From a virus, in the IMG/VR virus record IMGVR_UViG_3300030943_000046, positions 1 to 44,132 of that record: DNA of 44,132 nucleotides; one strand, given 5' to 3'. A model generated the notes under the pieces. That model was not told where the DNA came from and ran no database searches. It saw only the letters and a list, made by a program, of their open reading frames with translations. Both the position numbers and the translations under genes were made by a program. Shown piece after piece: positions 1 through 44,132 of the stretch (positions are counted from its first letter, which is position 1; each line of letters starts with the position of its first letter).

Positions 1-2
1 CA

Positions 3-1733
3 CCTGCACCGGGGTACGACGACGAATTTGCCGGCGATATTGGGAATGATCCGCCGGACGCTGACCGGATTCCTCCTGGCGTTCTCGCCGCGTGCGCGCT
101 GGAGCCGCAGAACGACACCGGCAACGGACAGCGCCTGATCCGGCATTTCGGCGACGGGCTGCTGCACGTGCGCGACGTCGGTTGGCACGCTTGGGATGGC
201 AAGCGCTGGCGCAAGGAGGGTGGCGACGAACTCGTGACGCTGGCTGCGCAGCGAACGGCGCCGCGCATCGCGATCGAGGCAAACCATCTGGCAGCGACGC
301 AGGCTGAGCAGCGCGCGATCGATGCGGCCGACGACGTGCGCGGCGAGTGGATCGAGCTCGACCAGAAGAAAAACCGCACCGACGCGGAAAAGTCGCGGCT
401 GCGGGAACTGGAGCGCGTCCGCGGCGCCGGCACCGATGCGCGCGAGGCGCTCGCCGACCGGCAGATATCCCGCCGGCGATTCGCGGTGTCGTCCGGCAAC
501 GGAACGCGAATCAGGGCGATGATCGACCAGGCGCTGCCGCACATCTCGGTGGCACCGGACGCGCTCGACGGCGATCCGCTGGCGTTCAACGTCGCCAACG
601 GGACGCTACGCTTCGTGCAGGTCAAGGACGACGAGTGTCCCGATCCCGACGCCGACCGCACGAAGTGGGCGGTCGTGCTGCGGCCGCACTGGCAGGACGA
701 TCGCATCAGCAAGCTGGCGCCGGTCACCTACGATCCGGACATCAAGGCACCGAAGTTCTGCGCCTGTCTCGAACGGTTTCAGCCGAACCGGCCGACGCGC
801 GAATTCCTGCAGCGCTACACCGGATACGCGATGACAGGTCTAGCGGGCGAGCAGTGCCTGATCTTCAACTACGGCGCCGGCGCCAACTGGAAATCGACGT
901 TCCTCGACCTGGTCTGCAAGGTGCTTGGCGACTATTCGCAGGTGCTGCAGTACGAATCGATTGCCGGAGACGGCATGAAGCAGGGCGCGCAGGCGTCGCC
1001 GGACATTGCCCGGCTTCCGGCAGCGCGGGCGGTGCGGGTGACCGAATCGGAGCGCGGCACGCCGCTCAAGGAATCACTGATCAAGTCGCTGACCGGCGGC
1101 GAGCCGATGCTCGCGCGGCACAACTATGGCAACTTTTTCGAATTCTATCCGGTCTTCAAGCTGTTCATGAGCGGCAACTACAAGCCGCAGATCGGTGGCG
1201 TTGACTACGGCATCTGGCGGCGCATCCGGCTGGTGCTGTGGCCGGTGACGATGCCGGAGGCCGAGAAGCGGCCGATCACCGAGGTGATCGAGGAGCTCTA
1301 TGGCGAGGAGGCGAGTGGCATCCTGAATTGGCTGATCGAGGGCGCGCTCGCCTATCTCAACGACGGCTTGAAGCCGCCGCAGGAGGTGATCGAGGCGACC
1401 GAAGCGTACCGGGAGGAAATGGACCCGGTCGGCTGTTTCATCGCGCAGTGCATCGAGCGGCTCGACCCGCAGGCCGGAGCGGCCGGCGGCGACATCCCGT
1501 CGGAAACCGCGCATGACGTCTATCGCGCCTACATCGCCTGGTGCGATGCGAACAGCGTGCTGCCGTTCAAGCAAAAAGGCTTTGCGGGCATCATGTCGCA
1601 GAAGGGATACGAGCGAGACCGGACAAAAACGACGCGTCGTTATGTCTGGGTTAAGCTTCATGACGTGCCTATAATCTCCAAATCCGAGTCGCCGCCGCCC
1701 GCGGACCCGGCGGATTATGACGTTCCGGTATGA
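3..1733 (+). CDS. Phage/plasmid primase-helicase, P4/D5 family (5' end cut off)
   Basis: The frame is open from the left edge. An internal GTG at 168 could start a protein, but the frame before it is clearly coding, so I treat the gene as truncated by the window. Counting from that GTG, a D5_N-like region with the NVANGTL signature lies near residue 141. A superfamily 3 helicase P-loop (GAGANWKS) follows at about 236-243, and a C-terminal winged-helix-like part lies past residue 400. Family members unwind DNA and prime replication at a phage or plasmid origin. The N-terminal primase part, if present, is outside the window. The nested repeats directly downstream fit a replication role. Confidence 0.88.
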   Translation, partial: PAPGYDDEFAGDIGNDPPDADRIPPGVLAACALEPQNDTGNGQRLIRHFGDGLLHVRDVGWHAWDGKRWRKEGGDELVTLAAQRTAPRIAIEANHLAATQAEQRAIDAADDVRGEWIELDQKKNRTDAEKSRLRELERVRGAGTDAREALADRQISRRRFAVSSGNGTRIRAMIDQALPHISVAPDALDGDPLAFNVANGTLRFVQVKDDECPDPDADRTKWAVVLRPHWQDDRISKLAPVTYDPDIKAPKFCACLERFQPNRPTREFLQRYTGYAMTGLAGEQCLIFNYGAGANWKSTFLDLVCKVLGDYSQVLQYESIAGDGMKQGAQASPDIARLPAARAVRVTESERGTPLKESLIKSLTGGEPMLARHNYGNFFEFYPVFKLFMSGNYKPQIGGVDYGIWRRIRLVLWPVTMPEAEKRPITEVIEELYGEEASGILNWLIEGALAYLNDGLKPPQEVIEATEAYREEMDPVGCFIAQCIERLDPQAGAAGGDIPSETAHDVYRAYIAWCDANSVLPFKQKGFAGIMSQKGYERDRTKTTRRYVWVKLHDVPIISKSESPPPADPADYDVPV

Positions 1734-1744
1734 AAATGCGTGCC

Positions 1745-2037
1745 GGGTGACAGATGGTGACGGGTGGGTGACGCATCATTTTTGATACGTCACCCATGAA
1801 AAGCAAGGCGGTGCAATAGTTTGAAGGACGGGTGACGGATGGTGACGCGTTTTTCGCGCGCATACGTATATGCAAGCGGGGTTCGGGGGAGACCTTTTTG
1901 AAAAACTTTCTTATGCGTATAGGGCTGTTTAATCCGTCACCATCCGTCACCCATGAGGTAAATATATGATATAAAAAAAGAAAACAGGGTGACGGATCAA
2001 AAATGATGCGTCACCAACCCGTCACCATCCGTCACCC
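1745..2037. repeat. Nested, mirror-symmetric inverted repeat region (iteron-like; candidate origin or operator)
   Basis: This is the whole gap between the primase and the next gene. The 51-bp arms 1745-1795 and 1987-2037 are inverted copies matching at 48 of 51 positions by my comparison. Inside them, 1830-1847 and 1934-1952 are inverted copies of GGGTGACGGATGGTGACG, and 1862-1869 pairs with 1913-1920 (ATACGTAT/ATGCGTAT). All three pairs centre on base 1891, while the spacers between them are unrelated. GTGAC or its complement occurs 12 times. The right half is AT-rich around 1955-1986. The position after an SF3 helicase gene suggests an iteron origin. A regulator-binding array or a MITE-like element are alternatives, though I see no target duplication. 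Confidence 0.85.
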
Positions 2038-2057
2038 ATCGATCTACAGGGGCAGAC

Positions 2058-2897
2058 ATGAGCGATGAACGTAAGGCGGTCGATATCGAAAAGCTGGTGC
2101 AGTGGGCGGTGCGTGAGGAATTGCCGAAAGGGATGTCGGTGGCGGCGAGTTCGTGGCAGGCGATCTCGGCCTACTGCGCGCTCGGAACGCGCGTCGACAC
2201 GTTCTCGTGGCGTGGCGGACCGGGCGACGGCCTCGGCCGGGTGCCGGGCGAGCCGCACGGCGATGCGGTCATTATTGGGAGGGCGGTGCGCGAACTTCCG
2301 TCGCGACTGTCGGTTTCCGAAGCGGCCTCGGCCGCCGCGCTGTTCGGCGACGATCTCGCCGGGGTGGCATTCCTGGGCATGCCGGACGTGCTGGCGATGT
2401 CGTTCAACCCGATCGCGCTGATCATGAGTTGCGCCGCGCAGGGGATACGGCCGAATTGGAACGCTGGTGAGGTCAGGCCGCGCAAGATGCTGACGCGCGA
2501 CGGACGGCCGGTGCTGGTGGGCGAGTGTAAGGCTTCGAACCGCTATACGATCGGCGCCTATTGTCCGTTGGCGTACGATGATCCGTCTGCCGGCGAGATA
2601 GGTATCGCACGTGCTGAATGGCATGTGTGGCACCAGGCGCTTGCGGCCTTGCGTGATCGCCTCGAGGGCGAACTCGCCGATCATCGTCCGGTCGGTCCGT
2701 CGGCACCGGCTGAGCCGTGGCGGTCTGACGCGCCTGTCGAGGCTGCGCCGCGCATCGTGGAAAGTCTTGTTCCTCTACGAAAGATTAACGCTGCGGATCG
2801 GCCGCGTGCTGGGTCTCCGCTGCGCACGCCGATCGGTAAGGCCGCGCGGCACAACGACAATCGCACATTGTCGGATTATCTCGCGACGGCGCGATAG
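2058..2897 (+). CDS. Hypothetical phage protein
   Basis: A 279-residue soluble protein that I do not recognise. The ATG follows an AGGGG ribosome site by about six bases and lies 20 bp past the inverted-repeat region. The first 200 residues are well mixed and GC3-rich in the way of a real gene. The C-terminal 80 residues are rich in Pro, Ala and Arg and probably disordered. There is no signal peptide, membrane segment or catalytic motif that I can name. Its place between the replication gene and the packaging genes suggests a late regulatory or DNA-binding role, but this is only inference. Confidence 0.7.
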   Translation: MSDERKAVDIEKLVQWAVREELPKGMSVAASSWQAISAYCALGTRVDTFSWRGGPGDGLGRVPGEPHGDAVIIGRAVRELPSRLSVSEAASAAALFGDDLAGVAFLGMPDVLAMSFNPIALIMSCAAQGIRPNWNAGEVRPRKMLTRDGRPVLVGECKASNRYTIGAYCPLAYDDPSAGEIGIARAEWHVWHQALAALRDRLEGELADHRPVGPSAPAEPWRSDAPVEAAPRIVESLVPLRKINAADRPRAGSPLRTPIGKAARHNDNRTLSDYLATAR

Positions 2898-2990
2898 ATG
2901 GTCTGAAAGTAGGCTTATGTCAGGTGTCCACCTTGACGGGGTCGGTAGGCTTGACATACACCAGAACAGTACCAAAAGGGGACGAACAAG

Positions 2991-3025
2991 ACCCGGCGGC
3001 CACGGCGCGCCGGGTTTCGCTTTTT
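2991..3025 (+). terminator. Rho-independent terminator after the unknown gene 2058-2897
   Basis: The arms ACCCGGCG (2991-2998) and CGCCGGGT (3008-3015) pair perfectly and are followed by a T-rich run through 3025. The gap 2898-3194 also has a TTGACA hexamer at 2951 without a good -10 partner. An imperfect inverted repeat lies around 2919-2937. I see no convincing small gene in the gap. Confidence 0.7.
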
Positions 3026-3194
3026 CGGAGGCTCGTCATGCGCTGATCGTCGGGTAGTGCTCACACGTGTTGGATGACGTTTTTCAGTTTCGTGGGGGCG
3101 TGCCGCCTGGGCCCGCCGATCGCATCCGGCCTCGGGACAGGTTTCGGTTTCAATTGCGACCGGCAAACGGCGGCAACCTATTCAGGAACATTCC

Positions 3195-3416
3195 ATGGTC
3201 GACCTGCAGCCCGGAGACGACGTGCATGTGTTGGCACGCGTCGGCGACGTGTTCGATCGCGAGTTCGAGGTGATCATTCCGAACGGCGGTGCGTCGCGGT
3301 TACGGATGTTCGTCCCGGCCGACATGGTGACCGCGCTTGATCGAAACGCTGTGATTGAGCGCGCGGCCTTGGCGCGCCGGCTCGATCCGGTCCGTCAGCG
3401 CGCCGTGCGGGGTTAG
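3195..3416 (+). CDS. Small hypothetical phage protein
   Basis: A 73-residue protein with an AGGAAC ribosome site upstream of its ATG. It is mostly beta-prone in the first half, with a hydrophobic stretch near residues 37-46, and ends in an Arg/Ala-rich helix. It lies a few bases ahead of another small gene and the gpZ-like gene, so it probably belongs to that operon. I do not recognise the family; a small connector or tail-completion component is possible but not shown. Confidence 0.6.
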   Translation: MVDLQPGDDVHVLARVGDVFDREFEVIIPNGGASRLRMFVPADMVTALDRNAVIERAALARRLDPVRQRAVRG

Positions 3417-3419
3417 ATC

Positions 3420-3617
3420 ATGGCGTGCCGCTGTGCCGAGCGCACGATCGCGCTGCGCCAAGCGGTGGCAGCGACGCGCGCGGGAGACCTGCGGCAGGCC
3501 GCGCATCAGGTCGCATTTGCCGGCCGCACCTTTGCGCAGGACGCCCGCAACGGATCGCTGAAAGCCGCCGCAGCGCAACGACTCGCCGTGATGCGGGGAA
3601 GGGTGCGTCATGGCTAA
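3420..3617 (+). CDS. Small hypothetical phage protein
   Basis: A 65-residue Ala/Arg-rich, probably helical protein. Its ATG lies three bases after the previous stop and its 3' end overlaps the next start by eight bases, which is typical of coupled phage genes. A Cys-x-Cys pair occurs near the start. No family is recognised, and the reading rests on operon packing and codon pattern. Confidence 0.5.
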   Translation: MACRCAERTIALRQAVAATRAGDLRQAAHQVAFAGRTFAQDARNGSLKAAAAQRLAVMRGRVRHG

Positions 3618-4251
3618 GGACGGACTGATTTCAGGCATGGTCGTTGGTCGCGGTCTGCGCGGCGCCCGTTCAACCGGAGATATGCGCGGATCCGGGATCG
3701 GCATCGGAGGTCTCGTCGACTTACGGATCGACACCACGCGAATTGCGAAGCTGGGCGATATCCTGGTGATCGTCGGCAAGAACGAACCCGTTGCGGCAGC
3801 GCGCGCATTGAACCGAACGGCCGGTGAGACCAAGACGGCGTTGACCGCCGCGCTCGCATCGCAGACGGGGCTCGGCGCACGCAATGTGGGGAAGGCGCTG
3901 TTCATATCGCGTGCCTCTGCAGGCGCTCTATCGGCGGCGATCGTGGCGCGTGGTGGCTTCATGCCACTCAAGGAATTCGATGCGCGTCAGACGCGCAATG
4001 GTGTGTCGGCTGCGCCTTGGGGAAAGCGTCGGGTGTTCCGGCACACGTTCATTCCGAAAAAGGGTGGTCTGGGCGGAAATGTATACGTGAGGAAGGGTAA
4101 GGCGCGCTTCCCGCTTCACAAACTGTTCGGTCCGGCGATCCCTCGCGAACTGCCGAAGGATCAAAGCAGGACCACGTTCTATCGGGTTGTGCCCGTCGTG
4201 CTGGCGAAGCGCCTCGCTCACGAGCTCGGCCGCCTGCTGGGGGGGGCTTAA
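3610..4251 (+). CDS. Minor tail protein Z-like (gpZ family)
   Basis: A 213-residue protein. From about residue 60 it shows the pattern of the lambda gpZ-type family: ALNRTAGETKTALTAAL followed by a basic central part, then FPLHKLFGPAIPREL near residue 165 and a helical C-terminus. Family members act at the head-tail interface or tail end during assembly. The first 40 residues are Gly-rich and may be a flexible extension. The gene is odd in lying upstream of the terminase genes, apart from the rest of the connector and tail genes. The family call is from recognised sequence pattern and was not tested by a search. Confidence 0.7.
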   Translation: MAKDGLISGMVVGRGLRGARSTGDMRGSGIGIGGLVDLRIDTTRIAKLGDILVIVGKNEPVAAARALNRTAGETKTALTAALASQTGLGARNVGKALFISRASAGALSAAIVARGGFMPLKEFDARQTRNGVSAAPWGKRRVFRHTFIPKKGGLGGNVYVRKGKARFPLHKLFGPAIPRELPKDQSRTTFYRVVPVVLAKRLAHELGRLLGGA

Positions 4252-4356
4252 AGCTCGACCGGTCAGGGGTGGTCACGGGTCCTTCCCACGGGGGGTGCCT
4301 CTCACGGGCAGCCCCGCCCCCGACGAAGCGGTAGCGAAATCGATTTTCTGCTGACC

Positions 4357-4433
4357 TGACATCGTTGACACTGCTGCGGAATTCCTGACACCGGACACCT
4401 CGTGCGGGGTCGATCCGGTCGGAATCGGACACT
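4357..4433. promoter_or_regulatory. GACA-repeat cluster before the small terminase gene (possible packaging site)
   Basis: Five short direct repeats of the form TGACA or GGACA occur at 4357, 4365, 4385, 4393 and 4427 in the 185-bp gap before the small terminase subunit gene. Terminase recognition sites (cosB or pac) often lie next to or inside this gene. The repeats are short, so the assignment is speculative. The first part of the gap (4252-4320) is G/C-rich, with no gene that I can support. Confidence 0.3.
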
Positions 4434-4436
4434 GCG

Positions 4437-5057
4437 ATGAACCCGACACCGGAAATGGTGCCGGGCGATCTGCTCGAAAGCGGGCTCTGGCTCTCCGTTT
4501 CGGACCTCGCCCGGCGCAAAGGCGTCTCGAAACAGTCGATCTCCGAGCGCCTGGCGAAGCTCGTGGCTGCCGGACTGGTCGAGACCAAGCCCGGCAAGGG
4601 CCGCGCGCGGCTGGTGAACGTCGCGCAATACGATCGCGCCGTCGGCCAGATCGGCGACCCGGCCAAGGAGGCCGGCGCGGCGACCAAACGCGAGCTCGCC
4701 GGCGAGACCGACAGCCTGTTCGACGCCGAACCGCGGCACGCGCCCGGCTATCGCGACGCCAAGGCCGACGACGCGCGCTATTCGGCCGAGTTGAAGCGTC
4801 TCGAGCTCGAGGAGCGCCTCGGAAAGCTGGTGAGGGCCGACGAAGTGTCCGACGCAATCATGCAGGCGGCGCGCACCGTGCGCCAGGTGGTCGAGCGTCT
4901 GCCGCTGCGCGCCGCAGAATTGGCGGCCGCGGTCGGTAAAGATGGCGAGGTGGGCGCCCGCGGCGTGCTCAAGGCCGCAACGCACGACATTCTGGCCGAA
5001 ATCGCCGACGCGCTGGAGGCGCTGGCGGCGCCGCCGGTTGACGGCACGGTGCAATGA
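4437..5057 (+). CDS. Terminase small subunit-like DNA-packaging protein
   Basis: A 206-residue protein with an N-terminal winged-helix region, where residues 20-60 read as LSVSDLARRKGVSKQSISE then a wing. A charged helical middle (about 100-170) and an Ala-rich C-terminus follow. This is the Nu1-like layout of a small terminase subunit, which binds the packaging site and recruits the large subunit. Its stop overlaps the start of the GpA-type large subunit (ATGA), supporting translational coupling. The family call rests on architecture plus context. Confidence 0.75.
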   Translation: MNPTPEMVPGDLLESGLWLSVSDLARRKGVSKQSISERLAKLVAAGLVETKPGKGRARLVNVAQYDRAVGQIGDPAKEAGAATKRELAGETDSLFDAEPRHAPGYRDAKADDARYSAELKRLELEERLGKLVRADEVSDAIMQAARTVRQVVERLPLRAAELAAAVGKDGEVGARGVLKAATHDILAEIADALEALAAPPVDGTVQ

Positions 5058-7066
5058 ACGTCAAAGGCGTCGTCGGCGCGTTGACGCTGGTGGCGCGTAC
5101 GCTCGCCGGCGCCTTTCGTCCGTCGCCGCCGATCGCGCCGTCGCGCTGGGCGGCTGACAACCTGATCGTTCCGGACGGCGAATACGCCGGATCGAAGTTC
5201 GATCTGGCGCTGACGCCGCACCTGGTCGAAATCCTCGACCATCTCGGGCCGGATTCGCCGGTCAACGAGATCGACTCGATGAAATCGGCGCAGTCCGGCT
5301 TCACGCTGGTGCTGCTCGCGGCCATCGCCTACTCGATCGACCGCGATCCGTGCGACATGCTGGTGGTGCAGCCGACCGATTCGACGCTGGCCGACTTCAA
5401 CAGCCAGAAACTCGGCCGGATGATCGAAAAATCGCCGGCCCTGGCCGCCAAGGTGGCGCCGCAGACCGCCAGGAGCGGCAAGGCGTCGACCACCTACGAG
5501 AAAAAGTACGGTTCGAACTCGCTCTACCTCGCGATCTCGAACAGTTCCGCGGATTTGTCGTCCAAGACGATCAAAAAGGCGTTTCTGGACGAGATCGACC
5601 GCTATCCGGACGACGTCGACGGCCAGGGATCGCCGCTGGCGCTGGTTGCGGCCCGCCAGACCATGTTCCTGATGTCGGGAACGTGGAAACGGCTGTGCAT
5701 CTCGACGCCAACGATCAAAGGCGAGTCGGCGATCGAGGCGCGCTACGAGGCCGGCGACAAGCGCCGGTGGTTCGTGCGCTGTCCGCACTGCTCGCCGGCC
5801 GGTGTTGTGCTCGATCCGGGCGCGCCGCGGCAAAAATGGGAGTTCGTGTTCGAGTTCGGGCCGAATTTCCGCTACGAGCGGACGCACCCGCATCAGGCAT
5901 ACTACGTTTGCCCGGCCAACGGTTGCGTGATCGAAGGCTGGCAAAAGGTCGCCGTCTATCGCTCCGGGCGGTGGATTGCGACGGCGCCGGGCCCGGGCCG
6001 GCATCCGAGCTATCATTTCGACGCGCTGGCGTCGCCGTTCGTGCCATGGGACGTGATTGCGGCCGAGTACATCGCCGCGGCCGACGATCCGGAGAAGCTG
6101 AAACCGTTCTACAACCTCAAACTCGGCCTGCCGTTCGACGTCACGCCGGCTTCGACCGACCACGAGGCGCTGCAGAAGCGCGCGCTGCTCGAAACTTACG
6201 AGCGCGGCAAGATTCCGCCCGACGCGCTGCTGGTGACGATCACCGCCGACGTGCAGATGCGCGGCATCTACTACGTCGTGTTGGCCTGGACGCCTGACCG
6301 GCGCTGCTACGTGATCGAGGCCGATTACCTCGACGGCGCGACGACGGACCACGACGATGGCGCGTTCGCGTCGCTGTCCGATCTCTATCGGCGGACATGG
6401 CCGGACGCTTTCGGTAATCGCTGGCCGGCGGACGAGTTCGGCGTCGATGCCGGCTATCGTACGCAGGTCGTCTACACCTGGTCGCGACTGCACCCTGGCG
6501 TGCGGGCGCTCAAGGGAGAGGACGGATGGCACCGGCCGCCGCTCGGCGTCGCGACCGATCAGGACATCGACTACCGCGGCCGCAAGATCAAGGGTGGTGC
6601 CAAGCAGCGCGCCGTCGGCACCTGGCCGCTCAAGGGGAAGTTCTACACCTACCTCGCGTGCGAGGCGCGGGTCGGCGACAACGGGGTGATCGAATATCCC
6701 CGCGGCTACATCCATTTTGGTCCATGGCTCGACACCAACTACTACAAGCAGATCACGGCGGAATTCCTGGCCGACGTCGAGGTCAACGGCCGCAAGGGGA
6801 AGCGCTGGAAGCAGCGGCAGGAGGACAACCACTTCCTCGACTGCCACATCTACGGGCTGGCGCTCGCCGACGCCTATCTATCGACCTACACCGCCGACGA
6901 CTGGGCGCACCGGGCGCGCGAGCGGCTGGTGCCGGCCGACATGGTCGCTCCGGACCTGTTCTCGCCGCGTCTGCCGCCGCCGGCTGATCACGCCGCGCCG
7001 GCACCGGCCGACGACGCGATGACGCGCATGCTGGAGCAACTCGCGGCGATGAACCGCGGAACCTGA
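5054..7066 (+). CDS. Terminase large subunit, GpA family
   Basis: A 670-residue DNA-packaging motor, close to the usual length of lambda gpA. The N-terminal ATPase has an adenine-binding region and the Walker A variant KSAQSGFT (about 77-84), with Walker B in AFLDEID near residue 176-182. The C-terminal nuclease domain has FGVDAGYRT at about 462. A Cys-rich pair of motifs (CPHC near 245 and YYVCPANGC near 285) is probably a zinc-binding element. The protein pumps DNA into the prohead and cuts concatemers. GpA-type terminases commonly generate cohesive ends, so a cos site is expected. Confidence 0.95.
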   Translation: MNVKGVVGALTLVARTLAGAFRPSPPIAPSRWAADNLIVPDGEYAGSKFDLALTPHLVEILDHLGPDSPVNEIDSMKSAQSGFTLVLLAAIAYSIDRDPCDMLVVQPTDSTLADFNSQKLGRMIEKSPALAAKVAPQTARSGKASTTYEKKYGSNSLYLAISNSSADLSSKTIKKAFLDEIDRYPDDVDGQGSPLALVAARQTMFLMSGTWKRLCISTPTIKGESAIEARYEAGDKRRWFVRCPHCSPAGVVLDPGAPRQKWEFVFEFGPNFRYERTHPHQAYYVCPANGCVIEGWQKVAVYRSGRWIATAPGPGRHPSYHFDALASPFVPWDVIAAEYIAAADDPEKLKPFYNLKLGLPFDVTPASTDHEALQKRALLETYERGKIPPDALLVTITADVQMRGIYYVVLAWTPDRRCYVIEADYLDGATTDHDDGAFASLSDLYRRTWPDAFGNRWPADEFGVDAGYRTQVVYTWSRLHPGVRALKGEDGWHRPPLGVATDQDIDYRGRKIKGGAKQRAVGTWPLKGKFYTYLACEARVGDNGVIEYPRGYIHFGPWLDTNYYKQITAEFLADVEVNGRKGKRWKQRQEDNHFLDCHIYGLALADAYLSTYTADDWAHRARERLVPADMVAPDLFSPRLPPPADHAAPAPADDAMTRMLEQLAAMNRGT

Positions 7067-7258
7067 CGGCACCGGTTAGTCAAGGCGGCCTTCGTACCCG
7101 CCTGGCCATTCAAACGTCGCACTGCCGTTTTCGGCGACCTGCGACCGATCACAGGCCACGAACCCGATGCCTTGCTGCGGGCGACGCAGCACCTCGGACC
7201 TGCCGGCGGGCGTGCTGCCCCATGGCCCGCCGGTGGCCCGGGGAACGAGGTCGAACCG

Positions 7259-7606
7259 ATGTCCGTCATGACGCGCGACATGCACCCGATGATGCCAATC
7301 GGCCTTGCCGCCATTGCCGCGGCGATCATCGTTCTGACATGGATCGTCGACGCCAGGATGTCGTCGTTTTGGAATAACCGCGCGCAGCAAGTGCAAGCTT
7401 GCCGTCCGGCGCCGGCCGCCATCGTCGTTCCTCGGACCATGCCCGAGGCTGCGGCGCTCGCGTCGCCGGCGCCGGCGGTCGGAGTTGTGCCGCTGCCGCC
7501 CGCGCGGCCGAAGGTCAAGCGCCGTTCGCGGCCGTCTGCGCCGCCGGTCGTGCCAGCCTGTCGCATTCCGATCGTGTCGCGCGTTGGCACGTGCGTGTTC
7601 TTCTGA
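7259..7606 (+). CDS. Small single-pass membrane protein, unknown
   Basis: A 115-residue protein read from the ATG at 7259, which has a GAGG ribosome site. The same frame extends upstream to an unlikely start at 7172. Residues about 12-29 (IGLAAIAAAIIVLTWIV) form one membrane span. The rest is Pro/Ala/Arg-rich and ends in a Cys-containing segment. No family is recognised. It lies between the terminase and the ParA-like gene and may work with one of them at the membrane; that is only inference from position. Confidence 0.6.
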   Translation: MSVMTRDMHPMMPIGLAAIAAAIIVLTWIVDARMSSFWNNRAQQVQACRPAPAAIVVPRTMPEAAALASPAPAVGVVPLPPARPKVKRRSRPSAPPVVPACRIPIVSRVGTCVFF

Positions 7607-7619
7607 GAGGGTCAATTCC

Positions 7620-8312
7620 ATGGGTATACCGACCGTGATTCTGGTCGGCGCCGACAAGGGCGGCGTCGGCAAGACGACCGTCACGCGCGCGCTGCTCGAC
7701 TATCTGGCCGCCAAGGGCATCCCGGCGCGGCCGTTCGATACCGAGTATCCGAACGGGGTGCTGGTGCGGTTCGCTGGCGCCGATGTGGTCGATATCACGC
7801 GGGTCAAGGACCAGATGCGGATTTTCGACGATGCGTCGGCCGACACGGTATCGGTCGTCGACCTGCGTGCCGGCCTGCTGTCGGTGACGATCGACGCCCT
7901 CGACGAGTCCAAGCTGCTCGACGAGGTGCGCGCCGGGCGGATGAACCTGGTGCTGCTGCATGTGCTCGGCGCGACCTACGCGTCGATGCAGGAGGTCACC
8001 GCAGCGGCAAAGCGTATCGGCGGCGGTTGCTCGCACTTCCTGGTCAAGAACCACATCAACGCCACCGAATTCACGGCCGACGAGAAGAATGACGCCGAGC
8101 GGCTGATCGCCAAGATGGCCGAGGTCACGGTGCACGTGCCGCAGATGAAGGCCGACGCCTACCAGGCGGTCGACACCGCGGGCGGATCGTTCGTGCAGTT
8201 CTGCCAGCAAGGTCCGTCGGTGGTGCTGCGCGGCCTGGTGCGGTCGTGGTCGGAAAAGGTGTGGGCCGAGTTCGATCGGGTCGGGCTGATCGGCTCTTTT
8301 CGCCGCGCCTGA
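7620..8312 (+). CDS. ParA/MinD-like P-loop ATPase
   Basis: A 230-residue protein starting at an ATG after GAGAGGG. It carries the deviant Walker A motif KGGVGKT at residues 13-19, with the signature first lysine, and the Walker A'-like VVDLRAG at about 79-85. Such ATPases move or position DNA and protein complexes (ParA, MinD) or load transfer machinery (VirC1, TraL). No parB-like partner or centromere-like repeats are adjacent. It sits inside the head operon between terminase and gpW, where a lambda-type phage normally has no such gene. Its role here is unknown. Confidence 0.85.
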   Translation: MGIPTVILVGADKGGVGKTTVTRALLDYLAAKGIPARPFDTEYPNGVLVRFAGADVVDITRVKDQMRIFDDASADTVSVVDLRAGLLSVTIDALDESKLLDEVRAGRMNLVLLHVLGATYASMQEVTAAAKRIGGGCSHFLVKNHINATEFTADEKNDAERLIAKMAEVTVHVPQMKADAYQAVDTAGGSFVQFCQQGPSVVLRGLVRSWSEKVWAEFDRVGLIGSFRRA

Positions 8313-8339
8313 CCGCAGAACGTCTCGGGAGATCACGCG

Positions 8340-8543
8340 ATGACCGACCAGGATCGTCTCGCCGCCGCGATCGACGCGCGGCATCGGCTGCTGCTCGGCG
8401 AATCCGCCGTCGAGGTGGATTTCGGCACCTACCGGGCCCGGTTCACGCCGGCCAACCGCGAGGCGCTGGAGTCCTACATCAAGGAACTCGAAGCGCAGAT
8501 TTCCGGCAAGCCGCAACACGGTGCGATCGGGTTCGTGCTGTGA
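8340..8543 (+). CDS. gpW-like head-tail joining protein
   Basis: A 67-residue protein with the gpW pattern: an N-terminal helix with LAAAIDARHRLLLGE, a short beta hairpin (VEVDFGTYRARFT) and a C-terminal helix (ALESYIKELEAQI). Lambda gpW is 68 residues and seals the portal before tail attachment. Its position just before the portal gene matches the lambda order. Confidence 0.85.
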   Translation: MTDQDRLAAAIDARHRLLLGESAVEVDFGTYRARFTPANREALESYIKELEAQISGKPQHGAIGFVL

Positions 8544-8554
8544 AGGGGGACACG

Positions 8555-8719
8555 ATGGGGCGCAAGCGCAAGACCGACGATCAGGCGGCGACGCTGCCGC
8601 TGCCGCCGGCCGACGACAAGCAGCCGCTGACGCCTGTCGGCGAGCTGATCGCCCGCGTCGAGGCGCGCGGATTCTCTCTGACGCGTCGTTACAACGACGC
8701 CGGCGAGCTCGAGGTCTGA
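8555..8719 (+). CDS. Very small phage protein
   Basis: A 54-residue frame starting at an ATG with a strong GAAGGGGG ribosome site 11 bp after the gpW stop, and ending three bases before the portal start. It opens with a basic cluster (MGRKRK), then a Pro-rich linker, and ends in a short amphipathic segment. No function is recognised. Tight packing between gpW and portal and the good ribosome site support it as a gene. Confidence 0.6.
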   Translation: MGRKRKTDDQAATLPLPPADDKQPLTPVGELIARVEARGFSLTRRYNDAGELEV

Positions 8720-8722
8720 AAC

Positions 8723-10363
8723 ATGGCTGGTTCCGCTCTTGTCGACCAGTTCGGCGCGCCGATGACGCCGCAGGCGTCCAACACCGGTCCGGAGCATTAC
8801 AACCGGACATTGCCGACGGCATATCGCGCGGCGTCGCTGCAGTCGCAGGAGACCTACAACTGGCGTCCGCCGTTCACCAGCGGCGAATCCGAGACGATCT
8901 ACGAGCGCACGATGGCTGCGGCCCGGGCGCAGGACATCGTCCGCAACAATCCGAACGCGTCGGCCGGTATCACCCGGCTGGTCGACATGCTGATCGGTGC
9001 CGGCCTGCAGGTCGCGCCGACGCCGAACGCATATCAGCTCGGCATCGATCCGGAGTCGAAATCCGGTCGCAAGAAGCTGCGCGACCTGTCGCGGGCGCTG
9101 AAAGCGGAGTTCACCGCGTTCGGGACCGATCCGCGCCGGTACAACGACGCGCAGCGCCGGGTGTCGCTCGCCGGGCAATTCCGTCTGATGGCGCGCACCT
9201 GGTGCATCCGCGGCGAGGCGACCGGCTACCTCGACTGGAAGCGCGATCCGAACGCGCGCTACGCCACCTGCCTGCGCACGGTCGACCCGGATCGCCTGTC
9301 GAACCCGATGGGCCAGGCCGACACGCTGCGCCTGCGCGCCGGCATCGAGTACGACGAGGATGGCGTGCCGCTCGCCTACCATGTGCGCAACGGCCATCCG
9401 TCGGACTGGTTTCGCTATGCACAACTGTTGAAGTGGACCCGGTTCGAGCGCGCCACCAGCTGGGGCCGGCCGGTGTTCATCCATGCGTTCGAGCCCGACC
9501 GCGAGGATCAGTCGCGGGCGATGACGCCGTTCGCCTCGCTGATGAGCAATCTGCGGATGGTGAGCCAGTTCGCTCAGACCGAACTCGCCTCGGCCACCGT
9601 CAATGCGCTGTTCTCAGCCTTCGTCTACTCGAATCTGCCAATCAACGAGGTCACGCAGGCGTTCACGCCCGGCGGATCCACCTACGCCGACAAGCGGCTC
9701 AAGCACCTCGCCGAGAATCCCGTGTTCCTCAACGGCGTGCGTATTCCGGTGCTGCCGCCGGGCGACGAGGTCAAGATCAATTCGTCTCCGCGACAGACCA
9801 CCGCGTTCAACCATTTCCAGACCGCGTTTTTGCAGTCGATCGCCTCTGCGCTCGGCGTCAGTTACGAGCAGATGTCGATGGACTGGTCGCACGTCAACTA
9901 TTCCTCGGCGCGCGCGGCCTTGAACGAGATCTGGCGCAGCGTGCAGCGCAAGCTCGCGGTATTCGTCGAGCAGGCGGTGGTCCCGGTCTACTTCGCTGTG
10001 ATCGAGGAGGCGTTCGACCGCGGATACATCGTCGCGCCAAAGGGGGCGCCGTCGTTCTATCGGACGCCGGGCGCCTACCTGTGTGCGCGATGGATCGGTC
10101 CGCCGCGCGGCTATGTCGATCCGGTCAAGGAGGCGCAGGCCGCCGGCATCCGGATGGCGCAGTTCACCTCGACGCTGGAGAAGGAATGCGCCGACCAGGG
10201 CGCCGACTATGAGGAGACGCTGCTGCAGATCGCCGCCGAGGAGGAGCAGATCAAGGCGTTCGGCCTGGTGCGCGCGGTGTCGTCGAGCGGCACCATCGCC
10301 GACGATCCGAGCGACGTCGCCGAATCAGGCCGCGACGAAAAGCCGGCGCCGAAGCATAATTAG
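8723..10363 (+). CDS. Portal protein, lambda gpB family
   Basis: A 546-residue portal, the usual size for the lambda family. The N-terminal ARAQDIVRNNPNASAGI motif begins at about residue 70. The conserved middle includes WCIRGEATGYLDWK near 154 and the SYEQMSMDWSHVNYSSAR stretch near 378, both typical of this family. It forms the dodecameric ring at one head vertex through which DNA enters and to which gpW and the tail attach. It is followed after 12 bp by the head protease, as in lambda B-C. Confidence 0.95.
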   Translation: MAGSALVDQFGAPMTPQASNTGPEHYNRTLPTAYRAASLQSQETYNWRPPFTSGESETIYERTMAAARAQDIVRNNPNASAGITRLVDMLIGAGLQVAPTPNAYQLGIDPESKSGRKKLRDLSRALKAEFTAFGTDPRRYNDAQRRVSLAGQFRLMARTWCIRGEATGYLDWKRDPNARYATCLRTVDPDRLSNPMGQADTLRLRAGIEYDEDGVPLAYHVRNGHPSDWFRYAQLLKWTRFERATSWGRPVFIHAFEPDREDQSRAMTPFASLMSNLRMVSQFAQTELASATVNALFSAFVYSNLPINEVTQAFTPGGSTYADKRLKHLAENPVFLNGVRIPVLPPGDEVKINSSPRQTTAFNHFQTAFLQSIASALGVSYEQMSMDWSHVNYSSARAALNEIWRSVQRKLAVFVEQAVVPVYFAVIEEAFDRGYIVAPKGAPSFYRTPGAYLCARWIGPPRGYVDPVKEAQAAGIRMAQFTSTLEKECADQGADYEETLLQIAAEEEQIKAFGLVRAVSSSGTIADDPSDVAESGRDEKPAPKHN

Positions 10364-10375
10364 AGAGGGTTTGCC

Positions 10376-11296
10376 ATGCTTCCACACCTTGCCGCGCGCG
10401 TGTTCGACGTGCCGCTGATGATCGACGCTGGCAAGGCCGCCGCGATCGTCTCGGCAATCGGCGGCCGATTTCTCGGCGTGGCCGACCAGGCCGTGACCGT
10501 CGTCGGCGCCGATCCGATCAGCCACGTATCGTTCATGAACGGCCGGCCGTCGGAATCGATGGGCCGGCTCGGCGACCCGCTCGGCCGCGCCTACGAAGCC
10601 AACGGCGCCGGCGACCGCATGCTGTTCAAGGTTGGCAACGTCGCCGTGATCCCGGTCGAGGGTACGCTCGTCCACAAGGGCAAGTTCCTTGGCGCCTATT
10701 CCGGCGAGACCTCCTACGAGGGACTGCAGGCGCGGGTCGCCCGGGCGATGCGCGACCCGTCGGTTAAGGGGGTGGTGTTCGAGGTCGATTCCTACGGCGG
10801 CGAGGTTGCCGGAGCGTTCGACACCGCCGAGATGATCTACGCGCTGTCGCAGCAGAAGCCGACGCTCGCGATCCTGACCGACTTCGCCTATTCGGCCGGC
10901 TATCTGCTCGCCGCGGCGGCGCGCCAGATCGTGATGCCGTCGACTGGCGGGGCCGGCTCGATCGGCGTGGTCACGCTGCACGTCGACTATTCCGGCAAGC
11001 TCGAGGCTGACGGCATCAAGGTCACGGTGCTCGCCGCCGGAGATCACAAGGGCGAGGGCAATGAGTTTGCGCCGCTCGCCGAGGACGTCGCCGCCCGCAT
11101 CCTGGAGAAGCTGGAGGCGACGCGGCAGGAATTCGCCGCCGCCGTCGGCCGTTATCGCGGCGTGCGGCTGACGAAGAACGGAGCGCTTGCCACGCAGGCG
11201 CTCGGCTACCGAGGCGAGGACGCCGTCAAGGCCGGCCTCGCCGACCAGGTGATGCGACCGACCACGGCTTTCGAGCAGTTCGTCGCGCTGGTCTAA
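10376..11296 (+). CDS. S49-family head maturation protease (lambda gpC-like)
   Basis: A 306-residue SppA-type peptidase. The nucleophile is probably Ser173 in AYSAGY, with the GGAGSIGVV stretch next to it and Lys225 in DHKGEGNE as general base. It cleaves scaffold and portal during head maturation. It lacks the C-terminal scaffold-like extension that many relatives carry; that region appears as the separate gene directly downstream. Confidence 0.93.
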   Translation: MLPHLAARVFDVPLMIDAGKAAAIVSAIGGRFLGVADQAVTVVGADPISHVSFMNGRPSESMGRLGDPLGRAYEANGAGDRMLFKVGNVAVIPVEGTLVHKGKFLGAYSGETSYEGLQARVARAMRDPSVKGVVFEVDSYGGEVAGAFDTAEMIYALSQQKPTLAILTDFAYSAGYLLAAAARQIVMPSTGGAGSIGVVTLHVDYSGKLEADGIKVTVLAAGDHKGEGNEFAPLAEDVAARILEKLEATRQEFAAAVGRYRGVRLTKNGALATQALGYRGEDAVKAGLADQVMRPTTAFEQFVALV

Positions 11297-11333
11297 CCCC
11301 GGCCGTCAACCGGCCATCCCACAGGAGTCCACA

Positions 11334-11774
11334 ATGGACAACACCGGACTTTCGGCCGTTGCTGCAGCGGCCGACGCGGTTTCTCAGAAGGATCACGAGC
11401 AGGCGATCGTCACGACCGCGACGACCAATCGCGAGATGGGCGAGAAAGCCGGCGCAGCCGCGGCCAAGGCGCGGATCTCGACCATCCTTTCCGCCAAGGA
11501 GGCCGCCGGCCGCGACGAACTCGCCCGGCATCTCGCGTTCAACACCGACATGGCAGCCGTCGACGCCGTCGCGACGCTGGCCGCCGCGCCGAAGGCATCC
11601 GCTCCGGCCTCCGGTGCTCCTCAGGCGTTGCTCGACGCTGCCATGGCGGCGACTCCGACGCCGAAGGTCTCGGCCGAGGACGTCACCAGCCATGACAGCA
11701 TGAATGCCGGCCTCGCCGCGTCCGTGACCCGCCAACTCGCCAAGATCAACAAGGCGCCGATCCAGCGGCAGTAA
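11334..11774 (+). CDS. Scaffold-like protein (Nu3-type region encoded as a separate gene)
   Basis: A 146-residue helical, Ala-rich protein preceded by an AGGAG ribosome site. Residues about 45-85 (ARISTILSAKEAAGRDELA and following) look like the tail region often fused to S49 phage proteases. In lambda the Nu3 scaffold is made from the 3' part of gene C. Here it seems to be a free protein, probably an internal scaffold removed by the protease. The assignment is by sequence flavour and order. Confidence 0.65.
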   Translation: MDNTGLSAVAAAADAVSQKDHEQAIVTTATTNREMGEKAGAAAAKARISTILSAKEAAGRDELARHLAFNTDMAAVDAVATLAAAPKASAPASGAPQALLDAAMAATPTPKVSAEDVTSHDSMNAGLAASVTRQLAKINKAPIQRQ

Positions 11775-11786
11775 CCCTCGCGCGGT

Positions 11787-11814
11787 GGCCGCCGCAGGTC
11801 ACGCGTCGGCGGCC
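11787..11814. other. Intercistronic hairpin after the scaffold-like gene
   Basis: Perfect 8-bp arms GGCCGCCG and CGGCGGCC with a 12-base loop. No T-run follows, so it is more likely an RNA stability or attenuation element than a strong terminator. Confidence 0.45.
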
Positions 11815-11888
11815 GTCCTGCGATCACTGCAATTTCGTCCACTTGAGCCTGGCCGCCACAGTCGCGCCGGGCAGGGGAGTTCTTTTCC

Positions 11889-12584
11889 ATGTATTCGGCA
11901 ACCTTCACGCGCCAGAAGCTGCAGAGCGCGGTCTTCAAGTACTTGTGCGACATCGAGTACAACACCGAGCAGGTGACGATCGTCGGTCCGAGCTCGGCCA
12001 CCAGCTACGAGATCGGCACGGTCGTCGGCCAGGCGTCGGTCGGTGCGCTGACCGCGACCAAGACCGACGTCTCCGGCGCCAGCAAGGGCGCGATCACGCT
12101 CGACGCCACCACGCCCGTCGCCGCCGGCTCCAAGACCGGCCGGTATTCGATCGTGGCGATCTCGTCCTACAACTCCTCCGGACCGGTCGCGGCCGTGTTC
12201 GAGGTGGTCGATCCGTCGGGCATCTCGCTCGGTTCGTTCTCGGCCGGCGCGACGTTCAACAACGGCATCAAGTTCGTCAAGGCGTCCGGCACCACCGACG
12301 CCGTCGGCGACGTCGCCTATATCGACGTGGCCGCCGCTGCCGGAACTGCCAAGTTCGCGCCGCTCAACCTGTCGGCGACCGACGGCACCCAGAACGCCGC
12401 CGGCGTGCTGTTCATGCCGTTGAAGATGCTCGCCACCACCGATGCGTCCGGCGTCGCCGTCACGCGCGGCCCGGCGGTGGTCGTCACCGACGGCCTGGAA
12501 TGGCCGTCCGGCATCACCGACACGCAGAAGGCGACCGCGCTCGCGCAGTTGAAGGCGCTCGGCATCGTCTCGCGCTCGATCTGA
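11889..12584 (+). CDS. Head decoration protein, gpD-like
   Basis: A 231-residue beta-rich protein with an AGGGGAG ribosome site. The core with VGQASVGALTATKTDVSG near residue 48 and the C-terminal PAVVVTDGLEWPSG followed by an LKALGI helix match gpD-type decoration proteins, which trimerise on the capsid surface and stabilise it. It is about twice the length of lambda gpD (110 residues); the extra middle part (about 80-150) may be an added surface domain. It lies directly before the major capsid gene, as in lambda. Confidence 0.85.
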   Translation: MYSATFTRQKLQSAVFKYLCDIEYNTEQVTIVGPSSATSYEIGTVVGQASVGALTATKTDVSGASKGAITLDATTPVAAGSKTGRYSIVAISSYNSSGPVAAVFEVVDPSGISLGSFSAGATFNNGIKFVKASGTTDAVGDVAYIDVAAAAGTAKFAPLNLSATDGTQNAAGVLFMPLKMLATTDASGVAVTRGPAVVVTDGLEWPSGITDTQKATALAQLKALGIVSRSI

Positions 12585-12591
12585 TCGCGTA

Positions 12592-12618
12592 GCCGCCGGT
12601 TCGTCGCGGACCGGCGGC
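12592..12618. other. Intercistronic hairpin after the decoration gene
   Basis: Perfect 9-bp arms GCCGCCGGT and ACCGGCGGC with a 9-base loop and no T-run. The rest of the gap to 12748 holds no supported gene. Confidence 0.45.
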
Positions 12619-12748
12619 ACACACCCTTGACCCCGAACCGGCCTAGCGGCCCGCCTGCCGGCGAGGCCCCTCACGCCGCGTCGTCGAGCATCGTCCGCGA
12701 TGCGGCGTCCACTTCACACATCCGGCGCATGCCGGCAGGAGCGAAAAA

Positions 12749-13813
12749 ATGTCCTATCCGGACCTTGCTGCAATCTTCCCGTTCACGCATGTCGACCTGA
12801 CCGACCAGATCGACGTCATCCCGAACCTGTACGGCTTGACCAACGAGCTCGGCCTGTTCCCGGCCGAGGGTAAGACGTCGCGTATCGTCGAGATGCGCTA
12901 CGACAACCACGTCCTGCGCGTGCTGCCCGCCAAGGAACGCGGCGCCGCCGGGACGCCGGCGCAGTCCCGCACCGCGAAGTCGATCTTCGTCGAGATTCCG
13001 CACTTTCCGGAACTCGATGTGATCGAGCCGCAGGACATCCAGGACATCCTGATCCAGGTCGGCAACACCAAGCGTCCGATCACCGTGCAGGAGGAGGTCG
13101 CCAAGCGCCTGATTGACATCAAGGCGACCCACGACATCACCCTGGAGTGGCTGCGCTGCAAGGCGCTGCAGGGCCAGATCGTCGACGGCAACTCGACGCA
13201 GATCTACGACCTCTACAGCCTGTTCGGCCTGACGGTCGGTGACTACACGGTCGATTTCCTGCTCGGGACCGATACGACCGATGTCGCGGCGAAGTGCGCG
13301 ACGGTGATCCAGTCGATCACGCAGAACCTCAAGGGCGAGGTGTCGAACGGCGTCGAAGCGATCGTCGATCCGGATTTCTTCACTGCGTTCGTGAAGCACC
13401 CGAAGGTCGCGCAGTACTTCCTGCAGGCCGAGCAGGCCGTCATGCTGGCCATGATCGTTCGCCAGCAGCGCGAGGGGAATATGTGGGGCCGCGAGTTCCG
13501 TTTCGGCAACATCACCTGGCGCGAATACTACGGCACGGCGCCGGTGAAGGCGAGCGCGACGTCCGCCATCGCCTCGACGCCGTTCTGGGCGTCCAAGAAG
13601 GGCACCGCGTTCCCGATCGGCACCCGAAAAATGTTCCGCACCTACAACGCCCCTGCGCACGACATCCGCTTCGTCAACACGCCCGGCCTCGCGGTCTACG
13701 TGTCGCCGGAAATCCTCGAGCACGGCCAGGGCATCGAACTGCGCAGCGAATCGAACCCGCTGCCGGTGGTGCGGCGTCCCGAGGCGCTGGTGCAGATCAC
13801 CTCGAGCAACTGA
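12749..13813 (+). CDS. Major capsid protein, gpE family
   Basis: A 354-residue HK97-fold capsid protein of the lambda gpE type (lambda gpE has 341 residues), preceded by AGGAG. Family-like stretches include the N-terminal FTHVDLTDQIDVIPN, a central TLEWLRCKALQGQI and the C-terminal RPEALVQI. It builds the icosahedral shell together with the gpD-like decoration protein. Hairpins on both sides of the gene suggest tuned, high expression. Confidence 0.93.
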   Translation: MSYPDLAAIFPFTHVDLTDQIDVIPNLYGLTNELGLFPAEGKTSRIVEMRYDNHVLRVLPAKERGAAGTPAQSRTAKSIFVEIPHFPELDVIEPQDIQDILIQVGNTKRPITVQEEVAKRLIDIKATHDITLEWLRCKALQGQIVDGNSTQIYDLYSLFGLTVGDYTVDFLLGTDTTDVAAKCATVIQSITQNLKGEVSNGVEAIVDPDFFTAFVKHPKVAQYFLQAEQAVMLAMIVRQQREGNMWGREFRFGNITWREYYGTAPVKASATSAIASTPFWASKKGTAFPIGTRKMFRTYNAPAHDIRFVNTPGLAVYVSPEILEHGQGIELRSESNPLPVVRRPEALVQITSSN

Positions 13814-13840
13814 TCCTGCGACTGGTCATCGTGGCCGACT

Positions 13841-13867
13841 GGCGGCATACGCGCCGCCTTTCTTATT
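13841..13867 (+). terminator. Terminator-like hairpin after the major capsid gene
   Basis: The arms GGCGGC (13841-13846) and GCCGCC (13853-13858) are followed by TTTCTTATT. This could end or thin transcription after the abundant capsid message. Confidence 0.6.
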
Positions 13868-13891
13868 CCGGCCGGACTTCCGTCCGGCCGG
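13868..13891. other. Second hairpin after the major capsid gene
   Basis: Perfect 10-bp arms CCGGCCGGAC and GTCCGGCCGG around a TTCC tetraloop, directly behind the terminator-like hairpin and 23 bp before the next start codon. Confidence 0.5.
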
Positions 13892-13913
13892 CCACTTCCG
13901 AAAGGGGCGCATT

Positions 13914-14330
13914 ATGTCCGGGTCGCTGTTTTCGGAATTGGCTTTAATCGCCTCGCGGGCGGTCGACATCGTCTACGGCGAGGACTTCGACCTGATGCCG
14001 CAGACCCGCGGCGCCGACGTCAACATGCCGACCACGGCCGACCCGGACCGGCCGGCGACCTCCGTTCCGGTCAAGGCCGCATTCATCGAGGCTTACGCGC
14101 GCGCGTTTTCCGGCGCGCGGGCGAAGCAGGGCACCACCAACGAGATGGCCGCGCATTCCAGCAACCGGCCGATGATGTCGGTCGAGCGCTCGGCGCTGCC
14201 ATATGACCTTCGATCCGGCGATCTCGTTCGTCGCTGCAAGACGGGTTTCGTCTATCGCCTGGCCGAGCCGCGGCGCGAGGATACGCCGCGCCTCGAGGTC
14301 GACCTCAACCTGATCAGCAACGCGGGCTAA
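13914..14330 (+). CDS. Putative head-tail joining protein
   Basis: A 138-residue protein with an AAGGGG ribosome site. It is compact and beta-rich near its ends (for example GFVYRLAEPRRED near 110), and sits just after the capsid gene, where head-completion or stopper proteins are usual. The VYGEDFDLMPQ motif at about 20-30 is of a kind I associate with phage connector proteins. The function is inferred from position and size. Confidence 0.55.
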   Translation: MSGSLFSELALIASRAVDIVYGEDFDLMPQTRGADVNMPTTADPDRPATSVPVKAAFIEAYARAFSGARAKQGTTNEMAAHSSNRPMMSVERSALPYDLRSGDLVRRCKTGFVYRLAEPRREDTPRLEVDLNLISNAG

Positions 14331-14333
14331 TTC

Positions 14334-15347
14334 ATGTCGCTGTCACGGACTGCGCTGCGCTTTGCGGCGCTCGAGGCGTTGCGCCCGACCGTCGCGCTCG
14401 CACCGGTCAGGTCGAGTTCGAGTGTCGCACTGCCGTTGGGCCGGGCGACGCTTGCGTTCGATGTGGCCGATGGTCTCGGATTTTGGCCCGGCCTGCCGGT
14501 CACGGCCGCCGCCGACGGCTCTCACTATGTCGCCGGCAAGGTGTTGCGCTATTTCTCGTCCGGTGCCGGATGGGTTCTGTCGATCGACGTCGTCACCGTC
14601 GCCGGCTCCGGCACGTTCGACGACTGGTCGATCGGATCGCCGTTCCCGACCTTGGCAAAATCATACGTGTTCGATTCGCGTCTCGATCCGGTCGAGGATC
14701 TGCAGGTCGACGAGCAGCGTCCGGTCGCGGTGGTCTACACCGAGGAGGACAACGGCGATCCCGGGCAGACCGCGGGCGGCCCGCCGTTCAAGCGCACGGT
14801 CGATCTTATCGTCGAACTGTCCGTCGTCGCCAAGGGTCCGGTGCCGGAGCTGCAGGACGACGGAACGGTCACGTGGGTCACGGCCGAAGGCACGGCGTTC
14901 ACCGACGCCAAGCTCGAGGGATGGCTCGATCGGCTCGAATACGAGACGCGGCTCGCCATGTTCCGCGGGCCGACGGGGAAATTGTTTCGCGACCTGACCG
15001 GATCGCGTGTCACCGACATCCGCTCGCTGCCGCATCGTTCGTCCGAGGAATCGGCCCGGCTGGCGCAGCGTACCGTCCGCATGCAGGTGACCGTGCCGGA
15101 TGATTTTTCCGATGCCGCGCCGGCAACCCCTGCTGTCGGCACCGCCATGTTGCCACAGCCGCTGCGCGACGTGGTCGATCAATTGGCGTCGACCGCCTAC
15201 GGCGCCGCCCTTGCCGCGTTCCTGGCCGCCGATGTTCCGATCGCGCCGATCGCGACGCCGCTCAAGACCGTGACGCTCGGTATCGATGCGGCTCCGGCCG
15301 ATGGCGTCGCCGAGATCGAGGCGTCGGCAGACCATCTCGACAACTGA
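14334..15347 (+). CDS. Tail-completion-like protein with an inserted beta-rich domain
   Basis: A 337-residue protein. The N-terminal helix (LSRTALRFAALEALRP) and the part from about residue 105 onward (VFDSRLDPVEDL and following) look like one tail-terminator-type protein. Between them, about residues 30-105, lies a beta-rich unit with DGLGFWPG and GSGTFDDWSIG ends. I recognise this type of unit from phage tail fibres and structural proteins. The C-terminal 80 residues are a separate Ala/Pro-rich region. The position between connector and sheath genes fits tail completion. The catalytic or binding role is unknown. Confidence 0.55.
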   Translation: MSLSRTALRFAALEALRPTVALAPVRSSSSVALPLGRATLAFDVADGLGFWPGLPVTAAADGSHYVAGKVLRYFSSGAGWVLSIDVVTVAGSGTFDDWSIGSPFPTLAKSYVFDSRLDPVEDLQVDEQRPVAVVYTEEDNGDPGQTAGGPPFKRTVDLIVELSVVAKGPVPELQDDGTVTWVTAEGTAFTDAKLEGWLDRLEYETRLAMFRGPTGKLFRDLTGSRVTDIRSLPHRSSEESARLAQRTVRMQVTVPDDFSDAAPATPAVGTAMLPQPLRDVVDQLASTAYGAALAAFLAADVPIAPIATPLKTVTLGIDAAPADGVAEIEASADHLDN

Positions 15348-15359
15348 GGCAGCATTCAC

Positions 15360-15578
15360 ATGCGCAACGTCTATATCCGCCCGCGCCTGATCGATGATCA
15401 TGACGACGCGCGCGCGACCGTTCCCGATCCCGTGACCGGCAAGCCGCTCGCGGCGGCCGGCGAGTGGAAACCGCTCGACCAGTTCTGGTCGCGCCGCCTG
15501 CGCGATCACGACGTCGAGGAACTCACGCCGCCCGCGTCGGCGGCGCCTGCAACCGCCGCCGTCGTGAACGGCGATTAA
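15360..15578 (+). CDS. DUF2635 protein (Mu gp38-like)
   Basis: A 72-residue protein with the DUF2635 pattern: VPDPVTGKPLAAAGEWKPL followed by FWSRRLRDHDVEE. Mu-like phages encode such a protein directly before the tail sheath, as here. Its function is not established. The last 18 residues are an Ala/Pro tail. Confidence 0.8.
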   Translation: MRNVYIRPRLIDDHDDARATVPDPVTGKPLAAAGEWKPLDQFWSRRLRDHDVEELTPPASAAPATAAVVNGD

Positions 15579-15593
15579 TCGGAGTCGACTGAC

Positions 15594-17096
15594 ATGACGG
15601 TGACTTTCAATTCGATCCCGTCGAACATCCTCGTTCCGCTGTTCTATGCGGAGATCAACAGCGGCGGAACGCCGTACGTCAACTATCCGCGGCTGCTGCT
15701 GATTGGCCAGAAAACCTCGGCCGGAGCGGCCACGGCCGGCGCCGTCTATGGGCCGATCGAAAGCGAATCCGATGCGATCGGACAGTTCGGCCTCGGCTCG
15801 ATGCTGTATCAGATGTTCAAGATCGCGCGGCGGAACGCGCCATTCCAGCCGATCTACGCGCTGGCGCTGTCCGATCCGTCCGGTGCCTCGGCGGCCGGCT
15901 CGATCTCGATCGGCACCGCGCCAGCCGTCACCGGCGCTGCGGTGTTGCACGTCATGGGCCGCCGGCTGACGTTCCAGGTCAATGCCGCCGACACCAACTC
16001 GCAGGTCGCCACCAACCTCGCGGCGGCGATCAACGCCGCGAACCTGCCGGTCACCGCGGCGATCAACGGAACGCATGCCTACCAGGTCGACGTGACCAGC
16101 CGTCATGTCGGAACCTGCGGCAACGGCCTCGAGGTCACCTACGCGACCGACGAGCCGAACGTGCTGACCTCGACCAATACGACCGTCACCGCGCTTTCGG
16201 CCGGTTCCGGCGTTCCGGACCTGACCACGCCGCTCGCCAACCTCGGCGACATCGAATACGACTGGATCGCCGGGCCGTACGCCGACACGACCTCGCTCAA
16301 CCTGGTGCGCGATTTCCTCGGCGGATCGTCCGGCCGATGGGCGCCGATCCAGCAACTCTACGGCCACTACCAGACGGCGACGTTCGGCACCCTGTCGACC
16401 GTCACCACGCTGGGCGCCGGCCGCAACGATCCGCACGTCTCGATCATGGGGTCGCAGGCGTCGCCGACGCCGACCTGGGAATGGGCGGCGGCGATCGGCG
16501 CGGTCGAATGCCAGCACCTCGGCAACGCGCCGGAACTGTCCCGGCCGCTGCAGACGCTGGTGCTCGACGGCGTGCTGCCGCCGCGCGACAAGTCGACGTG
16601 GTGGGATATTCCCGACCGCCAGGCGCTCTACGTCGCCGGCGTCGCCGGCTACAAGGTGACGGCCGACGGCAGCGTCGCAGTCGACCGGGTCGTGACGACC
16701 TACAAGACGAGCGCGGCTGGTGCCGCCGACGGTACGTTCCGCGACGTCGAGACCATGGCGCAGATGATGTACGTCACGCGCTATTTCCGCACCGCGGTAT
16801 TGAACAAGCACGCCCGGCAGGCGCTTGCCGACGACGATCCCTACAACGTCGGTCTCGCCACGCCGAAGCGCATCCGCGACACCCTGGTGCATGCCTACAA
16901 CGATCTGGTCGCACTCGGGGTTGCCGAGAAGCCGGACCTGTTCTCGCAGTACCTGGTGGTCGAGCGCTCGGCGACCGACGCCAACCGTGTCGACGCCATG
17001 CTGCCGATCGACGTGGTCAATCAGCTGCGTGTGTTCGCGGCCAACGTGACCGCCTATTTGCAGTACCAGACTGCGTCCGGCGCGGTCGCCGTCTGA
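15594..17096 (+). CDS. Tail sheath protein (Mu gpL-like)
   Basis: A 500-residue contractile-tail sheath protein, near the size of Mu gpL (495). The N-terminal IPSNILVPLFYAEINS opening and the C-terminal region with VTRYFRTAVLNKHARQAL near 395 are typical of the family. It polymerises around the tail tube and contracts on infection, so the virion is a myovirus. It sits in Mu order between DUF2635 and the tube gene. Confidence 0.95.
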   Translation: MTVTFNSIPSNILVPLFYAEINSGGTPYVNYPRLLLIGQKTSAGAATAGAVYGPIESESDAIGQFGLGSMLYQMFKIARRNAPFQPIYALALSDPSGASAAGSISIGTAPAVTGAAVLHVMGRRLTFQVNAADTNSQVATNLAAAINAANLPVTAAINGTHAYQVDVTSRHVGTCGNGLEVTYATDEPNVLTSTNTTVTALSAGSGVPDLTTPLANLGDIEYDWIAGPYADTTSLNLVRDFLGGSSGRWAPIQQLYGHYQTATFGTLSTVTTLGAGRNDPHVSIMGSQASPTPTWEWAAAIGAVECQHLGNAPELSRPLQTLVLDGVLPPRDKSTWWDIPDRQALYVAGVAGYKVTADGSVAVDRVVTTYKTSAAGAADGTFRDVETMAQMMYVTRYFRTAVLNKHARQALADDDPYNVGLATPKRIRDTLVHAYNDLVALGVAEKPDLFSQYLVVERSATDANRVDAMLPIDVVNQLRVFAANVTAYLQYQTASGAVAV

Positions 17097-17172
17097 CGTC
17101 TTTTCCGCCGCGTCGCCGACGTCGTTCGGCGGCGCGGTGCATTCCCGCAATCCCGATCTTTGAGGGCTTTCT

Positions 17173-17550
17173 ATGTCTATCGACGGACAATTCGGCGGTC
17201 GCGTGACGTTCGAATTTGACGGCAAGCGCATCGCGCCGTGCGAGGGCGATTTCGTGCTCGATCCGGCCAACATCTCGACCGAGGCGCGTGCCAACCAGGA
17301 CGGCACCGCCGCCTACATCCTCAAGCCGAAGCTGATGGGCTGCGACGTCAAGTTGCGGCACCAGTCCGGCATCAACTGGCGCGACATCATGCTCACCAAG
17401 GGCAACGCGACCATCGTCGAGGAGAACAACGGCCGTACCCACCTGTTCACCGGGTGCCGTCTGGTCGGCGATCCGAAAGTCAACATCACGACCGGCGAGG
17501 TCGACGGCTTGCGGATCGAGGGCGACCAGTACCAGCGGCTGGAGTCGTAG
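17173..17550 (+). CDS. Tail tube protein (Mu gpM-like)
   Basis: A 125-residue beta-rich protein matching Mu-type tube proteins in length (Mu gpM, 118) and layout, with the conserved closing stretch ITTGEVDGLRIEG. It forms the inner tube inside the sheath. The gene directly follows the sheath and directly precedes the chaperone genes. Confidence 0.9.
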   Translation: MSIDGQFGGRVTFEFDGKRIAPCEGDFVLDPANISTEARANQDGTAAYILKPKLMGCDVKLRHQSGINWRDIMLTKGNATIVEENNGRTHLFTGCRLVGDPKVNITTGEVDGLRIEGDQYQRLES

Positions 17551-17553
17551 GCC

Positions 17554-17895
17554 GTGGCGATCGAAAAGACGATCACCCTGACGTCGCCGTTCCCAGGTCA
17601 TGGTGGAACGGCGACGACCGTCAAGCTGCGCGAGCCGAAGGCCCGGGATTATCTCGAACTCGGCGAGCCGCGCAGCGTGATGCAGTCGCCGGACGGCGCC
17701 GCCGTGTTCGTCGACAACGATCTGATGATCAAGGCGTACGTCGAGCGGTGCATCGTCGAGCCGGATCCGCTGCTCGTCGTCAACAACACCTCGCTGGCAG
17801 ACATGATCGCGATCCGCGAGGCGGTGCTCGGTTTTTTTACGACGGCCCGTTCGACGCTCGCGGGCGCCAAACCCAAGAGCGACTCGACCTCATAG
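17554..17895 (+). CDS. Tail assembly chaperone, short form (Mu gp41-like)
   Basis: A 113-residue protein with the KLREPKARDYLEL motif near residue 30, typical of Mu-type tail assembly chaperones. It binds the tape measure protein and helps tube assembly. It starts four bases after the tube stop. Near its 3' end lies a slippery T-tract at 17832-17838 that allows a longer fused product. Confidence 0.85.
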   Translation: MAIEKTITLTSPFPGHGGTATTVKLREPKARDYLELGEPRSVMQSPDGAAVFVDNDLMIKAYVERCIVEPDPLLVVNNTSLADMIAIREAVLGFFTTARSTLAGAKPKSDSTS

Positions 17896-18005
17896 TGTTC
17901 GTGTTGCGGATCGCCGACGCCGAGGCGGCGTTGCGGCTGTCGATCTCCGAGGTCGACTACTGGTGCGTCCGCGCGCTGGAGCGCGGCCTGCTGAAACGAC
18001 GTTGA
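17554..18005 (+). CDS. Tail assembly chaperone, long -1 frameshift product
   Basis: Reading shifts by -1 at the T-TTT-TTT heptamer (17832-17838), so that the codon after the slip is TAC at 17838. The product then has 95 residues of the short chaperone plus 55 new residues, 150 in all. The extension holds LSISEVDYWCVRALERG, which looks like the T domain of such fusions. The extension has no good start codon of its own, but it is coding in codon pattern and ends 16 bases before the tape measure gene. This parallels the gpG/gpGT pair of lambda. Confidence 0.85.
17832..17838 (+). promoter_or_regulatory. Programmed -1 frameshift slippery site
   Basis: Seven T residues in the phase T TTT TTT relative to the chaperone frame, preceded by GG and followed by ACG. 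Both tRNAs can re-pair perfectly one base back. I did not establish a downstream stimulatory structure. Confidence 0.8.
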
Positions 18006-18021
18006 ACCGTGATGGTGCAAG

Positions 18022-20004
18022 ATGGCGCGCGTGCTCGAGGCCGAAGCCCGAATATCGGCGACGGACAAGACCGGCGACGTGTTCGCCAAGATCGGCGGCA
18101 AGTTGAAGGCATTGGCCGCGCAGGCCAAGAGTGCGTCGACTGATTTCGACAGGCACAGCGCATCGCTGACGCGGGCCGACCAGGCGCTCAACCGCCTGTC
18201 GCGCTCGCATGCCGGAGCGGCCGCGGTGATCGGCGCCAGATCGGGCCGGATCGGCGCCGGTGTCGCCGCGCTGGCGACCGGCGTCGTTGCGCACAAGCTC
18301 GGCGAGAAGGCGGTGCATGCCGCTGCGCAGGGCGCGCACGAGCGCACCCGCATCGCGGCGTCTGGCATGACGCCGGACGAGTTGAAGGAAGCCGAGGACA
18401 AGGCGTCCGAACTGTCGGCGAAATATCGGCAGTTTTCGCAGACCTCGATCCTGCACTCGCTGCGCAACATCCGTTCCGTGGTCGGCACGTTCGAGGAGGC
18501 GAGCCACGTGATCGAGCCGCTGCTGCGGCTGCGGACCGTTGCGGAAGGCGCGCATCCGGAGAAGGCCGCGCAGATCGCCGAGGACTTCGATGCGCTGATC
18601 AAGGGCATGGAGATCAAGGGCGTCACGCAGAACCTGCCGAAGTTCGAGCACTACATGGACGGCATGGCGAAGGCGCTCAACGTGTTCGGCGATACGCTGC
18701 GGGCGGTTGACTACTACGAAATGTTCAAATACGGCCGCCAGGCGACGCAAAACCTGTCAGATCGGTTCATGCTGATGACCGCGCCGACCTTGGCGCAGGA
18801 ATTGGGCGGATCGAGCGCCGGCCAGGCGCTGGCGACGTTCTACCAGACGCTGGTCGGCGGTCGCATGAAGGACGTCGCCGCGAAGGAACTCGACAAGTTT
18901 GGGCTACTCGATCCGAGCAAGATCGTCCGGACCAAGACCGGCGCCGTCAAGGGCATCCTGCCGGGCGGGGTCAAGGGCGCCGCGCTCGCCGCGTCTGACC
19001 CGTATGCGTGGGTCAACGACGTGTTTCTGCCGGCGTTGAAGGAAAAAGGCGTCACCGATCCGCACGAGATCCAGAACGAGATCGCCGCCATCTTCCGCGA
19101 CCGGACCGCGGCGCAGATCGTCGGAATTTTCGCGACGCAGCAATCGCGCATCCAGAAGGACTGGGCGCTGGTCGAGAAGGCGGAAGGTCTGACGGCCGCC
19201 GGCCGTTTCATGCAGACCGATCCGTTCATGGCCTACAAGGGGTTGATCGCGCAGACCGAAAACCTGCTGCAGGCGGCGACGGCGCCGGGCATCCAGCCGG
19301 CGACAGACGCCTTGAACAGCTTGGCGGGCGCATTGAACTCGTTGAGCGAGGCGGCGCGCAAGAATCCGGCAACGACGTCCGAGGCCGAGAAACTCGGCGG
19401 CCTGTGGGGCGGTGCGCTGCTGGGCATGGGATACGAATCGCTCGCCGGGCATTTCGCGCTGCTGCCGTCGCTCGGCGGGGCGACCTCGCTCGTCGGCGGC
19501 GCTGGCATGATGTTCGGCTGGCATGCGCTCGGTGATGCCAAGCGCAAGGAACTGACCGAGCAATACTACCAAATGCATCCGGAACTGCGCGGCAAGGTCG
19601 GTTCCTGGCCAGCGCTGCTCGGGTTCGGTGCGGCGCCGGCGCCATCTGCCTACGACTATACGCTCGGCTATCCGTCCTGGGCCGGATTCGGCTTCAACGG
19701 GACGGAGACGACCTCCGGATTCCTGCCGCGCAAGGGATCGTTCGGCCGTGGTGGTGGATCGCCGATGTGGGGCTCCGGCGATCTGATCGGTGGCGGCGAA
19801 GGCGGCCGGGCGATCAGAGCCGAACTGGTCGGCACCGCCGAGTTGAACGCCAGAATCACGGTCGAGCCGTCGCCCGATTTCCTGACGCGGATCGATACCA
19901 GGATTTCCAACGGCATCAACGCCGTGCGCGTCAACGGCGCGCCGCCGGTTGGCACCGCCGGGTCGACAGGAACTGCCATGCCGGAAACGGGAGCGATGCC
20001 ATGA
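18022..20004 (+). CDS. Tail tape measure protein
   Basis: A 660-residue protein. The N-terminal 150 residues are helical and Ala/Lys-rich (AKIGGKLKALAAQAKSAST), the middle is phage tail tape measure-like with long helices, and hydrophobic Gly/Ala-rich segments occur around 450-510. It sets tail length and is bound by the upstream chaperones. Its stop overlaps the next start (ATGA). Its length suggests a fairly short tail, if the usual rule of about 1.5 angstrom per residue holds. Confidence 0.85.
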   Translation: MARVLEAEARISATDKTGDVFAKIGGKLKALAAQAKSASTDFDRHSASLTRADQALNRLSRSHAGAAAVIGARSGRIGAGVAALATGVVAHKLGEKAVHAAAQGAHERTRIAASGMTPDELKEAEDKASELSAKYRQFSQTSILHSLRNIRSVVGTFEEASHVIEPLLRLRTVAEGAHPEKAAQIAEDFDALIKGMEIKGVTQNLPKFEHYMDGMAKALNVFGDTLRAVDYYEMFKYGRQATQNLSDRFMLMTAPTLAQELGGSSAGQALATFYQTLVGGRMKDVAAKELDKFGLLDPSKIVRTKTGAVKGILPGGVKGAALAASDPYAWVNDVFLPALKEKGVTDPHEIQNEIAAIFRDRTAAQIVGIFATQQSRIQKDWALVEKAEGLTAAGRFMQTDPFMAYKGLIAQTENLLQAATAPGIQPATDALNSLAGALNSLSEAARKNPATTSEAEKLGGLWGGALLGMGYESLAGHFALLPSLGGATSLVGGAGMMFGWHALGDAKRKELTEQYYQMHPELRGKVGSWPALLGFGAAPAPSAYDYTLGYPSWAGFGFNGTETTSGFLPRKGSFGRGGGSPMWGSGDLIGGGEGGRAIRAELVGTAELNARITVEPSPDFLTRIDTRISNGINAVRVNGAPPVGTAGSTGTAMPETGAMP

Positions 20005-21224
20005 CCGCTGTCCGCGACTGGCTGCACACGCTGTGGTCGGCGTCCTACAAGGGCGTTCCGTTCTATTTCGAGACCGATGCAGAGCAGGGCGGTCGCGGCC
20101 TGGTGGTGCACGAATTCCCACACCGCGACGACCCGTTCGTCGAGGATTTAGGCGAGGCGCCGCGCTACTATCGCGGCACGGCCTACGTCCATGGCGACGA
20201 CGCCGATGCGCGTGCGATCGTGCTGGCCGAGACGCTGGCGACCAAAGGCCCCGGCATGCTGGTCGTGCCGATCCGCGGCCCGGTGATGGTGCACTGCCAG
20301 GAGTTCGAGCGCGAGCACGCCAAGGATCGCCTCGGCTACATCGCCTTCACGGTCAAGTTCGTGCGCCAGGGCGCCGCGACCGCGATGGTGTCGGTCGCCT
20401 ATGCGGGCGCGCAGGCGTTCCAGGCCGCCGATCGCCTCGCCGCCGCGCTGGCCGCGGCCTTCCCGGCAGCAGTGACGCTCACCGGTGCGCCAGACTTCGT
20501 GGTTACGGCCGCCGTCGACGGCGTGCAGACTGCGGCCGCCGTCCTCGACGCCGCGCGCCTCGCCACGCCGACCGATCCGTCGGTCTCTGCCGAGGTGCGC
20601 GACCAGGCAGCCGACATCGTCGACCAGGCGGCATCGGTCCTGACCCGCACGCCGGATGCCGCCGCGGTCTCGGCGCTCGCCGCCGAGCTTGTCGCCGCCA
20701 CCCGGGCGCTCGCCGCCGGCCAGTCGCCGGACGCCGCGGCGTCAACCATGATCGAGGTCGCGGCTGCCAGTGCGGCGACGGTCTCGTCGAATCATCTCTC
20801 GGCCTCGGCCGAACAGGCCGATGTCAACGCGGCAGAGGCCGCGCGTCTCGCCCGGCTCGCGGCGCTCACCGCCTGGGCCGAGTCGCTGGTGCGGCGCACC
20901 TATGCGGACCGTCCGTCCGGCGTCACTGCGCGGGCCGAGGCGGCCGAGCGGTTTGACGCCGAACTCGAACTGTCCGGCGGCGCCAACAACGTCGCGATCT
21001 ATCTCGCGATCGAGGGGCTGCGCGACGGCGTGGTCGATTATCTGACCAAGCTGATCGCCGATCTGGCGCCGATCGTCACCGTGTCGGCCAATCGCAGTCT
21101 GCCATCGCTGTGGTGGTCGTGGCGGCTCTACGGGTCGGCCGACCGGTCGTCCGAACTGGTCGCCCGCAATCTGGTGCGTCATCCGTCGTTCATGCCGACC
21201 GAGTTCCAGGCACTCGCCTCGTAG
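20001..21224 (+). CDS. Baseplate/DNA circularisation protein (Mu gpN-like)
   Basis: A 407-residue protein. The start is placed at 20001, overlapping the tape measure stop. The N-terminal domain (about 1-100) has the DNA_circ_N pattern with GVPFYFE, HEFPHRDDPFVEDLG and YVHGDDADARA. A long Ala-rich helical middle (about 130-290) and a conserved C-terminus (WSWRLYGSADRSSELVARN) follow. In Mu, gpN is a baseplate component at the tail end. The older name DNA circularisation protein comes from the family label. Confidence 0.88.
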   Translation: MTAVRDWLHTLWSASYKGVPFYFETDAEQGGRGLVVHEFPHRDDPFVEDLGEAPRYYRGTAYVHGDDADARAIVLAETLATKGPGMLVVPIRGPVMVHCQEFEREHAKDRLGYIAFTVKFVRQGAATAMVSVAYAGAQAFQAADRLAAALAAAFPAAVTLTGAPDFVVTAAVDGVQTAAAVLDAARLATPTDPSVSAEVRDQAADIVDQAASVLTRTPDAAAVSALAAELVAATRALAAGQSPDAAASTMIEVAAASAATVSSNHLSASAEQADVNAAEAARLARLAALTAWAESLVRRTYADRPSGVTARAEAAERFDAELELSGGANNVAIYLAIEGLRDGVVDYLTKLIADLAPIVTVSANRSLPSLWWSWRLYGSADRSSELVARNLVRHPSFMPTEFQALAS

Positions 21225-21234
21225 GGACTGATAT

Positions 21235-22341
21235 ATGGGCGAGGAATACGTCACCGTCCGCGCCGGCGGGTTCGTCTGGTCGGCGTTCCGCCGCGTCATG
21301 GTCAAGGCGGCGATCAAGGAGGCGGCGCGGTCGTTTCACCTCGACATCGCCGCCGAGCCGTCGCCAGGCACGGCCGCTTGGGCGTTCAAGGCCGGAACCC
21401 TGATCGAGATTACTTCGAACGGCGAGTTGCTGCTCGCCGGCTACGTCGATCGCTATCAGCCGCGGCTCAACGGACACCAGCAGGCCGAGATCGCAGTGTC
21501 CGGCCGGTCGAAGGCGCAGGATCTGATCGATTCGAGCGCGGTCCATAAGACCGGGCATTTCAAGAACAAGACGCCGCTGCAGATCCTGCAGGAACTCGAC
21601 AAGGCCGGCGTCGGGGTCAAGACCGATCAGACGCTTGATCCGGTGCCGACCTATCGCATCACGCCGGGCGAATCCGTGTTCCGGATCGGCGAGAAGCTGT
21701 GCCGCGAGCAGGGCGTCACGCTATGCGGCCAGGCCGATGGCTCGATCCTGATCACCGCGGCCGGTGGCGGCATGCACACCGCGCTGGTCGAGGGGGTGAA
21801 TATCATGTCGATCGAGGCCGACCATAACTGGTCAGGCCGGCATTCGGACGTGATCGTGCGCGGCCAGGCGCCCTACGGGCACGGGCCGGATGCGCTGGAG
21901 ATCGAGGCCAAGGCGCAGGACGCCGCGGTCGGCCGGAACCGGCCGGTCATCGTGCTGCACGACGGCGACATCGATCGCAAGCGCGCCAAGAAACGGGCCA
22001 AGAACCGGCGCGACAAGGAGGCCGGGAATTCGCTCAAGGCGAACGTAACGGTGCAGGGGTTCCGCGACGACGCCGGCAAGCTGTGGACTCCGTCCTGGTT
22101 GGTGTGGCTCGAATCGCCGTTTGCCGCGGTCGCACAGATGATGTGCGTCGAATCGGTCCAATACCAGCAGGATCGCCGCGGCGGCAGCGAGACGGTGCTG
22201 ACGCTGGTCGATCCGCGCGCCCATGGCGGCAAGAGCGGCGGCGGGTCGTCCGGCAAGACGGCCGGCGCCGGCGCCTCGACCGGGGAAGCCTGGAACAACG
22301 ACGCCGGCACAGACGCGGTTGATGACACGGGAGTGGCTTGA
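21235..22341 (+). CDS. Baseplate hub protein (Mu gpP-like)
   Basis: A 368-residue protein of the Mu gp44/gpP type, related to T4 gp27/phage D proteins. The family-typical stretch ISVSGR-like IAVSGRSKAQDLIDSSA lies near residue 85. A Lys/Arg-rich patch lies near 242-265, and a Gly/Ser-rich flexible tail covers the last 45 residues. It sits at the centre of the baseplate and holds the spike. Its stop overlaps the next start. Confidence 0.88.
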   Translation: MGEEYVTVRAGGFVWSAFRRVMVKAAIKEAARSFHLDIAAEPSPGTAAWAFKAGTLIEITSNGELLLAGYVDRYQPRLNGHQQAEIAVSGRSKAQDLIDSSAVHKTGHFKNKTPLQILQELDKAGVGVKTDQTLDPVPTYRITPGESVFRIGEKLCREQGVTLCGQADGSILITAAGGGMHTALVEGVNIMSIEADHNWSGRHSDVIVRGQAPYGHGPDALEIEAKAQDAAVGRNRPVIVLHDGDIDRKRAKKRAKNRRDKEAGNSLKANVTVQGFRDDAGKLWTPSWLVWLESPFAAVAQMMCVESVQYQQDRRGGSETVLTLVDPRAHGGKSGGGSSGKTAGAGASTGEAWNNDAGTDAVDDTGVA

Positions 22342-22886
22342 TGCCGTTCGGCTATCCGGAAGCTCCCGAAGGCATAATCGGCCAGTTGCGGCGCGCGACC
22401 GTGACCGAGGTCGATGATTCCGGCACGCAGCAGATTTTGCGCAAGATGCGAGGGCTGGCGTCGGAGCGTCCCGAAGACGTCTATCGGCCGCAGGCACACG
22501 GATTTTCCTCGCATCCGCCGACAGGGTCCGAGGGGCTGTTCCTGTCGCTCGGCGGCCGGTCCGACCGTCTCGTCGGCCTCGGGTTCGAGCACAAGGACAA
22601 GCGGCCGAAGAATCTGCCGGAAGGCGGCGTCGCGCTCTACGACGCCGACGGCAAGATTCTCAAGATCATCAAGGACGAGACGACCTTCGACGCCGGCGGC
22701 AAGCCGGTGCGCATCTTCAACGCCACGACTGTTTCGGTCGAGGGTGCGAGCAAGATCATGCTCAAAGTCGGTGGCCGCGTCGTGGTGGTGCAGGCGAGCC
22801 GGATCGACCTCGGCGCCGATCCAGCGCCTTACAAGGTGGTCACCGAAGCCGGTCCATCGAGCGTGGTCTACGCGGTCAAGGATTGA
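22341..22886 (+). CDS. Baseplate spike/assembly protein (Mu gp45-like)
   Basis: A 181-residue protein starting at the ATG that overlaps the preceding stop. The N-terminal OB-like region has RRATVTEVDDSG, the middle FLSLGGRSDRLVGLGFE, and the C-terminal half is beta-rich with repeating short strands, as in the trimeric beta-helix spike of Mu gp45. Such spikes pierce the outer membrane. No metal-binding HxH tip motif is obvious to me. Confidence 0.88.
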   Translation: MPFGYPEAPEGIIGQLRRATVTEVDDSGTQQILRKMRGLASERPEDVYRPQAHGFSSHPPTGSEGLFLSLGGRSDRLVGLGFEHKDKRPKNLPEGGVALYDADGKILKIIKDETTFDAGGKPVRIFNATTVSVEGASKIMLKVGGRVVVVQASRIDLGADPAPYKVVTEAGPSSVVYAVKD

Positions 22887-22891
22887 ACAGC

Positions 22892-23431
22892 ATGGTCGAC
22901 GTCGTCATTCGCGCGGCCGAGGGCTGCGATCCTGATCCGTTCCTGCTCTGGAATGCGACCTGGTCATCGGCCGACGGGATCGCCGACTGGCGTCTTGCCG
23001 GGTCGGGTGGTCTGGCCGCTGATGCGGCGCTAGCGACGGCGGTTGTCCTGTGCCTGTTCACCGACAAGCGCGTGCCGCCCGATCATCCGGTTGCCTATCT
23101 GACCGACGGCGACCCGCGCGGCTGGTGGGGCGACGGAGTCGACGTGCGCGCCGACCTCGACGAGACAGAACTCGGGTCGTGGCTGTGGCTGCTCGAGCGC
23201 GCGCCGCTCACGTTCCTGCAACAATCCGGAGCCCGGTGGGCCGAGCAGTTTGCGCGAGACGCTCTCGCGCCACTGATCGGGCAGAACGCGGTTTCCAGGA
23301 TCGACGCATCGGCGACGGTCGACGAGATCGCCAACCGCCTGGAACTCTCCGTGCAACTCTACGGCCGGGACGGCGCCAGCGCCTACGACCGCAAGTTCGA
23401 ACTCGTGTGGAAGCAGATGGGTCTCCTGTGA
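22892..23431 (+). CDS. Baseplate protein (Mu gp46-like)
   Basis: A 179-residue protein of the phage GP46 family, with LATAVVLCLFTDKR near 50 and RGWWGDGV near 75, both typical. A TTG nine bases upstream (22883) is an alternative start. I prefer the ATG, which has AAGGA upstream. It is a wedge component, related in role to T4 gp25. The stop overlaps the next gene's start. Confidence 0.88.
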   Translation: MVDVVIRAAEGCDPDPFLLWNATWSSADGIADWRLAGSGGLAADAALATAVVLCLFTDKRVPPDHPVAYLTDGDPRGWWGDGVDVRADLDETELGSWLWLLERAPLTFLQQSGARWAEQFARDALAPLIGQNAVSRIDASATVDEIANRLELSVQLYGRDGASAYDRKFELVWKQMGLL

Positions 23432-24570
23432 TGTCGTTCGCCATTCCGACCCTGTCCGACCTCGTCACCCGGTCTCGCTCGGCGTTCCGCGCCTATCTGC
23501 CGGGGTCCGACGCCTGGCTGTGGCCTAACAATGTCTACGGCGCCGCCAAGGTGATTGGCGGTATGATCTACGAGGTGTTCGGCTTCGCCGATTATATCCA
23601 GCGGCAGAAGTTCGCCGGAACCGCCGACACCGAGAACCTCGACCTGCACGGACAGGAATACGGCCTGTCGCGCCGTCCGGCCGGACCGGGCCGCGGTTAC
23701 GTGCAGATCACCGCGACCGACCAGATGACCGTCGGTGCCGGCGCGGTGTTCACGCGCACTGACGGGCTGCAGTACACCGCTTCCGTCCCCGGCAGTCTCG
23801 CCTCCGGCGGCACGCTCGACGTCGAGGTGGTGGCGGTCACAGATGGTAAGGCGTCGAACGCCGAGGTCGGCACACCGCTGGCGATCACGTCCGGCGTGAC
23901 CGTCGCCAGCGGCACGCCGCTGGCCGAGGTCGCCGACGGCGGGGTCACGGCCGGCGTCGACGTCGAGCCCGACGGGCCGGAATGGACAACTGACCTGTCA
24001 ACTTTTCGCGGCCGCATCCTGTTCCGCAAGCGCAACCCGCCGCACGGCGGCGCGCCCGCCGACTACGTCATGTGGTCTACCGATGCGTCCGGCGTCACCC
24101 GCGTGTTCGTCGAACGGCGCTGGGCCGGAACCGGGACCGTGCGGGTGTTCGTGGTGATGGATGACCTCTATGCCAACGGCATCCCGCCCAGCGGCGAGAT
24201 CGCCAGGGTAGCGGCCTACATCGCCACGCTGGCGCCGGCTGCCGCCGTCGTCACCTGCGCGGCTCCGGTTGCCAAGGTGATCGACGTGACGATTTCCGGT
24301 CTGACGCCGGATACGGTGACGGTGCGCGAGAACGTGTTGGCCGAGTTGCGTGCCACGTTCCGCAGGCTATCGCGTGTGGCCGGCAACGACGTCGAGATCG
24401 GCGGCATTCCGTTCCTGGCCTATCCGGTCTCGTTCTCGCGATCGTGGCTATGGCAGGCGGTCGCCAACGCCAGCGGCGAGGAGCGGCATGCGATCGCATC
24501 GCCGTCCGCAGACGTCCCACTCGCCGCCGGCGAAATGCCGGTGCTCGGCACTGTGACTTTCACCGCCTGA
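23431..24570 (+). CDS. Baseplate J-like wedge protein (Mu gp47-like)
   Basis: A 379-residue baseplate J family protein. The start at 23431 overlaps the previous stop. N-terminal IPTLSDLVTRSRSAFRAYLPG, then RPAGPGRGYVQITATD near 85 and a conserved central domain with FRKRNPPHGGAPADYVMWS near 190. It forms the wedge arms of the contractile baseplate, and the order gp46-gp47-gp48 is as in Mu. Confidence 0.92.
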   Translation: MSFAIPTLSDLVTRSRSAFRAYLPGSDAWLWPNNVYGAAKVIGGMIYEVFGFADYIQRQKFAGTADTENLDLHGQEYGLSRRPAGPGRGYVQITATDQMTVGAGAVFTRTDGLQYTASVPGSLASGGTLDVEVVAVTDGKASNAEVGTPLAITSGVTVASGTPLAEVADGGVTAGVDVEPDGPEWTTDLSTFRGRILFRKRNPPHGGAPADYVMWSTDASGVTRVFVERRWAGTGTVRVFVVMDDLYANGIPPSGEIARVAAYIATLAPAAAVVTCAAPVAKVIDVTISGLTPDTVTVRENVLAELRATFRRLSRVAGNDVEIGGIPFLAYPVSFSRSWLWQAVANASGEERHAIASPSADVPLAAGEMPVLGTVTFTA

Positions 24571-24586
24571 CGTACGGAGCGGCATC

Positions 24587-25321
24587 ATGTCCTGTCCTGC
24601 CGCACGTCCGGCGCCGCTGCGGTGTCCGACACTGCCGGAGAGCATCCAGGCGACGATCGACCTGTTGCCGCACGGCCGCGCGTGGCCTGTGAACGATGGC
24701 GGCGGCATGCTGGCGCGGTTTCTGGCGTGGCTCGGCGGGCTCGCCGGAACGCCGTCTTCGTCCGAATGGCCGTTTGGGTTTGTGCAGGCGGGGTTCTTCG
24801 CCGCGGTCGGAGCGGTGCGCAATTTCCTCGAAACGCGGCTGTGCGCGCTGCGGCTGGAATTCTGGTGCGCGACCATGTCGGAGACGCACGACCTATGGAT
24901 GCGAGAATATGGTCTGCCGGATTCCTGTGATCCGTTCCCGGACCTATGCACCAAGGTGGCGGCGATCGGCGGGGCGCGGTGCGAGTATCTCAACGCGATC
25001 GTCTCGCGGGTCGGCTGGAGAGTGGAGTGCCTCGACGCGTTGACGGAATGCGGCGCGAAGGTGGGATGCGCACGGGCCGGAACGGCTCGTACCGGCTACA
25101 ATCGAACCGTCGGCCTCATGCTGCGCGTGCATACGGGCGAGGATTTCGCGGCTAAATATCTCGCCAGCGGTCGGCAGATCGTGCCGCGTGCCGGCCGCAT
25201 GCGGTCCGGACAGCGTCCTGCCTGCGACTTCGTGCTGTCGGTCATTCCGACCACGGTTCCGGTCCACTGCCTGATGGAGCGGATCGCGCCGGCTCATGCC
25301 GACATCGAATACGTGACCTGA
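24587..25321 (+). CDS. Tail protein, DUF2313 (Mu gp48-like)
   Basis: A 244-residue protein with the DUF2313 opening LPHGRAWPVNDGG near residue 25 and the conserved MREYGLPDSCDPFPD near 105. It links baseplate wedge and tail fibre (YmfQ/gp48 family). Several Cys residues are present (CTKVAAIGGARC and others). It is preceded by GGAG and followed after 81 bp by the fibre gene. Confidence 0.88.
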   Translation: MSCPAARPAPLRCPTLPESIQATIDLLPHGRAWPVNDGGGMLARFLAWLGGLAGTPSSSEWPFGFVQAGFFAAVGAVRNFLETRLCALRLEFWCATMSETHDLWMREYGLPDSCDPFPDLCTKVAAIGGARCEYLNAIVSRVGWRVECLDALTECGAKVGCARAGTARTGYNRTVGLMLRVHTGEDFAAKYLASGRQIVPRAGRMRSGQRPACDFVLSVIPTTVPVHCLMERIAPAHADIEYVT

Positions 25322-25402
25322 TCAATCTGACCAGCGCGAAGTGCGGACCATCCGCCGGGTGCGGCATGGACGTCGCTGTGCGCGCGCAAAGGAGTCGATA
25401 CC

Positions 25403-26305
25403 ATGGACGTTCTCGGCCCGGCTTGCGACAACGCGGTTACGGCGCGGCCGTCGCGCACGATCGTTCGCGGATCGAACGACACGTGGTTCAAGGACTGCTC
25501 GTCGTCGTCGAGCGACGACGGAACCACGTTGCCGGCCGATTTCTTCAACGACACGCTCGCGCAGTTGCGGACGGTGTTTGCGAACGCAGGGATCGTCCGG
25601 AACAATGCCGACGATATGTTGTGGCGGGCGATTCAATCCGTCGGGCTCCGTTATGCGGTCGATACCGGCGCCGCCAACGCCATGGCGGTGTCCTGCACTC
25701 CGCCGGTTGCCGCCCTGGCTCCTGGTTTGGCCATTGCGATCAAGGCTGCGCACGACGTGACTGGCGCATGCACCCTCGTCGTCGACGGGCTTGCGACCAA
25801 GAGCGTGACGTTTCCGGGATTGGCTGCCCTGACGCAGGGCGCATGGGTGGAGAACGCCATCGGCATCGTCATCTATGACGGCACCGAATTCCAACTGGTT
25901 GCCGGCGGAAACTCGCTCGAACATCTGATTCAGTCGATCATTCCGCAGGTCGGTCCAGTCTATCCGATCGGATCGTACTGGACGACGGCGAGTTGCGCCA
26001 ACGGCAACGGCGTCCCGATCAAGCGGATGGTGGCGACAGCCTACAGCGGCGGGGTGGCAACCATCGCCTACACGTCCAACAGCACGGATGGCATCCGGGC
26101 CGTGACCTATTCGACGGCGGCGTTCACCCGGACGCAGGCGCTCGCGGCCAAGACGCTGGTCGAGGCCAATCGAGGCGGCCTCTATTGCGACGCGCCGCCG
26201 GACGGAACGTGGATCGCAGTCGACAACACGCTGTACGATCCGACCAATACCGGATCGTCGACCGTCTACATCAACTGCTCGACGATGTTCGTTCGCATCG
26301 CTTGA
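25403..26305 (+). CDS. Tail fibre protein, putative
   Basis: A 300-residue protein after an AGGAG site. The N-terminus has a short Ser-rich stretch and LPADFFNDTLAQLRTVFANA, which resembles the fibre attachment domain of related alphaproteobacterial phages. A beta-rich middle and a distal part from about 190 starting VYPIGSYWTT follow. It probably contacts the host surface. The distal domain family is not recognised. It lacks an obvious collagen-like or intramolecular chaperone region. Confidence 0.7.
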   Translation: MDVLGPACDNAVTARPSRTIVRGSNDTWFKDCSSSSSDDGTTLPADFFNDTLAQLRTVFANAGIVRNNADDMLWRAIQSVGLRYAVDTGAANAMAVSCTPPVAALAPGLAIAIKAAHDVTGACTLVVDGLATKSVTFPGLAALTQGAWVENAIGIVIYDGTEFQLVAGGNSLEHLIQSIIPQVGPVYPIGSYWTTASCANGNGVPIKRMVATAYSGGVATIAYTSNSTDGIRAVTYSTAAFTRTQALAAKTLVEANRGGLYCDAPPDGTWIAVDNTLYDPTNTGSSTVYINCSTMFVRIA

Positions 26306-26323
26306 CGGAAAGGGAACGCCGAC

Positions 26324-26914
26324 ATGGATCTCCTCACGCTCGTCACGGCGCGGAACTGCCGCTATGCGGCGGCCGACGGCAGCGTCATCACGATGGAGGC
26401 GAAGTTCGCCGAGTTGTCGGACTTCGTTCCGTTCGACGCATCGGCGTCGTATCATGACGCGCACCAGATCGTCGCCTATGTGCGGGCGAAATCCGGAGAG
26501 TTCGGCGCCATCTCCGACTATGTCGCCATCCCGCCGGCTCCGGATCCGCCGGCCGACCAACTCGTCACCTATGCCAACCGGGCGCAGTGGGCGCTCGCGA
26601 CCGGCGGATATCCGACGACCGTCAACGGGACGGCGATCACGTTTCCGACCACCGAGGCCAGCCTCGCGCTGATCTCCGGCAAGGCGCAGCGGCTCGCCCG
26701 GCCAAATCCGCCGGCGAATGTCAACTGGCAGGTCGGACCGACCGACTTTGTGACGATCGCCGCCGCCGACTTTCTGGTGCTGGCGACCGAGATATCCGAC
26801 TTCGTCCAGGCGACGTTCGACGCGCTGCCGGCGATCTTCGCGGCGATAGCCGCCGGGACCATCAAGACGACCGCAGGGATTGACGCCGCACTGGCGGCGG
26901 CCGTGGGCCGGTAG
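26324..26914 (+). CDS. Tail fibre accessory protein with DUF4376-like domain
   Basis: A 196-residue protein following the fibre gene after 18 bp. The C-terminal half, from about residue 85, reads as a DUF4376-type domain: AQWALATGGYPTTVNG, FPTTEASLALISG, NWQVGPTDFVTI, then a helix with ISDFVQATFDALP. Proteins of this sort accompany tail fibres as assembly or tip components. The N-terminal 70 residues are not recognised. Confidence 0.75.
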   Translation: MDLLTLVTARNCRYAAADGSVITMEAKFAELSDFVPFDASASYHDAHQIVAYVRAKSGEFGAISDYVAIPPAPDPPADQLVTYANRAQWALATGGYPTTVNGTAITFPTTEASLALISGKAQRLARPNPPANVNWQVGPTDFVTIAAADFLVLATEISDFVQATFDALPAIFAAIAAGTIKTTAGIDAALAAAVGR

Positions 26915-26957
26915 GTCGCTCGCGCTCGCCGCGGCCATCGTCCGATAGGGGTATCCC

Positions 26958-28163
26958 ATGATTCCCGACAAGGTCGCGTTCGCGGTGGCCGACGCCGCGA
27001 AGCAGGCATCGATCGAGCCGGCCGCGCTGCTGGCGCTGGTCGAGGTCGAGACCAACGGCGCCGCGTTCGAGCAGGACGGCCGCACGCCGCAGTTCCTGTA
27101 CGAGCGGCATATCGCATGGCGCGAGGCGGTCAAAGCCGGCGGCACGTCGCTGCGCGACGCGTTTGCGCGCGCCGGGTTGGCGATCCCGAAATGGTCGCGC
27201 TCGACCCAGTACCGCGACCAGCGCACCTCGGCGCAGCGGCTCGACCTGATCCGCCGCGCCAAGGCGATCGACGAGGAGACGGCGCTGCGCTCGGCCTCGT
27301 GGGGACTCGGCCAGACCATGGGATTCCTCTCCGCAGAGCTCGGCTTTTCCTCGGCGCGCGAGATGGTCGCGCATCAGACCGGCTCGATCGCCGGGCAACT
27401 CGACTGCCTGGTGTCGGAGATCGAGAACAAGCATCTGACGACTGCGCTCAACGGCCACGACTGGGCGCACGTGGCACGGATCTACAACGGGTCTGGCTAC
27501 CGGGCGAACAACTACGACGGCCGGCTGGCCGACGCCTACAAGCGCTGGTGCCGCCGGCTGGTGACACTCGCGCCGGCCGGCAAGCCGCGTCCGGCACCGC
27601 CCGAGCAGGCGCTGTCGGCCGGCGAGGTCCGGCAGGTGCAGGAGCGCCTGCGCGAACTCGGCTACGCCGAGGTCGGCGCGCCGGACGGCAAGTGGGGCAC
27701 CCGCACCGCCGGCGCGGTCTCGGCGTTCCAGGCGCACGAGGGACTGCCGGTCACCGGGCATTACGACGCCGACACCGCCGCGGCGATGAATGTCGCCGAG
27801 GATCGGCCGGTCGCCTTCGCCCGCACCGAGGCCAGCGCCGACGACCTCGCGGCCGAGGGCTCGCGCACGGTCGTGAATGCCGGACAGGTATCGACGGTCG
27901 GGCGATGGATGCAATGGGCCGGGTTTGGCGGCGCCGGTCTCAAGGGCGCCGATTCGCTCGGCGTGATCGACAAGATCAAGGGCGCGACCGAACACGTCGG
28001 CCAGGTGCGCGAGGTGTTCGACGGGCTCGCCGACGTCGGAGCGTGGGCGGTCGGGCACTGGTGGGTGTTCGCGATCGGCGCCGGGCTGGTGCTGGTCTAT
28101 CGCGCCGAGCGCATCGTCGCGGCGCGGCTCGAGGATCATCGCACCGGGGTGCATGCGGGGTAG
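26958..28163 (+). CDS. Endolysin: N-acetylmuramidase with peptidoglycan-binding domain and C-terminal membrane span
   Basis: A 401-residue lysis protein. Residues about 1-200 match the N-acetylmuramidase domain, with probable catalytic Glu31 in EVETNG and the conserved SASWGLGQTMGF near 112. A peptidoglycan-binding domain lies at about 223-280 (LRELGYAEVGAPDGKWG). Residues about 362-381 (AWAVGHWWVFAIGAGLVLV) form a hydrophobic segment close to the C-terminus. There is no N-terminal signal peptide. The C-terminal membrane segment is unusual for an endolysin and is highlighted as a finding. Confidence 0.9.
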   Translation: MIPDKVAFAVADAAKQASIEPAALLALVEVETNGAAFEQDGRTPQFLYERHIAWREAVKAGGTSLRDAFARAGLAIPKWSRSTQYRDQRTSAQRLDLIRRAKAIDEETALRSASWGLGQTMGFLSAELGFSSAREMVAHQTGSIAGQLDCLVSEIENKHLTTALNGHDWAHVARIYNGSGYRANNYDGRLADAYKRWCRRLVTLAPAGKPRPAPPEQALSAGEVRQVQERLRELGYAEVGAPDGKWGTRTAGAVSAFQAHEGLPVTGHYDADTAAAMNVAEDRPVAFARTEASADDLAAEGSRTVVNAGQVSTVGRWMQWAGFGGAGLKGADSLGVIDKIKGATEHVGQVREVFDGLADVGAWAVGHWWVFAIGAGLVLVYRAERIVAARLEDHRTGVHAG

Positions 28164-28166
28164 GTC

Positions 28167-28694
28167 ATGATCAAACTGCTGGCGTTGCTCAGGCCGCTCA
28201 TGTCGTTCGTGCCCGGCCTGCAGGTTTTGGCCTCGATCGGCTCGATCGCTTCGGCGGTGGCGTCGTTCTTCGCCACGCCGCTCGGCAAGTGCGTCGGTGT
28301 CGCATTGCTGGTCGCCGGCGCCTATGTCGGCGGGTCGTGGCACCAGGCGCATATCGACGCGGCGAAGTACCAGGCCGAATGGTCCGCCGCCGTCGCGGCC
28401 TCGCAACAGCAGGCTGCCGCGCGCGACCAGAGGATCCGCACCGAGATGACCGAGCAGGCGTCGGGCCGCGAGGCTGCGATCCGCGCCGAGTTCGTCAAAG
28501 TCCAACAGAAGGCCAGCGACTATGAGACCGCATTGTCCGCGGCGAACGCCGCTCGTTGTGCTGCTACTGCCGATGATGCTCGCCGCCTGCGCGAGCTCCA
28601 GGGAACTTCCGGCGACGCAACCGGTCGACGTTCCGGCCTCCTGCGAAGGATTGTTGAGCGAGGTTCCGCCGCCCGTCGCGCCGCGGACCGGTGA
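28167..28694 (+). CDS. Rz: Inner-membrane spanin subunit (Rz-like)
   Basis: A 175-residue protein with a hydrophobic segment at about 45-62 (GKCVGVALLVAGAYVGG), then a long charged helical periplasmic part (about 65-140). An o-spanin gene is nested in its 3' end in another frame, which is the classical Rz/Rz1 layout. Together they fuse inner and outer membranes at lysis. The N-terminal 45 residues are more hydrophobic than usual and may add a second span. Confidence 0.8.
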   Translation: MIKLLALLRPLMSFVPGLQVLASIGSIASAVASFFATPLGKCVGVALLVAGAYVGGSWHQAHIDAAKYQAEWSAAVAASQQQAAARDQRIRTEMTEQASGREAAIRAEFVKVQQKASDYETALSAANAARCAATADDARRLRELQGTSGDATGRRSGLLRRIVERGSAARRAADR

Positions 28695-28815
28695 GGACAT
28701 CCGACCGTTCGCCGCCCGCACGACGGTTGCGCTGCGCGAGGCGAACAGCCGGATCCGCAACGGACGGGAATGCGAGGCCGATCAGCGGCAGAAATATTCC
28801 GGGGGCGGGCGATGA
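28522..28815 (+). CDS. Rz1: Outer-membrane lipoprotein spanin (Rz1-like)
   Basis: A 97-residue lipoprotein in the +1 frame relative to Rz, starting inside it. The signal sequence ends in a clear lipobox LAAC with Cys23. The mature part is Pro-rich near 47-56 and then helical. It runs past the Rz stop and its own stop overlaps the next start (ATGA). Confidence 0.85.
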   Translation: MRPHCPRRTPLVVLLLPMMLAACASSRELPATQPVDVPASCEGLLSEVPPPVAPRTGEDIRPFAARTTVALREANSRIRNGRECEADQRQKYSGGGR

Positions 28816-29213
28816 ACCCGCCGGTAGTGACCTGGAGCGAGGTCAACGTCGTTCTGGTGCTGGTCGGGCTGGTGCTGACGGCCGTGTCAGGCGGGATCGG
28901 GTGGTTGTTCCGCCTCTACTGGAAAAGCACCGGAGAGATTTCCGCCGAGCGCCTGGCGCGTGATGCCGCGATCGAGGATCTGCGCAAGGAACAGTCCCGC
29001 AAGATCGGCGAGCTTTATGCCAAACACGAGGAGTTGCGGGTCCATGTGGCCGAGGACGCCCGCGACTACGTGACCTTCACGGCGCTCGATCGCACATTGA
29101 AGCCGGTCGAGACGGCATTGAGCACCTTGGCGGGGCGGGTCGAGAGCGGGTTCCGCGACATGACCAACCTGGTACGTGGCGCGCTCGCGGCCCGCGGCGT
29201 CGACGACGAATAG
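28812..29213 (+). CDS. Small membrane protein with coiled coil, possible holin
   Basis: A 133-residue protein read from the ATG overlapping the Rz1 stop. One membrane span lies at about 10-32 (VNVVLVLVGLVLTAVSGG and following), then a charged coiled-coil-like tail (about 45-125). The place in the lysis cassette suggests a holin or a lysis accessory protein. Many small phage membrane proteins of this shape have no known role, so I keep the call open. Confidence 0.65.
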   Translation: MNPPVVTWSEVNVVLVLVGLVLTAVSGGIGWLFRLYWKSTGEISAERLARDAAIEDLRKEQSRKIGELYAKHEELRVHVAEDARDYVTFTALDRTLKPVETALSTLAGRVESGFRDMTNLVRGALAARGVDDE

Positions 29214-29239
29214 CCATTCCCGAACATCGAGGGTGACTG

Positions 29240-29704
29240 ATGACGCTCACGCGTATCGCGGCGGCGGCCGCCTTGCTGTGTCTTTCCGTTCTGCCGGCCG
29301 GGGCCGACTGCTTTCGGCCCGGCAACGTGCAGTGCGACGACCGCTATCCGATGACATGCGACGTGCGGGGGTGGGACACATGCGCTGCGGCTCCGGGCAA
29401 GCGCACATCGTCGTCGGGCGCAGTCCGCGGCGATATGCGCCCTAAAAGATGGTGCGGCTGGTATGCCCGCCATCACCTCGTGTCGCGTGATCCCGGCATT
29501 GCCTTCAACCTGGCGCGTCGTTGGGCCGAGTTCGGCCGCGCTGCCGCGGCCGCGATCGGCACCATCGTGGTGTGGCCGCATCATGTCGGCAAGATCGTCG
29601 CCGGCGGTCCCGGCGAATGGCAGGTCGAATCAGGCAACGACGGCGGCGCCGTTCGCACCCGTGTGCGCTCGATCGCCGGCCACATCGCATTGCGTTCGGA
29701 GTGA
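29240..29704 (+). CDS. Secreted CHAP/NlpC-like small protein
   Basis: A 154-residue protein with a clear signal peptide (cleavage near AGA at residue 22). In the mature part, Cys72 (WCGWYARHHL), His114 (VWPHHVGKI) and Asn133 (ESGNDGG) are spaced as in a minimal CHAP/NlpC-type amidase. I recall this motif set from secreted proteins of Rhizobiales, but have not checked it. It could help in host-wall degradation or be a lysogenic-conversion protein. Four further Cys lie near the mature N-terminus. Confidence 0.6.
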   Translation: MTLTRIAAAAALLCLSVLPAGADCFRPGNVQCDDRYPMTCDVRGWDTCAAAPGKRTSSSGAVRGDMRPKRWCGWYARHHLVSRDPGIAFNLARRWAEFGRAAAAAIGTIVVWPHHVGKIVAGGPGEWQVESGNDGGAVRTRVRSIAGHIALRSE

Positions 29705-29706
29705 CC

Positions 29707-30969
29707 ATGGCCGGCCATCCCCTCGACGACGAAATCGTCCGCCAGACCGCCGAGATCTACAAGGCGCACGGCTGCCAGGCGAGCAAGGCCGCGGCTAAAG
29801 CCGCCGGCGTGCCGCTGCCGACGTTCAAGAACCGCGTCAAGGCGGCGGCCAAGCGCGGCGCGCTCGGGTTCAAGCCGGTGCTGCCGGGCTTCCGGGTGTC
29901 GCAGACCACGACCGAGCGCGACGCCGACGGAAACGTCAAGGCCGAGTTCGTCCAGCAGAAGCCGGACCGCGGCGACGATTTCGCCGTGCCGAGCGGCCAC
30001 GTCGTCAAGGGCGTGTCGGCGCTGGTCGACGAGGACGGCCGCGAGATCATCAAGTGGATCAAGACGCGCGAGGGCGAGGTCGATCCGGAGGCGCTGGTCT
30101 CGTGGATAAAGGAGGCGTTCGCGCGCTATCGGCCGTCGGCCCGTACGATCCGCTACAATCGGCGGCAGAATCCGGATGCGCATTTTCTCACCCTGATCCC
30201 GCTCGCCGACTGGCACCTCGGGATGTACGCCTGGGGCCGCGAGGCCGCCTCGAACTGGGACCTCAAGATCGCCGAGCGCGCGATCGGAGCAGCGATCGAC
30301 GACCTGGTCGCGCGTTCGCCGGCCAGCGGCACCGGCGTCGTGCTCGGCGGCGGCGACCTGATCCATTCCGACACCAACGAAAACCAGACCGCCAAGTCCG
30401 GAAACTCGCTGCAGGTCGACGGACGATACCAGAAGGTCGTCCAGACGGCGTGCCGGCTGCTCGAGCGCACCGTCGATGCCGCCCGCAGGCGCCATCGCAA
30501 GGTCATCGTGCGCATCCTGCCTGGCAACCACGACGAGCACGCCTGCGTCGCGGTCGCCTATCATCTGCTGGCGCTCTATCGCCACGAGCCGCGGGTGACG
30601 GTCGACGTCGACCCGTCGCTGTTCTGGTGGCACCGATTCGGCCGCGTGCTGCTCGGCGCGACCCACGGCCACGAGGCCAAGATCGGCCAGATGCCCGGCA
30701 TCATGGCGCATCGGCGCGCCGAGGACTGGGGCGCGACCCGGTTCCGCTATGTGCACGGGTTCCACCTGCATCATACGGCGCGGTTTGCGACCGAGGGCGA
30801 GGGCTGCGTGTCGGAGATCCACCAGTCGCCGATCCCGCAGGACGCATGGCATTTCGGGTCCGGCTTCCTGTCCGGCCGATCGATGCAGGCGATCACCTAT
30901 CACCGCGAGTTCGGCGAGGTCGGCCGCGTGCGTGTCGCATTGCTCGACGGGGCGAGTGCGGCGGCATGA
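29707..30969 (+). CDS. Metallophosphoesterase-fold protein with N-terminal HTH-like region
   Basis: A 420-residue protein, start placed at the ATG 2 bp after the previous stop. Residues about 8-50 resemble a helix-turn-helix domain (QASKAAAKAAGVPLPTFKNRV). The calcineurin-like metal motifs follow: DWH (168-170), GGGDLIHSD (214-222), GNHDEH (273-278) and THGH (319-322), with a further YVHGFHLHH near 345. This fold includes nucleases and phosphatases; a DNA-acting enzyme is plausible given the HTH. The substrate is not known. It overlaps the SprT-like gene by 4 bp. Confidence 0.8.
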   Translation: MAGHPLDDEIVRQTAEIYKAHGCQASKAAAKAAGVPLPTFKNRVKAAAKRGALGFKPVLPGFRVSQTTTERDADGNVKAEFVQQKPDRGDDFAVPSGHVVKGVSALVDEDGREIIKWIKTREGEVDPEALVSWIKEAFARYRPSARTIRYNRRQNPDAHFLTLIPLADWHLGMYAWGREAASNWDLKIAERAIGAAIDDLVARSPASGTGVVLGGGDLIHSDTNENQTAKSGNSLQVDGRYQKVVQTACRLLERTVDAARRRHRKVIVRILPGNHDEHACVAVAYHLLALYRHEPRVTVDVDPSLFWWHRFGRVLLGATHGHEAKIGQMPGIMAHRRAEDWGATRFRYVHGFHLHHTARFATEGEGCVSEIHQSPIPQDAWHFGSGFLSGRSMQAITYHREFGEVGRVRVALLDGASAAA

Positions 30970-31322
30970 ACGGCATTCCGCTTACGCCGGCGGTGCTGCG
31001 GGCCGCCTACGAGTATCTGTCGGCGACGCCGCCGTTCCGGTCGTGGAACCTGCCGGCAGCCGACGACGTCGCGTTCCGGGTGGTGCGCGACCCGCACGTG
31101 TTCGGTCACTACAAGAGCAGGTCCGGCCGCCACGAGATCGCGCTGTCGCGGCGCTCGATCGGGCGCACGCTCGGCATCATGGAAACGATGGCGCATGAGA
31201 TGGTGCACCTGCATCAGGAACTGACCGGCATGGCGACCCACAACGTCGTGCACAACGCCGCGTTCAAGAAACTGGCGGCGCAGGTGTGCCGCCATCACGG
31301 GTTCGATCCGTTCGCATTCTGA
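30966..31322 (+). CDS. SprT-like zinc metalloprotease domain protein
   Basis: A 118-residue protein with HEMVH at 77-81 and a likely third zinc ligand at His96 (NVVHNAAFKKLA), the arrangement of SprT/Spartan-like domains. Cellular relatives cut DNA-protein crosslinks. The role in phages is unclear. It is shorter than bacterial SprT and lacks an obvious C-terminal zinc ribbon. The start overlaps the stop of the phosphoesterase gene. Confidence 0.8.
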   Translation: MNGIPLTPAVLRAAYEYLSATPPFRSWNLPAADDVAFRVVRDPHVFGHYKSRSGRHEIALSRRSIGRTLGIMETMAHEMVHLHQELTGMATHNVVHNAAFKKLAAQVCRHHGFDPFAF

Positions 31323-31330
31323 GGGATCCT

Positions 31331-31981
31331 ATGAGGATGGTGATTGGCCTGACCGGCCTCGCCGGGTCGGGCAAGTCGACGGCTGCGGCACGTCTAATCG
31401 AGCGGCATGGGTTTGTCCGTGGCAAGTTCGCAGGCGCCTTGAAAGCCATGATGTGGACGCTGCTCGCCTATCGCGGCGTCAACGCCAACGCGATCGAGCG
31501 CATGATCGAGGGGGACCTCAAGGAGGTTCCGGTGGTCGAACTGGGCGGCCGGACGCCACGCCACGCCATGCAGACGCTCGGCACCGAATGGGGCCGCGAC
31601 TGCCTCGATCGTAACCTGTGGGTCGATACCGAGATGGCGGCCCGGGCGCAGGTCGGTCGCCTCGTGTTCGACGACGTGCGCTTTCCCAACGAGGCCGAGG
31701 CGATCGTCGCCGCCGGCGGCCTGCTGGTGCGGATCGACCGGCCGGGGGCCGGTGCCGGCGCCGCCGGGCATCCGTCCGAACTGATCGACGCGATCCGTGC
31801 CGATTGCACGATCGACAATTCCGGGCCGATCGGGGCGCTCGATCTCGCCGTCGACGCCCTGGTGCGGGATATGGGCTGGGCGCGCGCCGGCATCATCGGT
31901 CCGAGCATCGACGAAATATCGGCCGCCCGGCTCGCAGACGTCGCCGGCCAGCTGCGCGAAGCGACCTCGCGCGCAGGGTAG
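31331..31981 (+). CDS. P-loop kinase, deoxynucleoside monophosphate kinase-like
   Basis: A 216-residue protein with the P-loop GLAGSGKS (9-16), then KFAGALKAMM near 38 and a later DDVRFPNEAEAI stretch near 118, as in phage T4-type dNMP kinases. Such an enzyme would phosphorylate dNMPs to feed phage DNA synthesis. It is the last gene before a terminator. The C-terminal 40 residues are not part of the core family. Confidence 0.75.
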   Translation: MRMVIGLTGLAGSGKSTAAARLIERHGFVRGKFAGALKAMMWTLLAYRGVNANAIERMIEGDLKEVPVVELGGRTPRHAMQTLGTEWGRDCLDRNLWVDTEMAARAQVGRLVFDDVRFPNEAEAIVAAGGLLVRIDRPGAGAGAAGHPSELIDAIRADCTIDNSGPIGALDLAVDALVRDMGWARAGIIGPSIDEISAARLADVAGQLREATSRAG

Positions 31982-32010
31982 GGGCGCTGCGCCGGAAGGC
32001 CGCTCAGCGA

Positions 32011-32040
32011 GGCCCGCAAGGCCGTTGCGGGGCCGTTTTT
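32011..32040 (+). terminator. Rho-independent terminator
   Basis: GGCCCGCAA pairs with TTGCGGGGCC (one bulged base), followed by GTTTTT. It closes the lysis/accessory transcription unit. Confidence 0.8.
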
Positions 32041-32142
32041 ACGGACACCCGCCAGATACCACGACCCGACATCGCCATCCGCTCGACGGCCCGGTGCATC
32101 CGCCCGGTGGCCGCGGCCTGCGCTTATCAGGAGGACTTTCCC

Positions 32143-33018
32143 ATGAATTTTCTGTTCGGCCGCTATCGCGGTTCCTCGCTGCAGTCGCTTACTCCGGGCG
32201 ATGTCGCGCCGGTCGATATCGACCAGAACGGCAACCTCAAGACGGTACTGTCCGCGGGCGTGGCTTCGATCGGCCAGGTCGGCGGCATTGCCGGCGGCAA
32301 CCTCGCGACCGAGGTGCAGCTGCCCTACAACGCCTCGGCCTATGCCAACGGCCAAGTGATGGGCGGTCTGATCACCATCGCGTCGGCGCTGCGGGCCGGG
32401 GTGCTGTCCGGACTGTTGCAGGACGTCCGCATCTCGTTCCTGTCGGCGCAGTCGTCGGCGCTGTGGCTCTACGCCTTCTCCGGGCCGCTCGCCGGCGGCA
32501 CGGTGATGACCGACCGCGCGGCCTTCATGCCGACCACGCCCGACCGGCAGCTGATCCTGCCGGGATTCCCGGTCTCGCTCTCCTCGGTCTATTCGGTGCC
32601 CGGCGCCTCCGGGTTGAACCAGTTGACCGCGGCGGCGGTGCACGCTGGCGGCGGCGGCAGCGGCTACGCCGTCGGCGACATCCTGACCGTCGCCGGCGGC
32701 ACCGCGCGCGAGGCCGCGCAGGTGCGTGTGCTGACGCTGTCCGGCAGCGCGGTCGCGACCGTCGCGATCGAGTATGGCGGCCTCTATTCCGCCAATCCGA
32801 CCACGTCCGCCAACGCCGTGACCGGTGGCGGCGGGTCGGGCTGCACGCTCGACCTGACCCTGGCGCAGGCGGTGCAGACGCACTACGGCGCGACCAATCT
32901 CGCCCGGCGCATCACCTCGGTCGACACCTCGGCGCGGTTCGCCCTGATCGCCGGTGGCGCGATCACGCCGACGCAGCGGCGCGGCCACTTCCTGACGACC
33001 GGATCCTTCCTCGACTGA
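32143..33018 (+). CDS. Hypothetical protein, probably a virion or fibre component
   Basis: A 291-residue protein with a strong AGGAGG site. It has beta-rich, Gly/Ala/Ser-rich composition and a stretch with GGGGSGYAVGDILTVAGG near residue 170, a motif common in phage tail and fibre proteins. There is no signal peptide. It lies between the terminator and the SGNH-hydrolase virion protein, so a surface role is likely. I cannot name the family. Confidence 0.6.
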   Translation: MNFLFGRYRGSSLQSLTPGDVAPVDIDQNGNLKTVLSAGVASIGQVGGIAGGNLATEVQLPYNASAYANGQVMGGLITIASALRAGVLSGLLQDVRISFLSAQSSALWLYAFSGPLAGGTVMTDRAAFMPTTPDRQLILPGFPVSLSSVYSVPGASGLNQLTAAAVHAGGGGSGYAVGDILTVAGGTAREAAQVRVLTLSGSAVATVAIEYGGLYSANPTTSANAVTGGGGSGCTLDLTLAQAVQTHYGATNLARRITSVDTSARFALIAGGAITPTQRRGHFLTTGSFLD

Positions 33019-33070
33019 CGCGCCGCGCGCGCGAGGACGCCTGTGCGGCCTCGATCTTCCATCCATACCC

Positions 33071-33114
33071 GCTGCACCGCCAGCGCTTGCGCGAAATCTG
33101 CGCGGCGGTGCAGC
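33071..33114. other. Long hairpin ahead of the SGNH gene
   Basis: Perfect 11-bp arms GCTGCACCGCC and GGCGGTGCAGC with a 22-base interior that can pair further. No T-run follows. It lies 27 bp before the SGNH start and could affect translation or transcription. Confidence 0.5.
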
Positions 33115-33140
33115 CCCATGAGCAACGGACGGAATAGACG

Positions 33141-35612
33141 ATGAACCGCAAATTCCTGATTACGGCGATGAGCGGGAAAAAAGCTGCATGGGACGCAACC
33201 CGATCCTGGCTTGCTGCTGCCATCCGGTCGCGCGACGGCATTCCTTCGGTCATGTCGTCGCCACCAACTGTCACATTTCCGGAATCGTCCACCATTTCAG
33301 GACCGACTACGCTGGTCGAAGACGCCGCAACACGTCATCTGCTCGGGGGGGATTTCTACAAATACCCGTATGACGGCACAAACTGGGCAATTGCGAACTG
33401 CGTTAATTACACCGCAGACGGCTCTAATCCCACAGAAATGGGTATGGGAGTTGAGTTTCAAACTAACGCACAGGATGTCGAAGTCCCTGGTGTGTCGTTC
33501 CCGCTTTTCCGGCCGTGGGTCGACGATCAGTTGGTGCAGTCAGATCCGATTGTCGGCGCATCTGGCGCGCTGATTGTTCACATCCACTTTGCCAGCGTTG
33601 CGTCGCGCAAGATTAGGATCGACTTGCCGTCGAGTGCTAGGTGGGACGGGATAAAAGTTCCAACTGGTGCGACAGTCGCGGCCCCAACAAACAATCCGAT
33701 CACCATGTGCGTGGTGGGAGATTCGTTCGTCGAGGGCACGGGGTCGTCGTTTGGGGGCGTTAGCCCTTATGGGCTACTCGGCGTGCCAAACTATCTTGGT
33801 ATGTACCTCGGCGTCGACAATACCAGATGCTCGGGTTCTGGCGGCACCGGATGGAACCACGTCAGTGGGGGCCGCTGCAATATTTTGGACCGCAATCAAC
33901 TCGACGTGGTCGCAACTCACCCCGATGTGGTCGTGTACGCGGCGGGCACTAATGACGCGGACAATCCCGCACAAGCGGCGGCTAACTGTGCGTCGGCGCT
34001 GACCCAAACCAGGGCATCCCTGCCGGCTGCGATGATCTACGTTATTGGACCGTGGGACGGGCAGGCGCCTGCGGCAATGGATGCGGGTTTGGCCGCAGTG
34101 CGGGACGCTCTCAAGTCAGCCGCCGCGGGGCGCGGAGGGGTTAAATTTCTCGACACGACCGGTGTTGCGTTTACCAAGTGCGGAGATATGACGCATCCGG
34201 ACTTGGTGGGGCACCAAACGCTGGCGCTATGGGTCAACAAGCAGGTTCGTACTGATTTGGGAGTTATTGATCAAATTTATGACGATTTTTCGTGGCACGC
34301 GGACGGCACTCCCACCTACCTGATAACGGGTCAACCGTGGGTGCAGGTCCCGCTGCATGATGGCGGCGGCGATCTGACTACCGTGGTGGCCTCGATCTCT
34401 GGCGGCATGTTGGTCGCGTCTGACAGCGGACAGGATCGCACAGCTTCCTATACGGGCGTTGACTGCGGAACTCCTCCGCAAAGCATGTACGCCACGGTGT
34501 CGTTCACGGCGGGTGCCGCAGGAGGCGGGGTTTGCCTGCTCACCAATAAAATCGGGCTCGACCGTAACGAATACATTGGACAAGGTGGTGCTCTACATAT
34601 CGTCTACGGACCCTGGAGTACCACGGTTGGCTACTTCGATGTCGTTCATGGGTTTGTGATCATAGATGTCCCGCAGTATTACCCAATCGAGACGGGCAAG
34701 GTCGTGCAGCTTGGGTGGCGTATCTCCGGTGACACGACCTATGTACTGACCCCGGACGGCGTCGAACGTACCTACACCGACCCAAACATGATCTCCAATA
34801 ATGGCCGTTACGCCATGTTTGAGACGTACTGGGGCGCCGGACAATCACAGGGTCAGTTCCACACAGTATCGGTGAATAAGCCCCTCAGTGCTCCGGCAGC
34901 GTCATCGCTGATGAGCATCGGCCGTTCGTATGACATTGACGCGGTGACCGCGCAGTCGATTACGGTCCCCCGCGGTGGCGTCCCCTCCGGTAGCTTGATC
35001 GTCGTGATAGTCGATGCTGGGCAGTCCAATATCCCTATCAACGGAGCGGTATCGGACCCGCACAATGCGTCCTATATCGCGATAGATGGACAGTACAATT
35101 GGGGCAATCAAACCTACGGCTACGGCCGCATCTATTATTGCTATAATTCGGCTGCACTGTCTTCTGGTGATTTGATAACGCTCACTCTCCCGCAGGCCGC
35201 CGCGCATCTCAAGATGTCGGCGTTCTATTGGACCGATGCCGAGACGGCTTCCGATCCGCGGGATTACGCGGTGACGGCAACGACCACGGGAATATCCAGC
35301 GCCAATCCGCTGTTCTCCTTGACGTCTGGTATTCCATCGAAAGCCGGGGATTTGATGCTGGGAGTTGTCACGACCAGCCCGAACTCGGGGGGCGCGGCCG
35401 GTAATTGGTATGGGCAAGACACCGCCCACGGATGGAGTGGTCCGCCTCCGCTTGAGTCCGGGTACCTGCCTCCGTATTCCTGTTTTGCGGAAATCGACGG
35501 TGGCACGCAGATTAACGCCGGAACCGGCGCGGTCACGTTCAGCCCCGGCAATCCGGCGGAGCAATCCAATCTGACTTACGCCGCATGGGTTGTTGGGTTT
35601 AAGGCGAAATAG
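33141..35612 (+). CDS. Large virion-type protein with SGNH/GDSL hydrolase domain
   Basis: An 823-residue protein. The SGNH hydrolase domain covers about 185-370: block I VVGDSFVEG with Ser195, a block II-like GSGGTGW near 234, block III GTND (269-272) and block V CGDMTHPD with Asp349 and His352. Such esterases in phage fibres often deacetylate surface polysaccharide. The N-terminal 180 residues look like a beta-rich adaptor, and the C-terminal 400 like receptor-binding beta domains. Codon use is less GC-rich than its neighbours: the line at 33361 counts 30/60 G+C against 44/60 at 32281. This suggests recent acquisition. Confidence 0.85.
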   Translation: MNRKFLITAMSGKKAAWDATRSWLAAAIRSRDGIPSVMSSPPTVTFPESSTISGPTTLVEDAATRHLLGGDFYKYPYDGTNWAIANCVNYTADGSNPTEMGMGVEFQTNAQDVEVPGVSFPLFRPWVDDQLVQSDPIVGASGALIVHIHFASVASRKIRIDLPSSARWDGIKVPTGATVAAPTNNPITMCVVGDSFVEGTGSSFGGVSPYGLLGVPNYLGMYLGVDNTRCSGSGGTGWNHVSGGRCNILDRNQLDVVATHPDVVVYAAGTNDADNPAQAAANCASALTQTRASLPAAMIYVIGPWDGQAPAAMDAGLAAVRDALKSAAAGRGGVKFLDTTGVAFTKCGDMTHPDLVGHQTLALWVNKQVRTDLGVIDQIYDDFSWHADGTPTYLITGQPWVQVPLHDGGGDLTTVVASISGGMLVASDSGQDRTASYTGVDCGTPPQSMYATVSFTAGAAGGGVCLLTNKIGLDRNEYIGQGGALHIVYGPWSTTVGYFDVVHGFVIIDVPQYYPIETGKVVQLGWRISGDTTYVLTPDGVERTYTDPNMISNNGRYAMFETYWGAGQSQGQFHTVSVNKPLSAPAASSLMSIGRSYDIDAVTAQSITVPRGGVPSGSLIVVIVDAGQSNIPINGAVSDPHNASYIAIDGQYNWGNQTYGYGRIYYCYNSAALSSGDLITLTLPQAAAHLKMSAFYWTDAETASDPRDYAVTATTTGISSANPLFSLTSGIPSKAGDLMLGVVTTSPNSGGAAGNWYGQDTAHGWSGPPPLESGYLPPYSCFAEIDGGTQINAGTGAVTFSPGNPAEQSNLTYAAWVVGFKAK

Positions 35613-35633
35613 TCACGCTCACGGCGGCGTTCA

Positions 35634-36920
35634 TTAGGCAGCATGTGCCTTCTCACGTCGCGCTTTCGGCCTGGAAGCGCGGCGCTGGCGGCCTTTCGCT
35701 GGCTTCATGGCGACGATCTTCGCGGACATCAGCTTATCGACCGCCTGCTTCTTCCGCTTGCGCCTGGTCGGCTTGAGGGCGACGATCTTGGCCGACAGCA
35801 GCCGGTCGATCTTCCCTTTCGGCTTCCGCTTCGCCCGGTGCTGCGCGCGCTTGCGCATCACCTCGGCGGTCTTTTCCACCGCGTTGCGGCTGTAGCGCTG
35901 GGTCATGCTGATGTCGGAGTGGGTCGCCGCGTGGCGCACCAGCTCGAGGTCGGCGCCGGCGTCGGTTGCCTCGCTGATGCCGCCGGCGCGAGAATCCATC
36001 GACTTCACGTAGTCCGGGATGTCGCAGGCGCGGGCGAGCTCGCGCCAGTTGCGGCGGAATTCGCTCGGCCGCCACGGCCGGCCGGTGCTCTCGCACACGA
36101 CGATCGGGCCCTTCGTCGGGAACCGACTGCGCTTGAGCTTCTTGACGTTCGTCACGCGGGCGATTCGGCACAACTCGTCGACCACCATGGGGGCGAGCAG
36201 CAGCGGCACGTCGACCGGCTTCAATTTCTTGCTGGTGATGTGGCGCAGGATGAACGCCGAATCGACCTCCTCCCATCGCATGCTGCGGATCCACTTGCGT
36301 CCGGCCTCGACCACGTCGGACGCGATCGGCTCGCCGACCGGCGTCCACTCGCCGATCACGTCCTTTTGCCGCAGCATCAGGTCGAACTGCAGCGCCTGGG
36401 CGAGCGCGATGCTGCGCATGCCGGCTTTCCGCGCCCTGGCGCGCAGCGCCTCGGCGTGGTCGGCGGTGAGGTGCTCGGTGCGCGGCCGGCCGACCTTGAA
36501 CCGCATGCGGTGCAGCACGGCCGACAGTTCGGTGCACGCCTTGTCCTCGAGCATGCCGGCGCCGAACGAGACCAGGGTGCGGAACATGCCGACCAGCGCG
36601 TGCCCCATCGGCACATGGCCGCCGGCCGTCCATTGCTCGTGCAGCCGCAGCATGTCGCGGGCGTGGAGTTTTCGGATTTTCATCTCGCCGCAGTCGGCGG
36701 CGATCCGGCGCATCAGGCTGCGGTAGTTGCCGCGGGTGCTGTGCCGGCACTGGTGGAACCGCGAATCGGGGTCGGCCTGGTAGACCGCGATCAGGCTGTT
36801 CACGGTCCCGGTGTAGCGGGGCCCGAGCCGGGCGGGACGCCAGGGATTGAGACGGGAGAGGATACGGGCGAGGCCGCCCTTGATGGCGCGCAGGCGCACG
36901 CGTAGCGTCGAGTCGGACAT
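35634..36920 (-). CDS. Divergent tyrosine recombinase with Lys/Arg-rich repeat tail
   Basis: A 428-residue protein, GGAGG before its ATG. Catalytic-type residues of the tyrosine recombinase fold can be placed: Arg184 (LMLRQKDVI), Arg311 in SMDSRAGGISEA, His334 and Tyr343 (MTQRYSR). The usual HxxR histidine is replaced (MDSR). The last 60 residues are very basic and hold two repeats, DRLLSAKIVALKP (372-384) and DKLMSAKIVAMKP (395-407). It converges on the SGNH gene and lies on the other side of the attachment-site region from the second integrase. It may be an accessory recombinase or the actual integrase. Confidence 0.8.
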   Translation of the reverse strand: MSDSTLRVRLRAIKGGLARILSRLNPWRPARLGPRYTGTVNSLIAVYQADPDSRFHQCRHSTRGNYRSLMRRIAADCGEMKIRKLHARDMLRLHEQWTAGGHVPMGHALVGMFRTLVSFGAGMLEDKACTELSAVLHRMRFKVGRPRTEHLTADHAEALRARARKAGMRSIALAQALQFDLMLRQKDVIGEWTPVGEPIASDVVEAGRKWIRSMRWEEVDSAFILRHITSKKLKPVDVPLLLAPMVVDELCRIARVTNVKKLKRSRFPTKGPIVVCESTGRPWRPSEFRRNWRELARACDIPDYVKSMDSRAGGISEATDAGADLELVRHAATHSDISMTQRYSRNAVEKTAEVMRKRAQHRAKRKPKGKIDRLLSAKIVALKPTRRKRKKQAVDKLMSAKIVAMKPAKGRQRRASRPKARREKAHAA

Positions 36921-37066
36921 GCCGCCTCCTGACCGAGGTGGGGTGTCAAGAGCCGCGCGGCGTGTTCGAGCACGTCGTGCGGCTCGCCTGCTTTAGGCGT
37001 CCGTTTGTCATCGCTCAACGCAAAGCGGGAAGCGTGGTTAAGCGGGGCGGCGGTGGTAAGGATTCG

Positions 37067-37276
<210 letters not shown>

Positions 37277-38230
37277 GATCAGGTTCCAGGGGAGTGCTCG
37301 CCCGGGGGCGCCAGGAGAACGCCGCCACGGTCTGGTGCAGGTCGTCGATGATCAGGTGCCCGTAAGTGTCGCGGATCACCTGCTCGGAGCAGCCGAGCAC
37401 ACCGGCGACGTTGGAGGTCGATTCGCCGCGCGATCCGTCCGGCCTGCGCTGGAGGAGCCAGGTCGCGCAGGTGTGCCGCAGGATGTGCGGGGTGACGTCG
37501 GGGCCGAGATGGGCGAGCCGCCGCGCGCCGTCCCATCCGCGGCGCATCTTCGCGACGCCCTCGCCGTTCCATTCGATCACGAACCGGGCCGAGCGCCGTT
37601 TCCAGCGTGCGAGGTGCGGCAGCAGGCGCGCGGCGATCGGTGCCGGCGTCTTGCGTTTCTTCGTCTCCACGGCCTCCTGCGGGCGGCGGTGGATCACCCG
37701 GTTGTCGAGGTCGACCCATCCGCCGGCAAGGTTCGGGATCCACTGCAGGGCGGTGATGGCGCCGTGCCGGGTGCCGGAATAGAGGCCGACCAGAATGAAC
37801 CGCGCGACGTGACGGTTGATGCGGTCGCGGTGGCGCCTCCAGGTGCCGTCCGGCCGCCGCTCGAACCCGAGCGCGCCGGCGATCAGCAGCGCGGCCTCGG
37901 AACGGGTCAGGTGGCGTTCCCGCGGCGCTCCCATCGGCGGCAGGGCGACCGGTGCCAAGCGGTCGAGCTTGCCTTCCCGCCAGCACCAGGCGAGGGCGGA
38001 CGCCAGCACGACCAGCTCGCGGCGCGCAGTCGACGGCTTGGGAGGCCGTCCGTTGCGCTTGGCGCGGCGGTCTGTCGTCTGCGTGGTGCGCCAGGTCACG
38101 TATTCGCCGGCTCGGGCCGGCGTGACGTTGGCGACGTGATCGTTGAGGAAGAATTCGACCAGGCGCTCGACCGCGATTGCGATCAGGTCGGGCCGGCGCG
38201 TCTTGACGGCGTGGCCTTCCTGGTAGGCGT

Positions 38231-38659
38231 TCAGCGCGTCGGAGACGAGGACGCGATCGGGATGACCTGCGCCGAAATCCGGGACGCGCTTTTGGGCGAG
38301 GTAGTCCGCGAGAGCGCTTTCAGCCGCTGCGCGGTCATCAAGGCCCGCGCCTGTGCCGATTTCGCGGCCTCGGTCGAGGATGACCCATTGCGGCCGCCGG
38401 CCGTCTTTGCGGCGGGGGTAGAGGCGCGGAGGCTCAATGGGTCTCGGCATAGCGAGCGCATGTTATCGATCGCCGCGAGGGTTGTGAACTCCTTACCGGC
38501 GATCCTTTCCACAGCCAGACGGCCGCGGTCACGCTCCTTGCGCAGGCCGCTCGCCGTCATCCCGCCGCCGGGGAACGCCAGCGTCGCCGCAACGTCGAGC
38601 CGCAGCGGCGTGTCGGGGCCGATCGAGTCCGGCGACGGGATGACGGGCGGCCGCCGCAT
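38231..38659 (-). CDS. xis: Excisionase-like small DNA-binding protein
   Basis: A 142-residue protein starting with AGGTGG before its ATG. The middle has AATLAFPGGGMTASGLRKERDRGRLAVERI, of which the GLRKERDRGRLAVERI half reads as a helix-turn-helix with wing, then TLAAIDNMRSLCR. I recognise this pattern from small proteins that precede integrases in Rhizobiales. It probably bends attachment-site DNA for excision. Its last 220 bases are shared, in another frame, with the integrase gene. Confidence 0.7.
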   Translation of the reverse strand: MRRPPVIPSPDSIGPDTPLRLDVAATLAFPGGGMTASGLRKERDRGRLAVERIAGKEFTTLAAIDNMRSLCRDPLSLRASTPAAKTAGGRNGSSSTEAAKSAQARALMTAQRLKALSRTTSPKSASRISAQVIPIASSSPTR

Positions 38660-39174
38660 CAGTCCACCTGTTCTGTTACAAAGTACGGCGGTTTATAATC
38701 TGCGGTGATAAAATCTGGCGCCAGTTTAATGTGATAATGTTCTGCCGTGATGATAATGGAGTCCAACTCGCTGGATAAGTTGATAAGAAATATAGTAGTT
38801 GAACCGTTGTCAACTAACTCACTACAAACGTAGTTCAAAGATCCACACAAGCATGTCCGCGTGCCGGTGACTGAGCATTCTCCCATGGCGATATAGATAT
38901 CAGGGTCACTCTCGTTTTCCTGGCGTTCCACGATCGTTGGCCAGTTTCGTAAAATACCTCGTCTGGTGCGGTTTGCCATGTTAACAGCGACGAAAATATC
39001 GATACCGGCCCATCTGGTGGCCTGAACTAAACGATTTAGTAAAACGTCGAATTCTGTATAGTGACCTCGCGGCCTTCCAATTAATTCGCCAGCTAGTTGA
39101 CCGCGGTTTCGGCGCTGATCGAATGTGCAGATGTCAAGTCCGACCAATCGGATAAAGTCAACACGGTTTATCAT
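38659..39174 (-). CDS. AT-rich cargo gene, unknown protein
   Basis: A 171-residue soluble protein, with start at 39174 overlapping the preceding stop (ATGA) and stop overlapping the xis start (TGATG). Base composition is far from that of its neighbours: the line at 38701 counts 25/60 G+C. The protein is rich in Ile and Asn with several Cys (CSVTGTRTCLCGSLNYVC near 105). It resembles no family I know. An inserted accessory gene in a lysogeny operon might affect host defence or superinfection, but there is no direct sign of this. Confidence 0.75.
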   Translation of the reverse strand: MINRVDFIRLVGLDICTFDQRRNRGQLAGELIGRPRGHYTEFDVLLNRLVQATRWAGIDIFVAVNMANRTRRGILRNWPTIVERQENESDPDIYIAMGECSVTGTRTCLCGSLNYVCSELVDNGSTTIFLINLSSELDSIIITAEHYHIKLAPDFITADYKPPYFVTEQVD

Positions 39175-39437
39175 AGGATCGCCCTCAGTCTCGCCCGGTC
39201 CTGCGGGCAGAACCGCACCTGATAGCTTTCGATGCAGCGGCCGGTCTGGGTGTAGCGGAACAGTTCGATGATGGCCGATCCGTCCGGCGCGCTGCGCACC
39301 GAGAGGTTGTCGGCCTCGAGCAGCATCGCCGAGGTCTCGGCGCCGCCGTGCTTGACGCGCACGACGCGCGTCGTGTCGGGCGCCTGCGGGGCGAGGTCGA
39401 GTTCGGTGATCGGCGAAACCGGCGCGTCGGTCAGCAT
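39171..39437 (-). CDS. Small hypothetical phage protein
   Basis: An 88-residue, beta-prone protein (RVVRVKHGGAETSAMLLEAD, then SAIIELFRYTQTG), with a C-terminal QVRFCPQDRARL. It overlaps the genes on both sides by a few bases in the leftward operon. No known family; function unknown. Confidence 0.6.
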   Translation of the reverse strand: MLTDAPVSPITELDLAPQAPDTTRVVRVKHGGAETSAMLLEADNLSVRSAPDGSAIIELFRYTQTGRCIESYQVRFCPQDRARLRAIL

Positions 39438-39643
39438 GGCCGTGCTCCCGCCGGTCGGTAGGCGTAGATCGCGTCGGCATTCGCCTTGAGCGTCGCGATC
39501 ACCGCGACGCCGTGATCGGCTTTCGCCTCGGCCATGGCGGCGAGCAGGCAGAAAGCCGGGCCGAGGGTGTCGTGCAGGAAGGCGGCGCGATCCTCGCCGA
39601 GGACCGTTTCGCAGGCTTGATAGGTCGTCATCAGCTGGCGCAT
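39431..39643 (-). CDS. Small hypothetical phage protein
   Basis: A 70-residue helical protein (CETVLGEDRAAFLHDTLGPA and following). It overlaps its neighbours at both ends, as expected in a compact operon. Family and function are not recognised. Confidence 0.55.
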   Translation of the reverse strand: MRQLMTTYQACETVLGEDRAAFLHDTLGPAFCLLAAMAEAKADHGVAVIATLKANADAIYAYRPAGARPC

Positions 39644-39981
39644 GACGCTGCCTCCCGGCGTTCGGCGGCGCCGATCATGGCGGCGAAGGCGGCCTGCGCG
39701 TACCAGCGGCCGTAGTCGGTCAGGCGCGCCTCGAGGTGGCGTTTTTTCGTCTCGACGAAGGTGACGAACTTGCCGGCGTGGAGGATGCGCAGCGTCCGGC
39801 GGCGGTGGTAGGCGCGGCCGGAGAGGAACCCGACCCGGGTGCGCTTGGCCGGTCCGAGCACGAGCAGGTCGATCAGCGCGCGGCGTTGTGCGACTGAGAC
39901 GCCGACGAGCGTCGGCATGAAATCGGGCAGAGCGGGTATCTTGGCAGTCGTGATGCTGGCGGCCGGGATCGTGCCGTGCAT
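39631..39981 (-). CDS. Hypothetical winged-helix-like protein, first gene of leftward operon
   Basis: A 116-residue protein with a GGGGATAAG ribosome site. The middle (QRRALIDLLVLGPAKRTRVG then AYHRRRTLRILHAGKF) is compatible with a winged-helix fold and a basic surface. As the first gene of the operon leading to xis and int it could be a regulator. It is divergent from the secreted-protein gene at 40055. Confidence 0.55.
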   Translation of the reverse strand: MHGTIPAASITTAKIPALPDFMPTLVGVSVAQRRALIDLLVLGPAKRTRVGFLSGRAYHRRRTLRILHAGKFVTFVETKKRHLEARLTDYGRWYAQAAFAAMIGAAERREAASCAS

Positions 39982-40054
39982 GTGCTTATCCCCGTACGTG
40001 ACGATGCGTATGGGCGCGCGAGGCGCCCGGGTGGATGATCCGGGGGTGTGGACG

Positions 40055-40549
40055 ATGGGGGCTGCGATGCGACGGATTCGCGCGGGCTTCGCCGCGCTGG
40101 CGTGTGCGCTGGCTTTGCTGGAACCGGCTCAGGCCGATCCGCGACGGCAGGTCATTGGCAACTGGTTCGTGACCAGCGATGCCGATCGATTCGGCGACGG
40201 CGTCACGGTGGTCGCACTCAATGTGCAGGACGCAAATTCGATCGCGTTGCGCTGCCTTCAAGGCGAATTGTCGCTGGCGATGCTGGGAAAATACGCTCAG
40301 GGTGACCTGTTTCAGGTCAAGTTTCGTGTCGATCGATGGGACGTGATCGATACGGTCGGGTTTGCGATTTCCGACTCGGTCCTGCAGATCATGACGTCGC
40401 CGCAGATGGTGCGTCAGATGATGTCGGGCAGCGAATACGCGCTCCGGGTCACCGGCACGACTTCGACCCGCGACTATGTATTCAGGGCTGGTGCAGCCGC
40501 CCGAGCGCTGGTGCCGGTCGTCAAGGCGTGCCCGTTGGAGAGGAAGTGA
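40055..40549 (+). CDS. Secreted protein, candidate lysogenic-conversion gene
   Basis: A 164-residue protein with a signal peptide (MRRIRAGFAALACALALLEP then cleavage after AQA near residue 28). An alternative start is the ATG at 40067; a GGGGGTG lies upstream of 40055. The mature part is a small mixed beta domain with Cys in RCLQG and a C-terminal VVKACP. It is the only plus-strand gene in the leftward lysogeny region, beside the repressor. A gene in this position is often expressed from the prophage. Function is unknown. Confidence 0.65.
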   Translation: MGAAMRRIRAGFAALACALALLEPAQADPRRQVIGNWFVTSDADRFGDGVTVVALNVQDANSIALRCLQGELSLAMLGKYAQGDLFQVKFRVDRWDVIDTVGFAISDSVLQIMTSPQMVRQMMSGSEYALRVTGTTSTRDYVFRAGAAARALVPVVKACPLERK

Positions 40550-40584
40550 CATCGCACCACTGCCCTGGTGTCCGGGCGTGAGTT

Positions 40585-40663
40585 GGTACGATTTGTCCCC
40601 TGATAATCAAGTACGGATTGTACCTGACGCGGCTATGGCTTTGTGCCGGTACAGATTTGTCGG
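40585..40663. promoter_or_regulatory. Operator-like palindromes beyond the 3' end of the repressor gene
   Basis: Sites at 40585-40599 (GGTACGATTTGTCCC) and 40610-40624 (AGTACGGATTGTACC) fit the same 15-bp pattern as those in the repressor promoter region. A weaker site starts at 40648. No clear -35/-10 pair was found, but a leftward promoter here would read through the secreted-protein gene in antisense into the lysogeny operon. Confidence 0.6.
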
Positions 40664-40670
40664 CTGAAGC

Positions 40671-41261
40671 CTAGCGGCGCCGGACGCCGAGGAACCGTCC
40701 TGCCGAGTGCACCTCGACGTTGCGAATCGGTTCGGCGTTGTAGGAGTGCAGGTCGAAATGCTCGATCGACGACCCGCGTTCCAGCACCTTGAAGAACCGC
40801 CGGCCATCCTGCAGCGTCACCGCACATTCGAGGCCGACGTATTGGCGGAAATCCGGCGCGATCCTCTCCGGGCCGACGAAAATGACATCGCGATCTCGCG
40901 CCAGCGGATACATCGAATCGCCACGGACTTCGAATGCGTTGGTGCCCGGAACCGTGATGACCCCGTCGATCTGCTCGTCGGCGCGTTCGAAGGCGACGAT
41001 GGTCTGTCCGGCCGAGATGCACCCCTGCAACGGGACGGCAAACTTGCCGTTCGGCGTGCCTTCGCCGAACATGAGCCAGCCGGGCGAAATGCCGTGATGA
41101 CGGGAAATGCTGGCACAATCGTCTCTGGCCAGCGGTCGCTCGCCCGACGCCACCTTCTTGTAGGTCTCGTAATGGATGCCATAGGCGTCGGCGGCGGCCC
41201 GCACGTTCGCGAGGTTTGCCGTCCTGCGCAGCCAATCCAGTCGTTCCGCTGTGTCATCCAT
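40671..41261 (-). CDS. CI/LexA-like phage repressor with S24 peptidase domain
   Basis: A 196-residue repressor read from the ATG at 41261 (an in-frame ATG at 41327 would run across an operator). HTH-like DNA-binding region at about 15-65 (AADAYGIHYETYKKVASGE), a probable Ala84-Gly85 cleavage site in CISAGQT, Ser116 in RGDSMYP and Lys158 in RRFFKVL. Such repressors hold the lysogenic state and self-cleave on RecA activation. Operator-like palindromes lie both upstream and just past the 3' end. Confidence 0.92.
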   Translation of the reverse strand: MDDTAERLDWLRRTANLANVRAAADAYGIHYETYKKVASGERPLARDDCASISRHHGISPGWLMFGEGTPNGKFAVPLQGCISAGQTIVAFERADEQIDGVITVPGTNAFEVRGDSMYPLARDRDVIFVGPERIAPDFRQYVGLECAVTLQDGRRFFKVLERGSSIEHFDLHSYNAEPIRNVEVHSAGRFLGVRRR

Positions 41262-41286
41262 GGGGACGCAGCGTACCGATGAGCTG

Positions 41287-41335
41287 GGGACAATAGGTAC
41301 TCTTACGACTGTCTGGGATCGGTACATATTGTACC
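41287..41335. promoter_or_regulatory. Operator-like palindromes upstream of the repressor
   Basis: Sites at 41287-41301 (GGGACAATAGGTACT) and 41321-41335 (GGTACATATTGTACC, a near-perfect palindrome) are 20 bp apart edge to edge. They lie between the repressor and the rightward early operon, where divergent promoters are expected. Confidence 0.75.
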
Positions 41336-41513
41336 AACGATAGCGTGTTCCGAATCACCCGTCACCTGGTCGGCCTGCCGCAGCGATAGCGGCGCCTGTG
41401 AGTTCCGGGGATAAAGCGGGCGATCCTGCGTACCGAAGCATCAGCACTAGCACCCGGCACATCGCCGGACCTTGACGCCGCGCGCACCAACATGCGCGCG
41501 CGAGGGGGATCTC

Positions 41514-41771
41514 ATGTCCGCAACACTGGCGGAACTGGTGAGGGAAATCGTGTTTTTGCGCGCCGTGATCGTCTTCCTGCTGCTGGTGACCGGCTTCTCG
41601 CTCTCGGTCACCGCGGCCTGCCTCTACTTCCTGCACCTCGACAACCTGCGGGTGATCTCGCGCCGCTACGGCGCGCGGCACTTCGGCCTGCACCCGGTTA
41701 TGCGGCCAAGATCTCAGGCCGATGACATCGTCGATCTTCTGCAAGCTGCCGAACGTCGGGGTGTCGCATGA
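41514..41771 (+). CDS. Small membrane protein, first gene of early operon
   Basis: An 85-residue protein with a GAGGGGG site. A hydrophobic region at about 15-40 (AVIVFLLLVTGFSLSVTAACL) forms one span. The C-terminal half is basic and probably cytoplasmic. Function is unknown; early-operon membrane proteins can act in superinfection exclusion, but nothing here proves it. It overlaps the next gene by 4 bp. Confidence 0.65.
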   Translation: MSATLAELVREIVFLRAVIVFLLLVTGFSLSVTAACLYFLHLDNLRVISRRYGARHFGLHPVMRPRSQADDIVDLLQAAERRGVA

Positions 41772-42400
41772 CGAAGCGCTCGGACCGGCGTGCGATCGAG
41801 GCCGACTGGCACGCGCCCATATCCGGGGAAGACGTAGCCAAGAGGCACGGGGTCGACCCGAGTTATGTCGATCGGGTTTGGGCTGCCGCGCGAAGGGCTG
41901 GCCGTCTGCCGAACGGGCGGCGCCCGCGGCGTGCGACGCGCGTCACGCTGCCGCCGGCAGCGGCGCCGGCGTCGATCGCGCAGGTGCCGGAGTTCATCGG
42001 CACGCGAATTTCGGAGGGCGACCGGCCACCGGCAGCGGGCGATCTGATCGGAGCGCAGATCGCTTCGCCGCCAGCGTTCGACGAGGCCGATGCGCTCGAC
42101 GACGAGATCGACGTCGCCGTCGGGATGTCGCGCGACGCGTTCGATCGCCTGCTGGCTGACCGGTATTCCGGTCTGCACGTGCCGGGCTTCGTTCTCGGAA
42201 GCGCTTCCGAGGCGCGGCGCATCCCGAAGCGCGATCCGCTGCTCGCCGCGCTCAAGCGCGAGCACGGCGCCGACCCGCACCGCCGGACCGACGACTCGCT
42301 TGTCACCGATCGCCGCGCCGCAACGCCGCGCGAGCTGGTCGTGCGGCTGATGCGGGTGCGGGACCTCGAAACACAATCCGTCAGCATGGGGCAGGTATGA
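41768..42400 (+). CDS. Hypothetical protein with N-terminal HTH
   Basis: A 210-residue protein. Residues about 18-46 (SGEDVAKRHGVDPSYVDRVW) read as a helix-turn-helix with a following basic patch (NGRRPRRATR), then a Pro-rich linker and an acidic C-terminal part. The context suggests an early regulator or replication helper. Its last four bases overlap the ssb start. Confidence 0.6.
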   Translation: MTKRSDRRAIEADWHAPISGEDVAKRHGVDPSYVDRVWAAARRAGRLPNGRRPRRATRVTLPPAAAPASIAQVPEFIGTRISEGDRPPAAGDLIGAQIASPPAFDEADALDDEIDVAVGMSRDAFDRLLADRYSGLHVPGFVLGSASEARRIPKRDPLLAALKREHGADPHRRTDDSLVTDRRAATPRELVVRLMRVRDLETQSVSMGQV

Positions 42401-42876
42401 GCGGTTCTCTCAACATGGTGCAACTGATCGGCCACCTCGGCGCCGATCCGGACATCCGGCACACCGCCGACGGACGGCCGATCGCCAACTTCTCGGTCGC
42501 GACCTCCGAGCAGTGGCGCGACAAGGCGTCGGGCGAGAAGAAAGAGCGCACCGAGTGGCACCGCGTCGTCATCTTCTCCGAGGGGCTTTCCAAGGTCGCC
42601 GAGCAGTACCTGAAAAAGGGCAGCAAGGTCTATCTCTGCGGGCAACTCGCTACGCGCAAGTGGACCGATAACGCCGGCGTCGAGCGCTACACCACCGAGG
42701 TCGTGCTCAAGAACTTTTCTTCGCAACTGACGCTGCTCGACCGCGTGTCGAACGGGCCGCCGCCGGCCGGTTCGCCGGATGACTACGGCAAGGCGTCGGG
42801 GACCTCCGGCGCGCCGAAACCGGGCGCGCTCAACGGCGGCAAGCGCGACGACATGGACGACGAGATTCCGTTCTAG
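42397..42876 (+). CDS. ssb: Single-stranded DNA-binding protein
   Basis: A 159-residue SSB: OB fold at about 1-110 with MVQLIGHLGADPDIRH, EWHRVVIFSEGLS and LCGQLATRKWTD, a flexible middle, and the acidic tip MDDEIPF. It coats ssDNA and recruits repair and replication proteins. Near-canonical length. It belongs to the early operon that may continue into the primase gene at the other window edge. Confidence 0.97.
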   Translation: MSGSLNMVQLIGHLGADPDIRHTADGRPIANFSVATSEQWRDKASGEKKERTEWHRVVIFSEGLSKVAEQYLKKGSKVYLCGQLATRKWTDNAGVERYTTEVVLKNFSSQLTLLDRVSNGPPPAGSPDDYGKASGTSGAPKPGALNGGKRDDMDDEIPF

Positions 42877-42892
42877 ATCGGGGGGGCAGGGG

Positions 42893-43240
42893 ATGTTCGG
42901 ACATCTGAATGTGCGTGCGATGGCGTTGGCGGCATCGTGCATGTCGGTGCTGTCGCGGCTGATCCCGGCGGCGCAGCAGCCGGCGAACGCTCCGGTGGCC
43001 GCTGCTCCGACGAGCCGGAAACGTCACCGGCGCACGACTCGCCGGTTGACGCGGCCGGTCTGGAACGGTTCGCGGCTCTACCGGTCGAACGGCGAACGCG
43101 AATGCGCGCGGCGGGTGCGGCAGAACGCACGGCGCCAGCAACTCGAATCGCACCGCGACGTGACCTACTGGCCGCACGGCACGATGGTCACGCTGCGCGT
43201 CGTCAAGCCGTTTCACATCTTCTGGGCGGGCATTCGGTGA
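42893..43240 (+). CDS. Small basic hypothetical protein
   Basis: A 115-residue very basic protein starting at an ATG after GGCAGGGG. The first 25 residues are mildly hydrophobic. The middle is Arg/Lys-rich (SRKRHRRTTRRLTRPVW) and could bind nucleic acid. The C-terminal stretch (VTLRVVKPFHIFWAG) is more ordered. No family recognised. Confidence 0.5.
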   Translation: MFGHLNVRAMALAASCMSVLSRLIPAAQQPANAPVAAAPTSRKRHRRTTRRLTRPVWNGSRLYRSNGERECARRVRQNARRQQLESHRDVTYWPHGTMVTLRVVKPFHIFWAGIR

Positions 43241-43515
43241 TGCGACGTCGTCTCGTGCAGAACGAGATCGAAGTGCTGCGCTCGTTGGCGCGGCGCTCGC
43301 AAGCCGGCGGTACAGCCGTGAGTCTGCCGGCGTATCTGCGTGAAGCTGTCGCGCCGCTGTGGCGCTGGCAGCTTGTCGAAGTCTGGTACCGGCAGGCGGC
43401 CGACGCGGATCCGGCGCTGCAGGGTCCGTATTTTTCTCTCACGCTGGCGGGCCTTCGGCTCGCGTTGGTCTTCGCGGCGCCGCGGCAGCGGCGCCAACAA
43501 TGGGGCAACACATGA
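43240..43515 (+). CDS. Small hypothetical protein
   Basis: A 91-residue protein, start at the ATG overlapping the previous stop. Helical, with LRSLARRSQAGGTAVSLPAY and a Trp-rich WRWQLVEVWYRQ segment, then a beta-prone end. A winged-helix-like fold is possible. It overlaps the next gene by 4 bp. Confidence 0.5.
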   Translation: MRRRLVQNEIEVLRSLARRSQAGGTAVSLPAYLREAVAPLWRWQLVEVWYRQAADADPALQGPYFSLTLAGLRLALVFAAPRQRRQQWGNT

Positions 43516-44132
43516 CGACTCGAGATGCGACCAAGGGCGCCGCGCGGCGTTCGAGGAAGACGGTGACGGTCGATCAGGCGCCGGTTGTCGTCGCCTACAA
43601 GGGGTTCGACCAGAATCTGCAGTGTCGTGGGTATCAATACGAGCTCGGCAAGAGCTTCGTTCATTCCGGCAAGGTCGTCGCCTGCCCGTCCGACGAGCAT
43701 GTGGCGCGCGGCGAAGGCGGGTTTCACGCCTGCGAGCATCCTCTCGACGTGTTCCGCTACTATCCTCCGGCGGGCAGCAGGTTCGCCGAAGTGGAGTTGA
43801 CCGGCGACCTGGCGCGTCACGACGAAGATACCAAGATCGCGGCGGCGCAGATTTCGATCAAGGTGGAATTGCATATTTCCGACTTGATCACTCGGGCCGT
43901 GAAGTGGGTGATGGATCGTGCCACGCCGGAGGAAGGCGGACACGCGACCGGGGTTCGCGGCGCGGCGAGCGCGACCGGGGTTCGCGGCGCGGCGAGCGCG
44001 ACCGGGGATAGCGGCGCGGCGAGCGCGACCGGCTGGAGCGGCGCGGCGAGCGCGACCGGGGTTCGCGGCGCGGCGAGCGCGACCGGGGTTCGCGGCGCGG
44101 CGAGCGCGACCGGGGTTCGCGGCGCGGCGAGC
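43512..44132 (+). CDS. DUF7666-like protein with nonapeptide repeats (3' end cut off)
   Basis: Starts at the ATG overlapping the previous stop and is open to the window edge (207 codons). Residues about 25-110 carry the DUF7666-type core: VAYKGFDQNLQCRGYQYELG, GFHACEHPLDVFRYYPP, RFAEVEL. From residue 145 on it consists of seven copies of a nonapeptide, ATG-x-x-GAAS, where x-x is VR, VR, DS, WS, VR, VR, VR. Phage relatives often carry such repeat tails. Function is unknown; the rest lies outside the window. Confidence 0.75.
   Translation, partial: MTTRDATKGAARRSRKTVTVDQAPVVVAYKGFDQNLQCRGYQYELGKSFVHSGKVVACPSDEHVARGEGGFHACEHPLDVFRYYPPAGSRFAEVELTGDLARHDEDTKIAAAQISIKVELHISDLITRAVKWVMDRATPEEGGHATGVRGAASATGVRGAASATGDSGAASATGWSGAASATGVRGAASATGVRGAASATGVRGAAS
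43944..44132 (+). repeat. 27-bp tandem coding repeat
   Basis: Exactly seven 27-bp units reach the last base of the window. Variation is confined to the fourth and fifth codons. The unit encodes Ala-Thr-Gly-x-x-Gly-Ala-Ala-Ser. The repeat likely continues and probably caused the sequence to break here. Confidence 0.9.

Follow-up and report, generated by a model that had tools for sequence, protein, structure and literature searches.

The window, the whole of an IMG/VR record of 44132 bases, opens within a gene for a P4-family (D5-type) primase/SF3 helicase (3–1733, + strand; PF08706, 7.6e-19), the 5' end of which is missing from the contig. A second contig of nearly the same phage (L005/L026; 99.8% identity over 4318 bp) completes the primase at 614 aa, and this full-length copy on L005 matches TIGR01613, 'phage/plasmid primase, P4 family', with 185.3 bits against a cut-off of 108.7. 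The presence of terminase, portal and integrase genes on the contig identifies the virus as a temperate tailed phage, and its host probably belongs to the Afipia/Bradyrhizobium group, since the nearest primases are located in Afipia and Bradyrhizobium genomes. The next gene downstream (2058–2897, + strand) encodes a protein of 279 aa, phrog_9306, with no assigned function; it is conserved right behind the array described below in most Rhizobiales-type phages, and behind many alphaproteobacterial arrays, and is absent behind other arrays.

The mirrored array between primase and downstream gene

Between the end of the primase gene (stop at 1733) and the start of the downstream gene (2058) stand twelve copies of a 7-base word, GGTGACG or its complement, with one copy reading GGTGACA, and the first copy lies 13 bp past the stop. 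The twelve GTGAC/GTCAC pentamers counted in a preliminary description of this DNA are indeed present within less than 300 bp, against 0.6 expected. From left to right, the array consists of an outer triplet GGTGACA, GGTGACG, GGTGACG (1746–1773, comprising 1746–1752, 1756–1762 and 1767–1773; + strand), an inverted word (1788–1794, − strand, CGTCACC on the + strand) and an inner doublet (1831–1847, comprising 1831–1837 and 1841–1847; + strand), followed by a right inner doublet (1935–1951, comprising 1935–1941 and 1945–1951; − strand), a right inverted word (1988–1994, + strand) and a right outer triplet (2009–2036, comprising 2009–2015, 2020–2026 and 2030–2036; − strand). Measured from base 1891, the words lie on both sides at 142, 132, 121, 100 (the inverted word), 57 and 47 bp. 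A scan that seeks word and mirror centre jointly gave a mirror score of 5.75 at the array, as against a maximum of 2.25 elsewhere in the 44-kb window and of 1.75 in 1000 first-order Markov sequences.

A mirror map about base 1891 bears out most of the symmetry first described, namely 51-bp outer arms, 18-bp inner arms and a common centre. The outer arms (1745–1795 and 1987–2037) are 51 nt long and 94% complementary (48/51 matched), the inner arms, which start at 1830 and end at 1952, match at 18/18, and the 34-bp spacers, described as equal in length and unrelated in sequence, are mirrored at only 6/34 positions, which is chance level. Of the three nested repeats proposed, the outer and inner pairs stand and the third calls for a correction: the '8-bp core' pair (1862–1869/1913–1920) matches at 7/8 and has no counterpart in relatives and, because the core is not symmetric in relatives (29% mirrored), the pair probably lies outside the functional symmetry. 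In the window, though not in relatives, mirroring extends to the bases that separate the outer words (15/15, within 1745–1795 and 1987–2037), which suggests that one outer module was recently copied in inverted orientation or converted. There is a small hairpin inside each outer arm, and an Rfam search of the window gave no match at the gathering threshold. GC skew, named earlier as a check for an origin at this site, shows no sign change there.

Between the inner doublets lies a core (1848–1934, no strand assigned) with a GC content of 0.46, compared with 0.66 for the genome, and of 0.35 in its right half, which makes it a candidate melting region. Despite this relative AT-richness it contains a G-rich element. 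Alignment of cores revealed two elements independent of the word, both on the + strand: a directional GGGGTTCGGGG adjoining the centre (1878–1888) and TTTCTTATGCGTATA (1907–1921), for which relatives have TTCTCATGCGTA and similar sequences. In the same alignment GGGGTTCGGGG is retained in most Rhizobiales-type origins with other words, and the cores of this type run directionally, whatever the word, from GGGGTTCGGGG to a TTCTYATGCGTA-like sequence. The core may serve as a melting or priming site.

Long inverted repeats such as these might also mark a mobile element (MITE), a recombination site or a telomere-resolution site, a reading to which we give almost no credence. All matches within the phage fall inside the element itself, and the scattering through host genomes that a MITE would lead one to expect comes down to two 30-bp partial matches among 297 genomes from the group to which the host probably belongs. 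Apart from the window, a single viral contig contained the 17-mer several times, and it proved to be the second contig of the same phage; 22 other contigs carried one chance-like copy each, with no recognizable D5 gene in the stretch examined. No dispersed copies with target duplications were found in the phage, the viral contigs or part of the genome collections, and the centre is not palindromic, which, as already argued in the preliminary description, speaks against telomere resolution. One further contig stretch (L033:4091–4391) contains eight GTGAC/GTCAC pentamers in 300 bp, again with no recognizable D5 gene in the stretch examined.

Arrays behind related primase genes

Primase loci were drawn from viral contigs, genomes and phage records, and 233 of them have a complete 3' end. 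A mirror score of at least 2.5 was reached in 101/231 post-primase gaps and in 0/1838 control windows from the same loci. Among the Rhizobiales-type phages the type-1 half-distances are 44.6 ± 2.9 and 51.9 ± 3.3 bp for the inner words, 103.6 ± 2.8 bp for the inverted word, the slot filled at 100 bp in the window, and 119.8 ± 2.6, 130.1 ± 2.6 and 139.7 ± 2.5 bp for the outer words; these values come from 27 non-redundant loci with many different words, including a few loci from other groups. The word carried on this scaffold changes from phage to phage, being GGTGACG in the window and CGAGGGT, TGTAGGG, TGTCGGG, CAGGGTT, GCAGGGT, GTGTAGG and others elsewhere. Of 24 loci inspected, all picked for their high scores, 22 have a word with no more than one mismatch in almost every one of the twelve slots; in the remaining two, orientation or centre had been mis-set. 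Bacillus phages share the first layout, with (A/G/T)GTTA(C/A) words at −130, −120, −102 (inverted), −55 and −46, and a second scaffold occurs in Rhodobacterales-type phages (L258, L263 and L073 among them), with three inner and three outer words, none inverted, and six words per half where complete (L258 and L263).

No strong array stands directly behind the primase in 81 of the 155 loci outside the Bacillus scan, and in most of these none was detected. In four loci (L231, L055, L118 and L036, the last being RR1-A) inserted sequence or genes have displaced the array, which is found 461 to 2041 bp downstream of the primase and so behaves as a separate element.

In 18 relatives, mirroring amounts to 82% for the words, as compared with 40% for the positions between words, 40% for the spacers and 29% for the core. 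Since only the words are mirrored, it is protein sites and their spacing that appear to be kept, not base pairing. The fixed geometry with free spacers put forward in the preliminary description thus recurs in relatives, without the conserved arms expected to accompany it: the words alone are mirrored, and the word itself changes, an exchange between relatives that had not been foreseen. The same figures bear on a cruciform or stem-loop origin of the type put forward for pRN1 and for Bordetella phage BIP-1 (PMC4234260), in which the arms would pair with themselves and the structure would be recognized. The arms of the window are long and nearly perfect, with a hairpin in each outer one, and in pRN1 a stem-loop that follows the replicase gene serves as origin, yet we consider this reading very improbable: no extended stem of the pRN1/BIP-1 kind is kept in the 18 relatives, and BPP-1, the sister of BIP-1, has mirrored word doublets nearby. 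The doublets of Bordetella phage BPP-1 (L292), TTGCCTCGTTTGCCTCGT ... ACGAGGCAAACGAGGCAA, surround a core of about 70 bp and are found between bbp28 and bbp27, some 500 bp beyond the end of the primase gene.

The putative reader of the word

The C-terminal part of the window primase, encoded by about 1395–1670, is predicted by AF2 to fold as a winged helix (pLDDT 89). The nearest structures found by Foldseek, with weak E-values of which the best was 0.01, were the C-terminal part of AsfvPrimPol, the RFX DNA-binding domain and Orc/Cdc6, and profile matches of the domain were to AsfvPrimPol and to a 797-aa DNA primase chain, 7ola. DNA reading by RFX depends largely on its wing, and this would be in keeping with the association between wing and word described below.

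Two phi105-like Bacillus phages (L122 and L124) are 98% identical in the N-terminus plus helicase of the primase and 69% identical in its C-terminal domain, and their words differ. Well to either side their DNA is 97–99% identical; within 300 bp of the primase stop in both directions identity falls to 49–78%, and a milder drop (82–93%) precedes this stretch. Because identity falls over both, the C-terminal domain and the array are taken to be replaced together as a cassette in Bacillus phages; since the two are adjacent, joint replacement alone is no proof of recognition. The four Bacillus words need 15 changes on a tree of the N-terminus plus helicase (FastTree, with many weak branches). Among 400 variable columns of the whole primase in Bacillus phages, those best associated with the word were 758, 761, 755 and 757, and all four map to the β-hairpin that forms the wing in the predicted structure. 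The first base of the word can be predicted from residue 758 (K with G, G with A, and Y, F or R with T) and the last from residue 755 (N with A, and K or R with C), each in 52/52 non-redundant Bacillus loci. For residue 758, 7/7 independent pairs agree (p = 0.016); for residue 755, 4/4 do, which is too few for significance. The recognition helix (NRAFYRQLE) is nearly constant in these phages, as is the GTTA core of the word. Over the wide set of loci, a partial Mantel test did not single out the C-terminal domain (word with C-terminal domain given helicase, 0.074, 54/2000; word with helicase given C-terminal domain, 0.225, 0/2000). This result we count as evidence against a link between word and C-terminal domain; it is the close-range comparison of Bacillus phages, rather than the wide Mantel test, that we take to be informative.

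The preliminary description had also named the 279-aa downstream protein (2058–2897) as a possible reader, which in an otherwise similar origin would bind the word and recruit the helicase. Its gene is conserved beside 50 of the 74 non-Bacillus arrays. It is absent behind the other 24, however, and behind all 27 Bacillus arrays (0/27), where the choice of word maps to the primase wing instead; in P4 and in SaPIs, moreover, it is a domain of the initiator itself that binds (PMC4234260, PMC7581432). An origin read by the downstream protein therefore seems very unlikely to us. As a general reader of such arrays the protein was rejected, the gene being missing behind so many of them.

Relation to known origins and a proposed mechanism

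The closest known systems are the P4 ori/crr and the SaPI/PICI origins. P4 ori, annotated with six 8-bp type 1 repeats, resembles the left half of the window array in having six repeats in the order three, one inverted, two (>>><>>), with spacings of 10-11-22-43-10 compared with 10-11-21-43-10 in the window half. A simple null model that randomizes the orientations, and the spacings within an unchanged span, gives this agreement a probability of about 3e-6. The start of the P4 word, GGTGAACA, resembles that of GGTGACG, and P4 alpha and the window primase both belong to TIGR01613 and share a Pox_D5-type C-terminal domain. The two systems differ in the number of halves: P4 ori has a single one, and the window has two, placed together and facing each other. 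P4 has a second cis site, crr, kilobases from ori, with two 120-bp repeats of five type 1 repeats each, whereas a scan of the whole window found one array only and no separate crr-like region, on a contig that may be incomplete. In addition, a family scan of the window primase found neither the Zn-ribbon nor the Toprim primase domain of P4 alpha. P4 alpha binds the repeats of its own ori through a winged-helix domain (PMC4234260). In SaPIs, the C-terminal domain of Rep recognizes iterons directly downstream of its own gene (PMC7581432), and PICI origins consist of two iteron sets around an AT-rich region (PMC6092414). The window resembles these satellites, whose initiators are Rep or Pri-Rep, in having its array immediately 3' of the initiator gene and two sets of sites flanking a core (PMC7581432, PMC6092414), a likeness of placement. 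It differs from them in being a full tailed temperate phage with terminase, portal and integrase, and its core, AT-rich relative to the genome (GC 0.46 against 0.66), contains a G-rich element.

Two dairy phages provide annotated origins at the corresponding spot. Lactobacillus phage A2 has a rep_origin directly behind the primase, and in Streptococcus phage Sfi21 the sequence behind the primase is annotated as 'origin of replication, 302 bp non-coding region, phage inhibitory sequence'; both contain mirrored inner and outer words. Their inner doublets, at about ±38 and ±46, and their outer words, more than 90 bp from the centre on either side, are laid out much as in the window, and they differ from it in their words (ACGGGAG; GTTAC), in their AT-rich cores and in outer words that are fewer or less regular. 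These annotations also bear on whether the array behind the primase could have a regulatory function, for instance as an operator, and not be an origin. The site is intergenic, and symmetric multi-site arrays occur as operators too, but the scaffold is an annotated origin in A2 and Sfi21, half of it equals P4 ori, and arrays follow P4-family primases in phages of different bacterial phyla, so that a regulatory role in place of an origin strikes us as highly unlikely.

An origin for an SF3 helicase is supported because the same place and geometry recur in many phages with P4-family primases, because the A2 and Sfi21 origins are annotated at the corresponding spot, and because the half-array can be superimposed on P4 ori; the origin read by the SF3 helicase that was proposed at the outset is in this respect upheld. 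That the array is an origin of the P4/SaPI kind, in a double, mirrored form that the phage's own primase would read, is well supported by these comparisons. We consider it very likely that 1745–2037 is a replication origin at which each half would receive a hexamer through the C-terminal winged helix of the primase, the core would be melted, and word and reader would be exchanged together.

Array, geometry and exchange of the word were seen directly in the analysis, as were, in Bacillus phages, the replacement of the cassette and the association of wing and word; from them we infer binding, one hexamer per half, melting and a bidirectional start. Our working hypothesis is that the primase-helicase encoded just upstream reads the word through its C-terminal winged helix, and that the six copies of the 7-base word in each half, in the fixed order three, one inverted, two, would place six subunits, that is one hexamer, so that two rings would face each other across the 87-bp core. 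One hexamer per half is suggested by the six words per half together with the ring form of SF3 helicases. The relatively AT-rich core would then be melted and, after primer synthesis, two forks would leave in opposite directions. The word would be free to change, as it need only fit the wing and helix of its reader, while the spacing would be dictated by how the helicase assembly is shaped; as neighbours, the word and the domain that reads it could be replaced together.

Precedents are known for each element, namely the P4 iterons, the placement of the SaPI origin and its reading by a C-terminal domain, and the origins of dairy phages. A limited literature search, which does not imply absence, found no paper that describes an origin scaffold shared by D5 phages; within that search we likewise met no description of a spacing rule common to P4, alphaproteobacterial, Bacillus and Streptococcus phages, nor of word exchange on a fixed scaffold, cassette replacement or a wing–word association. 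With slightly more confidence than doubt, we favour a general view in which a rigid scaffold is common to phages of different phyla and its twelve sites seat two hexamers, while the word and the wing form an exchangeable cassette with a simple residue-to-base code. Origin types would then resemble plasmid incompatibility groups, and their diversity may be driven by origin decoys or co-resident prophages.

One measurable scaffold would tie together P4 ori, the dairy-phage origins, the satellite (PICI) origins and many uncharacterized phages, and origins should in consequence be findable from sequence alone behind P4-family primases. The association of two residues with two bases makes co-evolution of initiator and origin directly testable, and the exchangeable word allows predictions as to which phages could use, or poison, one another's origins. 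Finally, the fixed spacing, with six sites per half, would place concrete constraints on the loading of an SF3 double hexamer in the case of D5-type helicases.
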